Shown: in pieces, positions 1 to 64,000 of the stretch
How the letters are laid out: each line of letters opens with the position of its first letter
Numbering within the stretch: position 1 is the first letter of the stretch
NCBI GenBank assembly: GCA_038380435.1
Contig: JAWZYU010000005.1
Coordinates: 34,184,001 to 34,248,000 of the forward strand
Source: Ryuthela nishihirai
Taxonomy: Eukaryota; Arthropoda; Arachnida; Araneae; Heptathelidae
DNA length: 64,000 nt
Direction of reading: 5' to 3'
The notes under the pieces: model-generated
Told to the model about the DNA's origin: nothing
Database searches by the model: none
Seen by the model: the letters and a program-made list of their open reading frames with translations, nothing else
Program-made: the position numbers and the translations under genes

Positions 1-879
1 AAAAATGTGACTCAAGGTAAAGATCTTATTAAATCTATGTAAATTTCAATTTTCAAAAATATCTCTTTAGTATTTAAAGATGCATGGTAGTTGGAATATT
101 TTGAAGCAGCATTACCATATGCAAAATTGACGGATATTAAAATTAAAGATAATTATTGACACAAACTTTTTAAAATAACATTATATATATTTTATAACTA
201 TAATATATGTATTTTCATATTTTTATAATATATTTTTTAATATACATATACTTTTTAAAATATACATATTTAATAAATTTTCTGTAACGATAAAAGAATA
301 TAAATTAAACGATAAAAGAATTATTGTATTAAATAGTCTGAAATGATACTTCTTATTTAAGTTTCCTTTAACTTCTGAGGTAAATTTTTCATGTATGACA
401 TCTACGTTATTAAATATTCAAGCATCCATAACTTTTTTAATAAAGAATATTGTTGAAAATCGAGATTCAGATAAATTTCATTGAGATCTTTAGTTCATCT
501 TAGTGACATTTTTCAATTAAAAGCTTATTTCAGAAGCTATAGAGCTTGAAAGTAGATTTCCATTGATAAAACAGGATATTATTTCAATATATCACATTCA
601 ATATATACATTGATATAATTTCAATGATACGGAGTGTATATATTGATGTCTTCATAAAGTTTTAAAAATATTCTGCACCTCAAGAACAGAATCTATTGAT
701 AAGTGTTTTACAAAGATTGCTTCAAAATATTTTCTCTTAGGTTATTTCTTTAAAACTGGAACTCAACAAAAATTTCGCCAATATTAGTTACCATTATACG
801 TCGTTATCGTAAGTTCTCTACTGAACGTGTTAAATGGCCTATATTTACCTATCTTATGATTGCATCATCATTTGAGTGT
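1..879. other. AT-rich sequence without recognised feature
   Basis: The sequence is AT-rich with scattered stops in all frames. I see no coding signature, RNA gene or repeat shared with the rest of the window. Confidence 0.5.
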
Positions 880-1290
880 CAGTGGGAAACGGGGGCGGGG
901 GTGGCTCAGTCGGTAGCGCGCCAGGCTCGTAATCTGTAGTTCTCAGGTTCGAGTCCCAGCTGGGTCAGCGTTGAGATTTCTCCGCAAAATTCCCCGCCCT
1001 GCCCACGGTCAGTAGGGGACACCGATGGGCTTGGAAAGGCCGCCGTCCGTCGGATGGGACGTTAAGCCGTGGTCCCGTGTGCGGGAGAGCCATACCCTGT
1101 GCACGTTAAAGAACACGCTGGATGGCCTTGACGGGAGGCTACCATCTGTCTCCCAACAGCTGTTCCAGTGGGTCCCCTCTCCCAACCTTCTCTGAGCCTT
1201 CGGGGTCCATGTGACCTGGCCATTTAGCCCATGGTGTGCAAAAAAGTGCCGCTCAGAGGTAAAACATCCCAACCCAACCCAGTGGGGAAC
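880..1290 (+). mobile_element. SINE-A copy, full length, with TSD
   Basis: This is a good reference copy of the main SINE. The element runs from about 891 to 1279. A tRNA-like head at 899-970 has an A-box region (GGCTCAGTCGGTAGCGCG), a loop with CGT at the anticodon position and a B box (GGTTCGAGTCC). A 300-bp body follows (GTGCACGTTAAAGAACACGCTGG is one internal landmark) and then an AACCCAACCC tail. It is bounded by CAGTGGGAAAC (880-890) and CAGTGGGGAAC (1280-1290), an 11-bp TSD with one mismatch, as expected for LINE-mobilised retrotransposition. The 98-codon antisense reading frame inside it recurs in other copies and is not a gene. Confidence 0.93.
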
Positions 1291-2400
1291 TAAAACAATG
1301 TACAAAAGTCATTGCAAACTCACACACAGCAATAACTAAGTATCCCCTTAAATCACGCATTTTTCATTCTTAAAATGCTAATTACTCTATCTGTTGCAAT
1401 ATGCTACGGATCAAAATAAACTTACCTGTGAAAAGATATTCTACTTCGACGCCTTTCTGTAGAATCGCGAACTGTATAGTTCTGCATTCAGTGAAGAGCA
1501 CGCCTTAACCGTGCAACAATTTTTATACCCGGATTGTAAGAACTTGACCCGCTTAAGATGTCTCCATGTATGTTCCATGAATGTAATGCTAAACAAGGCA
1601 GATACTCATGTGATTCGTCTCTAGTACTTGCTCTCGGGTTTTAAACTAAAATACATCGAAGTTTCTTTCCACAGTTATTTAAGTTAAGTCTTTGTCTTTA
1701 ATTTGCGAAAGTTTCAGATTTTTTGTTAATGATTTTTAAAATATGCAAATTTTTTCAAGTTTTTTCAAAATTTCAATTTTACGAATTTTCTCGGATCATT
1801 AATATTTAATTTATTAAAGTTAAACTCTTCGTGTGGAGAGATGTTTGAGTTATCTACTAAATAGTGTAATTTGTTTAAGTGTGTTGCCACAATGTGAGCT
1901 GTATAACGTGAACGAGAAAACGAGAACAATTCATTTTTGTAACTTTAATTTAGCGTCATTTAATAAATTTCCTATTAATGTTAAAAGAAAGGAATGACTT
2001 TCAGATGTGTTAGACAGATATGATCTTTTAAATAAAAATGAACGAAAGAGTTTGAATAGATAGTTTTTGAAATATTAAGAGTACAAATTCATGCCGTTTT
2101 GGAGCTATTATTTTCTAGTGGCCATAACTTTTTAAAAAAATATTTTTTTTATCAAAAGCAGATGCCATTCATGGTATCTGCTTTTGTATCAAAGCAGATG
2201 CCATGTTCTTACTAAGAGTAATCTCCAACATATTTTTTCCAATAGAATCGTCGAGTGTCACTAAATATCCTCTGTCTGATTCGAGATGGAATGCCTCTTT
2301 AGTAACAACTCTTACTGAACCTGAATAGTGCATTTTTCATAAAATTTGTCTTTGCATTATTTCTATGTTGCTATATATTTATGTATATATATAAAAAAAT
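1291..2400. other. No recognised feature
   Basis: AT-rich sequence. There is a short duplication of AAAGCAGATGCCAT around 2154-2204. I see nothing else. Confidence 0.45.
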
Positions 2401-3045
2401 TGTTTTTTTTGTGTGCCTGTCCGCTTATGCACTTGACCCTCCAGAAGTTCTAGAGGCACAAAACTTTGCATGAACGTACCCTTCACCCAAGGAAAGAATA
2501 TAGACTACGTGCGAATCCGCTGGGGTCAGCCAAAATTGAGTGGGTGGGTTTGAATTTCTCGAAATCCCCTTAGAGTTCATATTAGAAGTTTAACACCTGT
2601 CTCTTATAGACTTTTGCATTAGCAGTTAGTCAAAATCACATGGGAAGTGAAGAGAGGAGGAAGAAAATTATACCTAGGGGGCGGGAAAGAATCGATTGTA
2701 ACGAGTCTTATGCGAAATGAAAGTTTGCGAAGTGGGCAATGCCTTCTACTATATACTTTAGAAAATTTCAGACCTCCCCTAGAAGGAAAGGGTAAAATTC
2801 TTAACCTGGGGGTGGAGGAACAATCGTATTGAAATTCATACCAAATTAAAGCCTCCTCCGGTGTATGAATGCCATCTACTATACACTTTAGAGAATTTCA
2901 GACCTCCACCAAATGAGGGGTGATAAAACTTTTACCAGGGCATGGTAACGGGGGGGGGGGAAGGGACGAAACGATCGTAATGAGTTTAATGCTAAATGAA
3001 AGATTGCAGTAGAGAGTGTCATCTACTAGATACTTTAGAGCAGAC
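2400..3045. repeat. Unnamed interspersed repeat with about 2.5 diverged tandem units
   Basis: A unit of about 130-145 bp recurs: CTACTATATACTTTAGA..ATTTCAGACCTCC appears near 2746, 2875 and (partly) 3021, each followed by a G-rich stretch and CGATCGTAA..GAGT. The 5' part (2400-2640) is unique in this window. The type of element is unknown to me. A poly-G tract of 11 lies at 2950. Confidence 0.5.
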
Positions 3046-3349
3046 ATGGTCAACCTGTGTCCGCGAAAATTATTAAATTTATCTGTTGTACTATGTGTAA
3101 TACCAATTTTTCTTTCTTTCTCAATTTTCCTTTGCACTGTTTTTGAAAAAGTGTTCTTTAATATCCCAAGTTTAATTTACAATGACATCGACCCACATGA
3201 CAGATTTTGCCCATAGAGGTAGATAGGAGTTTTTGAATGTACTATTCAGCTCCAGATTAAAGAGTTCAGTTCTCACTCAAATAGACACTATATCAGTCAA
3301 CGTTTTAATTATGGAAGTTTACAAAACCATCATAGAAAAAACATTTCAG

Positions 3350-3710
3350 AAACTTATTGTGCATTAAACACACAAAAAATTTCATTTACCTAAAGGTCTC
3401 AAAACTCCGATGCTATTATGTGATCAAGTTTTCTTACTAGTGAGAAAATTGCAAAAGATTTTGAAAATTATTCTGATGGCGAATTTATGACGGAGTGCCT
3501 GCAAACGGTGTTTGGTATGTTTTAGCCCAGAGAGATAACGTAAGTTTATCGCACAAAACCGTAATCAGGTGTATCGATGAATTTGCTGGCAATATAAAAA
3601 ATTCCTTTACAGAGCTTGCATCGAAATTTGAATATTTTTCTTTGGCTCTTGATGAAAGTACTGATGTTTGTAACGCAGCTTAATTAGTGGTGTTGGATGT
3701 GGAGTCATTG
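3350..3710 (+). pseudogene. hAT-superfamily transposase relic (GTF2IRD2/ZBED-like)
   Basis: Translation across at least two frame changes gives a segment typical of the GTF2IRD2-like/ZBED5-like branch of hAT transposases: a 'DGEFMTECLQTVF' stretch, then 'VSLSHKTVIRCIDEFAGNI', then 'FSLALDESTDVCNAA'. The first Asp of the LDESTD motif corresponds to the first acidic residue of the hAT catalytic triad. Only this N-terminal part of the catalytic domain remains; the BED zinc finger and the C-terminal dimerisation domain are absent. Stops and shifts mean it cannot encode a working enzyme. The motif makes the family call fairly safe; the exact ends are approximate. Confidence 0.75.
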
Positions 3711-3719
3711 CTAATTTCC

Positions 3720-5235
3720 ATTGAAATACGTTTCACTTTTATTTAATTATGCTGTTTACTTTCAGTTTCTTGTATATTTAATCATAATTTTAATTAAAAA
3801 CAAGTCTTTTCATTAATATTATAAAAGCACTATATCAAAAGACACTATATCAGTCAACATTTTCCCTTTTGGTTCCTTTTTGAAATAAATAGATTCATGT
3901 GAAAATTTAATGGTTTACATATATTGCCTACTCAGAGCAATGGACGTGGGGGCGAGAGGAGGATAAGTTTATAGTGTTTAATGCAATAAGAAAAGATCTG
4001 ACCCACGACAACCTCAAAAAACATTATCTGGATTTCAGACCCGAGCAACGGCTTGTAAATCTGTTACTGCTCTATAAGATTATTTGTAAATCTGTTACTG
4101 TTCTATAAGGTTATTTGTAAATCTGTTACTGTTCTATAAGATTATATCCATGGTTTTGCACAATCTTGACAAATTCAGTAATTTATAACTCAGGAACCTC
4201 TGATTTTCCAAAGGCAAAATTTTTCTAGATTTCTTTGATTAATATATATGCTTCAGCACGCTTAAAAATATTTAAGGCGACGCGTTTTGAGATATTCAAG
4301 GTCAAAAATTTTGGACAATAACCTTGAAACTATTTATTGTAAGAACATTTATTTGAAATATATCAATTTAAAGGGTCAGAAAAGAGCTTTAAGATGAAAC
4401 CGATTTTAACATCCTAATTAGGTACAGATATATTAATTTTTAAATAAAGTTTAGTTTAAACAAATTTGACACTTTTTAATTTTTTGAGTCTCTATTTCTC
4501 AACATTCACTTATAATGAAGTTTGGTATGTGCGAGTTTTTCTATAAATACAAAAAAAAATACAATTTTTTTTAAATCAAAAATAGTCAGGTTCAAAATCG
4601 TCTCTTTTTGTGTTGATTTGACATGGAATCAGTCTTGTGAAAGCACACGTCAGGATATGTCTTGTTTTTTCTCTTCACTCCTCGTGCAGAAATAATATTT
4701 TTTTTTATTAAAGTAATAATATCCACTGAAACGATATGGAAAAACAAAGGAATTAACTCATTCAGTGTTTTGAATGGTGCAAAAATTATAATAAAATAAT
4801 GATTTTTCTTTGTGAGAATATAGCATGTATTTATCTATTGTGACTTTGCAGTAGATTGGAAACAATTATTATTACATTTGAAGAAACTCTAAAAATGAGC
4901 TGACGATTTTGAAGCCTCACAAATGACTCTTGTCATACGAAAATAAAAGATATTTATAGCACTTAAAGTCTTGATTTCGATAATGGCTTTTTCCAGAAAA
5001 CTCCAATTCTCTACTTGTAAAAAACTCATTATTTCTAGCAAATATATTTTAATATGTCTGCTACAAGTTGATCAACAATCGTTATCTTTTTTTGTTTTTT
5101 TCATTTAACGCATAAGATCAATTTTTATATTTTAATATAATCTCTGATAGTTAAAAATCAAGTTTTCCCAGATATTACTATTTATTTCCTGCCAAGGTAC
5201 CCGTGTTCAAAATCCAGATAAAATATATGGACGTT
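3720..5235. other. AT-rich intergenic sequence with one short tandem repeat
   Basis: Apart from the 31-bp tandem repeat listed separately, I see no coding region, RNA gene or shared repeat. Confidence 0.45.
4053..4145. repeat. 31-bp tandem repeat, three copies
   Basis: TTGTAAATCTGTTACTG starts at 4053, 4084 and 4115 and each unit ends CTATAAG(A/G)TTA. The units are nearly identical, so the expansion is recent. Confidence 0.9.
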
Positions 5236-5239
5236 TCTG

Positions 5240-5360
5240 TGTTGTCTTTCTGCTGAGGTCTCGTCTTCCTCAGGAGATCTTTTTTATGTCGCATTAAACT
5301 GACAAGCTTCTATCAGACCTATGAAGCAAGCAGCTGCATGAGAGATAATTTGTTTTATTT
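5240..5360 (+). mobile_element. SINE-B, degraded, lacking most of the tRNA head
   Basis: It matches the SINE-B body: GTGTTGTCTTTCTGCTGAGGTCTCG, then ACTGACAAGCTTCTATCAGACC and AAGCAAGCAGCTGCATGAG. It is diverged, so it is an old copy. Confidence 0.7.
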
Positions 5361-5391
5361 AACGATACTAGTTCAAAGCAAGAACGTACCC

Positions 5392-5761
5392 CCGAGCGGC
5401 ACTTTTTTGTACACCATGGGCTAAATGGCCAGGTCACATGGACCCCGAAGGCTCAGAGAAGGTTAGCGGAGGAGACCCACTGGAACAGCTGTTGGGAGAC
5501 AGATGGTAGCCTCCCGTCAAGGCCATCCAGCGTGTTCTTTAACGTGCACAGAGTATGGCTCTCCCGCACACGGGGCCACGGCTTAACGTCCCATCCGACG
5601 GATGGTGGTGTTTCCACCAGCCCATGGGTGTCACCTAGTGACTGTGGGCAGGGCGGGGAGTTTTGCGGAGATAAATCTCAACGCTGTCCGAGCTGGGACT
5701 CGAACCTGGGAACTACAGATTACGAGCCTGGCACGCTACCGACTGAGCCACTCCCGTCCCC
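5392..5761 (-). mobile_element. SINE-A copy, antisense
   Basis: The reverse complement reads as SINE-A from the tRNA-like head (5761 downward) to GCCGCTCGGGGG at 5392. The AACCC tail is missing, so the 3' end is trimmed. Confidence 0.92.
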
Positions 5762-5951
5762 GAATATCCGGTCGTCTTATACGAAATCTCAAAATTGACT
5801 CCTTCTTTGAAATCCGAAACAGTTGTTTCGTATATTTTTATTTTAGCCCCTTAGTAGATGTCCGACATTAAAAATAGTCTTAAAAAAAAAACAACAACAA
5901 CTATAACATTTAATTTTTTTTATTTAATTCTCGGAATTTAATGATCTTGCG

Positions 5952-6007
5952 AAAAAATGCTTCGCGATGAGTGGGTTCGAATCCCACCCATCGGTGAAGC
6001 ATTTTTT
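5952..6007. other. tRNA T-arm-like sequence within a 56-nt hairpin
   Basis: The outer arms AAAAAATGCTTC (5952-5963) and GAAGCATTTTTT (5996-6007) are exact complements. Inside, GATG/CATC and GTGGG/CCCAC flank a TTCGAAT loop, which is a textbook tRNA T-arm and Pol III B box. No D arm or anticodon arm is visible. It may be a relic of a tRNA or of another SINE. Confidence 0.6.
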
Positions 6008-6009
6008 CC

Positions 6010-6590
6010 TTAGAATTTTTTCTTGAATTATGTGTGAACAGGCAATCCGTGAATTTATTATGGATTGATTCTAGGTAGTATGTATCCATACCTTATTATG
6101 GATAGTTCTAGAATTGATTCTAGGTCTTATATACTATCTTCTCTAATGGCCAGTTATAAAATAAAATTCTGTTCTGACTAAACTGACACTTGAAAAAATT
6201 TAAAATATCCATCTGATGTGTTACAGAAAGTGACTCTACGTAATTCCCCCGTTGCTCCATTTGACTGTTCAGCAACCAAAAGTAACTGTAGCTTAAATAA
6301 TTTGTTTTTTGCTATTGCGTTATTAATACATTAATTACATTTACATGTAGCAAGCAGTCTATAAAGAGCGTTAGGAGTCAACAATGCCATTCATCAGCAT
6401 AGTGCTAAGACGAAATTTTGCTAACACGAAATATTATACTGGTCCCCTTTCTTCCGTGCTAACCGTTTTGCACTGTATTTCATAAGTTATTAATGGCAGA
6501 TTATTGTATTTCAAACCATTCGGTTTCATATGTTATTATATCGAAATTACTACAGTGAAATAACACGAGAAATTCCAAGAATATATATAT
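6010..6590. other. No recognised feature
   Basis: AT-rich. A short duplication of GGATTGATTCTAGGT / GAATTGATTCTAGGT lies at about 6062-6128. No gene is seen. Confidence 0.4.
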
Positions 6591-7664
6591 ACTAGCTGAA
6601 CGTAACCGGCGCTGCCTGGGTGTTACTTTTAATCTGTATATTCTTATTTTCACTGCACTAAAGGTAAATTTTGTAAGTACTCCCCCCCCCTGACACTTTA
6701 GCACAGATTTTCAACAGGAAGAAATTTGCCCAGTGTTGACTTGGATCGTTGTTGACGTCAGCGAGCTCTCTCATAGCCCGTAGCTTAATTTCTGCGTAAG
6801 TTATCGATATTTTTATTTCCGTCACCACAGATTTTGCTGCCCTGTGGCTCCCGTGATATTCGTCCGCACTGCCCAAATTCCCTGCACAGCGTCCCCCGTG
6901 TGCCACAGTGATTGGTTTAAAAATTAGGTTCCCACTTGGCCCGTGGCTTCGTTTCTACACAAATTGTGACAGCTCGTGTCTCACTTTTAATCTGCATATT
7001 CTGTTGTTTCCTGCACTAATGGTTAGTTTTGTGAGTATCTCCCCCCCCCCGACATTTTATCACAGTTTGAACACAAAGAATTTCCCGCTGTTGCAAAGGT
7101 CATTGCTGACTCGGCGCGCGCTCTCAGAGCCCGTGGCAGATTTTGGCATTCTGTAATTCCCGACGTACTTCACCGAAAGGTCCAAAATTTCGTAGGCGGA
7201 TTCCCAGTGCCCGACCCCATTTTTGGTTAGAAAATCAAGTTCCTAACTGCGATGGAACGCCTCAATAATGCCTTTGGAAACGTAGAGAATCTGGCAACGG
7301 CAGCAGATTTAAATGCTGTTTTAACTTTTTACTTTCAGAGTTAAATAAAAAAAATAAATACCCCCTCAAGCAGCTGCTTGCCACAGAGGTCTGACAGGAG
7401 CCTGTCAGTTTATATGCAGAGTTAGGGAGCAGTAAATGGCAACAATAGATTTGACAGCGATTCTCGTTTCCCCTGGGAATAGCATGATAAATATTTTTGC
7501 TTCTAGCAAGCCCCCCTTTTGCAGTTTCGACCTAAAATTTGGCACTGCAATCCGGACCACAACCTGAAACATTCTCTGAAAATTTGGAGCGTGTACGTTG
7601 ATTTTCCGATGAGTTGTGGCTGCCACAGACAGACAGACACACAAAAATCATTTATTACATAGAC
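6591..7664 (+). repeat. Unclassified interspersed repeat, copy 1
   Basis: It begins ACTAGCTGAACGTAACCGGCG and ends with a (CAGA)n microsatellite followed by an AT-rich tail. The neighbouring copy at 7665 begins and ends the same way, so these are element boundaries. It includes one copy of the poly-C unit seen in the adjoining minisatellite (6635-6735) and a diverged one at 6985-7095. There is no long reading frame. The form (fixed 5' end, simple-repeat 3' end) suggests a non-autonomous retroelement; the class is not established. Confidence 0.6.
7345..7415 (-). mobile_element. SINE-B 3' fragment
   Basis: AATACCCCCTCAAGCAGCTGCTTG followed by CCACAGAGGTCTGACAGGAGCCTGTCAG is the 3' half of SINE-B read in reverse. 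It interrupts the copy-1 repeat, so it inserted after that repeat. Confidence 0.85.
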
Positions 7665-8763
7665 TAGCTGAACGTACCCGGCGTAGCACGGGTATCACTT
7701 TTAATCTCTATATTCTTATTTTCACTGCATTAAAGATAAATTTTGTAAGTCCCCCCCCCCGACACTTTAGCACAGATTTTCAACAGGAAGAAATTTGCCC
7801 AGTGTTGTAAAAATATTCTTATTTTCACTGCATTAAAGGTAAATTTTGTAAGCCCCCCCCCCCCCCCCCCGACACTTTAGCACAGTTTTTCAACAGGAAG
7901 AAATTTGCCCAATGTTGTAAAAATATTCTTATTTTCACTGCATTAAAAGTAAATTTTGTAAGTCCCCCCCCCCCGACACTTTAGCACAGTTTTTCAACAG
8001 GAAGAAATTTGCCCAATGTTGTAAAAATATTCTTATTTTCACTGCATTAAGGGTAAATTTTGCAAGCCCCCCCCCCCACCCCGACACTTTAGCACAGATT
8101 TTCAACTGGAAGAAATTTGCCCAGTGTTGTAAAATTATTCTTATATTCACTGCATTAAAAGTAAATTTTGTAAGCCCCCCCCCCCCCCCCCGACACTTTA
8201 GCACAGATTTTCAACAGGAAGAAATTTGCCCAATGTTGTAAAAATATTATTATTTTCACTGCATTAAGGGTAAATTTTGCAAGCCCCCCCCACCCCGACA
8301 CTTTAGCACAGATTTTCAACAGGAAGAATTTTGCCCAGTGTTGTAAAAATATTCTTATTTTCACTGCATTAAAAGTAAATTTTGTAAGCCCCCCCCCCCC
8401 GACACTTTAGCACAGATTTTCAACAGGAAGAAATTTGCCCAGTGTTGACTTGGATCGTTGTTGACGTCAGCGACCTCTCTAATAGCCCGTGGCTTAGTTT
8501 CTGCGTAAGCTATCGAGATTTTTATTTCCGTTACCACAGATTTTCCCGCTCTGTGGCTCCTGTGATATTCATCTGCACGGTCCAAATTTCCTGCACAGTG
8601 TCCCCCGTGTTTCAGGACTTTTGACCTGAAATTTGGCACTGCAATTCGGACCACAACCAGCAACGTTCTCTGAAAATTTGGAGCGTGTACGTTGATTTCC
8701 CGATGAGTTATGGCTTTCACAGACAGACAGACAGACAGACACCTTCTTTTGTTATATAGATAT
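7665..8763 (+). repeat. Unclassified interspersed repeat, copy 2, expanded internally
   Basis: It starts ACTAGCTGAACGTACCCGGCG directly where copy 1 ends and finishes with four CAGA repeats and a TATATAGATATA tail. The stretch after the internal array (8425-8620) matches 6735-6900 of copy 1. The two copies differ mainly by amplification of one internal unit here. Confidence 0.65.
7705..8430. repeat. Poly-C minisatellite, about 105-110-bp unit, seven copies
   Basis: Each unit reads TATTCTTATTTTCACTGCATTAAA.., then TAAATTTTGTAAG, a run of about 10-18 C, CGACACTTTAGCACAG, and TTTTCAACAGGAAGAAATTTGCCCA(G/A)TGTTG. C-run length is the main difference between units (10 at 7751, 18 at 7853). The Gly-rich antisense reading frames come only from the C runs. 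Confidence 0.93.
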
Positions 8764-8930
8764 ATTTCGATTTATTTTTTACATTCCTTTAATGTTTTTG
8801 AAGGTTTCTTTATATGTATGGAATTTCTATGAACACTTTTACTTACCTAAGTTTTCAAAAATAAAACGTTAAAGGGTAAAAAAGTAAAGTTTTTTTGTTT
8901 TACTACTTGGTTAAGGAAATTTTCTTCTTT

Positions 8931-9290
8931 ATCAGTGATTTTCAAACTATTTCGTTTCACGGCGCTCTAAAAAATTTACCAATTAGTGGGATGGTGAGCC
9001 TGTTGTTCACCACACAGTTTCTCAAATCTTGGATTCGAACTAGACACAGCTACCCTCATTTCCCGCTCCTCGTTGAATTTTGAGCGGTATTTGGAGCGTG
9101 CGTAATGTCTGCGATAAGGGAGGAACAGAATGCTGCGTTGAAATTTTGTTATCGCCTGAAGAAAACAGCCACCGAAGCATACGAATCTATCATTGCGACC
9201 GTGCAGCATTGAATAAACATTGCCTGGAATTATTAAAATTTTCGAATATCCTGTGTCGCCCCTAGGAATTAATCGCAGCGCCCCAGGGTA
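8931..9290. mobile_element. hAT-like MITE remnant
   Basis: The left end CAGTGATTTTCAAACTATTTCG..CACGGCGCTC and the right end GTCGCCCCTAGG..GCAGCGCCCCAGGG resemble the termini of short hAT elements (CAGTGxTTTTCAAA type, as I recall the family). It contains a mariner transposase start, listed separately. The exact ends and TSD are not resolved. Confidence 0.45.
9105..9212 (+). pseudogene. mariner transposase N-terminus, truncated
   Basis: A 35-residue frame starting 'MSAIREEQNAALKFCYRLKK' and continuing 'TATEAYESI' matches the first helix-turn-helix of mariner transposases (the EQR..IKFCF..GK.A.ET pattern). It then meets a stop. The catalytic domain is absent here. It sits inside a region with hAT-like ends, so it is either a captured fragment or a nested relic. 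Confidence 0.55.
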
Positions 9291-9320
9291 AATTATTTTT
9301 AACCTTTAGTTACAATGGAT

Positions 9321-9524
9321 AAAAAAAAAATACCTACTCAAGCAGCTGCTTGCCACAGAGGTCTGACAGGTGCCTTCAGTTTATATGCCATAGTAGAAGG
9401 TCTGAGAGGATGGCAGGACCTCAGCAGAAAAACAAAACAAACATCCATGCCTTACCCGGGACTCGAACCCAGGTCCCTTAGATCAGTAGCCAAGCATGCT
9501 AACCACGCGGCCACGGGACGGCAA
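9321..9524 (-). mobile_element. SINE-B copy (3' module of the chimera)
   Basis: It reads as a full-length SINE-B: a head CCCGTGGCCGCGTGGTTAGC, a B box GGTTCGAGTCC, a body TTTTTCTGCTGAGGTCCTGCC.., and a 3' end CAAGCAGCTGCTTGAGTAGG with a T-rich tail. Confidence 0.92.
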
Positions 9525-9531
9525 AAATTGC

Positions 9532-9604
9532 TGTAGCTGCCAGGTCTCGAACCTGGGACGTTCCGCGTGTTAGGCGGAGGTGATAACCATTACACTACAG
9601 GTAC
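9532..9604 (-). tRNA. tRNA-Val(AAC)-like sequence, 5' module of the chimera
   Basis: It folds as a 73-nt cloverleaf. The acceptor arms GTACCTG and CAGCTAC pair except for one C-C mismatch at the fourth pair. The D arm is GTG..CAC, the anticodon stem TCCGC/GCGGA is perfect, the loop CTAACAC gives anticodon AAC, and the T arm CCAGG/CCTGG encloses TTCGAGA. The A and B boxes are intact and five T follow nine bases after the tRNA 3' end. The shared TSD with the adjacent SINE-B shows that it is a retroposed copy, not an ancestral gene at this site. It could still be transcribed because Pol III promoters are internal. Confidence 0.8.
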
Positions 9605-9619
9605 TTTACAATGGATGCT

Positions 9620-10261
9620 AAGCTTAAATAAACAGCTCGGAATGAGATCCTAGTTATTTATGCGGTTAAATGCAACTTTAATAACAAGAATAACCCTCAT
9701 TAAGCTTGTGGTTTAAGTTAATGCACATATTCCTTATGCATTAGCTTGACGCATTTTTGATCCATTCATAATCAATTGAGGTTTTGTTAGTCTTTTAAGC
9801 AATTTGGTAGCTCAAATAGAGGATTGATATTTTTTATATAAGGAAAACTGGTTTTTATTTTGTGCTGCAAACTAAAATAATAAGAAAAGGCAACAAAAAG
9901 TACTAGTAGTATTTATTTCTTCAGAAAAAATATACAGATTACAGAACAATGACAAAGGATTCTGACAATCTCAGAAGAAATGTAATAATCGTCCACGGGA
10001 GCAAATATTCGTTTGTGACAGAAGTATTAAATATACATATAATTATATTTTCACAATAATAGTAAAAACATAAATAACACAACAAATTTTAATGTAATTT
10101 ATGTTTATCTTTTTTTTTTTGGTGTTTATTGATTCTATCAATCGTGCTGATTACAAATATATCAATGGTTTGTACATGGCATTAACCCAACGTACAGAAA
10201 TAATGATATTAATATTTATATAGAACATTATATTAATACATACAACATGTCATAATAAATG
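9620..10261. other. AT-rich sequence, no recognised feature
   Basis: I see no coding signal or shared repeat. Confidence 0.4.
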
Positions 10262-10676
10262 CACATGTAATGGCTCGTAATCTGCAGTTTCCAGGTTCGA
10301 GTCCCAGCTGGGCCAGCGTTGAGATCTATCTCCGCAAAACTCCCCGTCCTGCCCACGGTCAGTAGGGGATACCGAAGTCAGTAGGAGATACCACGGTCAG
10401 TAAAGATTACCGATGGGCTGGAAAGGCCGCCGTCGTCGGATGGGACGTTAAGCCGTGGCCCCGTGTGAGGGAGAGTCATACCCTGTGCACGTTAAAGAAC
10501 ACACTGGATGGCCTTGACGGGAGGCTACCATCTGTCTCCCAACAGCTTTTCCAGTGGGCCCCCTCCCCCAACCTTCTCTGAGCCTCCGGGGTCCTTGTGA
10601 CCTGGCCATTTAGCCCATTGTGTGCAAAAAAGTGCCCTTCAGAGGTAAAACAACCAACCAACCAACCATATGTAAT
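10262..10676 (+). mobile_element. SINE-A, 5'-truncated, with internal triplication
   Basis: The element (10272-10666) starts inside the tRNA head at GGCTCGTAATC. The TSD is CACATGTAAT / CATATGTAAT. The motif GGTCAGTAGGGGATACCGA is repeated three times in degenerate form (about 10357-10405), which is absent from other copies. The tail expanded to (CAAC)n. Confidence 0.9.
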
Positions 10677-10739
10677 TGCCAAAAACATTGCATGATCGTA
10701 TCGAAATGAAGAAAAATACATGCTAGGCAATTGTTGCAT

Positions 10740-12765
10740 AAGAACTCAGCTTTAAGGCATGATTCAAAAGGAAACGTTGAACGTCTTTGGCGTTTCTGAC
10801 TGAATTCATCTTCTCAAAGTAAGCCCCAAATATAGTGCCCAATGTCATTGCCATATCCCATCGTCTATGGTATCTCTTCTCCATGGTTTCAATATCATAT
10901 CATCCAAATCTGGTCTGAAGAAGTCCAGGTGTGAATGTAAATTATGCATTTTTGCAGACATTTTACAACCCAATAGGCGATATTGTTCAATCAAATTTTC
11001 CACAAGTTTTTTGCCCAACTTTTATTGTTGCTGAGAAAACCATGCGCCACTTGTCGAAAAGTATTCCATGCATTCCTTTCAGTAAACAGTCATTTTGTCT
11101 TCCAGGTCTTGAGTCTGTAGCATCCATCATATTTGTAGTCCAGTAAATATGCCATCCTTAACTTTTGTTTCAGACACGTGAGAGAACATGGAACGTGTAT
11201 GCTGCAACGCATCTGATGTGTGATTCAAAACTTTGACCAATCCCAATTTAATCCGAAGTGGTGTCAGTTGGAACAAGAGCTTCTTGAAAACATTGTGTGT
11301 GCCTGCAATTAATTGTCTTCCGGCTGGCTATTCTCTTTTTCACATAGTGCTGGCCTGATGCTCTACTGTTCCAGAGGCAGAGGAAACAAGAACATTGTAA
11401 ACCTAGTAGAAATCCTAGAATCTTGAGCTCCCCACAAACACACATTCCAATTGTAACGTTGATAGCTTATTTTCTCGAACAGTTTTGCACATTTTCAAAG
11501 TTTTCTTTTAAATGCACTGAATGCGCTACCGGAATGGAAGGGTATTGATTGCTGTTGTGTTGCAAACAGCCTTCAGACCTATGATTAATCCGTCGATAAA
11601 TAGGTGCTAATTTTTTGGATCATGAAATAATCCAATGGCTTCAATTAGACCATCGACATCAGCTTAGTAGCACAAACTTTCGGCCAAAGCATAGAAGGGC
11701 ATAAATTTCGCATGCCTTTTCCTATAAGTTGATATCTTGCAGATCGGATCCAATAAATTTCCTTGTCTTAGACGGGATGTTTAGCTCCGCATTCGATTTA
11801 GTGAGACATAAATCCCTGATTAGGTCATCTAATTATGCTTGATTTGGAAAACGTGGCTATTTGCTGCCACTTGCTCCGGGGACGGGGGCGGGGCTTGAAG
11901 AGTCGGTAACGTGCCTGACTCGTAACTGTAGTTCACAGTTCGAGTCCCGCGTTGAACAGCGTTGAGATTTATCTCTGGAAAGCTGAAATTTGTCCCTGCC
12001 CTGCCCTTGGTCAGTAGAGGGCACCGATGGGCTTTGAAGGCCGCCATCTGTCGGATGGGGCGTTAAGTTGTGGCTCCGTGTGCGAGAGAGCAATATGCAC
12101 GTTAAAGAACCCGCTGGATAACCTTCATGGAAGGCTATTCCTAACAACTGTCCTAACAATTGTCCAATGGGTTTCGTCACCCCAATCTTCTTTGAGTCCC
12201 GGGGTCCTTTCGATCTGGCCATTTAGCCATTGTGTTAAAAAGAGAGTACCGTTCAGAAGTAAAACAACCCCAACCCAAGTCACGTGCTCCGCAACAGTCT
12301 TCATCGGTATTAACAGCTGAGCTTGCAATTTCCTCTTCTGTGAACCAAATCACAGGTGAAGTTGGGATAGGCAAATCTGCGCTGTGTGGAACTGGAGCAA
12401 TAGACGACAGTATACTTGGATATATTAATTTCTTTCACCTTACTCCATTTTGTAGTGCATTATGTCCACCATACAAAAGTAGCAGCCATATGGTGGTTAG
12501 TAGGCTCTCTCCATATTCGAACGACTACAAATGGCATATACTACCTGTTTCCACGCATTCACTCTTCTAATATAATCGGCAGCTACCACAGTACATATGA
12601 GGAGCCCATGATTTGTCTTGATAACTGATGGGGACTCCAAAATACGCTTCATATGCACTACAAAACTTTGCACCGGTTACAGTCTCGTGCTTCACCTGTT
12701 TAAGACCAATATAATATCCGCAAAAGTAGAAGAACGAGTTTTTGACAGTTTACAACCTCGACTAT
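10740..12765 (-). pseudogene. Multi-copy arthropod gene family of unknown function, copy 1, broken
   Basis: Piecewise minus-strand translation recovers most of the family. An N-terminal Cys-containing segment (about 12765-12560) includes 'SFFYFCGYYIG' and 'DKSWAPHMYCGSC'. Next come 'WREPTNHH' and 'DLPIP' near 12500-12350, then 'LDDLIRDLCLTKSNAEL' (about 11840), 'DVDGLIEAIG' (about 11650), 'FLCLWNSRASGQHYVKK' (about 11360) and 'HSHLDFF' (about 10915). Several frameshifts and stops are present. A SINE-A splits it (TSD CACTTGCTCCG / CACGTGCTCCG). The second copy at 34432-36121 shows the same order. I recognise the family from arthropod genomes but know no function; the Cys pairs suggest zinc binding. 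Confidence 0.75.
11868..12291 (+). mobile_element. SINE-A inserted in the gene-family pseudogene
   Basis: The element (11879-12280) is full length but diverged: head GGGGCTTGAAGAGTCGGTAACG, tail AAAACAACCCCAACCCA. The TSD CAC(T/G)TGCTCCG at 11868-11878 and 12281-12291 proves insertion into the coding copy. Confidence 0.9.
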
Positions 12766-14819
12766 TAGATGTCATTCACTGAAATAGGAAAGAATAGTCA
12801 ATATATTAAACCACTGCAGACATTTTATATATTTTGCATATAATTTATGACTAGTACTCTATTTTACAGAATATATTTTATATAAATATGGGGAGATTAT
12901 TATATTTCTTGATTATTATATTTTATATAATAATTTTAGAGACGGGGGGGAGTCAAGGTACATATAGCGAGCCCAAAATTCTGAATTTGTGAAAAACTGA
13001 TTGGTTGTTATATGTTTGCAAATATTATCAACGGAGAAAAACTAATGGCAGCATTGCATTCAAACACAGCTTATTTATTTATCCAAGAAACACATAGAAA
13101 ATGGCATTAACAATTTCTCGTTACATAGTGTAATTCGTCTAATATTAGCGAAAATGAATACAATACCATTTTCCGGATTTTAAAACGAAGCTTCAGTGAG
13201 TCAATAATCATAATTTAATATTTTTAAAATATAAAGTTATACTTTCACTCGACTTTGTATCCGGCAGTAAATTTTAAAGATTTTCCTGCCAAAGGAACAA
13301 AATGTTTCTGAATTGAAGTCTTGCGAGTAAAGAAAATGGCCATCTGTACCAGACATCTGTTACCAGTGTCTAGATCAGATATCTTTCACAAACGTTTTAT
13401 GAAACTTCATTCTCGAATTCTTTTTTAATATATTTTAACACTTGTAGTTCAAACAGTTTTCTCATTTGTAAAATACCTAATTTTTGAGAGTTTCTCTCAC
13501 GCTTTCAGCCTTCCTCATTCTTTTCCTGCATCTAAATAAATGATTTTGTACATACTACAATGGTTTAAATACGTATAAAAAGAAAAACCTTAACCACGAT
13601 AACAACCCATGTTTGTTACAAACGTTTGGTAAAAAAGTAAAGCGAAAAGCCAAAAGACAAAACAATTATATTTTAGAAATTTACAGAGAAGTTTTATAAA
13701 ATTTTATTAATGAGACTTTTGTGTTTTTTAGGCCGAACACCAACTTGGCGATGTCGGATTCCAGTTTAATAATTATTAATCACTTTTTAAATTCTTAAAT
13801 ACTCTTTTGTGAGGAGACAATGATTTTTTTTTACTTAACTAGGTTCATTTTACAGCAAAGAATTGTTGGAATATAGTATGAAAAATTTTCGTTAATTTGA
13901 TCTTCAAATTGAAATCCGTATACTACCCACGAAACGTTTATTTGCCGTCTGAAGCAAATGACTCAACCACGATTTAGTCGTCCTCACCACGTGTTCTTTC
14001 TACACAGGCTTAAACGTATGAAAGGGAGTGCTATTTTTTCAAAATCCTAAGGGCTATTCGCAAAATTCCTATAAATAAATGAACGTGTTCTGTTTTACCT
14101 GGTTGCTTTCAATCTGCATTCATTTATAGGTAATCTGTGGTAGCTACGGATAAAAATTGATAAATAAAAATAACTTGTTGGTTTTACCGGGATGCCTATT
14201 ACGTTGTATGTGCCTGGTAAAGTGATCTGGATTGTTAAAACTGCTACCCGTGGTGTTTTGAGGTTTAGGAATATTTTACCTAGATTATGCTGACAATTTA
14301 GAGTCGTTCTCCATAGAGATGACGAATTATACATTAGGACTGTTCTGTAGTAGAATAGGAATAGAGATAAAAGTTAAACGACTAAGGTGATTAAAGCCTG
14401 AACGTTTGCTGTGATTCTTCTAAATTGATAATGTTGCGGAAACTTTTCGTTCTTATTGTCTTGGAAGTTGTTTTACTGATTACTCGTGATGTACGATTTT
14501 TGCAAGGAAACGAATGCATAGCTTAAGAAAAGGAATTTGGACTTGGTGTGGATAGAGAAGTAATTTTAGGTGCTGGTGTTTAATACATTATGTAATGTTG
14601 GATGGTTTAATAAGTGGAGTAATTAATGAGTCATTTCTGAGTAACACATCTTGAGCCGAAAATTGTTTAATATTGTTCGGTTAGTTTGCTTTTGTGCGAA
14701 AGAGACTGAGAGAAGCGTTTCTTGAAAAATGAGAAAGATAGCAACAAAATATGGTTTGACATAAGAGTCATCACGCAAAGACAATAAATCTTTAGTTCTA
14801 TCAGTTAAATGATCATTGT
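12766..14819. other. Long AT-rich stretch without recognised feature
   Basis: I read both strands and found no domain signature, RNA gene or repeat shared within the window. Short ORFs here (up to about 80 codons) have no coding character. Confidence 0.45.
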
Positions 14820-15356
14820 TTAACCCTTTCAGGACCATAAGGTTTCTAAGAGTAAATATTAGTATGTAACTATTTATTTTAGTTTGTTTAGACGTAAAAT
14901 AAATAAAAATCATAAGAAAAATACATAAGAATGTGTAGTTTTTTTGGAATTTTACGGGAAATATTTTTCCCAATGGACTATAAAGGTAACACAAATTATA
15001 GTTAGGCTTATTATGCAATGTCTTTTATTTATTGGTTTATTATAACAAAATGTTAACTAAAATAATACAAAATTATGAAATAAAATTACTATACAAAATG
15101 ATGTGCTAATTATGATATTCTGCGAAGCAATTTCTTTTGGTAGTGAGGCAAAGATGGACATTGCACAGATGCAACATTATTGCAAAGATGGACATGGACT
15201 AAACGTTCCCATTTACGTAATTGCGTTCGGCATACGTTCTATTTTGACATTCTGTATAAAAAATGCAGATAAGGTTATAATTAAATACGACAATCACCAA
15301 TTTTAAAATGGGGAAAAATGTTTCCCTTAGTCGTTAAAAAAAAACGAAAGGGTTAA
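14820..15356. mobile_element. piggyBac-like MITE, copy 1
   Basis: It is bounded by TTAA on both sides, with termini CCCTTTCAGGACC.. and ..CGAAAGGG. The TTAA target and CCCTTT ends are typical of the piggyBac superfamily. About 540 bp; the 67-codon ORF at 15103 is not recognisable as transposase. It is homologous to 18567-19116. Confidence 0.75.
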
Positions 15357-15577
15357 TGTAAAGCAATTGGTTGGGTTGCCATTCCTGTAAAGTGAATCCC
15401 TCCATTTTTGAAAAATCGTGGTATATGAAAGTTGGATTCATAATAATTATGCCATGGATTGCCCTAAACTTAGTGAGATAACACTGGAAAAATGTTTCTT
15501 ACTTAAATTATATATTTCTGCTATTGATTTATCATCTATCCCTAATCATAACTAATGTTTTTGGCAATCATAAGTAA

Positions 15578-15755
15578 TGACTGAGGGGTTAGCGCGCTTG
15601 GCTGTTGATCAAAGGGACCAGGGTTCGAGCCCCGGATAAATTTTTTGTTGTCTTTCTGCTTTTTCTTTCTTCCCCTAACACCATTTTGTGTTGTCTTTCT
15701 GCTTTGGGTCTCGCCTTCCTCACAGATCTCCTCTAAGCAAACGGCTCGGACACAT
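15578..15755 (+). mobile_element. SINE-B copy, diverged
   Basis: The head GGGTTAGCGCGCTTGGCTGTTGATC, B box GGTTCGAGCCCC and body TTGTCTTTCTGCTTTGGGTCTCGCC.. identify it. The TTTCTGCTTT segment is partly duplicated (about 15650-15705). The 3' third is lost. Confidence 0.8.
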
Positions 15756-15759
15756 AATT

Positions 15760-16240
15760 CCCAAATCGGTACTTACGGTTAGAGATAGAGAAATATTAAT
15801 GGCAGAAATGGGGAGACTGTGTTTCAGTCTCTTTTAATGTTTCGTCACTGTTCGACTGGAGAGAAATATCGCTCTTTTGAATTTCAGTTGCACATAGCAA
15901 CTAATGCAGTGATGGTTTTGTATTAGGAAAAAAATACTTCCCAAAGAAGCGGATATCAGGATTATTTAAAGAACTTCTTTATTTTTCAGTGAAAAATAAG
16001 CGAAATTATTCTTGGAAAAAGCTACGAAGGTTGGAAAAAAAAAAGAAAGGCTACTCTGGAAAGGTTGAAATATTTTAAAACATTTTTTGTGTTGATGACC
16101 AGGCAATTTTTAACTTTTCCGACATATATTTTACTAGAAATCTACACTTAAAACTCTTAATTTCTACATCATCACTCTGAACCCTATTTTAACTTGAACA
16201 CCGGATCGGATATTTCTTAACATTTCTGAGTTCCCCTATG
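15760..16240. other. No recognised feature
   Basis: AT-rich; nothing supported before the satellite begins. Confidence 0.35.
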
Positions 16241-17690
16241 CGCCAATATTTTAGATCTCTAACACCGGTATATCTAAATTTGACCTTGACCTCGAAGAAC
16301 CCATCGCATCCATAATTTCACAATGTTTCTGAGGTCTAAGACCCGAAATACCCTCCCAGGAACTCATTTTTGGATCTCTAGAACCACCGCATCAAAAATT
16401 TGATAATGTTTCTGAGGTCTAAGAACCGATATATCCACCTAGGCACTCCTTTTGGATCTCTAGAACCCATCGCATCCAAAATTTCATAATGTTTCTGAGG
16501 TCTAAGACTCGAAATACCCTCACAGACTCTCATTTTTGGATCCAGAGAACCACTGCATACAAATTTTTATAATATTTTTGGGGTCTAAGAAACGATATAC
16601 CCTTTTAGGCACTCATTTTGGAGCTCTACAAACCATCGCATCCAAAATTTCTTAATGTTTCTGAGGTCTAAGACTCGAAATACCCTCCCAGACACTCATT
16701 TTTGGATCTCTAGAACTACCGCAACGAAAATTTTATAATGTTTTTGAGGTCTAAAAACCGATATACCCATCTAGGCACTTCTTTTGGGGGGCGGGGGTGG
16801 CTCAGTCGGTAGCGCGCCAGGCTCGTAATCTGTAGTTCCTAGGTTCGAGTCCCAGCTGGGTCAGCGTTGAGATTTATCTCCGCAAAATTCCCCGCCCTGC
16901 CCACGGTCAGTAGGGGACACCGATGGACTTGGAAAGGCCGCCGTCCGTCGGATGGGACGTTAAGCCGTGGCTCCGTGTGCGGGAGAGCCATACCCTGTGC
17001 ACGTTAAAGAACACGCTGGATGGCCTTGACGGGAGGCTACCATCTGTCTCCCAACAGCTGTTCCAGTGGGTCCCCTCCCCCAACCTTCTCTGAGCCTTCG
17101 GGGTCCATGTGACCTGGCCATTTAGCCCATGTTGTGCAAAAAAGTGCCGCTCAGAGGTAAAACAACCCAAAACAACCCAAGCACTTCTTTTGGTTATCTA
17201 GAACCCATCGCATCCAAAATTTCTTAACGTTTCTGAGGTCTAAGACCCGAAATACCCTCCGAGACATTCATTTTTGGACCTCCAGAACCCGTCGCATCTA
17301 AAATTTCATAATGTTTCTTATTCTAAGACCCGAAATACTCTTCCAGGCACTCATTTTTGGATCTTTAGAACCCATCGCATTCAAAATTTCATGATGTTTC
17401 TGAGGTCTAAGACCTGAAATACCCTCCCAAATATTCATTTTTTTTTCATCTCTAGACCCAACCGAATCCAAAATTTCATGTTTCTGAGGTCTGAGACCTG
17501 AAATCTTCCCTGGCACTCATTTTTGGATCTCTAGAGCCCAGCGTAGCCAAAATTTCGTGATGTTTCTTAGGTCTACGACCTAAAATATCCTCCCAGGCAC
17601 TCTTTTTTGAATCTCTAGCACTGGTTGATGGAAATTTAACTTTTGAATTTCGAAAGACCAACAGGATCCGAAATTAAGTATAATATCCTA
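16240..17690. repeat. Satellite array, about 82-88-bp unit in an alternating dimer
   Basis: Units contain ATTTTTGGATCTCTAGAACC, then CATCGCATCCAAAATTTC, ATAATGTTTCTGAGGTCTAAG, and then either ACCCGAAATACCCTCCCAGGCACTC (type 1) or AACCGATATACCC..CTAGGCACT (type 2). The two types alternate in the left half, giving a higher-order period of about 165 bp. The array is split by a SINE-A. The antisense ORFs here are products of the repeat. Confidence 0.92.
16775..17193 (+). mobile_element. SINE-A inserted in the satellite
   Basis: The element (16788-17180) is full length and close to consensus. The exact 13-bp TSD GCACTTCTTTTGG lies at 16775-16787 and 17181-17193. The satellite resumes in phase after it, so it is younger than the array. 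Confidence 0.95.
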
Positions 17691-17860
17691 GATCTATGAC
17701 GCGAAACAATTGACGTTGCATTATGAGGGACACTAAATAACGTGTATTTGTGTACAAAGTAATGTGCCTGATGCCTGTAAATACAGGTATACCTCATTTA
17801 GCGCTGTCCGGTACAATTATGTTAGACGGAAATCTTGAATGGAACTCCCATGCAATTTGC

Positions 17861-18056
17861 ACCCGTGGCCGAGTGGTTAGCACGCTTGGCTATTGATATA
17901 AGGGACCTGGGTTCGAGCCCTGGGTAAGGCATGGCTGTTTGAGTCGTTTTTCTGCTGAGGTCCTGCCATCCTCTCAGACCTTTTACTCTGGCATATAAAC
18001 TGACAGGCTCCTGTCAGACCTCTGTGGCAAGCAGCTGCTTGAGGGGGTATTTATTT
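17861..18056 (+). mobile_element. SINE-B copy, full length
   Basis: A good reference copy: CACCCGTGGCCGAGTGGTTAG head, B box GGTTCGAGCCCT, body with TTTTTCTGCTGAGGTCC and GACAGGCTCCTGTCAGACC, then CAAGCAGCTGCTTGAGGGGG and a TATTTATTTATT tail. Confidence 0.95.
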
Positions 18057-18389
18057 ATTTATTATTTTTACCTAAATCATTATAGCTATCAGCAAAATCT
18101 ACAGAATGCAAAACTTTATTACCCAAAATTTTACTAATGCTTTATTACGCTTATATTTACCCTACCTCTGCTATATGGCAACATTGTATGATCTAGCACA
18201 TAAAATCAAAATTTAAATTCTTTTCTGCTATTACAAAACAGATACGTTCGCTTAATTTTAAATTTGCAGTATAGAGCAACAGTAACTTCATTCTCCAGGG
18301 AATTATAAATTTTAAATATTTTTCAGATATGAGATCTTAATATTTATAAGTTTGTGTTTTTCTGGGAACGAAAATTATTACTATCAATA

Positions 18390-18566
18390 TTTGATCCTTG
18401 TTTGAAGAAGAGAAAGGGAATTCATTTAGTGATAACCAGATCCAAGAAAAAAAATCTATTTGTACCGAAATTCAAGATGATCTCTCATTATGGAATATAT
18501 TACCAAATGAGTTGAAATTGATAACTAATAAAAAGTACTATATTGGTAATATTAAATGGTACCTTC
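18390..18566 (+). pseudogene. Possible C-terminus of a non-LTR retrotransposon ORF2
   Basis: The frame contains 'DDLSLWNILPNELKLI', resembling the WN.LP motif near the end of CR1/Jockey-type ORF2 proteins. It is cut by the piggyBac-like MITE at 18567. The match is short, so this is tentative. Confidence 0.3.
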
Positions 18567-19116
18567 TTAACCCTTTCAGGACCATAAGGTTTCTAAGAGT
18601 AAATATTAGTATGTAACTGTTTATTTTAGTTTGTTTAGACGTAAAATAAATAAAAATCATAAGAAATAAACAACAATGTGTAGTTTTTTTGGAATTTTAT
18701 GGAAAATATTTTTCCCAATGGACTATAAAGGTAACACAAATTATAGTTAGGCTTATTATGCAATGTCTTTTATTTATTGGTTTATTAGGACAAAATGTTA
18801 ACTAAAATAATACAAAATTATGAAATAAAATTACTATACAAAATGATGTGCTAATTATGATATTCTGCGAAGCAATTTCTTTTGGTAGTGAGGCAAAGAT
18901 GGACATTGCACATAGCACATATATTATGCGTCCTGACAGTTCTGTTTTTGTTTTCTAAACGTTCCCGTTTACGTAATTGCGTTCGGCATACGTTCCATTT
19001 TGACATTCTGTATAAAAAATGCAGATAAGGTTATAATTAAATACGACAATCACCACGACTAAGGGAAATTTCACGACTAAGGGAAAAAATGTTTCCCTTA
19101 GTCGTGAAAGGGTTAA
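18567..19116. mobile_element. piggyBac-like MITE, copy 2
   Basis: TTAA boundaries and CCCTTTCAGGACC../..CGTGAAAGGG ends. It is nearly identical to 14820-15356 except for an internal block (about 18910-18955) that replaces the copy-1 sequence between ATTGCACA and CTAAACGTTCCC. The inner terminal sequence TAAGGGAAA/TTTCCCTTA forms a second inverted repeat at the right end. Confidence 0.78.
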
Positions 19117-19238
19117 TATGTAGAATATGTAATTATATTACCACCGGTTTTGGATTTGCTCATACCGAATCACTTGCATGTAATGTTATGTGTATGTAGC
19201 ATTTCCAAGAATCCATCCTCCGCGCTAAACAAGGCATT

Positions 19239-19623
19239 CCTGTACATGTTGCGCGTCAGGCTCGTAATCTGTAATTCCCAGGTTCGAGTCCCAGCTGGGT
19301 CAGCGTTGAGATTTATCTCCGCAAAATTCCCCGCCCTGCCCACGGTCAGTAGGGGACACCGATGGGCTTGGAAAGACCGCCGCCCGTCGGATGGGACGTT
19401 AAGCCGTGGCCCCGTGTGCGGGAGAGCCATACCCTGTGCACGTTAAAGAACATGCTGGATGGCCTTGACGGGAGGCTACCATCTGTCTCCCAACAGCTGT
19501 TCCAGTGGGTCCCCTTCCCCAACCTTCTCTGAGCCTTCGGGGTCCTTGTGACCTGGCCATTTAGCCCATTGTGTGCAAAAAATTGCCGCTCAGAGGTAAA
19601 ACAACCCAACCCTGTACATGTTG
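19239..19623 (+). mobile_element. SINE-A, slightly 5'-truncated
   Basis: The element (19252-19610) starts at CGCGTCAGG inside the head. The exact TSD CCTGTACATGTTG (13 bp) flanks it. Confidence 0.95.
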
Positions 19624-19795
19624 AAATGAAATCCAAGGATTTTTCTTTTTATTTGTACACAAGTAATGATGTTAAAACTTCACGAAATTTACTCTAGGAT
19701 TTTTTAGTGAGAAATAATTTATTGATATCTGAGGAATATATAGTGAACTCCATAACAACGAAATATTCGCTATACTGAATATTTCGTTATTCTCA

Positions 19796-19950
19796 TTTTT
19801 TTGGATGCGATGGGTTCTACAGATCCAAAAATGAGTGCCTGGGAGGGTATTTTAGGTTTTAGACTTCAGAAACATTATGAAATTATGGATGTGATGGGTT
19901 CTTCGAGATCAAGGTCAAATTTAGATATACCGGTGCTAGAGACTTAAACG
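19796..19950 (-). repeat. Detached satellite fragment, inverted
   Basis: GGATGCGATGGGTTCTACAG, ATCCAAAAATGAGTGCCTGGG and ..GAAACATTATGAAATT.. are the reverse complement of the 16240-17690 satellite, including its ACCGGTATATCTAAATTTGACC start unit. Confidence 0.88.
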
Positions 19951-19979
19951 GTGCTAGATCAGTATCACCAATATTTTTC

Positions 19980-20285
19980 CGACTCAGACCAATTTACTAT
20001 GTACCTCTATGTAAAAAAAGTTTCATTTTAACGAATACCAGTATAAATAAAATATCGATTTAACGAAGTCAACATTTATCACGAAACAAAAAAAAAAAAT
20101 ATTATCAGTATAATAAAATTTTTAAAAAGAAAAATCGTTAAACAATATGTACAATATACATTTTAGCATTTGGCAACTCTGCAATGATTTAAATTATGTA
20201 AAACATCTAACCAATCACAGCGCTATGAACCAGGTGTTATTTTATATCGCTCGGCACGCATTTTTGCCTATCACAATGTTTCTAA
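19980..20285. repeat. Unnamed repeat, inverted partner of about 27930-28170
   Basis: CAATATGTACAATATACATTTTAGC, GCAACTCTGCAATGATTTAAATTA and AACCAATCACAGCGCTATGAACC reappear in reverse complement at 27960-28060. No coding content is seen. Confidence 0.6.
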
Positions 20286-20880
20286 AAAAAATACAGTTCC
20301 AGGACCAGACGAAATTACAAATAAAATGATTAGAAAATTTACCAAATTCATGGTTAAGAAAATTATTAAAACTATTTAATGAATTTGGGAAATATAAAAT
20401 TTATTCTGTAAACTGGTTCAATAATCATATGGTCTTTATTAAAAAACGAAATAAATCACCTGAAACTTTTAAATTCGTACCGACTAATATGTCTCAGTTC
20501 AAATATGTTAAAACTTTTTGAAAGAATGATTGTACATAGACTCAATTAGCATTTGGAAAAAAATAACATTTTCAAAAATAATATTTTTGAATTTAAATAT
20601 GGAAGATCCACAAAGGACTTACTCCTTCATTTAATTACAGACATTGAATATTCTTTTAAAAATAAATTCTTTTTGATAGCAGTGGTAATTAGTTTAGAAA
20701 AAGATTTCGATTTTGTTTCACACAATTTTGCTTTATTATATAAGATCAGAAATTTAAAAAATTGTGGAAACCTCTATAATTTCTTATATTAATTCATTAA
20801 AGGAAAAATATTTTCAGTTTACACAATGTTCTTTGAATATTTCAAGAGTTATGGGAGAAGGAAATATTTAACAGCAGACT
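20286..20880 (+). pseudogene. Non-LTR retrotransposon reverse transcriptase fragment (Jockey/CR1-like)
   Basis: 'NTVPGPDEITNKMIRKF' matches the start of the non-LTR RT domain. After a shift, 'FKYGRSTKDLLLHLITDIEYSF' corresponds to the F..GRST.D.L motif, and 'VVISLEKDFDFVSHN' to the D.SKAFD.V.H motif. 'FTQCSLNISRVMGEG' follows at about 20815. The catalytic YADD region, endonuclease and ORF1 are absent. Frameshifts and stops make it inactive. The motif order supports the class; the clade is uncertain. Confidence 0.7.
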
Positions 20881-21440
20881 TGCTCCACCTGAAACATTTT
20901 TCTTCAAAATCGGCGCAGAGAATCACCGTTGAAACCCAGTTAAAACAGTAATAGGTCATGAATGAACTGACCTTGCTCAACTTTGCTAAGTTTTGCAGTG
21001 ACACATCTTAGGATGGGGTAGGAGATCATGCCACACTCATATTGGATAATTTTAAAAACAGGAAAGTTGACAAAAAAGTTATATATAAATATTACATACG
21101 TTTTTAAGACCTGTTTCAAAGACAGAAATAAAGAAACAGTTGGGTTGTTTTACCTTTGAGAGGTACTAGGCTCTTATTCAGGATTTTTCTTCGGCAGGGA
21201 GAGAGGCGGACTGAAGCTATGATTATTTTAAGGAGCTGCTGAATCTAAAGTTTTTTTGAATAACTTGAAAAAAAAAACTCTTGGCGCCCCACGTGCAGTA
21301 GCATGCTCAAAATATTTGAATTTGTATTACCGAGGGGTTATATTTTTGCATATATAACTTATATATATATATGTATTTATGTATTCGATCAGTTTTTGTA
21401 AATTAAATTTATTCTCATCTTTTAACCACAAAGCGTAGTT
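20880..21440. other. No recognised feature
   Basis: It includes GTTGGGTTGTTTTACCTTTGAGAGG (21141-21165), a minus-strand scrap of a SINE-A 3' end, and a TATATA microsatellite near 21360. Nothing else. Confidence 0.45.
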
Positions 21441-21442
21441 TG

Positions 21443-21844
21443 CCTTGTTGAAAGGGGGCGGGTGTGGCTCAGTCGGTAGCGCGACAGGCTCGTAATCTGC
21501 AGTTCCCAGGTTCGAGTCCCGCCTGGGTCAGCGTTGCGATTTATCTCCGCAAAATTCCCCTGCCCACGGTCAGTAGGGGACACCGATGGGCTTGGAAAGG
21601 CCGCCGTCCGTCGGATGGGACGGTAAGCCGTGGCTCCGTGTGCGGGAGAGCCATACCCTGTGCACGTTAAAGAACACGCTGGATGGCCTTGACGGGAGGC
21701 TACAATCTGTCTCCCAACAGCTGTTCCAGTGGGTCCCCTCCCCAACCTTCTCTGAGCCTTCGGGGTCCATGTGACCTGGCCATTTAGCTCATGGTGTGCA
21801 AAAAAGTGCCGCTCACAGGTTAAACAACCCAACCCTTGTTGAAA
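21443..21844 (+). mobile_element. SINE-A copy, full length, with TSD
   Basis: The element (21454-21833) has an exact 11-bp TSD CCTTGTTGAAA. A small deletion removes CGCC before the CCCACGGTCAGT landmark. Confidence 0.95.
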
Positions 21845-22042
21845 ACAACGTATCTGTGCTGGTGGTTTAGAAAATAAAATTTTTAAAAAGTCACTGATAA
21901 TTTCTTTGTTTATTGATTAGTTCCTTTTCTTTCACGTTTATTCCTTCGTGGTTGCAGATTAAAAATAAGAGGTAGAATATTCCCAATTTCTATACTCTGA
22001 TAATCCATAACTGCTTTATAATAGTATCTTTTTAATCTGCAC

Positions 22043-23040
22043 ATGTTTGGAAATATTTCTTTATTATGACTATAGCGTTACTAAATATTAGACAAAAAAA
22101 TTACTTAAATCTAATCTTAGATGTTCTACGGATATTACCTTGAGATTGTGGGGTGATTTCTATTAATGAAATTTTGCCATATTTAATTCCAGTTTTCTGC
22201 GTAACTGTTCTGGTCTTAACCGGACTTTTCAAATTCTACAGTGTATAATGGAGATAAGTTCGGGCTTTGTTGGAATGAGTTACATACTACAAAATAGTCA
22301 TTATGAAAGAAATTTTCAGTTTTTTTTACCGTCTATTGCAACAAGCATCTATTTCTCCACGAACTCTTAAATGATTTCGCAACTTTCCAACATAATGTCT
22401 TTCCGTGTCATTACGAAACCGCGAAGACTTCGCGCCATATTGCCTATTAAAAACGTATCTCCGCAAAATTCCCCCGCCCTGCCCACGGTCAGTAGGGGAC
22501 ACAAATGGGCTTGGAAAGGCCACCGTCCGGTGGATGGTACGTTAAGCACTGGCCCCGTGTAGTGGGAGAGCCATACCCTGTACACGTTAAAGAACACGCT
22601 TGATGGCCTTGCGGGAGGCTATTGCAACAAGCATCTATTTCTCCACGAACTCTTAAATGATTTCGCAACTTTCCAACATAATGTCTTTCCGTGTCATTAC
22701 GAAACCGCGAAGACTTCGCGCCATATTGCCTATTAAAAACGTATCTCCGCAAAATTCCCCCGCCCTGCCCACGGTCAGTAGGGGACACAAATGGGCTTGG
22801 AAAGGCCACCGTCCGGTGGATGGTACGTTAAGCACTGGCCCCGTGTAGTGGGAGAGCCATACCCTGTACACGTTAAAGAACACGCTTGATGGCCTTGCGG
22901 GAGGCTACCATCTGTCTCCCAACAGCTGTTCCTGTGGGTCCCCTCTCCCAACCTTCTCTGAGCCTTCGGGGTTCATGTGACCTGGCCATTTAGCCCATGG
23001 TGTGCAAAAAAATTGCTGCTCAGAGATAAAAAAAACCCAA
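22043..23040 (+). repeat. Duplicated block ending in a 5'-truncated SINE-A, with a 286-bp tandem duplication
   Basis: The sequence from ATGTTTGGAAATATTTC (22043) matches the block from 26195 at high identity, through the SINE-A portion. Both SINE parts share private variants (CACCGTCCGGTGGATGGTACG, TTAAGCACTGG). Within this copy 22335-22620 is repeated exactly at 22621-22906. The SINE part begins ACGTATCTCCGCAAAATTCCC with no tRNA head and ends near 23040. Confidence 0.92.
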
Positions 23041-23083
23041 CTTTTATATCCTATATATTACGTTTATATCCTATATATCGTTA

Positions 23084-23532
23084 TATACAGGGTGAATCTG
23101 AAAAAGTGGTCAAAACTTTACGGGGTGGTAGAACGCAGCTATACGAGCAATATTCGTCATAGAATGTATGGGCGGAACGCAAACGGCGAGCCGCTAGGTG
23201 GCGTTGGAAATGGTATAAAAGGGTCGGTCCTCGCACCCAACGGCATTTCTACCGTGGATTGCCGAGAGGATGGCTGGTTATACTAACCAGCGGCAGCTCT
23301 TTTGAGCAATTTCTTTGAGCATGTACCTCAATTACATTCCTGTTAATAAAATGTTTTCTGAAGTATCTCCTCTCCTTCTTGTGTTCATTCTTTAAATGTG
23401 ACAGTGGAAAACTACCTTTTAACTTCTCACCGCATGCGCTCCGACCATACATTCTATGACGAATATTGCTCGTATAGCTGCGTTCTTCCACCCCGTAAAG
23501 TTTTGCCCACTTTTTCAGATTCACCCTGTATA
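23084..23532. mobile_element. Tc1/mariner-type non-autonomous element, about 85-bp TIRs
   Basis: The left end ATACAGGGTGAATCTGAAAAAGTGG continues CTTTACGGGGTGG..GAACGCAGCTATACGAGCAATATTC. The right end is its reverse complement, finishing CACCCTGTAT, and TA flanks both sides. The interior has no transposase signature. The 91-codon minus ORF is mostly TIR. Confidence 0.85.
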
Positions 23533-23749
23533 CGCTAGATATCTAAAGCGAGCAAAGAGATTTCGTGTTATCATCACTTTCTACGAAGAACAAGACTGAT
23601 TTCGGTCAAAACCTACGCCAGAGCCTCATCAACTCCATAAAAAAACAAAAAAAAAACTGCATAGCAGGTGCATAAAAACGAACGCAAATTAATGTTTCTA
23701 CTTTTCTATAACTTAAAGCTTTGAATTCCGATAACAGATTATTTTACTG

Positions 23750-24440
23750 GGAAACACAGGATTCAACATCCAAACTCTTTCGAGGAAATCGATGGCCAAC
23801 GAACGAGTTCGGAGATGAGTCTCCATATTGCCCCATGGCAGAACTGAGCAGTGACCCACACAGGGGTTTAGATGAGTGCCATAGGAGCCGCACGAGCATT
23901 TGTCTCCAGCAGGTGAGGGAGGGAGTGGGGAAGAGAGTAGGAAGGGGGGATTCCCCCGTGGCCACTGTTGTCACAGCTTGTGACGGAAGAGCCCGTGGGT
24001 GCACTGCTACATGGACCCGCCATTAGCTAGGAGCGTCATGGGCCGCTGGGACCAGGGGCAGAGAGGGGCTCCAGGATGGGAAGACCACTATACCTGACAC
24101 CACTTCCACTACCGCCGAAGTAACGTCCCTAATGTACAAAATAGGAAGGCTTTTTCTCATTATTTATACATCAGACAATAGAGGTGCAGTTACTGTTCTA
24201 CTCCTGACTCCTTGACGTTAGTTGTTCCCCTTCTCTCGGTTCCGCCATCCTCTTCACAAGTCGATAAACTGCTTCCGCTATCGGATGGGGAGAATTGTCC
24301 CTCACGACTTGGTGCAAAAACGACGTCAGCTTTAGCCAGATTTTCCCCGAATGTGTTTGCGATTTTGGCAAATTCTTTGTTCGAAGACAGCAGGAAGGCA
24401 AGATCTTCTTCTAAAAATATTCAGAATAAATCGACTCGTT
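23750..24440. other. GC-richer block with exon-like segments on both strands
   Basis: This block contrasts with the AT-rich, repeat-rich surroundings. On the plus strand 23759-23903 is open, preceded by ACACAG and followed by CAG/GTGAGG, a strong donor; the frame includes 'SPYCPMAELSSDPHRG'. On the minus strand 24190-24410 is open and ends in a stop, preceded by an ATTTTTAG acceptor-like site; the frame includes 'NKEFAKIANTFGENLAKADV'. The plus strand is also open at 24212-24445. I recognise no family, so this is either a host-gene remnant or exon, or unique non-coding DNA. Confidence 0.3.
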
Positions 24441-24449
24441 ATTGATGGA

Positions 24450-25112
24450 GCAGAAATTAAATTTTGAACCTTTAAAATCAAACTACTTATGCTGCTCACA
24501 AAGCTACCACTTTGTGAATGAGGCATTTGCATGAGGTTAATGGATCTTTAACGTAAAATGATAATATATTAAAATAATTTACCAAAAAATATCAGCAATT
24601 GTTTCTTTTTTTCGTATTTCATGCCACTTTTCAGAAGAAGCAGATAAACTGACATATTAAGAGGAAAAAAATCCTTTAAACTTTTCTTTCAGAACTGACA
24701 TTTGCTTTCGAAGGGTTTGTTCAGTCCAGTAGCCAAATATTGCTCATAACCTAAGAGCTTTTTTTACACAACTGGGAAAAATGATATCCTCAGAAGATCG
24801 TTCGTAAGGCTTCTAAACCACCCTAATTAGGCATACCTCATGGGTTGAGACGAAAAATTGTTATATTATCATTGTAGTGAATATCTTCCTAATTATATCA
24901 GTGGAAAAATGATAATGCCAACACAAATTTTCCTTTTGAATTCATCATACAGTAAGATATAACCTTAATAAGAAGTCTACTCTATTTAAGGATAATTCCA
25001 ATCATGCCATACATTCAAGTCAAAGTTGTAGAAATTATGACAAAATTACAGCGCAAAGTTTCTAAATCATTATCATATATGACCTCTTCCGTATTTAAAG
25101 TGTACAGTTCTT
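24450..25112. other. No recognised feature
   Basis: AT-rich; no repeat or coding signal seen. Confidence 0.4.
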
Positions 25113-25114
25113 GT

Positions 25115-25322
25115 ACAGTCGCTCAAAAAAATATCCGAACACTATGGTTGATTACAGAATTCAGAAAAAATATCTGGCAACGCTTTTTTAAATTAGTGAT
25201 CTGGTAACCTTCGTGTCACGTGACAATTGCCAGATCACTTATTTCTAAAAATAATCGTTGCCAGATATTTTTTCTAAATTCTGTAATCAATCATAGTGTT
25301 CGGATATTTTTTTGAGCGACTG
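25115..25322. mobile_element. Palindromic Tc1/mariner-type MITE (CAGTCGCTCAAAAAA family)
   Basis: TACAGTCGCTCAAAAAAATA..GAACACTATGGTTGATTACAG starts the left arm and the right arm is its near-complete reverse complement ending TTGAGCGACTGTA. The centre holds CTTCGTGTCACGTGACAATTG. The whole 208 bp can fold into one hairpin. Related pieces occur at 31945, 32245, 39145 and 60745. Confidence 0.93.
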
Positions 25323-25617
25323 TATCTCAACTCGGTGTAAAAGAGTCATTGAATAAGTTTACGATTTGCAGTTGTGTATTAGAATTCTGTTGGTCGAAAA
25401 ATACTTTTTTTAATGAGTTGTAATTGCAAATTGACAAAGAGGAAAATTGGGAGAATTCCCAATGTGTCGCAACCGAACCAGATCTTCATCCAGGCGCTTT
25501 TTTTTAAACAACCCAAGCATTCAATTCAGTGACTCATTTTTACAAGAAAAGTAAATAATTGAATTTTTTAATACACCCAGTCGACCAAGACGGGTTCTTC
25601 AAATAATTCGTGTAAGG

Positions 25618-25937
25618 GTAAGGATCCCGAGGGCTCAGAGAATGTTGGGGAATAGGACCCACTAGACAATTATAGTACACAGCTAGTAGTCTTCCATAAA
25701 GTCCATCTAGTGGGTTCTTTAATTGCACTAGGCATAGCTCTCTTGCACACGGAGCCACGGCTTTACGTCCCATCCGAAGGACGGTGGCTTTTCCAAGCCC
25801 ATTGGTGTCCCCTGCTGACTGAGGATAGGGCGTAGAGTTTTAAAAAGATAAATCTCAACGCTGTTCCAGACGGGACTCGAACCAGGGAACTTCAGATTAC
25901 GAGCCTGGCGTACTGCCGACTGAGCCACCCCCGACTA
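25618..25937 (-). mobile_element. SINE-A, old, antisense
   Basis: Reverse-complement SINE-A from AGTCGGGGGTGGCTCAGTCGGCAG (about 25937) to CCCTCGGGATCC (25625). Many substitutions; the 3' tail is missing. Confidence 0.88.
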
Positions 25938-26194
25938 TTCGTATAAGGTGAAATCGTGTTAGCCGGATGAGAATTTCTCCTAAAAAATAATGTAAATGAT
26001 GGGGGGGGGGGGATGCGTTGCAGAATCCTGATTTGATTGACGTGATGTTAAAAGGTATTTCTTTATTATGACTGTAGCTAGAGCCCTTGACGAATAGTAA
26101 AAAATTGTATCTGCAGCAGTCTTATCCTCAGACGCAGAAGTTTAGCAACATCCCTATACGTGTATTGACTGCTTAAATACTTAAGGTGTGAAAT

Positions 26195-26910
26195 ATGTTT
26201 GGAAATATTTCTTTATTATGACTATAGCGTTACTAAATATTAGACAAAAAAATTACTTAAATCTAATCTTAGATGTTCTACGGATATTACCTTGATATTG
26301 TGGGATGATTTCTATTAATGAAATTTTGCCATATTTAATTCCAGTTTTCTACGTAACTGTTCTGGTCTTAACCGGACTTTTTAAATTCTACAGTGTATAA
26401 TGGAGATAAGTTCGGGCTTTGTTGGAATGAGTTACATACTACAAAATAGTCATTATTAAAGAAATTTACTGTTTTTTTTACCGTCTATTGTAACAAGCAT
26501 CTATTTCTCCACGAATTCTTATATGATTTCGCAACTTTCCAACGTAATGTCCTTCCGTGTCATTACGAAACCGCGAAGACTTCGCGCCATATTGCCTATT
26601 AAAGACGTATCTCCACAAAATTCTCCCGCCCTGCCCACGGTCAGTAGGGGACACCAATGGGCTTGGAAAGCCCACCGTCCGGTGGATGGTACGTTAAGCA
26701 CTGGCTCCGTGTGCGGGAGAGCCATACCCTGTGCACGTTAAAGAACATGCTGGATGGCCTTGACGGGAGGCTACCATCTGTCTCCCAACAGCTGTTCCAG
26801 TGGGTCCCCTCCTCCAACCTTCTCTGAGCCTTCGGGGTCCATGTGACCTGGTCATTTAGCCCATGGTTTACAAAACAGTGCCGTTCAGAGGTGAAACAAC
26901 CCAACCTAGT
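26195..26910 (+). repeat. Second copy of the duplicated block, with its SINE-A
   Basis: It matches 22043-22460 at an offset of about 4152 bp and continues through SINE-A to CAACCCAACC at 26905. It lacks the 286-bp internal duplication, so that event happened only in the other copy. Confidence 0.9.
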
Positions 26911-27460
26911 AAAAGCGACACTAAACTAATTAACGAACTTAACTAGGCCTTAACTGACATAGTGGTTAGGCAGCTAGCGACTGTTCCAGCAAGGCAAACT
27001 TTGTGTGTTGTGTTAGCTCTAACTAAGGCAGAGGTCAGCAGCGACTTCGGTCTTAGTAGGGCATGTCCTTGTATGAGAAGGCCTGTATTAAGCTAGGAGT
27101 AGCTTCCAGGATTCTTCTCTGTCCTATATGTCGCAAATCAAAATAAAAAAACTTAATTAAAACGATAATGATAACGAACAGATATAACAAAGCTTAAAAT
27201 TAGCGAAGTGAATTCGAACTGTTCAGTTTTTTTATAATAATTAGGTTACAAACAGCATATATTGAAATACTCTTATTAACCCAAGATCATCTAAGCTCAT
27301 TTAGGTTAACTTACAAATTATTTAAATACATAATTTTGGCAACTTTGGCACTAATTTTCGCTGACGCAACCGTTACTTGTAATACAATCAAATCGCTTAG
27401 ATCACCAAGTTTCAAAATTTCCTTTTATGTCAGGAAAATATGGCAAAACTGTTTTAAAGC
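26910..27460. other. No recognised feature
   Basis: No motif or shared repeat was recognised. Confidence 0.35.
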
Positions 27461-27544
27461 ATTATGCCGATACGTGTAGAGAAAATTTATGCCACGCAGT
27501 GGATCGGCAAAGATGCGTGCCAAGCGATATACAAGCATCTATCA

Positions 27545-27923
27545 CTCCAGGCGATATGGGGAGAGGGTGGCTCAGTCGGTAGCGCGCCAGGCTTGTAATC
27601 TGCAGTTCCCAGGTTCCAGTAGGCGACTGCAGCTCCCCCAGATTCCCCGCCCTGTCCACGGTCAATAGGGGACACCGATAGGCTTGGAAAGACCGCCGTC
27701 CGTCGGATGGGACGTTAAGCCGTGGCCCCGTGTGCGGGAGAGACATACCCTGTGGCCCCGTGTGCGGGAGAGACATCTGTCTCCCAACAGCTGTTGAAGT
27801 GGGTCCCCCCCCCCCCCAAACCTTCTCTGAGCTTTCGGGGTCCATGTGATCTGGCCATTTAGTCCATGGTGTTAAAAAAAAAAAGTGCCGCTCAGAGGTA
27901 AAACAACCCAACTCCAGGCGATA
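27545..27923 (+). mobile_element. SINE-A with internal rearrangement, exact TSD
   Basis: The element (27557-27911) has an exact 12-bp TSD CTCCAGGCGATA. The region between the CGTGTGCGGGAGAG landmark and TGTCTCCCAACAGC is replaced by a repeat of GGCCCCGTGTGCGGGAGAGACAT. It sits inside a repeat that is also present, inverted, near 20.2 kb. Confidence 0.93.
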
Positions 27924-27929
27924 AATGCT

Positions 27930-28170
27930 TGTGTCTGGAGACAACTGTTGTCTAATGAGAGCTTGATTCATAGCGCTATGATTGGTTAGATATTTCACAG
28001 AGTTTTAAATTATTGCGGCGTTGCCAGATGATAAACTATGCATTGTACATATTGTTTAAGCATTTTCTTTTTAAAAAAATTCGTTACAATGGCCATTTTT
28101 TTTTTGTATCAGGATAAAGTTTCATTTCGCTAAGCTGATATTTTCGTTATATTTATATTCGCCAAAAGGA
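27930..28170. repeat. Inverted partner of the 19980-20285 repeat
   Basis: GATTCATAGCGCTATGATTGG, ..GTTGCCAGATGATAAACTATGC and ATTGTACATATTGTTTAAGC are reverse complements of the earlier copy. Confidence 0.6.
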
Positions 28171-28409
28171 AAGATTATTACTTATAGCTACATAATAAAT
28201 TGGCCGGGATAGGAACTCTTTTTGTTATACTGAATATTTTTGGTAATCTGGCATTCGCTATACTGACATTTCAATGTACACCAGTCCCTCGATTTTCACG
28301 GTCAAGAAAATGCAACTAGTTTCTGTTTACAGGTGATAGACTCGGGTTTATACTGCAGAATTTAGATTTTTTTGAGATTATTGGATTCTCATCCCAAAGT
28401 AAAAATCAA

Positions 28410-28617
28410 CTAAATGGCTTTATAAATAAATACTCCCTCAATCAAGCAGCTGCTTGCCACAGAGGTCTGACAGTTTATATGCCACAGTAGAAGGTCTGAG
28501 AGGATGGCAGGACCTCAGCAGAAAAACGACACATAACTGGGGCTCGAACCCAGGTCCCTTAGATCAGTAGCCAATCGCGCTAACCACTCGGCCATGGGAC
28601 GGCTCTAAATGGTTTTA
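28410..28617 (-). mobile_element. SINE-B with 13-bp TSD
   Basis: The element (28423-28604) is read in reverse: GTCCCATGGCCGAGTGGTTAG head to CAAGCAGCTGCTTGATTGAGG. The TSD is CTAAATGGCTTTA (28410-28422) / CTAAATGGTTTTA (28605-28617). Confidence 0.95.
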
Positions 28618-28737
28618 CTTGATATTATTTATTTTCAGGAATAAATAGATAATAATAAATTTCGATATTAATAAAATGGCCATTTATAACAAGTTATATT
28701 TATATTCTTTCGATAAAATTATATTTTGTCATTGAAG

Positions 28738-28872
28738 GCATGGATGTATGTGTCGTTCTTCTGCTGAGGTCCTGCCATCCTCACAGACCTTCTACTATGG
28801 CATATAAACTGACAGGCTCCTGTCAGACCTCTGTGGCAAGCAGCTGCTTGAGGGGGTATTTATTTTATTTTT
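28738..28872 (+). mobile_element. SINE-B, 5'-truncated
   Basis: It begins GGCATGGATG after the lost head and runs to CTTGAGGGGGTATTTATTTTATT. Intact 3' end. Confidence 0.93.
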
Positions 28873-29200
28873 TATAACGTAATCTGTCTCGCGACATCTT
28901 AATGAAATGAAGCGTCTTCTGAATGTGCAACGAGATCTGACTTTTCTAGACTGAATTTTTCAGACTAGTAAAAAATCATGTTTTATCTCAATTTCAGTAC
29001 CAGGTTTAACTTTGTAGACTTACGTCGGCTATATACAGCTAATTCGTAAACACAGTCGTTCATAAAATATCATACAAATATTAATTTTGCAAAATTAAGC
29101 CCTAAGTGTTAGTACAAATGCTTAATTACTAATTTATATTCAGTTCATCAATATTCTTCTTTTAAATTTCGACTTGAAATTCGATAGTGTACATCTACAT

Positions 29201-29710
29201 CAGTGGTTCTCAAACTTATTTGTCCTACCGCCCCCTTTTCAGAAAAAAATTACTCAGCGCCCACCTGGAAATCCACCATCTTTAAGCGCATAAGCAGAAA
29301 GATGCAGTGACAAATTTGTGTTCTTTTATGTATCTATTATTTCTACCTACGTCCTACAACATAGTAAAGAAAGACGTTGTTGTAAATAAGACACCTTGAA
29401 GCTTGAAATAATAAAATTATTTATTCAAATCAACCATAGTAACATTCGCATTACACACAGAAAATTAAGATAACGAAGGATAATTTTATGTGTTTATTTG
29501 GAAAATAATCACTACGACTTTAACTCTATGTTACACAGCAGATGAAACATGTACGAACGGTTTTTCAAAATTTTCTTATCTTCCCTTCTTTCTTTATGCT
29601 TCCACCGCCCCGGATGGAACCCGAGGCTACTACCGACCCCCTGGATCATTCCAGCACCCCCGCAGGGCCGGCATCGCCCACTTTGGGACACATTGGCCTA
29701 CATTAACGAT
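29201..29710 (+). mobile_element. hAT-type non-autonomous element, copy 1
   Basis: It starts CAGTGGTTCTCAAACTTATTTG, a classical hAT (Charlie-like) terminus, and ends CGCCCACTTTGGGACACA. The interior includes CCCCCTGGATCATTCCAGC and CATGTACGAACGGTTTTTC, both also present in the inverted copy at 47.9-48.4 kb. The 88-codon ORF is shared with the other copy on the opposite genomic strand but has no transposase motif. Confidence 0.8.
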
Positions 29711-30062
29711 GAGTGTTTATCGTGACCAAAAAAGAATATACGAGAAATTAATCTAAGCTTATCGGAATTAGTGCAAATAAACTGCAAAATAATGTTACAT
29801 CATTACTTATTATTACTTCTGAACTGAAATCTGAGCTAAATATGCATAAATGAAACTTTCAACGCCGGTTTTATTCATAACAAGGATTTTGTTGGAAACT
29901 ATTTCCCTTTCTCCATAAGTTACTGGTTTCGATTTACACGGTGATTTCCCGCAACCTATCCACCGTGTAAATCGAGAGATTTACACGGTGGATTGATTTT
30001 TCTTTCCAAATAGCATTGACATTTTAATTGTGTTATGAAACTCTCTTTATTAATAATTTTTA

Positions 30063-30120
30063 TTAATAATATAAGAATAAAATAAATAAATGATCATTTA
30101 TTTTATTCTTATATTATTAA
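30063..30120. repeat. AT-rich perfect palindrome, 25-bp arms
   Basis: TTAATAATATAAGAATAAAA.. (30063-30087) and its exact reverse complement (30096-30120) surround 8 bases. Confidence 0.9.
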
Positions 30121-30162
30121 TTGAAATTAATATAATTAATAATAATATTAAAAAAATATATA

Positions 30163-30640
30163 AAGTTGCGTCAAAGAAATCTTTTTTCCCAAATCGAGAT
30201 CGGGCTGAAAATATTGACTCCGAACTCATCTCTAATATATAAGGTTCTATAATTATGCGGAGATACGTTTTTAATAATTAAATAATATAAGAAATTATAA
30301 TTTTAATTATAAGAAATTATAATTAAATAATAAAGTATGTATTCTGAATATAGATCTTAAGTTGCGTCAAAGAAATCTTTTTTCCAAAATCGGGATCGGC
30401 TCAAAATATTGACCCCGAACTCATCTCTAATATATAAGGTTCTATAATTATGCGGAGATACGTTTTTAACAATTAAATAATATAAGAAATTATAATTTTA
30501 ATTATAAGAAATTATAATTAAATAATAAAGTATGTATTCTGAATATAGATCTTAAGTTGCGTCAAAGAAATCTTTTTTCCCAAATCGGGATCGGCTCAAA
30601 ATATTGACTCCGAACTCATCTCTAATATATAAGGTTCTAC
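30163..30640. repeat. 195-bp tandem repeat, about 2.5 copies
   Basis: AAGTTGCGTCAAAGAAATC starts at 30163, 30359 and 30554. Units are near identical; the third stops at GGTTCTA (30640). Units contain ATAAGAAATTATAATT sub-repeats. Confidence 0.95.
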
Positions 30641-30770
30641 ACCGAACAAATTGAATTACTTCACAGTGAGAAATGTGTTATAATATCACCAAATAATGAG
30701 CAAAAACTACAATTTCTGATCTGATAGTTTTACGCAATGTAAACCTTTAATATTAGCTACCTTCTACATA

Positions 30771-30853
30771 TACACAGTTGTATCAGAATAATATGACCAT
30801 CTACCATAGTATATGTATCATAGGTGGTCATATTATTCTTATGCGACTGTGTA
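30771..30853. mobile_element. 83-bp palindromic MITE
   Basis: TACACAGTTGTATCAGAATAA.. is mirrored by ..TTATTCTTATGCGACTGTGTA, so almost the whole length is inverted repeat. TA ends suggest a Tc1/mariner-type element. Confidence 0.8.
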
Positions 30854-30999
30854 ATTGTCTAGCAGTGGCGTAAGTAGGAAGGGGTACTTGGAGTCTGGAT
30901 TCTCTCCCCCCCCTAAAAATGTACATGTTTTCTTAGACGAAGAATGAATAGAAAAATGATATTCTTGAAAACTCAAAAGATTGATGCTTTCGAATTTTT

Positions 31000-31940
31000 A
31001 CATTAATCAAATTTTACTGCCTGGCATACTTTATTTACCTTTTCAATTGATATTGATTTGAAATTCATGACATAATTCTCTAAATTTTCGGTCCCCTTCC
31101 GCCCATAAGAAAATTTCCTTTTGGCCGTTGTCGCCTAGTAACCGTCATAATTGATTAACCGGTAATTCCTTTTCCCCATATATGCTGGATAACAAAGTTT
31201 GTACTCTAAATACTGTTCAAATAATGAAATTGTTAGCTTTACTACTGGAATTTTGCGTTTGAGAATTATAATACCGATTCGCAAGTCCCACATGTATTTT
31301 TTAAACTTTAACTGCACATAACTGCAACTGTCTCGTACAAACATTTAAATGCAGTTAAAAAAATGACTAATTTTTACATAAAGCAATTAAGAAACTTTTC
31401 TCTCAAGGGTTATCAACTTAAATTGTTGCAAAATCTGATATCATTTCTCCAGGAAAAAATGTAAAACTCCAGTTGTGCTGAGAACACCATTTCTTAAAAA
31501 TTAAAAAAAATAGTACATTTTTTTCCGGAAATATATCCCATACACTGCTGCAAAGTTAATATGTTAAATTTCAATAAAAGCAATTAATCTGAACATCGAT
31601 TTCAATATTTACGGGTTATGTATTTATTTTTTTATTTTTTACGATTTTCGGAAATTGTCAAAGATTTTTTAATCATCTAATTTTCATAAATTATGAAACA
31701 TTTTTAATTACTATAATAACCTCTCCTGCCAATTATATCTCTTTGTGATTTCGAAAATAAATATGTTTTCATTCTCAAATTTTCTCAATCCAAGAAAAAT
31801 ATAAAGCTATTATAAGGTGTTAGTTACATTGCAGTTAACAAGACCAAGGGAATTAATATTCCATTCAGGAATTATTTATTTTATGACATGCGAACAGGAC
31901 TGGATCATGCTGTCCCATAGAGTATATTAATAACTTGAAT
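31000..31940. other. No recognised feature
   Basis: AT-rich sequence. A 69-codon minus ORF at 31135-31344 has no recognisable motif. Confidence 0.4.
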
Positions 31941-31944
31941 GGTG

Positions 31945-32290
31945 TACAGTCGCTCAAAAAAGTATCCGAACACTACGGTTGATTACAGAATTCAGAAAAC
32001 ATATCTGGCAGCGATTTTTTTAGAAATTAGTGATCTGACAACCTTCGTGTCACGTGATTACAGAATTCAGGAAAAATATCTGGAGCGTGTACAGCAACTG
32101 TACACGCTTCAGTTACCGTTCACAGCAAACTGGAGCGTGTGCAGTTACTGCACACGCTCCAGTTTGCTGTGAACGGTAACTGCACACGCTCAATATTTCC
32201 GTGAGTGAGCCCACACGATCTAATATCAAAATAATGTGGCCACCTACAGTCGCTCAAAAAAGTGTTCGGATACTTTTTTGAGCGACTGTA
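31945..32290. mobile_element. Rearranged CAGTCGCTCAAAAAA MITE cluster
   Basis: A left arm (31945-32055) matches the MITE at 25115. It changes to repeats of ATTACAGAATTCAG and then a palindrome. At 32245-32290 a 46-bp minimal copy holds just the two TIRs around TGTTCGGAT-type sequence and ends GAGCGACTGTA. Confidence 0.88.
32111..32181. repeat. Perfect 71-bp palindrome, 35-bp arms, 1-nt centre
   Basis: The arm AGTTACCGTTCACAGCAAAC.. ending GAGCGTGTGCAGT (32111-32145) is exactly reverse-complemented at 32147-32181. A smaller hairpin GAGCGTGTACAG/CTGTACACGCTTC sits just before it (32084-32110) and one more CACACGCTC follows. Confidence 0.97.
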
Positions 32291-32647
32291 CTTAAAATAG
32301 CAAACTAAGAGTTGCACATATTATTTTCGTGATTCATTTTTTTGAAAGGCAGCTAGAAAGCAGGGAAGGCACATTGCTCTGTTCTGTGGGAATAATTATT
32401 AAAAAAAAAAACGTTCCTAGAGTTTTCAATTTAATCTATTCCTTTCAAAGCTCCCCTGAATTGTTATTGAGATAGGGTTTGGGTGGGAATCTTTAAATCT
32501 ATTTCATTCTTGTCGCAATAGTATATCAGAAAGTGATGCTTGTAGAAACGCAGATTCAGAACTTTCTGGAAATTATTTGTTGGTAAACGTTTGCATGAAA
32601 TATAGTCAACAACGGTGCAAAAAAAAAATTACCGTTCGAAACATTAT

Positions 32648-33050
32648 TATTGTCCGTGTAGTGTCGGGTGGTTAACGTGCTCGACTATTGATTCGAACGA
32701 TTCGAGCAGCGCCACCTGAATATACACAGAACAGGGCAGCCACATCAAAAGGAGGTAAATAAAATATGTGGGCTTTACCTAAAAATAATTCATTTTTTAA
32801 ACAGATAATGTAAATAATTGATTTAATATGGATTTATTGAAACATTTAAGAATATTTTAAAATCAATTACCAGTTGAAATTTAAGAGATACGTACTTTAT
32901 TTAAAACACATATTTCTTTCTTTTAAAAAATTAATTCTTTCCACAGTGCATTGTCGAGGCTCGGTAGTTCTCACTCGATTTCTTATAAGGCATGGATGTT
33001 TTTTTTTCTTGTGTTGTTCTGCTGAGGTCTCACATTTTTCATAGATTATT
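32648..33050 (+). mobile_element. SINE-B head and body fragments, separated
   Basis: GTCGGGTGGTTAACGTGCTCGAC (32662-32684) resembles the SINE-B head, and AAGGCATGGATG..GTTGTTCTGCTGAGGTCTC (32987-33040) the body. The sequence between them is AT-rich. Both parts are diverged. Confidence 0.4.
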
Positions 33051-33775
33051 AATAATTTATGCTAATTATCAATTTATTTATATCAACTCTTAACAAGGGG
33101 ACCTCAAATTTTGTCCAGGCTTTGTCACTAGTTGTATAGCTGAATCATAGGAAGCTTTTAGATCACAGTAATAAAGTTCTGGCTGTAAGGCAAAATCATT
33201 TGTATACTTCTTGGATATCGAAGTGTGGCTGGTTCAAAAAACAATAAGTTTCGTTCTCTCTGAATAACTTTAAAATAAACTCTCGACAGGCAATTGCAGA
33301 ATTTCGTGCTAGAAATTTGATTTGCTAGAATTTTTTTTCTAGCAAATTTAGAATATTGTTTTTTGTAATTGCTTCAGCGCATGCTACAAAGAGTTCTTTG
33401 AACCCAACCTCTGATTTATTTGTGGCTGTAGAAAATATTTGTGGTACTTGGCTGTAGAAAAAAATGTCAACAAACCAAGTTGTGAAAGATTAAGAGATGT
33501 AAAAATTAAAAGATTACGAAGTGCATATTAATGCAGGGAAGATAACTTCCAGGCATCCTGTCTGAAAAGGGTTAAAAACACTCAAATTTAATGGACAAAA
33601 TTTTCTCCTGAAGAATTAAGGCTTTTTTTTTTTACTCACTGAAGTAACTTATTTAGGGATTTTCGATGCTTTAGAGGAGGAATTTTCACACAGGAATCAT
33701 GAATTTGAGAAGGATGATGTAGAATCTGCTATATAGAGTAAGGTAGATAAAAGTCAACAACAACAAAAAAAAAAA

Positions 33776-33846
33776 TGCACACCTCAAGCAGCTGTTTGCC
33801 CAGAAGTCTGATAGGAGCATGTCAGTTTAATACACAATAGAGCATA
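33776..33846 (-). mobile_element. SINE-B 3' fragment
   Basis: CACCTCAAGCAGCTGTTTGCCC and GTCTGATAGGAGCATGTCAG are the SINE-B 3' end in reverse. Confidence 0.75.
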
Positions 33847-34431
33847 GGTGGCCAAACAGTCAATCGCGTAGCTGTCCTAGCTGGTTATCAGCTTACACTA
33901 ATGTGAACTCACTGACACTACTGTATCACAAGTCTTAGTGTTTGGGAGCGAATCTGCAGCTATATTTAACAGTTTTTTTTTTTTATAAAGTATTTAATTC
34001 TAGTGTAATCACTTTAATTCTTGATTTATCATCACGCTAATGTTGTCATTATGTTTCATAAATACGAATTACAAAAAGTTATAGCATACAGGTCTTTCGT
34101 TACACGTTAACAGTTTTATATTCACTTATTTTATCTATTAAATTATTGCTTCGAAAAATATGCCCGCAGAAGATATGCAGTGTCATGGATCTACTTCTCA
34201 ATAGTAAAGTTAGTGAAAACAATCACCTGTTATGGATATCACTGGGGAACAAATTTTCATAAAAGTCATGCCTCTGAGATAAAAATAGCCATTTCATAAA
34301 AATTTCAAGGTGCTGAACACGAATATGACAATGAAAATGCAAAATTGGCTACGATTTCTGAGAAATCCGCAATAGTTTCTTTTGTAATAGAGTAATACGT
34401 ACATGTGACATGTATCGGTAAAACTCCGCTT

Positions 34432-36121
34432 CTACCTCCGACGTCGCTTTGCCCTTCGCTTGTACGGCTGCTCAGGATCATTTCTGGCGAGCGTCCAACA
34501 GGAGTCAGCCAACATTGAAGTGGACCAGTTTCCCTGGTATCGTTTCTCCATCGTTACAATCTCCTGGTGAAAACGTTCACCGTGCTCATCACTAACCATG
34601 CCGCAGTTGTCGGGGAAGAAATCTAAGTGGGAATGGAGAAAGTGGATCTTTAAGGACATATTGCAGCCAAGTTTGTGATACATAGACAACATGTCCTGAA
34701 CCAATTTCTTGTAGTTGTCTGCCCTGACATTCCCGAGGAATTTAGTTGACACCAGATGAAACACGTCGCAAACCTTTTTCTCATCATCTTGAAGCAGGTT
34801 GTCGAACATCTGGTCTCTGAACAGCTCGCAGATCTGAGGACCCACAAAAATTCCCTCTTTAATTTTCATTTCGCTGAGTCGAGGGAATTTGTCAGCCAAG
34901 TACTTGAAAGCTGATGCAGTTCGGTCCATGGTTTTTACAAAGTTTTTCATCATACCGAGTTTGATGTGTAGGGACTGTAGCAGGATTTTGTGCATTTCTG
35001 ACAGTGCTAGGTGTTCCACATTCTTATCTGTGACCTTCAGAGATTCCCTCTGAGGCCAGTTTCTCTTCATGCAGTGCAAAGTCTTTGTTCGGTTGTCCCA
35101 TTCACATAAGAAATAGCAGTACTTCATTTATCCCAGCTACAGATCCATCAACAGAGCCACTATCTTCAAGTCACAACAGAGATGCCAGCCATATTTGCTG
35201 TATTGAAAACAGTTCAACAGCTGTTTTAGGTTATCATAGGTTTCTCTCATGTAGACAGCGTGTCCGATCGGAATGGATGGAAATCAATTTCCATTATACA
35301 GCAACACTGCCTTGAGATTCAATTTCGAGAAGTCTATGAATAGTCGCCATTCTTGAGGGTCAGATTTGATTCCGAGGGCATTCATCAGGCCATCTATATT
35401 GGAGCAGAACACAAGATCATCTTCCTTTCTGAAGTAAGGTGCAAACTGCTCATGATGAGTTCAAAACGAAGTCAGTCGGATATTTTCCTTGAGAAGATTC
35501 CATTAAGTCTTGATCCAAGTATCTCTGCTTTGGCCTTGGATAGCTCCAGATGGCGAACAAGAATGTTCATTTTCTTCTTCGGTGAAAATGTGTGGCGCAG
35601 ATGACGCACCGTGGCAAACATAGGGATCATCATTCGACACCAAAGAGTGTGGAGAACCCGTCGTCGGTTTGCTTCCCTCCTCATCATCTGAATCGATGGA
35701 AAATTCTTTTGGAGGTTTGGCAATGGGAAGGCCTTCACCATGCTGAACTGGTCGGGGAGCAGATTATATATTTTCGTACGCTATTGTCCACTTCTTTTCC
35801 CTTGTGATGCCTCTAGAGACAAGTAGAACCATGCAGAAGTAGCAGTCATTTATGTGATTGCTTGGCTCTCTTCGAACCATAGGAACAGCAAATGGCATCA
35901 CCACTTTTTTGCCTTTCAGCCACTTTGGAATATTTCTTGTACACGTACTGCATCATATGTGTGGGGGCCAGGCCTTATCCTGGTCCCCGATCTTGCATCC
36001 AAAATAAAACTCATACGCCGCTTTCACTATTGCAATGATGGCCGTTTTCTGGCTTGTAAACGTCATTTCCCCAGCAAATGTAATAAAATGAACCTGCACT
36101 ATTAACACAGTTACAAGGCAT
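34432..36121 (-). pseudogene. Multi-copy arthropod gene family of unknown function, copy 2, near full length
   Basis: The start Met at 36121 opens 'MPCNCVNSAGSFYYICWGND', the expected N-terminus. Then come 'GLAPTHMMQ', 'KPPKEFSIDSDDEE' (about 35720), 'MNILVRHLELSKAKAEILGS' (about 35560) and 'DGLMNALGI' (about 35380). The last 231 codons (35127-34432) are uninterrupted, with 'LPQSLHIKLG'-type and 'FPRLSEMKIKEGIFVGPQI' segments, 'HFLHSHLDFFPDNCGMVSDE', 'HGERFHQEI' and a basic C-terminus. Total span matches a protein of about 560 residues, but frameshifts and stops break the first two thirds. The early C..C pairs suggest a zinc-binding domain. The function is not known to me; its spread within and between genomes suggests mobile-element origin (inference). 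Confidence 0.82.
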
Positions 36122-36296
36122 CACTACTCCTGGATTAAAACTGCAAGGATCACTTGTGTTGTACTTATGACTCAGAGGTAAATGGGAGTCGCTCAAAAAA
36201 CTTGCTCACCCTACGAGACGTCGCTTATAACTAACGATTCATCATCTTTTATCCGCGATCGTAAGCAGGATGCCATGACTCAACTACAGGGTTGCC

Positions 36297-36800
36297 ACTG
36301 AAAGAAGTCATAACTTGTTCATTTTCAATCTTTTTTATTTTCTTTTTTTACAGGTTATAGAGCATTCCTTGGAGATTAAAATGGCTACGTATGATGTCCA
36401 GCAACGAGTAAAACTCATTGGGTTTTTCTATTCCAATGAAAGATCAATTATTGAAACTCAGAGAAAATACCGGCAACATTTTAATGTCAGAGTATCTCCT
36501 AGCGATAACATGATTCGGAACCTAATCGCCCGGTTGCTTGGACCATTTGGATCTTGTATGGAAACATTTTTAAATCCAGTTTCAGAATCTTCTGAAGCGA
36601 TGTTCTGGCAATGCCTAGTTGAGTAGAGCGACGACGGGTAGAGGCAGATGGATCCTCAAGGACACTCTGCCGTACAGCTTCCACCGCTACGTCAGTGCGC
36701 ATCATACGTAGCCATTTTAATCTCCAAGGGATGCTCTATAACCTGTAAAAAAAGAAAAATAAAAACGGTTGCAAATGAACAAGTTATGACTTTTTCAAAC
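36297..36800. pseudogene. DUF4817-type (HTH, mariner-like) transposon relic, folded back on itself
   Basis: On the plus strand 36381-36535 encodes 'MATYDVQQRVKLIGFFYSNE', then 'SIIETQRKYRQHFNVR' and 'PSDNMIRNLI', the N-terminal helix-turn-helix found in many arthropod mariner-like elements. The sequence then switches to the minus strand: 36705-36530 reads 'AVEAVRQSVLEDPSASTRRR', 'LGIARTSLQKILKLDLKMFPYK'. The minus-strand copy also has its own leader and 'MATYDA' (36760-36695), fused to the middle part by a deletion. The leader TTTTTTTACAGGTTATAGAGC..CCTTGGAGATTAAAATGGC is present in both orientations (36340-36385 and 36705-36750). The catalytic domain is missing. Confidence 0.8.
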
Positions 36801-36817
36801 CCTTCAGTTTTTCCCCC

Positions 36818-36862
36818 GGAGGTATTGCAACATTGCATCAGACAATGATGCAATACCTCCGG
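36818..36862. repeat. Short palindrome, CCCCGGAGGTATTGCA arms
   Basis: CCCCCGGAGGTATTGCA and TGCAATACCTCCGGGGG are inverted around about 10 bases, with further TGATGCAATAC repeats to the right. Confidence 0.85.
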
Positions 36863-37129
36863 GGGTTGTGTGTATGACGGGCTGATGCAATACAACGCAA
36901 TATGTTGCAATCTGGAGTATGAAGTACAGCGTTGCGAAATGGTTACCTATGTACTCAATGCGGACTGAGTCGTTCATACATGACCATCTCTGTCTCTCCT
37001 AAACAAGAGCCAATCGACAAAATTTATTGCCATTTTCGTGTTCAGCATCTCGATATTAGTAAAGATTGGCTATTTTCATTTCAAAGCCTTTTTGTGTGTT
37101 GCCCAGTGTATTTATAATAAATAGTTTTA

Positions 37130-38960
37130 GGTGGAAAAGATTGTGTTTTAATTAATTTAACAATGTCACGTTAATATGTTTGATGCTAAATTGTAATTTT
37201 ATGCTTAGCTGATCAAGCAGTGTTAAATTATTTTTATGACTCATGTACTATGGTCCATCGCGAAAGATTTTCTGTCTTAAAAGTCGATCGCAATGTCCAA
37301 AAGTTTGGCCCTCCCTGCAATAGAGAACCTAGGTCGGTGAGTAAGGCGCGAACCCAGCAGAAAGACAATACATAAACGTCCTTACCTTATCTTTGGAGCA
37401 AATACATACACTTAATCACCTGTTGAAATGATAATATAAGGATTTTTTCACAGGTCAAAAAGTGCCTGAATGTAAAAACAAAAGCTTTCCACTTCTTGTA
37501 GGGAAGTTTGGCACCTCATAAAATTAAAGTAAGCCAGTAAACTTTGGGATAAGTAAACACTATATCCTATGAAGGACATTAATACTTTTGAGGAACAAGA
37601 AGAACTTGCTTATGTAAATGCAACTAACAAAACCAGAACCAAGTCAGTCAAAAATTGAGTACCGTTCCGATTCCAGTTCCTTTTTTTAAACATATTATAC
37701 TATTGCAGCCTTATCTGGAAGAATATCCAGTATTGAAACGAAGTACGTAAAATTTAATTATCCCACTTAAAGACGCATTCCAGGTGGGGCAAATATCAGT
37801 CGAAAGTGGCTATTTTTGCCCAACGAACTGCTACTCGGAAGATTTTGAGAATGAAGAGCAATAGCCTTGACTAACGCTCTTCGAACTACACCAGGATAGT
37901 TTCAGTCAAGATTTTTCTCTATGAACCGGAGTACGGCCTCGAGGGACCACGAGATCCATTAACGTTAATCGTTATAATTTGCAGCCGTTCAGCGGCTGTT
38001 GTGATTCCTGGTGATATTTATTGCCGTTTACTTTTTCCTTTCGTCATCGGTGGAGGTGTTGCTCTGCTCATTAAGAGCTCATCTTGCTCCAGATTGTGTC
38101 GTAATTTTCAAGAGGAGAAAATTGCTATTTTTTATTCGCATTTCACGAGGAGATTATTCGACGTGAATTACTAATGAAGTCTGAGGTATTAAGTTGGAAT
38201 GTAAATTATGTTGCGAAAGTATAAAAGACATAAGTTGAAAACATTTTAAGATTGTTTTAACATTAATGGTTGTCACAAGTGTAATCATTAAGGTAGCAAA
38301 TATAAAAAATGAGATTAACATGAACTAGACTTACTAGATGCACGTTGTTTGGTGTCTTTTTCTCATGAGTCGAGTCTTGAGAACTAAAACATCAGGCATC
38401 GACCAGTAAAGGTAAATTGGTCTTATCTGATATTCTGAGACAGTTCTTTCGACACAATTTATCTCACAGAACAGTTTAAAGCTATACTAAGATGCCTATC
38501 AAGGTAAAAAAAAAAAATTCTTTCATCTTAAGCCTTTTTTTTGAACACAGATCTGATGTATATATATTTCTTTTAAGGATTTCCCCTCCTAATAAAGCGA
38601 ATATATATTAACTTCTTTTTTAACTTCGAATCATGAAAACGAAAAATATTTCAGGAATAATTTAATAAGATGTAAGAAATCTAGTATTTTTTATCTTTGG
38701 AAAGAGTTCTTTGGGAAAATTCAGGATTGCATCAAAATTCTCCTGCTTAATGGATCAAGTTTGAGAGCAATTGGTTGTATAGTTTATTTGTTGTAAATTG
38801 TGAGGATATTTTAAGGAAAATGATCGGGAGAAAATGTAGATTGTGATCATAAGCTTTTTTTGGCCAAATAAATAAATTTTGAAATGCAAAAATAATAAAT
38901 TTCCATTGGAGAAAATGGTGGATTTAAACTTATTTCGTGCTTAATGTCTATTTAAACAGT
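37130..38960. other. No gene recognised; possible SINE-B scrap
   Basis: 37325-37385 (AGAACCTAGGTCGGTGAG, CGCGAACCCAGCAGAAAGAC) may be a degraded minus-strand SINE-B. The rest shows nothing I can name. Confidence 0.35.
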
Positions 38961-38961
38961 A

Positions 38962-39122
38962 GTTGCATAGTGGTCCCGTGTGCGGAAGAGCCATACCCTG
39001 TGCTTGTTAAAGAACACGCTGGATGACCTTGACGGGAGGCTACCATCTGTCTCCTAAAAGCTGTTCCAGTGGGTCCCCTCCCCCAGCCTTCTATGAGCCT
39101 TCGAGGTCCTTGTGACCTGGCC
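38962..39122 (+). mobile_element. SINE-A internal fragment
   Basis: GTCCCGTGTGCGGAAGAGCC to GACCTGGCC: body only, without head or tail. It is cut directly by the MITE half that follows. Confidence 0.9.
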
Positions 39123-39134
39123 GCGTACGTACAC

Positions 39135-39240
39135 GAAGATTTCCAGATCACTATTTTCTAAAAAAATCTTTGCCAAATTTTTTTTTTTCTGAATTCTCTA
39201 ATCAACCATAGTGTTCGGATATTTTTTTGAGCCACTGTAC
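39135..39240. mobile_element. Half of a CAGTCGCTCAAAAAA MITE
   Basis: The right arm only: CCAGATCACTATTTTCTAAAAAAATC, then ATTCTCTAATCAACCATAGTG and TTTTTTTGAGCCACTGTA. Confidence 0.88.
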
Positions 39241-39856
39241 CACAGAAATATTTCGCAAAACTCAAGTGATCGTAACATGAAGGGATTTTTCGTCAAAATC
39301 TCTCTCTTTACTAAAACTTCTTTTAATGCGGGCTGGATATGGAGGAGGTAGGAGGGGGGGGGGAAACTCACATAATAACTAGCTGGTACAGATGGACGAT
39401 TCAGTATCACTGCTTGCAGCGCCGCCTTTTTTAAAAAAAGTGAATAGCGGGGAATACTTTTGAGAATTCAATCCTGATTGGCGCATTTTTATTCCTTTAT
39501 GATGACCATACTTTTTTTAATGATTTGCGTATTTTTTTTTGTGCATTTCTTACATAACTCATTTTTATAGAAATGAAACAAAAGTAAAGGTAGGAATAAA
39601 AGCTATTATCATAAGTGCAGTTTGATTTTAATACATGGTCCGTATAAATTATTGTCGAGGAATGAAGATTAAAATCGGATATTGATTTTTTTTGTAAACA
39701 CTTTTTTTTTACTAACAAAGATCACTAATTTACAAGTGTTTGAACTTTACACTGATAAATTATAACCTTTAACCAATCAAGATGAATTTGTTTAGGCTGA
39801 CGTCACTGGTCAGATGCAGCTAAAAAACGTTCGTTATTGTATATATATATATTACG

Positions 39857-40197
39857 TGTTGTTGGGTTACCTCTGAGTGGCACTTTTTTTGCCCACAATG
39901 GGCTAAATGGCTAGGGCACAAAGACGCCGAAGGCTCAGTGAAGTTTCGGGGAAGAGGACCCACTAGAACAGCTGTTTTCAGCGCGTTCTTTGATGTGCAC
40001 AGAATATGGCTCTCCTCACACGGATTAACATCCTATCCGACGGACGTCGGCTTTTCCAAGCCCATCGGCGACCCCTACTGATTGAGGGCAGGGTGGGGAA
40101 TTAGCGGAGATAAATCTCAACGCTGGCCCAGCTGGGACTCGAACCTGGGAACTAAAGATTGCGAGCGTAGCACGCTACCGACTGAGCTACCATTATC
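39857..40197 (-). mobile_element. SINE-A, antisense, with internal deletion
   Basis: GTTGGGTTACCTCTGAGTGGC (tail) to GTAGCTCAGTCGG (head, in reverse). About 40 bp is lost after GAACAGCTGTT. Confidence 0.92.
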
Positions 40198-40573
40198 CAT
40201 ATATTACGCATAGTAGCTGCTTAAACACACTGCTTTGTACAGGCAAATGTGAAAAAATCTTTTGGGAAGTGTTGAACTTTTGAACAGGTACGGGGGAGAC
40301 AATGAAAACATTCAGGGTGTTTTTTTTATATGGTAATTTATAAATGCAATAATATTACGTTTAGAGAGAAGGGGGAAAAATCATGTTAAATCGAACGATC
40401 AGTCGCATTAGTCGTTAAAAAGTTTGTTGATGGAATTCATATAAGTGTGGGAATGGTGTATCTATCTATGTAGTATATACAAGTGTTCTGGTTTGTTAGT
40501 GTTCAATCGTTGGCGCCCCACCCCCTCAAACGTTTTAAAGTGACTACTCAGAACAATGAATAATAAATCTAAT

Positions 40574-41040
40574 CACTGACGGACTGCGGGCGATGGTAGC
40601 TCAGTCGGTAGTGCTCCAGACTGGTAATCTGCATTTCCCAGGTTCGAGCCCCAGCTGGGTCAGTGTTGAGATTTATCTTCGCAAAACTCCCTGCCAACGG
40701 TCAGTAGGGGACACCGATGGGCATGGAAAAGCCACCGTCCTTCGTATGGGACGTTAAGACGTGGCCCTATGTGCAGGATATATAAACGTTAAGCGTGCCC
40801 TAAGCCCTATGTGCGTATATAAAAAACGTTAAGCCGTGGCCCTATGTGCCATACACTGTGCTGGTTAAAGAACACGCTTGATGACCTTGGCGAGGCTACC
40901 ATCTGTCTTCCAACAGCTGTTCCAGTGGGTCCTCTCCCTAACCTTATCTGAGCCTTCAGGGTCCTTGTGACCTGACCATTTAGCCCATTGTGTGCAAAGA
41001 ATTGCCGCTCACAGGTAAAACGCCGAACCCAACTGACGGA
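40574..41040 (+). mobile_element. SINE-A with internal repeats and TSD
   Basis: The element is 40584-41032 with TSD CTGACGGA (8-9 bp). GTTAAG(A/C)CGTGGCCCTATGTGC is present twice, with a third partial copy between (40750-40855), lengthening the element. Confidence 0.93.
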
Positions 41041-41382
41041 GTGGTAATAATGTGATTATGAAGTATCTAATTAGACTCCCACAAATACGGATTTGTGTTG
41101 ACATTTAGCTGAAGACTCACCTTTCTCGTAGTTGGAGGAAGGGTTGGTGAACAGCTGAGCCAATCCTCGCTTCCAAATAAAGGGGTGGTGAGAGTCGTAA
41201 TCTCTATTCTCTTAGAATCACTACTGTGCCTGCTTAGACATTTTCTTAGCTCACCTCGTTCTGTTTCAGATGAGCAAAACGTTTCGCTGATAGACTTGGA
41301 AATGACGCCATCCTTTGGAGAGGACCTTAACCTCATATGCAAAGACATTTTATAATGATCTTTATGATTATTTATGCATGTT

Positions 41383-41487
41383 CTTTAATGAACATAGGGT
41401 ATGCTGTACTGCGCATGGAGCAACGGCTTAACAATCCATCCGATGGACGGCTGCCTTTCGGAGTTCATTGGTGTTCCATCGAGAGAG
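41383..41487 (-). mobile_element. SINE-A internal fragment, antisense
   Basis: TTTAATGAACATAGGGTATGC..CGGCTTAACAATCCATCCGATGG matches the diverged copy at 42960-43060. Confidence 0.85.
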
Positions 41488-41989
41488 CCTTAAAATGAGA
41501 TTTGTTTTGGTTTATTTCTATTCGGCTTATACCCTTACCAATATTTGTTTTTCGCTTATCTCTTTGGCAATGCCTTATTCCATGATTGGATTGGATTGCA
41601 TTCTTTACAAAGCTTGGAAACGAAAATATTATGTTCACCGTTGTTGTATCTGATTTCTTTCTGCTCATCTAATGTTTCTAACTTATTATTAACTTCGACG
41701 CTCCTCTTTATTGTAGTTTCATTTAGAGAACTAATTTATACTTTTAGGAATTCTCCTTAGCAACATTATTCCTTTACAGATCCAGAAATAGTTACTTTTC
41801 TAAGCTGAGAATAGAGTAGCTCAGCTTCTTTTTAAATCCTTCATTAGTGTTGAACATTTTTTTCTTAAAGCAAACATTCTTCTCATTAATAGGCTGCAGC
41901 TATCAATCATGGCTTTTCTTTCACCAAGTACGTCAGCGTCACAGTTCTGTCCGTCTGTTGCATCGATTCAGCTCAGTGTGACATTTCAT

Positions 41990-42230
41990 TATCTTTTCCT
42001 TCTTTTAACTCCAACAGCACATAACCTTTGTCTTCCCACTATTCATATCTAATTTAAGTTATTCTTTGCCTCATTCAAACTAGAAATTAAGCGCTGTTTT
42101 TGTTCTCTACTTTGAACTAATAACCGTGTCATTTGCATACTTGTCTTCACATCATTCATTCTCTCTTTCATATCATCATCATCGCCGGTTTGTCATATCT
42201 TAATTTGCTGTCGCTCATCTTTGTTTCTTC
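41990..42230 (-). pseudogene. Non-LTR reverse transcriptase relic (palm region)
   Basis: On the minus strand, TATGCAAATGACACGGTT (rc of 42122-42139) reads YANDTV, a damaged YADD box. About 25 codons later, after a frame change, 'LISSLNEAKNNLNLDMNSGKTKVM' follows, the classical L...N..L...G L..N..KTK.M motif of the non-LTR RT palm/thumb. The rest of the element is too decayed to follow. Confidence 0.6.
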
Positions 42231-42591
42231 GCAAATAAACAGCAACGAACACAATATTAAAACTCGGGTATTTCCTTCATCTGGAGCCTCTTTGCAGCGC
42301 TTTTTCGTCTTCTTTCATCCACTGTGCAAAATAGCTCATATATCTTTGGATCTCTTGTGTGAATCGGACAGTGTTTTCATTATTTACATACGCAATCAAC
42401 GCGAAGTTAAATCATTTATTAATATTCTTTTGCCGTTAATAACAAAGATTTGAAAACTAAGATCCAAATAAAAATGCAAATCTTGTTTACTTTTGAAGTG
42501 TGCAGAATTTATGTAAATTTGATTTTGAAAGTTTTGAAACTGGTTCTTAAAAATGATGATTTTTCCGTTTAATAATCACAAGTTTTTTTTT

Positions 42592-42725
42592 GGGTTGTTT
42601 TACCTCTGAAAGGTACTTTTTGCACACAGGGGCTAAATAGCCAGGTCATAAGGATTCCAAGGGCTCAGAGAAGGTTGCGGGGAGGGGACCCACTAGACAA
42701 CTGTTAGAGACAGATGGAAGCTAAG
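42592..42725 (-). mobile_element. SINE-A 3' part, antisense
   Basis: GGGTTGTTTTACCTCTGAAAGG to GACAGATGGAAGC; the head side is missing. Confidence 0.88.
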
Positions 42726-42807
42726 AAAGAGGTTGTCTATGTCATTAGTTATTTTATCAGTTACTTTCAGGAGAGTAAGCTGACGTTCAATACTAAGTAA
42801 GAGTATT

Positions 42808-43185
42808 GTTTTACCTTTGAGCGGCATTTCTTCAAATAATACCCTAAAGGTCCAGTTCACAAGGACTCCAATGGCTCGGAGTTAAGTAGAGGAAGAGATC
42901 CGCTGAACAGCTATTAGGAGACAGAAGGAAGTCTCACGTGAAGGTCATCCAGCATGTTTTTAATGAATATAGGGTATAGCTGCACTGCGCATGGAGCAAC
43001 GGCTTAACAATCCATCCGATGGACGGCTACCTTTCGAAGCTCATTGGTGTTCCATCGAGAGCAGAGTGAGAGTTAGCGGAACAGATCTCAGGTGAGGCTT
43101 AGTGAGAATTCAAACAGAACCTGAGACCATGAGGTTATTGAGCCTGAAATTCAACTGACTGAGCGAAGCCAACCACCTACCTTGT
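42808..43185 (-). mobile_element. SINE-A, old and diverged, antisense
   Basis: GTTTTACCTTTGAGCGGC to ACTGAGCGAAGCC. It is a degraded full-length copy; CATAGGGTATAGCTGCACTGCGC shares variants with the 41383 fragment. Confidence 0.85.
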
Positions 43186-43273
43186 AGTAAATGATATTTA
43201 TGATTCTGAGGAAAACAAAATATTTAGCATAATTTCGAAAGTTTTCTAATAATTCCATCTAATTGTTACTTTG

Positions 43274-43469
43274 TACTCAATTCTTTAAAAAAATAAATAC
43301 TCCCTCAAGCAGCTGCTTGCCACAGAGGTCTGACAGTTTATATGCCACAGTAGAAGATCTGTGAGGATGGCAGGCACTCAGCAGAAAAACGACACATACA
43401 TCCATGCCTTACCCGGGGCTCGAACCCAGGTCCCGTAGATCAGTAGTCATGGGACGGCTACTGAATTCT
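43274..43469 (-). mobile_element. SINE-B, head partly deleted, with TSD
   Basis: The element is about 43285-43458. AGTAGTCATGGGACGG shows the loss of most of the A-box arm. TSD ACTCAATTCTT / ACTGAATTCTT. Confidence 0.9.
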
Positions 43470-43779
43470 TATCTTGCGATAATATATTTGAACACATAAA
43501 TACACAAAATCATGAACAATCTTTTTAGCAATATCATAAAAATTAGAAACACATAATCACTTCTTCTAATTATTGAGAGAGATTGGTATCGGAAATGGTA
43601 TCGGAAATGTTAAAACCTTTCAAGAGCATTAGACTACGACAAACCTAGAGTGAGACAAAAAAAAAAATGAGTGTCCGACTCTTAGATTAGTTTTCTTAAG
43701 GCTTGTTTACACTGACATGTATAACTGGCGCCAATGAACCCACAATATGAACATCAAACTGATCTGTGCATTCCTTAAC

Positions 43780-43885
43780 AAAAATTCCACCCCCTTTATT
43801 AAAATTCCCTCCCCTTTATTAAAAACCGCTAATCAAAAGTTCCCTCCCCCTTTATTAAACTCCCCCTCTAACCTATCACAAACTC
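43780..43885. repeat. Degenerate CCCCTTTATTAAA tandem repeat
   Basis: TTCC(A/C)CCCCCTTTATTAAAA occurs about four times at 43785, 43808, 43842 and beyond with a 25-35 bp spacing. Confidence 0.75.
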
Positions 43886-44545
43886 CCTTGGTATCTACCC
43901 TCATCTGAAATTTTCCAAGTCCACTAAACCTTTTTGGTGGCAACGCTCATCCCCGTCTCAGAATGGCTGATGCAATCCTCAAAAATAATTACAAGGCCCC
44001 ATATTTTACGAATTTGACCTTCCCTAGAATAAGGACTACCCCGCAGTAACTGGTTTAAAAGACTGTCCCGCAGTAAAGGAAAAAATGCTATTGGGTAAAA
44101 ATAAAAAAATTAATAAAAGGAAGAAAAAGATTTTTTTTATTCGCAATTATGAAAAATATTGAAGGGTAATATGGTCTGGTGACCTATATGGGTGACATAA
44201 AAGACCCATTTTAGAACACGCAGCAAACGTACGGAACCTCCCCCAGTACCACGTTTTACTGACAGATGGTTTTACAATCTGAAAAATCCTGCGAAATTAA
44301 AAAATATTATTCCAAACGGGGACCACGTTTTATTTTAAGTCACAGATGTACTACAATATTATATACAGTTTTCAGATAGTCATTATTTTACCTTTCTCGA
44401 TTCAGTTAACGAATAGTCAATAAAACAGCTTTGCAGGAAAAAAATCTTTTGTTCATACACTATCTTCAGGAAGGTTACAATTATCAACTACTTAAAAAAG
44501 AATTTATTTTTTCGAAAACACTATTAGCATTTATTTAGCACATAT

Positions 44546-44863
44546 TCAGAGGTGCATACCAATTCGTCGTACATTTCGTTTAGTAACATAGGAAAGACAT
44601 GTAGATATGTAGGAATAATTATCTTCAACTCCTGCCTCTTTCACAAAAAGTTTAGCAATATCACTTAAATGAATGTTTCTCACGGCTTCTGCGAAATGGA
44701 CATCAATTGATTTATCGGATATGGCAAGACACGAATGGCGAAGCTGACTTGGGTGATTTACTTCACACCCAATACACTTCGTACGTAGAATCCAAAAAAG
44801 TTCTTTTCTGGCAAGTGTGTTTAATGTTTTTCTGAAACTTAGCTGCGGGAATTTTTAGCTTAT
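44546..44863 (-). CDS. Open frame with Cys/His cluster, partial, unknown family
   Basis: About 105 codons are open without an initial Met: 'SFRKTLNTLARKELFWILRT', then 'KCIGCEVNHPSQLRHSCLAI', 'DVHFAEAVRNIHL' and a TGA at 44546. The C-x2-C-x3-H-x5-H-x-C arrangement suggests a zinc-binding knuckle. It lies within the long-TIR element and is probably the C-terminal part of its protein. I do not recognise the family. Confidence 0.4.
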
Positions 44864-45031
44864 TTGCGGGAATCTTTTAACCACGTCCGTTGTTTGATGC
44901 TGAGATGTACCGAAGAAATCATTGAAGTACCCTCATCACACACAACCCCTTTTTTTACCCTTGAACACCACCATGCCATTCAGTTCATGATCGAAGATAA
45001 ACGTATAGGTGAGTGTAGAAGCCAGTCCATA

Positions 45032-45238
45032 CTACTGTTCTTTGGATAATATAACTGAAGCCTTTATGGGTCTAAACGGAATGCCACTGCACTTTTGAAA
45101 CAAACATATGTGCACTTCAGGAATGTTCTTGCAAATCTTCACCAATAAGTCAGAACCTAGCTGGTAGCCGTCATCTCCAATAGCAAACCGCTCCACGGTG
45201 AGATCACTTTTGGATGGAACACAGGTCATCGTTAACAC
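45032..45238 (-). pseudogene. Upstream coding remnant of the long-TIR element
   Basis: A 68-codon frame starts with a Met and contains 'ERFAIGDDGYQLGSDLLVKI'. It ends in a stop, and a different frame continues toward the Cys/His segment ('FIFDHELNGMVVFKGKKRG' near 44990). This suggests one gene broken by frameshifts. The family is unknown to me. Confidence 0.4.
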
Positions 45239-45644
45239 TTCAGTACTGCAAAACTATGTCTTTTCACACATCAAGTGTACTACTTATACCTAAAACCTTT
45301 GATGTCATCTGGCAATAGCCTGCCATTGGTCGAGATCTAATTCGTAGTGATATTAAAAACCCAATTGTAGAAGAGTAATTTCTGTTCTTTATCTGATTGG
45401 TCGTCATTGTGATTTCTTAGTGTAAGCTGTTTTATTGACTATTCGTTAACTGAATCGAGAAAGGTAAAAGAAAGACTATCTGAAAACTGTATACAATATT
45501 GGAGTACATCTTTCGGTTTAGTGACTTCGATGAGATTTGAAAATTCCTAATAGAGCTATAATGCCAATCTGTTTAGGTTTGTAAAGTGTTAGCTTCTTTT
45601 GTAACGGGTAACTGACAGATAACATGTTGAACACACGATTCATA

Positions 45645-45890
45645 GAAACATGAAAACATATACACACGTACACACATCCGATTCACAGAAACAAACACAT
45701 TCGCAGAAACAAACATGAAAATATTCGCAGAAACAAGCATGAAAACATTCGCAGAAACAAACATGAAAACATTCGCAGAAACAAACATGAAAATATTCGC
45801 AGAAACAAGCATGAAAACATTCGCAGAAACAAGCATGAAAACATATACACACAAACATACACACACGCACGCACACACAAACATACAATT
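45645..45890. repeat. 24-bp minisatellite with CA-rich flanks
   Basis: ATGAAAACATTCGCAGAAAC(A)AGC-type units repeat with exact 24-bp spacing from 45715 to 45838 (five units) plus shorter flanking units. A (CA)n-like tract lies at 45846-45887. Because 24 is a multiple of three, frames stay open on both strands (8-residue repeats), but no gene is implied. Confidence 0.93.
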
Positions 45891-46211
45891 ACAGAGACGA
45901 AACATGAAACATGTATGTGACAAAATTAGTCAATCGAATTCATGTATGCAGACAGACATACACTTAGAAAGACATCCGTTGAATATGTATAATGTCAGTC
46001 ATCTCTTGATTTGAACTTGAATACTCATATTTCAGTAAGTATTTTTCAACACGTTTGAGTATTTTTTTGAGCTCGCCTGTCTTACGTTTTCTGTCAGATG
46101 CCTGGTAACAAGAAAATGGTTTGAAATACATGAATATAATGAAAAAAATAATGTTATGGACAGTGATTTTTCTGGTTCTGTTCATAGACTTCCCCTTCAA
46201 TATACAGTTCA

Positions 46212-46290
46212 AATACCCCCTCAAGCAGCTGCTTGTCACAGAGGTCTGACAGGAGCCTGTCAGTTTATATGCCATAGTAGAAGGTCGCGT
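46212..46290 (-). mobile_element. SINE-B 3' fragment
   Basis: ATACCCCCTCAAGCAGCTGCTTG..GGAGCCTGTCAGTTTATATGCC in reverse; 5'-truncated. It lies inside a 182-codon ORF and explains part of it. Confidence 0.93.
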
Positions 46291-46519
46291 CTTAGTTTTC
46301 AGGATTCCTGTACCCGATAGATGGCGCTGGTTAAATGCCAAAATCGACTGATGAAATCTTCCTTTGAAATCTTTAAACATTTGTGCTCGAAAGAATAGGT
46401 ATGAAGAAGCAGACATGATATATGTTTGAAAGATTACCGGTTTGCCATCACCTTGTACCAGCTCTTCCAACTCTGCTGATACTGAAACTGGTAATTCACC
46501 AATAAATAGCATCGCTGTC

Positions 46520-47180
46520 CGCTACCGGTTCAACTCTTCTAACTCAATCTCCTCCCCCCACACCTTCTGGCCAACCTTCAGCTATTGATATCGAACTGAA
46601 GGATTTATCACCTATTTCCAATGTGAATGCCTTGTCCTGTGTGAGGATTTCACTGTAGTTCACTCGATTGGAGCGATTTCACTCGTGTTCGGAAAAGTGA
46701 ATATTTGAATCACATACAACTGAAATGTAATATTCACATGCTTGCACAAAAAGTGAATGTTCCATCTTCACTAGAAATAAACGTTGTTGTAAGAAATTAA
46801 CACCCTAATACTTAAAAAATGAATACTTGTGGTTAAACTATTGTTACTTGTATTCTCCTTGCTACCTTTCAAGCTGGCACGGGGTGCCCTCTGTCGGGGT
46901 GTTTTGAGGCGAACCGACGAATGCTTACGTTACGTTTTCTTTTAATGTGAGAATGCTGGGTAGGGTGTTTTTCTTTCCTATCGCTTCTCCTTTTCAATCT
47001 TCTGCAATATTGATTGTCTTGATGAGTGTTTGAAGTGTGAAATAAGCGTTGAAAGACTTGGCGATTTATGCGCTAGGTCCGTAAAACGGTTGAAACGCAA
47101 AGTATTGTCTAACAGATCGGTTCTGGGAGCGCTCAAAATCGAGAAGCATTTAGTACATACATAAACGGAATTTACTGGAG
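46520..47180. other. No recognised feature
   Basis: Nothing was recognised on either strand. Confidence 0.35.
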
Positions 47181-47185
47181 TAATG

Positions 47186-47286
47186 CATCCGACGGACGGC
47201 GGCCTTTTCAAGCCCATCGGTGTCCCCTACTGACCGTGGGCAGGGCGGAGAATTTTGCGGAGATAAATCTCGACGCTGACCCATCT
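47186..47286 (-). mobile_element. SINE-A internal fragment, antisense
   Basis: GCATCCGACGGACGGCGGCC to GATAAATCTCGACGCTGACCC. Confidence 0.9.
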
Positions 47287-47296
47287 TTGTCTACAG

Positions 47297-47536
47297 TTAA
47301 CCCTTAAAGTATAGGGTTAATGTTGAACACGAAAAGAACTCAAAGTAGGTAACTAACAGAAGCAGTGATTAGTGTTATTATACAAAATGTAATTTGTTAT
47401 TTTTTTGGGTAATTAAAAAAATTTACAAAGCTTTTAAGAGGACGATTTGCATTGGGGATAATAACCCCAACTAACTAAATAAACTTGTATTAAAAGTTTT
47501 CACCAGCTGTAGTGTTTTCCGCACTTTAAAGGTTAA
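47297..47536. mobile_element. 240-bp piggyBac-like MITE
   Basis: TTAACCCTTAAAGT at the left and ACTTTAAAGGTTAA at the right give TTAA boundaries with CC(C)TTAAAGT inverted termini. No coding content. It differs from the 540-bp MITE pair. Confidence 0.6.
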
Positions 47537-47894
47537 TAACATTAGTACTTCTGGGTGCAATGTAGAACCCTTGGTGTTCGACTGAACACTGGCCCTTGGG
47601 GGCAAACAATCTGCATGGGAATCCCCCCTTTTAAATATTTTAATAAAATTTTATAAAAAAGCAGCAATAGGTAATTATTAAATAGATATGGAATCAATAG
47701 TAGCAAGTTATGAAAAACGATTTCTTAATAATAATATGATCTACGCAGAGAAAGCATCTTACCCCTGTTTTGCGAAACTTGGGACTCTTGTCTGTAGAGA
47801 AAGTTGTTGGGTGTAGAGAAAGGTAAATGCTTACCTTTCTCTTACCCCCCTACTTTGGGGATAACTTTTTAGGTACTTTTTCTTCTTACCCCCT

Positions 47895-48399
47895 ACTTTG
47901 GGAACCAATGTTTCCCAAAGTAGGCGATACCGCCCCCTGCGGGGCGCTAGAACGATCCAGGGGGTCGGTAGTAGCCTCGGGTACAATTGGGGGGCTGTGG
48001 AAACATAAAGAAAGAAGGGAAGATAAGAAAATTTTGAAAAACCGTTCGTACATGTTTCATCTGCTGTGTAACATAGAGTTAAAGTCGTAGTGATTATTTT
48101 CCAAATAAACACATAAAATTATCCTTCGTTATCTTAATTTTCTGTGTGTAATGCGAATGTTACTATGGTTGATTTTAATAAATAATTTTATAATTTTGAG
48201 CTTCAAGGTGTCTTATTTACAACAACATCTTTCTTTACTATGTTATAGGGCGTACGTAGAAATATAGATACATAAAAGAAAGCAAATTTGTCACTGCATC
48301 TTTTTGTTTATTCGCTTAAAGAAAGTAGGTTTCTAGGGGGCGCTGAGTAATTTTTTTCAGAAAAGGAGGCGGTAAGACAAATAAGTTTGGGAACCTCTG
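47895..48399 (-). mobile_element. hAT-type non-autonomous element, copy 2 (inverted)
   Basis: Reverse complement of the 29201-29710 element: AGAGGTTCCCAAACTTATTTG terminus at 48399, CCCCCTGGATCGTTC inside, and TTTCCCAAAGTAGG.. at the left. A short inverted repeat CTACTTTGGGAACC/TTTCCCAAAGTAGG sits at the left end. Confidence 0.8.
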
Positions 48400-48645
48400 C
48401 TCTACACGCTTGGATGTTTGATAGAGATCAGCTGCAGTTTTATGGAGCTAAGTGATGACTGCTACTTGGTTTTAGAATAGACATTTTAAATTTCTTGCCA
48501 CCACATGATATAAACAGGAAATCAGATAAATGGCCGCCTGGTGAGCTTTCTTGAGAGGGTAGTGGTTAGATTTCAAGATCTTTAGAGTATTGTTGAACTT
48601 AAAAACGTGAAAATATTATGGAATCTGCCTTAAAAGTTAAAATTA

Positions 48646-49201
48646 TCCCTCCAACAGCTGCTTGCCATAGAGGGTTGACAGGAGTCTGGCTGTTTAATGC
48701 ACCACAGAGAAGAGGGGCGGGGGTGGCTCAGTCGATAGCGCGCCAGGCTCGTAATCTGTAGTTCCCAGGTTCGAGTCCCAGCTGGGTCAGCGTTGAGATT
48801 TATCTCCGCAAAACTCCCCGCCCTGTCTACGGTCAGTAGGGGACACCGATGGGCTTGGAAAGGCCGCCGTCCGTCGGATGGGACGTTAAGCCGTGGCCCC
48901 GTGTGCGGGAGAGCCATACCCTGTGCACGTTAAAGAACACGCTGGATGGCCTTGACGGGAGGCTACCATCTGTCTCCCAACAGCTGTTCCAGTGGGTCCC
49001 CTCCCCCAACCTTCTCTGAGCCTTCGGGGTCCTTGTGGCCTGGCCATTTAGCCCATTGTGTGCAAAAAAGTGCCGCTCAGAAGTAAAACAACCCAACCCA
49101 CAGAGAAGATCTGTGAGGAAAGAGAGACAGTGCTTTTACGCGAGGCTCGAACCCAGGTCCCTTCCATCAAAAGCCAAGCGCTTAAATACTCACCGACCGG
49201 C
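48646..49201 (-). mobile_element. SINE-B split by a SINE-A
   Basis: The 3' part is at 48646-48713 (CCAACAGCTGCTTGCC..) and the head part at 49098-49201 (GAGGCTCGAACCCAGG..). The sequence is contiguous once the inserted SINE-A and its target duplication are discounted. Confidence 0.92.
48702..49109 (+). mobile_element. SINE-A nested in SINE-B, exact TSD
   Basis: The element (48714-49097) is near consensus and full length. Exact TSD CCACAGAGAAGA (12 bp). One of the best preserved copies, so among the youngest. Confidence 0.97.
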
Positions 49202-49435
49202 AATATAAAAATGCAACCAGAAAAATAAATATGAACACCCAAATGAATTTCTAAATTTGTATTAATTCAGAATATTATAAAAATTAATTATCAGAATATT
49301 TGTCTATTATTTCAACTTTGCTTCGACGATTGTTTATTTACCGTTAACACTTTGATCAAAAATGAAATAAAAGATAAATATGTCACTTCTGTTTAGGAAG
49401 ATTTTATGCTCGACAGTTTCTTCCGCCCGTCAAAG

Positions 49436-49860
49436 TTGCGGGGATGGCTCAGTCGGTAGCGCGCCACGCTCGTAATCTGCAGTTCTCAGCTTCAAGTCCC
49501 ATCTGGGTCAGCGTTGAGACTTATCTCCGCAAATTCCCCGTCCTGCCCACGGTCAGTAGGGGACAGCGATGGGCTCGGAAAGGCCGCCGTCCGTCGGATG
49601 GTACGTTAAGTCGTGGCTCCATGTGCGGAAGAGCCATACCCTGTGTACGTTAAAGAACACGCTGGATGGTCTTGTCGGGAGGCTACTGTCTTAATCTAAT
49701 AATCTACTGTCTTAATCTGTCTCTGTCTACAATCTGTCTTCCAACAGCTGTTCCAGTGGGTCCTCTTCCCAACCTTCTCTGAGCCTTCGGGGTCCTTGTG
49801 ACTTGGCCATTTAGCCCATTGCAAAAAAGTGCCGCTCTGTGGTGAAACAACCCAACTCAA
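49436..49860 (+). mobile_element. SINE-A with an internal TCTGTCT expansion
   Basis: GGGGATGGCTCAGTCGGTAGCG head to CAACCCAACTC tail. At 49683-49740 the sequence CTACTGTCTTAATCT(..) and CTGTCT are repeated several times. Confidence 0.93.
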
Positions 49861-49861
49861 A

Positions 49862-50285
49862 CCGCTTCTCAAAGGTCACTGCAATGACGTTAGCATCGAA
49901 ATAAGACTGTTTCCATTTTTAATCACTGAAACAAATCCACCAAAACACAAACGTCGAGCTAAAAAGCACTATGATTTGCCATTCGCATTGATTTAAGCGA
50001 CCACTGGGACAAAAACAGCAGCAAAAACAACGGACTTCTTTTCCAACCTTTTCGCAAACATTTCTCTGCTATAGAAATTTCCTTTCAGAATTCCTTGTTA
50101 TTGTGAAAAGCCTAACGACAGAGCATTAGGTATCTTTGTATGGAAATACTCGAGAACCTCTTTTCTCGGTAAAATAAAGAAGAGTTTTTTTTTTTGCTAT
50201 TCACAGACATATCTATAAACATCTGAATGAAGAAGTTTCAGGAACTTCTAAGTTTAAGTTCAAGAATAATTTTTGCGAAATTGTA
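49862..50285. other. No recognised feature
   Basis: Moderately AT-rich; nothing supported. Confidence 0.35.
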
Positions 50286-50289
50286 AACT

Positions 50290-50735
50290 CTTCTCGGATG
50301 GGTGCCGCTGACTCGACTCTCTGCATCTCACTGCTCCTCCGTATCCTCCGCAGTGCCTTGTTTTTAATAAATTCAGACTTTCCTATTTACAAAAGTACGC
50401 TCTCCACAGTCTCCCGTCCTCGTCGGTGCGTGAGCTTGCGAACACGCACATACATACACACGTGCAGGGAGGGTGGAGAGCCAAGAGAGAGGGATGGTGG
50501 GCTCGTGCACACACAAACCCCTGCTTTAATAGCCGGGCACTGATTGTTGCCTTTGCATGCGGGCGGGCGTCACGTGTACGCCACCACGGTCCACGGCACC
50601 ACTAATCACATCCATTTGTCAGTCCTTAACGCAGCGGCCAGGCCTAATGAGGTGTCACTGAGATTAGCCGCCCGCCGCCGCCAGGGACTGCCGCAGTCCG
50701 TCCGCTGTAATACACGGTGACAAAAACCTTGGCTA
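50290..50735. promoter_or_regulatory. CpG-rich island, candidate regulatory or conserved element
   Basis: This GC-rich, CpG-containing block has no SINE content. It holds CACGTG-type sites (GTCACGTGTACG), TAAT-core sites (CCACTAATCACATCC, GCCTAATGAGG, GAGATTAGCC) and GCCGCCCGCCGCCGCC. Such composition is typical of promoters or developmental enhancers. There is no clear ORF; the 81-codon frame is weak. The role is inference. Confidence 0.35.
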
Positions 50736-51346
50736 ATATTTATGGCGTGTCGCTACGGTTGCTGGTCCGGAGGCTGGGGATTCGCATCCTCCCCAGGATT
50801 CGGAGCAGAGGGATACGGAGGGATAGATAGGTGTAACGAAGAGATGCTTGCTGCTGGATAGATAGATGGATGAAAAGCAACATGGCTGTAATTCTGCTGT
50901 GTATGTTTGTGTCGGTGAGTTACTGGAGCGACAGATACATGACAACTTCTTTGGGACGACACGGGATGAAAGTTTCAGGTTGTTCAGATTCATCTCGACA
51001 GTCTGTTGTCAGAAAAGTTCACTGTCAAAACACTTCACGAAAACATGCAAGTAAAGTTGATTAAAATATGACATTTCTACCGAAAGGGCAACGGAGTATG
51101 AATGGTTTCGGTTATGGAGTATCGTGAAAAAGAAATTGAGAGAAATATGTATAAACAAGAATATGGAGTTAGTAGGGAAAGAAATGAAAATTTTCTACTT
51201 TCTTTCATCTTTAAAAAACAGTTATTAATTAAGGGGGGGGGGGAAACACGCACGCTGGAATAAGATATATCTGATAAAGTGATTGATGTTCCTCACTAGA
51301 TAGAAAAAATGAGGTTCTATATTTGAATCTCAAGGTCATTTTAAAG

Positions 51347-51707
51347 AGCGTTGGGTCGTTTCAGCTCGGAGGGGCACTTTTGTTTTACACAGTCGGCTAA
51401 ATGGCCAGGCCATGTGTACACCGAAGGCTAGTGGATCCACTGGAACAGCTGTTGGGAGGCAGATGGTAGCCTCCCATCAAAAGCCATCCAATTTGTTCTT
51501 TAACGTTCATAGGGTATGGCTCTCTCGCACACGGAACCACGGTTACAGCCTCATCCGACGGACGGACGTCTTTCTAAGTACATCGGTGTCCTCTTCTGAC
51601 CGTAAGTTTTAGCGGAGACAAATCTCAATGCTGACCCAGGCGGGACTCGAACCTAGGAACTGCAGATTAGGAGCCTGGCGCGCTACCGACTGAGCTACCC
51701 TTGTTCC
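51347..51707 (-). mobile_element. SINE-A, antisense, diverged
   Basis: TGGGTCGTTTCAGCTCGGAGG to GGTAGCTCAGTCGG in reverse. Confidence 0.9.
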
Positions 51708-51782
51708 TGATCGTTTGGTATGTTAAGCAGTGGTAAGCGTTGGACAGCCTAATGTACAGTGGGAATTAGGAGGACTAAAGGG

Positions 51783-51867
51783 ATACTATGAGACGGTTCT
51801 CTTGAGTTACGATCGATGAGAACCGTCAAAGCTGTAGCTGCGTAATTTTAAAGTCTCTCATAGTCGC
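51783..51867. repeat. Imperfect inverted repeat
   Basis: ACTATGAGACGGTTCTC is matched by GAGAACCGTC and TCTCATAGTC around it, giving a hairpin-capable stretch. Confidence 0.7.
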
Positions 51868-51945
51868 TTCTTGTTCACGTAAGAAATACCTTGTATGGTC
51901 GACGGGGAAGTTTCACTTTATCCTAGCAGCTGTTCAGGTGATCTT

Positions 51946-52735
51946 CCTCAATCGGTGGTGTACCAGACATGTAATCTAATGTTCCAAGGTTCTTCCAACT
52001 GTGCCATATTCCACTGTTGTGATAAATCTAAGCGATTGCCAGATTTATCTCGGTTCACCCCCACCTTATCCTCAATGAGAAAAGAGCATTGGTGGGCTTG
52101 GAAAGTAGCTCTACATCGGATAGGACTTTAAGACGTGGTTCTGTGCATAGGAAAGCCATACCCTGCGCACGATAACTCACACTTAGGATGACCTTGACGA
52201 GAGTCTTGGCTAACAGTTGTCTAGTAGATCTTTTTCCCTAACCTTCTCTTAGTCTTTGGTCGGGGAGGGGGTTGCTCAGTCGGTAGCGCGCCAGGCTCTT
52301 AATCTGTATTTCCCAGGTTCGAGTCCCAGCTGGGTCAGTGTTGAGATTTATCTCCGCAAAATTCCCCTCCCTGCATACGGTCAGTAGGGGACACCGATGG
52401 GCTTGGAAAGGCCGCCGTTCGTCAGATGGAACGTTAAGCCGTGGCCTCGTGTGCGAGAGAGTCACACCCTTTGCACGTTAAAGAACACGCCGGATGGCTT
52501 TGACGGGAGGCTACCATCTGTCTCCCAATAGCTGTTCCAGTGGGTCCCCTCCCCTAACTTTCTCTGAGCCTTCGGGATCATTATGACCTTGCCGTTTAGC
52601 CCATGGTGTGCAAAAAAGTGCCGCTCAGAGGATAAACAACCCCCCCAAAAAACCCAAAGTCCTTGGTCTTTGTGTCTTGGCGAAATTAACCCATTGTGTC
52701 TAACAAAAGTTAGCTCAGAGATAAAACAATCGTAT
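51946..52735 (+). mobile_element. Old SINE-A interrupted by a younger SINE-A
   Basis: The first part (51946-52261) reads CAATCGGTGGTGTACCAG.. through AACCTTCTCTTAGTCTTTGG. The remainder (52658-52735) resumes GTCTTTGTGTCTTGG..CCATTGTGTC..GCTCAGAGATAAAACAA. A further 3'-end scrap, CTTTGGAGTCCTTTCGACCTAG.., follows at 52757-52815. Confidence 0.82.
52251..52668 (+). mobile_element. Younger SINE-A nested in SINE-A
   Basis: The element (52262-52657) has TSD AGTCTTTGGTC / AGTCCTTGGTC. Head GGGGGTTGCTCAGTCGGTAGCG; tail ACAACCCCCCCAAAAAACCC. Confidence 0.92.
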
Positions 52736-52829
52736 CCTTTCTTTCTTAGTAAATGTTCTGAGCTTTGGAGTCCTTTCGACCTAGTTATTTTATCTCTGTG
52801 TGCAAAATAACAACAACAACTGTTCAATG

Positions 52830-53110
52830 ATAAGCAATGGAGCAAATTTTCCCTCGCGTTTCATTTCAATTTTAGTTTTAAATTTAATAATAATTATTTG
52901 TTAGTAAAATATTACTATTCGATTTTTGGAATTTTATCAAGTAACCACAAAAGTTCTTGCCATTTATGTGTCATATTAAATAATCCTCATTTAGTTAAAG
53001 AAATAGTCGATAGATGACGTTAATGCCGTGTCAGAACAACTACCTGCATATTGAAATTGCGTTGTATGTTATTTACATAATAATATCATCCAAGTAGTAA
53101 ACCCAATAAA
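52830..53110. other. No recognised feature
   Basis: AT-rich DNA that probably includes the mariner 5' flank; no TIR could be placed. Confidence 0.35.
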
Positions 53111-53118
53111 ATATTGAA

Positions 53119-54505
53119 ATGGAAGTGTCGAAGCTCATCAGACGTTGTTTACTTTATGAGTTTAAACTCGATAACACTGCTGCAGAAGCCACGAGAAGAA
53201 TATGCCTCGCATTTGGACAGGATGATGTAAAGGAATGTACACTAGAAATTGGTTCCAAAAATTTCGAACCGGGGATGAGTCACCTGAAGATGCACCGCGG
53301 AAAGTTCTTCCTGTAGCCATCAACAATGAAGCTTTGAAAGTAGACATTGAAGAATAGAGCAGTCGAATATGCCAAGAGCTTGCTTTGATGTTCGGTGTTA
53401 ATGATGAAACCATTAGAAGGCATCTGGACACACAAATTCAGCGAATGGGTCCGACACCAAGAAACAACAACATGTGTCAGCTTGCCTTAACTTGCTCTCC
53501 CACCATAATAAAAAGCTATTTCTCGATCGTTTGCTGACTGTGATGAAAAGTGGATCCAATATAAGAATCTTTCAAGGAAACGACATTGGTCTCTACCACG
53601 GATCCCGCTCCACAAACTTCAAGGTCATCAGCATCAATGTAAGGTGATCCTATGTGTATGGTGGACAGCTTGTGGAACTGTCCGCCTTGTTTTCTGAGCT
53701 GCTGAAACCTGGCCAAACCATTACTGGTGAGCTCTGTTCACAACAGATTGAATGTGTTCATGAGGCATTGAAGAGAAGGAATCAGCACTTATCAATCGTA
53801 AAGGAATACTGTTCCTTCATGATAACGCCCGTCCAATTACTGCTAAAGTGATCACAGAGACAATCCAACGCCTTGAATGCGAGCCTTTGTGTCATCCACC
53901 CTGTTCACTGGATATCTATCTCTCCTTAGGATTATCACTTGTTTCTGGTCCTTGACAATAATCTGCGTGGACAAGAGTTTAAGAACGACAGGAGTAGGGG
54001 GATAATGGGGGTTCTGGACCAGTGGCGGGTCAATGTTAATCCTATGGGACCCGCCACCCCTGTGTTTCAAGTTGGTGGCAGGTCATGTTTCTAAATGGTG
54101 GACTCGAAAAAATTTGTGGAAACCAAGATGGACGTCGGTGGTAATTACGAATGGATTATCTACAATTTAACTGAATAATATAATTTCAGGTTATTACATC
54201 ACTGGAGGGAGGTATTTTATTCACCATTGTCCGACTTCAGTCTTAAAACAGTGAGAATTCTGATCAATGTGCTTGATAATGACCCGCCACCAGCTTGAAA
54301 CACATGGGTGGCAGGTCCCATAGGATTAACATTGACCCGCCCTGGTCCAGAACCCCCATTATCCCCCTACTGACAGAGAGGTACAGGTCGCTATATAAAC
54401 TATCTTCTGTTCTAAAAACTGGGACTTCTATTGAAGAGATATTTGTAAGCTAGTTTCAATATGGAAAAAGGTAATTGAATCAAATGGAAACTACTTCGCT
54501 GAATA
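53119..54505 (+). pseudogene. mariner transposase, broken and interrupted
   Basis: The start 'MEVSKLIRRCLLYEFKLDNT' and 'AAEATRRICLAFGQD' is the mariner HTH. In pieces there follow 'NDETIRRHLD' (about 53400), 'DCDEKWIQYKN' (about 53538, the first catalytic Asp region, TGDEKW in active enzymes), 'LCVWWTACGT' (about 53650, where WWD is expected), 'HDNARPI' (about 53820, second catalytic Asp), 'HPPCSLDIY', 'DYHLF' and 'NNLRGQEFKND' (about 53970). After the inserted MITE, 'REVQVAI' and finally 'KKVIESNGNYFAE' with a stop at 54503 complete the C-terminus. Full length would be about 335 residues. Multiple shifts, the WWT change and the insertion make it inactive. Confidence 0.9.
53987..54376. mobile_element. 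Palindromic MITE inserted in the mariner gene, 5-bp TSD
   Basis: The element (53992-54371) has arms of about 90 bp: GAGTAGGGGGATAATGGGGG.., TTCTGGACCAG..GGCGGGTCAATG, TTAATCCTATGGGACC and GTGTTTCAAG are mirrored from 54277 to 54371. The flanking GACAG duplication (53987-53991, 54372-54376) restores the mariner frame NDRE when one copy is ignored. Superfamily unknown; internal sequence is non-coding. Confidence 0.9.
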
Positions 54506-54509
54506 AAAT

Positions 54510-55190
54510 TGTTTTTAATTCGAATTGTGCTCTTTTTTCTACAAGTACCAAAAATGGTAAAAACTTTTGTGATTACTTGATAGAATTTTTAGTACTTTGA
54601 ATTTATACCGTTTGATGGCACTGAGTTTGGAAAAGGGTAAAACTTTTTTTATCTTTGAAAACGAGCAATCCATATTCATCAGAGTGACTTTCTAGTTGTT
54701 GCAATAGTTTCATACATGAACCAACTTTAATGTAATTGGGTCAGTATTTTGCTATATGAGATATTTTCTCCAGATGCACTTCGAAATCTTTTCTCCAGAT
54801 ATACTACTAAAGCATAAATATAACAGCACTTCTAGACCGTTATCTGCAAACCTTTTTTCGTTTGCAGTATAGTAAAAAATTCTGAGCAATAAAAAGAGAA
54901 TTAATCAATTAAAATGGGGATTTTTTTTTTACCAAAACGCTGCTTTGGAAATTGTTTTTACGAATAACACATTTAAAATCAAGAAACTTCCAAAATTAAA
55001 AATTTATAAATTCAAAAAAAAAAGAAAAAAATAATTTATTACTAACGCCTCGAGGATTAACGCAAGAACTCGAAGTGGTATTGCAGTTACGTAATAACAC
55101 GAAACGATATTCTGATAATAACAATTTTCCCACCACTATTTTTAAATTTCAAAGTCTGGTTCAGACCAGAGTGATGGGGTCAGACAGTTT
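54510..55190. other. No recognised feature
   Basis: AT-rich with poly-A and poly-T stretches. Confidence 0.35.
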
Positions 55191-55196
55191 TGAATC

Positions 55197-55860
55197 TCAA
55201 GTTATTATCAATTTATTTCGGTGATGATGTGTGAAAGCCATTTTTGGGCATTTTTGAGGCATACTTAAGTCAGTTACTGCGACAGCCCGACATTTACGAA
55301 AAACTGTTCTAGATCACTCAGAGTTAAAACAACAAAACCAATGATCACTAATAGGGTAAAACACCCAAATAATGATCACCAAGAGGGTAAAACAACCCAA
55401 ATAATGATCACACAGAAGCAAAACAATCCAATCAATTATTACACAGAGGTAAACAAACCCAACCAATGATCACACGGAGGTAAAACAACCCAACTAATGA
55501 TCACTCAGAGGTAAAACAACCCAATCAATGATCACACAGAGGTAAAACAACGCAGCTAATGATCGCTTGGTGGTAAAACAACCCAAGTTATCGTTCAGAG
55601 GAAAATAATCCAACCAGTGATCACTCGGAAGTAAAACAATTTAGCCAATGATCACTGAGGTAAAACAACCCAACCAACGATCACTCAGAGGTACAACAAT
55701 CCAGCCAATGATCACCCAACTCAGAGAAAAACAACTCCAATGATTGGTTGAGTGATTTAGAACAGTGTTGAGAAAACGGCGTGCCGTGGCAGTAACTTAG
55801 GTGTTTTGCGAAAGGTCCAAAAATGACTTTCATACACAAAAATGAAATAACATTAACTTG
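55197..55860. mobile_element. Fold-back element of about 110-bp arms enclosing a minisatellite
   Basis: Left arm CAAGTTATTATCAATTTATTT.., GTGAAAGCCATTTTTGG.., ACTGTTCTAGATCACTC (55197-55316) is mirrored by GAGTGATTTAGAACAGTG.., CCAAAAATGACTTTCATAC.., CATTAACTTG (55751-55862). The arms are diverged from each other. Confidence 0.7.
55310..55747. repeat. About 32-bp minisatellite built from the SINE-A 3' tail
   Basis: About 13 units of AATGATCACTCAGAGGTAAA followed by ACAACCCAACC. The part CTCAGAGGTAAAACAACCCAACC is identical to the 3' end of SINE-A; AATGATCA is the added spacer. Units vary (CACACGG, CGCTTGG, CACTGAGG). Confidence 0.93.
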
Positions 55861-55865
55861 GGCTC

Positions 55866-56230
55866 TTCTGCCTCTGAGCGGCACTGTTTTCATACACCTG
55901 AGCTCTTGGGGTCTTTGGAACATTAACTCCATTGAAATGGCCAGGTAAGAGGTACAAGGAATTAGAGAGTGTTGGGAAAGGGGACACTCTGAACAGCTGT
56001 TAGGAGACAGATGGAGGGCTATCAGGGCGTTCTTTAAAGTGAACAGGACGCTCTCCTGTGCACGGCATCACGACTTTGCGTCCCATCGATCGGTAGGCAG
56101 CATTTAGCCAAGACCTATCAGTGTCACCTTTCTGATTGAGGGCAAGGTAAGGATTTAGTGGGGAGAAATCGCAATGCTTTCCAAGGTGGGACTTCTGGAA
56201 ACTGCAGATTGCGAGCTTGGTGCGTTACAC
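55866..56230 (-). mobile_element. SINE-A, old, antisense
   Basis: CTGCCTCTGAGCGGCACTG to GCAGATTGCGAGCTTGGTGCG in reverse; heavily diverged, with a duplicated stretch near 55900-55935. Confidence 0.82.
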
Positions 56231-56239
56231 ACAGAAGTC

Positions 56240-56690
56240 CACTTCTTCACTCCCTCCTAACCATCGATGCATAATAAGTTTAATTGCAGTTCTTAAATTT
56301 ACCATTTAAGGAAAAAAGTTCCAGACATTGCGAACTACACAGTTTGTTAACGGAGAAGTATCATTATCAAATTTTAATAATTATTTAAACAATATTTAGA
56401 GCGGACATAAAACCCTCTAGCGGGCACAACGGAGTCTACAATGGAAACTAATCAAATTCATTTATAGAGTCACACTGATCCAGAATTTCCGAAAATTGGG
56501 CAGAGCAATTTTATAATTTCTCTAATATTGTATCAATATTATAAATTACGACATATAATCGACCTTCCATTAAATACAATTATTCAATAATCCCATGCAA
56601 AGTGTTCTACTTTAACAGCGAATAAACTGCAAGTGTCACGCTTAAATATGCTTATAAAAACCTGTAGAGAAAGTATATCGTAAAACAGTC
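56240..56690. other. No recognised feature
   Basis: AT-rich; nothing supported. Confidence 0.35.
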
Positions 56691-56699
56691 TTTGTGTTT

Positions 56700-57775
56700 T
56701 TTCGAGTTAGACAAGGATGCATTTTGTCTCCTATTCTCTGTAGTTTGTTTATTAATTATCTTTTTCGAATTCTTTGCAGGGGAAGGTTATGGCCTTAAGT
56801 TATCCAGAGATGTCAAAATTTCTGATTTAGATTATGAGAATGATTTGGCCCTGTTGGCTAAGGATGTTTATGAGATGAATTTTTTCATCAGGCTGTTGAT
56901 GAGACTGGTAATAGAGTAGGTTTGGTGATAAACAGAGTAAAAACTAAACTGATGAAAATTGGTCAAGTAGATGGTGCTTCATTTGCTTTGAATGATTGCA
57001 CTCTTGAGCAAGTGTTCCAGTTTAATTATCTCGGAGATAATAGATACTGGTGATGTGCGGCATGATATAAACAGACGAATAGGGATGGCTGTTGGAACTT
57101 TTAGAATCTATCAAGAGTGTGAAAAAATAGACGCGTACACCTGAAGACAGAAAATAAAGGCTGTATAAGTGACTCTTTCTAAGGTCAGTTATGATATGAA
57201 CGATTTGACCCTTTGTATGAAAGAACCTTTGACCCTTTGTAAACATTTGACCCTTTGTATGAAAGAACCTTTGACCCTTTGTATGCAGGATAACAAGAAT
57301 CTTGATGTCTTTGATTCTAGATGCTTTAGAAGTATCAATGTATGCACGATTTGACCCTTTGTATGAAAGAACCTTTGACCCTTTGTATGCAGGATAACAA
57401 GAATCTTGATGTCTTTGATTCTAGATGCTTTAGAAGTATCTTGGGCATTAGGTAGTTTGACTTTGTAAGTAATAATGAGGATAGAAGAAGGAATATTCAA
57501 TCTCCTTTGAACAATATTTTGTGCAGAGAGAGAGATTAAGTTTGGCCATATTGCCCATTTGCATAGCTGCAAATTGGCGAATAAGATGAACGATGTGCCT
57601 AAAGGTCTCAGGAAAAGGGGAGACGTAAGATGCGGTGGACAGACATTGTCAAACAGGGCCTTGCTAGAATTGGCCTACATTGGCCAGATACAGCAGCTTC
57701 AGCTGAGGACAGACTCCTGGTAGAACTCTGGTAGGACCTCCGTAGCCCATGGCTGCATGAAGATTTTGTATGCAA
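56700..57775 (+). pseudogene. Non-LTR retrotransposon ORF2 relic, RT palm to C-terminus
   Basis: 'VRQGCILSPILCSLFINYLF'-like sequence begins at about 56705 (RT motif with QG..LSP). Then 'ISDLDYENDLALLAKDV' has the YADD box changed to YEND, 'RVGLVINRVKTKLMKI' is the KTK motif, and 'FNYLGD' then 'DVRHDINRRIGMAVGTF' follow. After the duplication at 57241-57448 come 'DVFDSRCFRSILG', 'RGRRKMRWTDIVKQGLARI' and 'DRLLVELW'. The order matches RTE/CR1-style endonuclease-type elements. Several stops and shifts; the N-terminal endonuclease is missing. Confidence 0.82.
57203..57448. repeat. 104-bp tandem duplication with GACCCTTTGTATGAAAGAAC sub-repeats
   Basis: GCAGGATAACAAGAATCTTG and the following GATTCTAGATGCTTTAGAAG occur twice, 104 bp apart. 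TTTGACCCTTTGTA(TGAAAGAACC) is repeated about seven times. The event lies inside the RT relic and replaces its thumb region. Confidence 0.93.
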
Positions 57776-57889
57776 GTATGCGTTTAAAACCCACTACTTC
57801 AGGATAATCGTAAATTAAAATGCTTGTTTATTTAAGGCTCTCGAAGAAGATAAGCACTTTCATTTTGGCGATTCAATTTCTCTAATATT

Positions 57890-58095
57890 AAAATTGGTTC
57901 AGTCGGTAGAGCATCAAGTTCATAATTTGATGTTCTCGGGTTCGAATCCCCACCAATGCTCGCGATGATGTTTTCTTCGTTAAGCTCAGTTCTGTCCTCG
58001 GTAAGAAAGAGAACATTGATATAAAAGTGCCGATGTGCATCAGATAGAACTCTAAATTGACACTGTATAGTGAAAAATAAAACAGTTCCTATCAT
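57890..58095 (+). mobile_element. tRNA-Met-like SINE, single copy of a third family
   Basis: 57893-57958 resembles a tRNA: ATTGG/CCAAT acceptor remnants, GTTCAGTCGGTAGAGC D arm, stem TCAAG/TTTGA with loop TTCATAA (anticodon CAT) and T arm GGG/CCC with TTCGAAT. The acceptor pairing and spacing are defective. The downstream 130 bp is shared with no other copy here; it ends in GAAAAATAAAAC. Interpretation as a SINE is inference. Confidence 0.5.
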
Positions 58096-58099
58096 TTTC

Positions 58100-58355
58100 T
58101 TTATTTCTTACGCGAAAATTATGCTTGATTTATGCATTTTTGATTTACATGACTATATTTTAAGTGAATGTAATTTACATGGGGATGCCACCCTCGCAAA
58201 TCAAGAGCCGTATCTATTGAATTTTTTTCGTTAGTAAGAGGTTGTTTGTGTTTCGCATAAGTGAGAAACGTGTAATCAAAAAATAATCAATATCTTTGGT
58301 TATTTATTTAATTTCCTGCTCAGTTTTATATTGAGTTATTCATCGATCCTCTCAC
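58100..58355. other. No recognised feature
   Basis: AT-rich; nothing supported. Confidence 0.3.
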
Positions 58356-58357
58356 GG

Positions 58358-58715
58358 TGGGGTTTTCTCAGCTGGTAACGCGCCAGGCTAGTAATTTGCA
58401 ATTCCTAGGTTCGAGTCCCACCTGGGCCAGCGTTGAGATTTATATCCGCAAAATCCCTACCCTACCTTTTGATCGGAAAAGGGGCACCGATGGGATTGGA
58501 AAAGCTGCTGTCCGTCTGTCGGTTGGGACGTAAAGCCGTGGCTCCGTGCACAGAAGAGCCATACCCTCTGCACGTTATAAACTTCCATCTGTCTTTAACA
58601 GCTGTCTAGTGGGTCCCCGTCCCTCAACCTTTTCTGAGGCCTCGGTCATTTCTGAGACCTAGTCATTTAGCCCTTTTTGTGCAAAAAATGTGTTGCTCAG
58701 AGCTAAAACAAAGCA
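58358..58715 (+). mobile_element. SINE-A, diverged
   Basis: GGGGTTTTCTCAGCTGGTAACGCG head, GGTTCGAGTCCC B box, tail GCTCAGAGCTAAAACAA. Confidence 0.9.
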
Positions 58716-58794
58716 ACCATCTTACGGTATACTATTTACGTTGCAAAAAATGCAAGTCTCTGTTAAATTCTTGGATACACCATTTCTAAGAAGT

Positions 58795-59028
58795 AAACCA
58801 ACCGAGACGTCCCATGGCCGAGTGGTTATCGCGCTTGGCTACTGATCTAAGGGACCTGGGTTCGAGCCCCGGGTTAAGACATGGCTGTCTGTGTTGTTTT
58901 TCTACTGAGGGCCTGCCATACTCTCAGACCCTCTACTATGGCATAAAAACTGGTGGGCTCCTGTCAGACCTCTGTGGCAAGCAGCTGCTTGAGGAGGGGG
59001 GGGGGGTATTTTTTTTAAAACCAACCGA
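58795..59028 (+). mobile_element. SINE-B with 11-bp TSD
   Basis: The element (58806-59017) has head GACGTCCCATGGCCGAGTGG and tail CTTGAGGAGGGGGGGGGGGT. TSD AAACCAACCGA exact on both sides. Confidence 0.95.
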
Positions 59029-59029
59029 A

Positions 59030-60180
59030 CCCTGTCTTAAATTTTGGCATTTTATTCGTTGGGTAGAAGAAATGGACGACTACGACCATGGGAGCCAGCG
59101 GGTGGGGTGAGGGACAATTACCCCTCCCCGAAAAAATGATCGAAAAAAATAATATTTGTCAAATAAATTCGTGTACCAAAAAACAATATTCTTTTCCTTT
59201 AAAGAAATGCAAATTTTGGTGTTTTTTTGCGTTTACTTTTACTGTCAGAAGTAGTTCATTTATTTTATTTATTATCATAGGAAAAAAAAACATTTTTATG
59301 AGTATTTTAAGTAATATGTTTCTTTTTTTGTTTTGTTTACGGACATCCTTCGTTGTACGATGATACGATGCAGGCCCCGATCTAAAAAGAAATTAAGGGG
59401 GGGGGGGGAGACAAGCGACGTAATCGATCCGTAAACAAAATTAAAGGAAGGGGTCAAGAGACTCGATTTCCATTGTAGTGTGATGTTTTGCAATCTGTTT
59501 TACAGTTCTTTAAAATGTTTGTTACCAAATACGTGAAACATGCACAAGCTAAATAATTTCTAGCCCAAGCATAATAATTACCATTACTAGCATTCTCAAA
59601 AAGAAGGCGACAGGAGGGGCACGCCCCCCTGATCGGACCTTGGTAGTACCATGTATGCACGATTCTTTATTTGCAATGGCGCTCATCAATGAACGTCTAG
59701 ACATAAATATTTCTGCCTTGAAACATAGATTTTTTTGCCCCTTCCACTTGAAATATTTTCCCTCTCCCTGAAGAAAGTTTACCCTTCTCCCCCACCCCTC
59801 CCGATCCCCGTAGAAAATTTCCATCGGATCCCATGGCCACGATTGTTAATAGTTACAGTTCAGCCATTTTGGGTAGAATCAGGTATATCTTTATACTGAT
59901 TGATCAGATTTATTACGATAAACACGATTTTTCTTACTTAGGCACATTTAGGTGGAAAATAATGCTTTCCAGCCTTAGTCGATAAATTTAACGATTTTTG
60001 AATTCCTTTCCATTGTCTCATTTTCCAGTAAAGAGTTAAAGGGAAAAAGAAAGCAAATGTGTCGAAAAATCCGAAATAAAGGGAAGTTTCTGTTAAGATG
60101 GGGGCCCAAGTTCCCCTTAATGGCTGTGAAACGGATGCTGCTTACAATTAAGAGACCGGGCTATAACAACTTGGTTAAAG
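59030..60180. other. No gene recognised
   Basis: Contains a G tract (59398-59408) and pyrimidine-rich patches near 59740-59815. No coding or repeat identity seen. Confidence 0.4.
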
Positions 60181-60184
60181 CTTC

Positions 60185-60391
60185 TTGAAAGTCGTCGCTC
60201 TTCACAGGTGGCGAAGAGCTGAGAACAACAGGAAATATTTCAATGCACTAATAGGCAACATGTGTGGCTGGCTGAACACTTCAACTGATAACCGATCTGG
60301 GAAACCATCTGGATTGACATGGAGCGTGAGTCCCTACAGATTTATGCCTGAAGCATACTCACATTGCCGACATGTGTGGAAGGCAAATTAG
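60185..60391 (+). CDS. Short open frame, doubtful
   Basis: A 68-codon frame ('LHRWRRAENNRKYFNALIGN') has balanced composition and no SINE content, but no recognisable domain or start context. It could be an exon fragment or chance. Confidence 0.15.
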   Translation: MKVVALHRWRRAENNRKYFNALIGNMCGWLNTSTDNRSGKPSGLTWSVSPYRFMPEAYSHCRHVWKAN

Positions 60392-60416
60392 CGATAACAT
60401 GCTCTTTAGCATACCG

Positions 60417-60715
60417 TTAAGTTATTGTGCCAACAGCAGTACCAAGCTGAAAACACCGGTTCTTGTCTGATCACCGCACGGCAGTACTAAGTTGAAAACA
60501 CCGGTTATCTTCCGATCACCGCAGTTAAGCAGCTTTGTGCGCGGTCTAGTACTTGGGAGGGTGAACACCGCGTGCAGTTGGCAACAAAAACTGCTGAGGA
60601 CCCGCCATCGTCACAGATTCCCCTACTATGGCGTGTTAAACTGACAGGCTCCTGTCAGACCTCTGTGGCAAGCATCTGCTTGAGGAGGTATTTATTTATA
60701 TTTTTAAGTTACTGT
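60417..60715 (+). mobile_element. Chimeric SINE: 5S rRNA head on SINE-B body, single TSD
   Basis: TTAAGTTATTGT (60417-60428) and TTAAGTTACTGT (60704-60715) enclose one element. It starts exactly at GCCAAC, the canonical 5' end of 5S rRNA, continues through 5S-like sequence to TTGGC (60583), then passes via AACAAAAA into the SINE-B body at CTGCTGAGGAC (60591) and the usual CAAGCATCTGCTTGAGGAGG end with TATTTATTT tail. The tRNA-like head of SINE-B is absent. The shared TSD shows that the fusion moved as one RNA. Confidence 0.85.
60429..60584 (+). rRNA. 5S rRNA-derived sequence, internally duplicated
   Basis: GCCAACAGCAGTACCAAGCT, GAAAACACCGGTTCT, CTGATCACCG, GTTAAGCAGC, TCTAGTACTTGGGAGGGTGA and GTGCAGTTGGC follow animal 5S order, including the internal control region. 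The segment 60437-60478 is repeated, with differences, at 60482-60523 (offset 45). About ten bases are missing after GGGTGA. As a retroposed, rearranged copy it is unlikely to supply ribosomes. Confidence 0.88.
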
Positions 60716-60744
60716 GACGAGGAAGTGGGCAATGTGGGAGACAT

Positions 60745-60871
60745 GGGCAACCTTCGTGTCACGTGACACGAAGGTTGCCAGATCACTAATTTCTAAAAAA
60801 ATCGTTGCCAGTTATATTTTCTGAATTCTGTAATCAACCATCGTGTTTGGATACTTTTTTAAGCGACTGTA
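60745..60871. mobile_element. Half of a CAGTCGCTCAAAAAA MITE
   Basis: CCTTCGTGTCACGTGACACGAAGG (centre palindrome) and the right arm to TTTTTTAAGCGACTGTAC. Confidence 0.9.
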
Positions 60872-60955
60872 CATCCATGCCTTAACTCGGGGTTCGAACG
60901 CAGGTCTCTTAGATTAGTAGCCAAGCGTGCTTATATCACTCGGCCACATATCATA
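60872..60955 (-). mobile_element. SINE-B head fragment
   Basis: CATCCATGCCTTAACTCGGGG, GAACGCAGGTCTCTTAGA and CACTCGGCCAC are the tRNA-like head in reverse. Confidence 0.88.
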
Positions 60956-61069
60956 TTGTAAAATCCCGGCAGTCGTTTTGTAAACCATCACTGGATGCAT
61001 TCAAGATTTTTAATATTTGCTATTAGATGCGGTGTGTATACAGGTGAGACATATTTATTAAAGGGTTGA

Positions 61070-61335
61070 TGAAAGTCACAAAAGCACGAATTAGGCAATG
61101 AATGCCACAATTGGCAAAACATTTCAGATTAAATAAACGGTACGATTAACTTTTCTAGAAATGTTGTTATGGTGTTCACCAAAAGTTAACTGTGGGAAGA
61201 ATAACACTCCTAAACGTTTCAGCATGTATATAATTGTAATCGGAATATTGGCAAACTTGTAATTATAATGAGAATTCGTGCTTCCAAGGTACAGAACACT
61301 AAATTTACCTTTTGAAAAAGGTAGCTCGTACTTTA
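61070..61335 (-). pseudogene. Non-LTR reverse transcriptase relic, region after the palm
   Basis: Minus-strand translation gives 'FSVLYLGSTNSHYNYKFANI', then 'LKRLGVLFFPQLTFGEHHNN' and 'ISRKVNRTV'. The LGV.F...L.F..H...I..K..R pattern is typical just downstream of the RT palm in Jockey-like elements. One stop follows. The remainder is not visible. Confidence 0.6.
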
Positions 61336-61437
61336 AGTTCCATTACATATAAAACAAAACACAAAAGAGAAATAGAATAAATGAAAATAATTTTCGGTAT
61401 ATAAAATGAAGACATCGATTGCAAATTATATATATAT

Positions 61438-61470
61438 AGTAGCCAAGCGCGCTAACCACTCGGCCACGCT
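61438..61470 (-). mobile_element. SINE-B head scrap
   Basis: AGTAGCCAAGCGCGCTAACC and ACTCGGCCACG only. Confidence 0.8.
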
Positions 61471-61878
61471 ATGGAAAAATTAAACTGGAGCTGAAATACG
61501 GCTGTTTTTTCAAAATCGAGCAAGGCTGTCACACTTACTTCTAATGTTGATGCCCATGTTTTTAAGAAGTTATTATAATTTTTGTTCAACCAAGTATAAA
61601 TCCGAATTAATCGTCAGGTATACGACTCCATAAGAAAACTGAAAGTAGCTTACATAAAATGTAATTATCTTTATTTTAGGTGTAATACTGGTTTGAAAAA
61701 GGGGGCGATAATCAGTTTTCCTTTTAGTGTATCAGCCATTCCTCTGGTTGCCTTGTTGGTTTTATAAAACGCGTCGGAGAGAATGGAAATACTGGCATAT
61801 TTGCAATCGCTGCAGAATCAAAAATATCGGAAAAGAAAGAATCAAAAATATCGATAAAGAATCAGAAGTTGAGCGTTC
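61470..61878. other. No recognised feature
   Basis: AT-rich; nothing supported. Confidence 0.3.
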
Positions 61879-61879
61879 A

Positions 61880-61965
61880 TTCTAAATGGGGACAAGGACC
61901 ACAATGGCTCAGAGAAGGTTGGTGGAAAGGAACCCACTGGACAGTGGATAGCTGGACACTGGTTG
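61880..61965 (-). mobile_element. SINE-A 3'-side fragment
   Basis: AATGGGGACAAGGACC..TGGCTCAGAGAAGGTTGG..GAACCCACTGGACAG is the reverse of the GTGGGTCC..CCAACCTTCTCTGAGCC stretch. Repeats of ACAAT(T/A)TGCGAAA follow at 61990-62075. Confidence 0.75.
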
Positions 61966-62249
61966 CTGGACCAGACTGCATTATTGGACAGCACAATTTG
62001 CGAAATAAATTCGTCAAAACACAATATGCGAAAATAATTGCGTCAATAATTGCGTCAAAACACAATTTGCGAAATAGCCAGGTAACAAGCAGGGGGCGTA
62101 GCGAAGGACTGTGGTTGGGGGAGGGGCAGAAATCAAAAATTTTCCATCTCGAAAATCAAATTTTTCCAACTGAACAAATAATGTCTAGATTTTCGCTCCA
62201 TGGGGGTGGGGGGGGGGGGTAAGAGGCAATTTTTCACAACTCTCATGCA

Positions 62250-63870
62250 TTTTGCCATTTGACTTCCAATTTTGCCAACTTTCCATAATTTCACAGAAAT
62301 TATCCCGATATTTATATCTTGTCTGAATTGTAGCATGCCAGTGTGAATTTTACCTTCATTTGGCCAACTCTCCTTAATTTCACAAAACCAATCCCAATCC
62401 AATCTTTACATCTCTCTTTATTTGTCAAGTCACTTCAAAATTTTCAAACTCCCAATATTTTGTCAAGTTTTATCGATTTTGTCAACTCTCCTTAATTTTA
62501 CAAACCCAATCCCAATTATCACACCTCTTCTATATTTCACCAAGTAGATTCGAATTTTGCCAACTACCCTAGATTTTTCCAACTCGCCTATATTTTACCC
62601 AGTGGATTCGGATTTTGGCAACTACCCTACATTTTGCCAACTCGCCATAATTTTACAGAAAAAATTGCAATTATTACGTCATTCCTGAATTTGCCAAGTC
62701 ACTTCGAATTTCATCAACTCTCCTTAATTGCCCAAGAAAGGCACAATTTTCACAACTACCTCGTATTTTACCAAATGGCTTCGAATTTTGCCAACTGCCC
62801 TACATTTTTTTTAAGTTTCCTTGATTTCTCCAACACTCCTTAATTTCACAAAAAATCCCAATTTTCACACTTCGCCTATATTTTACCAAGTGGATTCGAA
62901 TTTTGCCAAGAGTTCTCGCTTTTTCCAACTCTCATTAATTTCACAAAACCAATTCCAATTTTTACAACTCACCTGTACTTTACCAAATGGTTTCCAGTCT
63001 TGCCAACTTCCTTAGATTTTGCCAAGTTGTCTCGATTTTACCAACTCTCCTTAATTTCGCAAAACAATCCCAATTTTTACATCTCTCCTGTATTTGCCAA
63101 GTCACTTCAAATTTTTCAAACTCCCCAAAATTTTGCCAAGTTTTCTCGATTTTGTCAACTCTCCTTAATTTCGCAAAAACAATCCCAATTTTCACAACTC
63201 GGCCGTATTTTACCAAGTGGATTCGAATTTTGCCAACTGCCCTAGATTTTGCCAAGTTTCCTTGATTTTGCCATCTCGCCACAATTTTGCAAAAAAAAAA
63301 AATCCAAATTTTTACATCTCAACAACTCCCTTTGACAACTCCCTCAAGATTTGCCAACTCTTCTAGATATTGCGAAGTTGACTCGATTTTGCCAACACGC
63401 CATAATTTTACAGAAAAAAGATTGCAATTTTTACATCTCACACGAATTTTGTCAACTCTCCATGATTTTGCCAAGTCACTCCGAATTTTGCCAACTCTCC
63501 ATGATTTTGCCAAGTCACTCCGAATTTTGCCAACTCTCCATGATTTTGCCAACTCTCCATGATTTTGCCAAGTCACTCTGAATTTTGCCAACTCCCCTAA
63601 GTTTTGCCAATTCGCCATAATTTTACATAAAAAAAATCATTATTTTTACATCTCACCTGAAGTTTGCCAACTCCCCACGATTTTGCCAAGTCACTCCGAA
63701 TTTTGCCAACTGCCCCTAGATTTTGCCAACTCCATACGTTTTGCCAACTTGACATAATTTTACAGAAAAAAAAATCCAAATTTTTACATCTCCCCAAGAT
63801 TTTGCCAACTCCCCAAGATTTTGCCAAGTTGTCCCAATTTTGCCAACTCACCTGTGTTTTACTAAGTGGC
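62250..63870. repeat. T-rich tandem array, about 38-bp subunit and about 114-bp higher-order unit
   Basis: ATTTTGCCAA(C/G)T recurs throughout, alternating with TTAATTTC(A/G)CAAAA and CCCAATTTT(T/C)ACA. CTCCTTAATTTC spacing is about 113-114 bp at 62933-63160. In 63470-63560 a simpler 39-bp unit (CCATGATTTTGCCAAGTCAC, TCCGAATTTTGCCAACT) is repeated exactly. All ORFs here are repeat products. Confidence 0.92.
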
Positions 63871-63871
63871 T

Positions 63872-64000
63872 TGCCATCCCGTGGCCGAGTGGTTAGCGCG
63901 CTTGGCTACTGATCTACGGGATCTGGTACGGGACCTGGGTTAAAGCACGGATGTTCGTGTTGTTTTTCTGCTGAGGTCCTGCCATCCTCTCAGACCTTCT
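63872..64000 (+). mobile_element. SINE-B, runs off the window
   Basis: CATCCCGTGGCCGAGTGGTTAG head with a duplicated (GATCT)ACGGGATCTGGTACGGGACCTGG stretch before a broken B box, then GTTTTTCTGCTGAGGTCC. The 3' end lies beyond 64000. Confidence 0.93.

What the first reader, a model, noticed from the sequence alone, without database searches (positions are those of the whole stretch)
60417..60715. 5S rRNA-headed SINE-B chimera with its own TSD
The SINE-B body normally carries a tRNA-like head. Here a 5S rRNA sequence begins at the exact 5S start right after one TSD copy and runs into the SINE-B body, whose tail abuts the second TSD copy (12 bp, one mismatch). The fusion was therefore reverse transcribed and inserted as one RNA. 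5S-headed SINEs (SINE3) are known in vertebrates; a tRNA SINE and a 5S version sharing one body in the same genome would show head exchange in action.
Basis: partly seen in the sequence, partly recalled or inferred. Interest (0 to 1): 0.86.

Follow-up and report, generated by a model that had tools for sequence, protein, structure and literature searches.

The report
5S-headed twin of a tRNA SINE
A short mobile DNA element in this animal genome carries a 5S ribosomal RNA front end on the same body that a far commoner relative carries behind a tRNA front end; it is a dispersed multi-copy family, a kind already described in moths, and its 5S part has repeatedly grown into tandem arrays.

Summary
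At 60429-60703 a 5S rRNA head runs into the body and tail of the local tRNA-headed SINE ("SINE-B"), and 12-13 bp target-site duplications (one mismatch) flank the whole unit. Two details were missed: the head holds a 45-bp tandem duplication and lacks 10 nt near box C. It is no one-off: in the window's 3.1-Gb genome the 40 best of 2491 first-look candidates were scored and 40 of 40 match through head and body. TSDs are found in 19 of 40 (17 of 20 that start at 5S base 1), against 54 of 1560 mispaired controls. The consensus head is a complete 118-nt 5S. Old tRNA-headed copies carry mixed body states, so the 5S head probably replaced a tRNA head. This is a new member of a known kind: HaSE3/HaSE1 of Helicoverpa is the same arrangement. 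Beyond that precedent, as far as I read it, is head instability: 6 of 40 copies (a biased sample) have tandem 5S heads with six different unit lengths (37-61 bp, up to 22 units), and 14 of 40 have one of six deletions near box C. Host 5S genes, total copy number and the unbiased frequency of tandem heads remain unmeasured; the genome search answered once.

The parts
60417..60428 (+). Left target-site duplication TTAAGTTATTGT (13 bp if G60429 is counted)
60429..60582 (+). 5S rRNA head: 5S position 1 at G60429, end of 5S (GTTGGC) at 60582; about one and a half 5S units
60436..60480 (+). First unit of the 45-bp tandem duplication in the head
   Evidence: TRF; 8 differences in 45 from the second unit
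60481..60525 (+). Second unit of the 45-bp tandem duplication; 5S continues from it to its 3' end
60564..60565 (+). Site of a 10-nt deletion (family positions 89-98 as aligned) near box C of the 5S internal promoter (box positions recalled); the same aligned deletion is in 7 of 40 copies, this one included
60583..60590 (+). Junction AACAAAAA between 5S end and body (family consensus AAAAAAT)
60591..60703 (+). SINE-B body and (TATTT)-type tail; the only run of four or more T found in 60429-60720 begins at 60701, at the end of the tail
   Evidence: nhmmer E 6.3e-30; T-runs
60704..60715 (+). Right target-site duplication TTAAGTTACTGT
17862..18076 (+). tRNA-headed SINE-B copy, 94% to consensus; no TSD found
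9303..9517 (-). tRNA-headed SINE-B copy; no TSD found
58811..59020 (+). tRNA-headed SINE-B copy with 12-bp TSD (one mismatch)
43275..43453 (-). tRNA-headed SINE-B copy, profile match from position 22, 12-bp TSD (one mismatch)
28413..28598 (-). tRNA-headed SINE-B copy with 12-bp TSD (one mismatch)
5171..5373 (+). Old tRNA-headed SINE-B copy (profile match from position 15); 5 of 8 diagnostic body positions 5S-like, 3 tRNA-like
48628..49190 (-). Old tRNA-headed SINE-B copy split by a SINE-A insertion; diagnostic positions 3 5S-like, 2 tRNA-like, 3 neither
63878..64000 (+). tRNA-headed SINE-B copy cut by the window end

Best explanation
The element is one copy of a dispersed family of 5S-headed SINEs (SINE3 type) that shares body and tail with the far commoner tRNA-headed SINE-B of the same genome. 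Shown: the unit 5S head + body + tail is flanked by one pair of TSDs, here and at other copies; at least 40 dispersed copies exist; the consensus head is a complete 5S. Inferred: (1) a transcript of an older tRNA-headed SINE-B was being reverse transcribed from its 3' tail by a partner LINE enzyme; (2) the enzyme switched template near the start of the body onto the 3' end of a 5S rRNA and copied it to its 5' end; (3) the fused copy kept the type-1 Pol III promoter inside the 5S, was transcribed, and spread through the tail it shares with SINE-B. Later, heads of single copies grew by tandem duplication or lost pieces near box C; the window copy suffered both and is probably silent.
For: Genome search: the 40 best of 2491 first-look candidates were scored; 40 of 40 match across head and body at 81-100% (the 100% is the window itself). 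TSDs, with starts taken from alignment to the consensus: 19 of 40 copies, 15 of 40 at a stricter score, against 54 and 18 of 1560 controls that pair the left flank of one copy with the right flank of another; 17 of the 20 copies that start at 5S base 1 have one. Consensus of 34 single-head copies starts at 5S position 1 and ends with the 5S 3' end; 20 of 20 loci given to Rfam reach the 5S gathering score, 39.6 to 101.6 bits (20 of the 39 fetched copies were given). Substitutions from the consensus are 1-8% in the head and 1-9% in the body (40 copies), so head and body travelled together. 5S and tRNA body consensuses agree in 97 of 107 columns. Of 12 copies examined, three young tRNA-type copies are 8 of 8 tRNA-type, the window's 5S copy is 8 of 8 5S-type, and 7 of the other 8 (more diverged) are mixtures, which puts the common ancestor on the tRNA-headed side. 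Three tRNA-headed copies in the window have 12-bp TSDs with one mismatch, like the 5S copy.
Against: No empty site was compared. In 21 of 40 copies no TSD was found; of the 20 copies that start at 5S base 2 to 19 only 2 have one, which truncated insertion does not explain by itself. The host 5S genes were not seen, so origin from this species' own 5S is not shown. The LINE partner was not identified. The direction tRNA to 5S rests on few old copies; a tRNA head upstream was recognised in some of them and not in others, and one old copy (33k) is 2 5S-like, 0 tRNA-like, 6 neither. The scored copies are the best 40 for a duplicated-head query, not a random sample; the other 2451 candidates were not scored and may include tRNA-headed copies.
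Confidence: 0.92

Rival explanations
1. A one-off fusion: a single template switch made only this copy.
For: Only 1 of 37 SINE-B bodies or body pieces in 264 kb (window plus 20 stretches of 10 kb) has a 5S head, and none in the 200 kb outside the window.
Against: 39 further dispersed copies with 5S head and body, a common junction in the consensus, and TSDs of their own in 18 of the 39.
Confidence: 0.01
2. SINE-B (5' truncated) happened to insert beside a 5S gene or pseudogene, or a 5S pseudogene beside SINE-B.
For: 5' truncated SINE-B copies are common in the window: four of twelve start inside the element (28735, 46286, 7425 and 33840).
Against: TSDs flank the joint unit and no matching repeat flanks the body alone; head and body occur together at 40 dispersed places.
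Confidence: 0.02
3. Reverse direction: the 5S-headed SINE is older and the tRNA-headed SINE-B arose from it by gaining a tRNA head.
For: Body states of the 5S family are also found in old copies.
Against: Old copies with those states have a tRNA head where one could be recognised (5k by profile; 48k, L055 and L065 by box B), and the 40 5S-headed copies differ from their consensus by only 1-9% in substitutions.
Confidence: 0.08

Closest known systems
HaSE3 / HaSE1 of Helicoverpa armigera (PMC3272025; abstract and passages seen)
   Same: A 5S-derived SINE that shares body and 3' tail with a tRNA-derived SINE of the same genome and seems much less abundant; the authors suggest template switching from the tRNA SINE RNA to 5S rRNA.
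   Different: Another genome; the bodies were not aligned here. In the passages I read no tandem 5S head or box C deletion is mentioned.
PxSE4 and PxSE5 of Plutella xylostella and relatives (PMC8010984; passages seen)
   Same: 5S-derived SINE families in an arthropod with thousands of copies.
   Different: Found with HaSE3 as query; 3' region tied to a LINE; body not aligned with this one.
SINE1-1_EBu of hagfish (PMC7245038; passages seen)
   Same: A SINE that got a new head (7SL RNA) by chimera formation with an existing SINE.
   Different: 7SL RNA, not 5S, as the new head.
SINE3 of fish and mammals (Kapitonov and Jurka 2003; recalled, and seen only as cited)
   Same: 5S-derived head with internal Pol III promoter.
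   Different: Other bodies and tails (recalled, not aligned).
PcH-Sat, a limpet satellite with a segment of a Nin-SINE (PMC11121367; passages seen)
   Same: A SINE piece turned into tandem repeats.
   Different: A centromeric or pericentromeric satellite from a Nin-SINE segment without boxes A and B, whereas here arrays arise from the 5S head inside single elements.

Membership tests
SINE (LINE-mobilised short retroposon) | Dispersed copies flanked by TSDs | tested here: met
   40 places; TSD in 19 of 40, 17 of 20 with a complete 5' end, 54 of 1560 in controls
SINE (LINE-mobilised short retroposon) | 3' tail shared with a partner LINE | not tested
   Partner LINE not sought; tail shared with tRNA-headed SINE-B
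SINE3 (5S-headed SINE) | Head derived from 5S rRNA including the internal promoter region | tested here: met
   Rfam gathering score in the window and in 20 of 20 loci given; consensus covers all of 5S
SINE3 (5S-headed SINE) | Transcribed by RNA polymerase III from the head | not testable with these tools
   Whole 5S in the consensus; deletions near box C in 14 of 40 copies (box positions recalled); no expression data
HaSE3-like chimera (5S head on the body of a tRNA SINE of the same genome) | Body and tail shared with a tRNA-headed SINE in one genome | tested here: met
   97 of 107 body columns identical between the two consensuses; tRNA-headed copies in the window
5S-carrying LTR elements (Cassandra, Ajax) | 5S sequence inside paired LTRs, short TSD (5 bp for Ajax) | tested here: not met
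   TSDs of 8-20 bp directly flank single 5S-body units, so no second LTR lies within the unit; Ajax features from PMC10886601 passages

The most novel reading that the evidence does not exclude
The 5S head makes this SINE a seed of minisatellites: once placed on the SINE it repeatedly duplicates in tandem (six unit lengths in six copies, up to 22 units of 37 bp) and loses pieces near box C, while the tRNA-headed twin does not. The same body with two heads would then be a natural comparison of how head type governs array birth, element decay and success of the family.
Probability: 0.35. Interest if true: 0.55.

Novelty: new member of a known kind. Interest (0 to 1): 0.42.

Why it matters
It is an example of SINE head exchange between tRNA and 5S in what may be a chelicerate (weak evidence, one transposon-like protein), with both forms on nearly the same body in one genome. 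That gives a matched pair to compare type-1 (5S) and type-2 (tRNA) internal promoters by copy number, age and decay. The recurrent tandem growth of the 5S head shows how a mobile element can start minisatellites.

Tried and rejected
Rejected: one-off fusion; side-by-side insertion; chance TSD. A first idea, that changes shared by both 5S units of the window copy prove drift before the duplication, was weakened: the change at 5S position 17 is matched by a complementary change at position 61 (pairing read from the Rfam alignment), and apart from position 49 the shared changes at positions 10, 11 and 17 belong to the family consensus. The A to C change at position 49 is in both units but not in the consensus, so that duplication came after it.

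A first TSD count (22 of 40 copies, 11 of 188 controls) used wrong element starts for at least L016, L023, L028 and L042; one of these, L023, was counted as a hit. I repeated it with starts from alignment to the consensus and a fuller control; the numbers in this report are from the repeat.

Led nowhere: a 22-base SINE-B word and a 33-base animal 5S word had no exact match in viral contigs or genome contigs. Pfam on five window ORFs gave one hit, DUF4817. Two paper searches for chelicerate or arthropod 5S SINEs listed 3 papers and 1 paper, none with a title on a chelicerate 5S SINE. I do not claim that nothing is in print, since later searches failed.

Bias: the 40 scored copies are the best matches to a query with a duplicated head and a box C deletion, so 6 of 40 and 14 of 40 overstate the family's frequencies. 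The tRNA control (0 of 29 tRNA-head hits with a second head within 120 bp, 14 of them full length) comes from 264 kb taken without regard to heads and is not a matched comparison.

Full report
Check of the observation. The sequence shows, from left to right: TTAAGTTATTGT (60417-60428), a 5S rRNA sequence whose first base is G60429, the 5S 3' end GTTGGC at 60577-60582, the junction AACAAAAA (60583-60590), the SINE-B body and tail (60591-60703), and TTAAGTTACTGT (60704-60715). Rfam reports 5S at 60474-60582 (46.3 bits). At exact edges 0 of 20,000 random pairs of places in the window matched as well as the two repeats; with 3 bases of slop 37 of 20,000 did. The best repeat around the body alone is 7 of 12 bases. 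So the 5S part and the body came in as one piece.

The head holds a 45-bp tandem duplication (units 60436-60480 and 60481-60525, 8 differences in 45), so it is about one and a half 5S units long. It also lacks 10 nt near box C of the 5S internal promoter (box positions recalled).

SINE-B in the window. Profile and BLAST searches show twelve other copies of the element, besides shorter, weaker matches. Seven begin with or retain a tRNA-like head (17862, 9517-, 58811, 43453-, 28598-, 5171, 63878), another is split by a SINE-A insertion (48628-49190-), and four start inside the element (28735, 46286-, 7425-, 33840-). Of ten of these searched for TSDs, three tRNA-headed copies (58k, 43k, 28k-) have 12-bp repeats with one mismatch, the same kind as the 5S copy; the truncated 7k copy has a shorter one; 17k, 9k, 28k+, 5k, 46k and 33k gave none. 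No other 5S match was found in the window even at E up to 10.

Is it a family? The window lies in an assembly of 3,110,830,574 bases in 1680 contigs. Searching it with 60429-60703 gave 2491 first-look candidates, of which the best 40 were scored; 40 of 40 match through head and body (81-100% identity; the window itself is one), and five further rows are extra partial matches beside them. The other 2451 candidates were not scored and may include tRNA-headed copies. I fetched the other 39 with flanks. With starts taken from alignment to the consensus, TSDs are found in 19 of 40 copies (15 at a stricter score), against 54 (18) of 1560 pairings of one copy's left flank with another's right flank. 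Of the 20 copies that begin at 5S base 1, 17 have a TSD; of the 20 that begin at base 2 to 19, 2 have one. The lack in the second group is unexplained. The consensus of 34 single-head copies begins GCCAACGGCAGTACC, runs through a complete 118-nt 5S to GCAGTTGGC, continues AAAAAAT, then the body. Of the 39 fetched loci I gave 20 to Rfam; 20 of 20 reach the 5S gathering score, 39.6 to 101.6 bits. Substitutions from the consensus are 1-8% in the head and 1-9% in the body.

Abundance. In 264 kb (window plus 20 stretches of 10 kb at fixed positions) there are 37 SINE-B bodies or pieces of them and one 5S head, the window's own. Scaled up, the body would be present some hundreds of thousands of times (inference, fragments included). 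5S-headed copies number at least 40; their total was not measured, but they are clearly the minority.

Which head came first? The body consensuses of the two forms agree in 97 of 107 columns and differ at 8 positions, used as diagnostic. Of 12 copies examined, three young ones (17k, L050, L056) are 8 of 8 tRNA-type and the window's 5S copy is 8 of 8 5S-type. Of the other eight, all more diverged, seven are mixtures (5k and L055 have 5 of 8 5S-like states); 33k has 2 5S-like, none tRNA-like, 6 neither. A tRNA head was recognised in 5k (by profile) and by box B in 48k, L055, L065, L057 and 58k, not in 33k or L059. The simplest reading is an ancestral tRNA-headed element, from which both the young tRNA-headed subfamily and the 5S-headed family descend. 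The numbers are small.

Unstable heads. Six of the 40 copies have tandem 5S heads: the window (45 bp, 2 units), L009 (46 bp, 4), L010 (50 bp, 2), L012 (59-61 bp, 3), L015 (55 bp, 7) and L028, whose longer stretch L048 shows 22 units of 37 bp. The unit lengths differ, so these look like separate events (inference). TSDs around the whole expanded unit were found for the window, L009, L010, L012 and, weakly (10 bp, one mismatch), L015; none was found for L028 even in the longer stretch. Fourteen of 40 copies have one of six deletions between 5S positions 77 and 101; the one in the window is shared by seven copies. One of the others, 16 nt in three copies, lies between two copies of ACCTGGGA in the consensus, as expected for slippage (read from the sequence). 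The sample is biased towards duplicated heads and box C deletions because the query has both. As a loose control, none of 29 tRNA-head hits in 264 kb has a second one within 120 bp. Whether duplications arise in the inserted DNA or during reverse transcription is open; the 37-bp array, with variant units scattered through it, looks like growth in place (inference). In the window copy a change at 5S position 49 lies in both units but not in the family consensus, so the duplication followed it.

Mechanism. Most likely a LINE reverse transcriptase copying SINE-B RNA switched to the 3' end of 5S rRNA at the start of the body and copied it to the end; the product kept a type-1 Pol III promoter and the tail needed for further rounds. 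This is inferred from the complete 5S and the junction in the consensus and from the shared tail. The authors of the Helicoverpa study suggest the same for HaSE3. The window copy, with part of box C gone, is probably not transcribed (inference; box positions recalled).

Comparison with what is known. HaSE3 of Helicoverpa armigera is a 5S-derived SINE that shares body and tail with the tRNA-derived HaSE1 and seems rarer (PMC3272025, abstract and passages). PxSE4 and PxSE5 are further moth 5S SINEs (PMC8010984, passages). A hagfish SINE gained a 7SL head (PMC7245038, passages). LTR elements with 5S sequence (Ajax, Cassandra; PMC10886601, passages) do not fit. So this is a new member of a known kind, in another genome. 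The host looks like a chelicerate only because, among the ten named relatives in the best 120 (of 1334) hits of one transposon-like ORF (34432-35127-), five are from a pseudoscorpion and three from a spider; the other two are from a tunicate and a fruit fly. That is weak evidence.

Limits. The genome search answered once, so the host 5S genes, the full copy count and the unbiased frequency of tandem heads are missing. No empty site was compared.

Noticed in passing
window 55312-55715; L048:1-939: Other arrays that seem to come from SINE-A: 31 bp x 13 resembling its 3' end in the window, and 169 bp x 5.6 in L048 (resemblance read by eye). SINEs may often start tandem arrays in this genome.
   Followed up: no
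L048:1532-1629: A second, inverted array of the same 37-bp 5S-head unit (2.6 copies) about 55 bp before the 22-unit array.
   Followed up: no
tRNA-headed SINE-B copies, e.g. 17947-17951: 5 of 6 tRNA-headed copies examined have TTTTT at the head-body joint, a possible Pol III terminator, where the 5S family has AAAAAAT.
   Followed up: partly
5S-headed copies that start at 5S base 2-19, e.g. L011, L013, L016, L030, L046 (bases 9-10): Half of the 40 copies start a few bases inside the 5S, several at bases 9-10, and 18 of these 20 have no recognisable TSD, unlike copies with a complete 5' end.
   Followed up: partly
window 48714-49100: SINE-A inserted in a SINE-B copy, with TCTTCTCTGTGG on both sides (read).
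   Followed up: partly
window 60746-60779 and 25114-25324: Palindrome next to the element (GGCAACCTTCGTGTCACGTGACACGAAGGTTGCC) and a related self-inverted element at 25 kb; looks like a MITE.
   Followed up: no
window 60869-60947: A piece matching the tRNA head of SINE-B on the minus strand, about 150 bp after the element's right TSD, running into other sequence.
   Followed up: no
window 22333-22907: Perfect 286-bp tandem duplication, very recent or an assembly artefact.
   Followed up: no
window 34432-35127: ORF on the minus strand with 1334 relatives, nearest named ones from Cordylochernes and Araneus; no Pfam match.
   Followed up: partly
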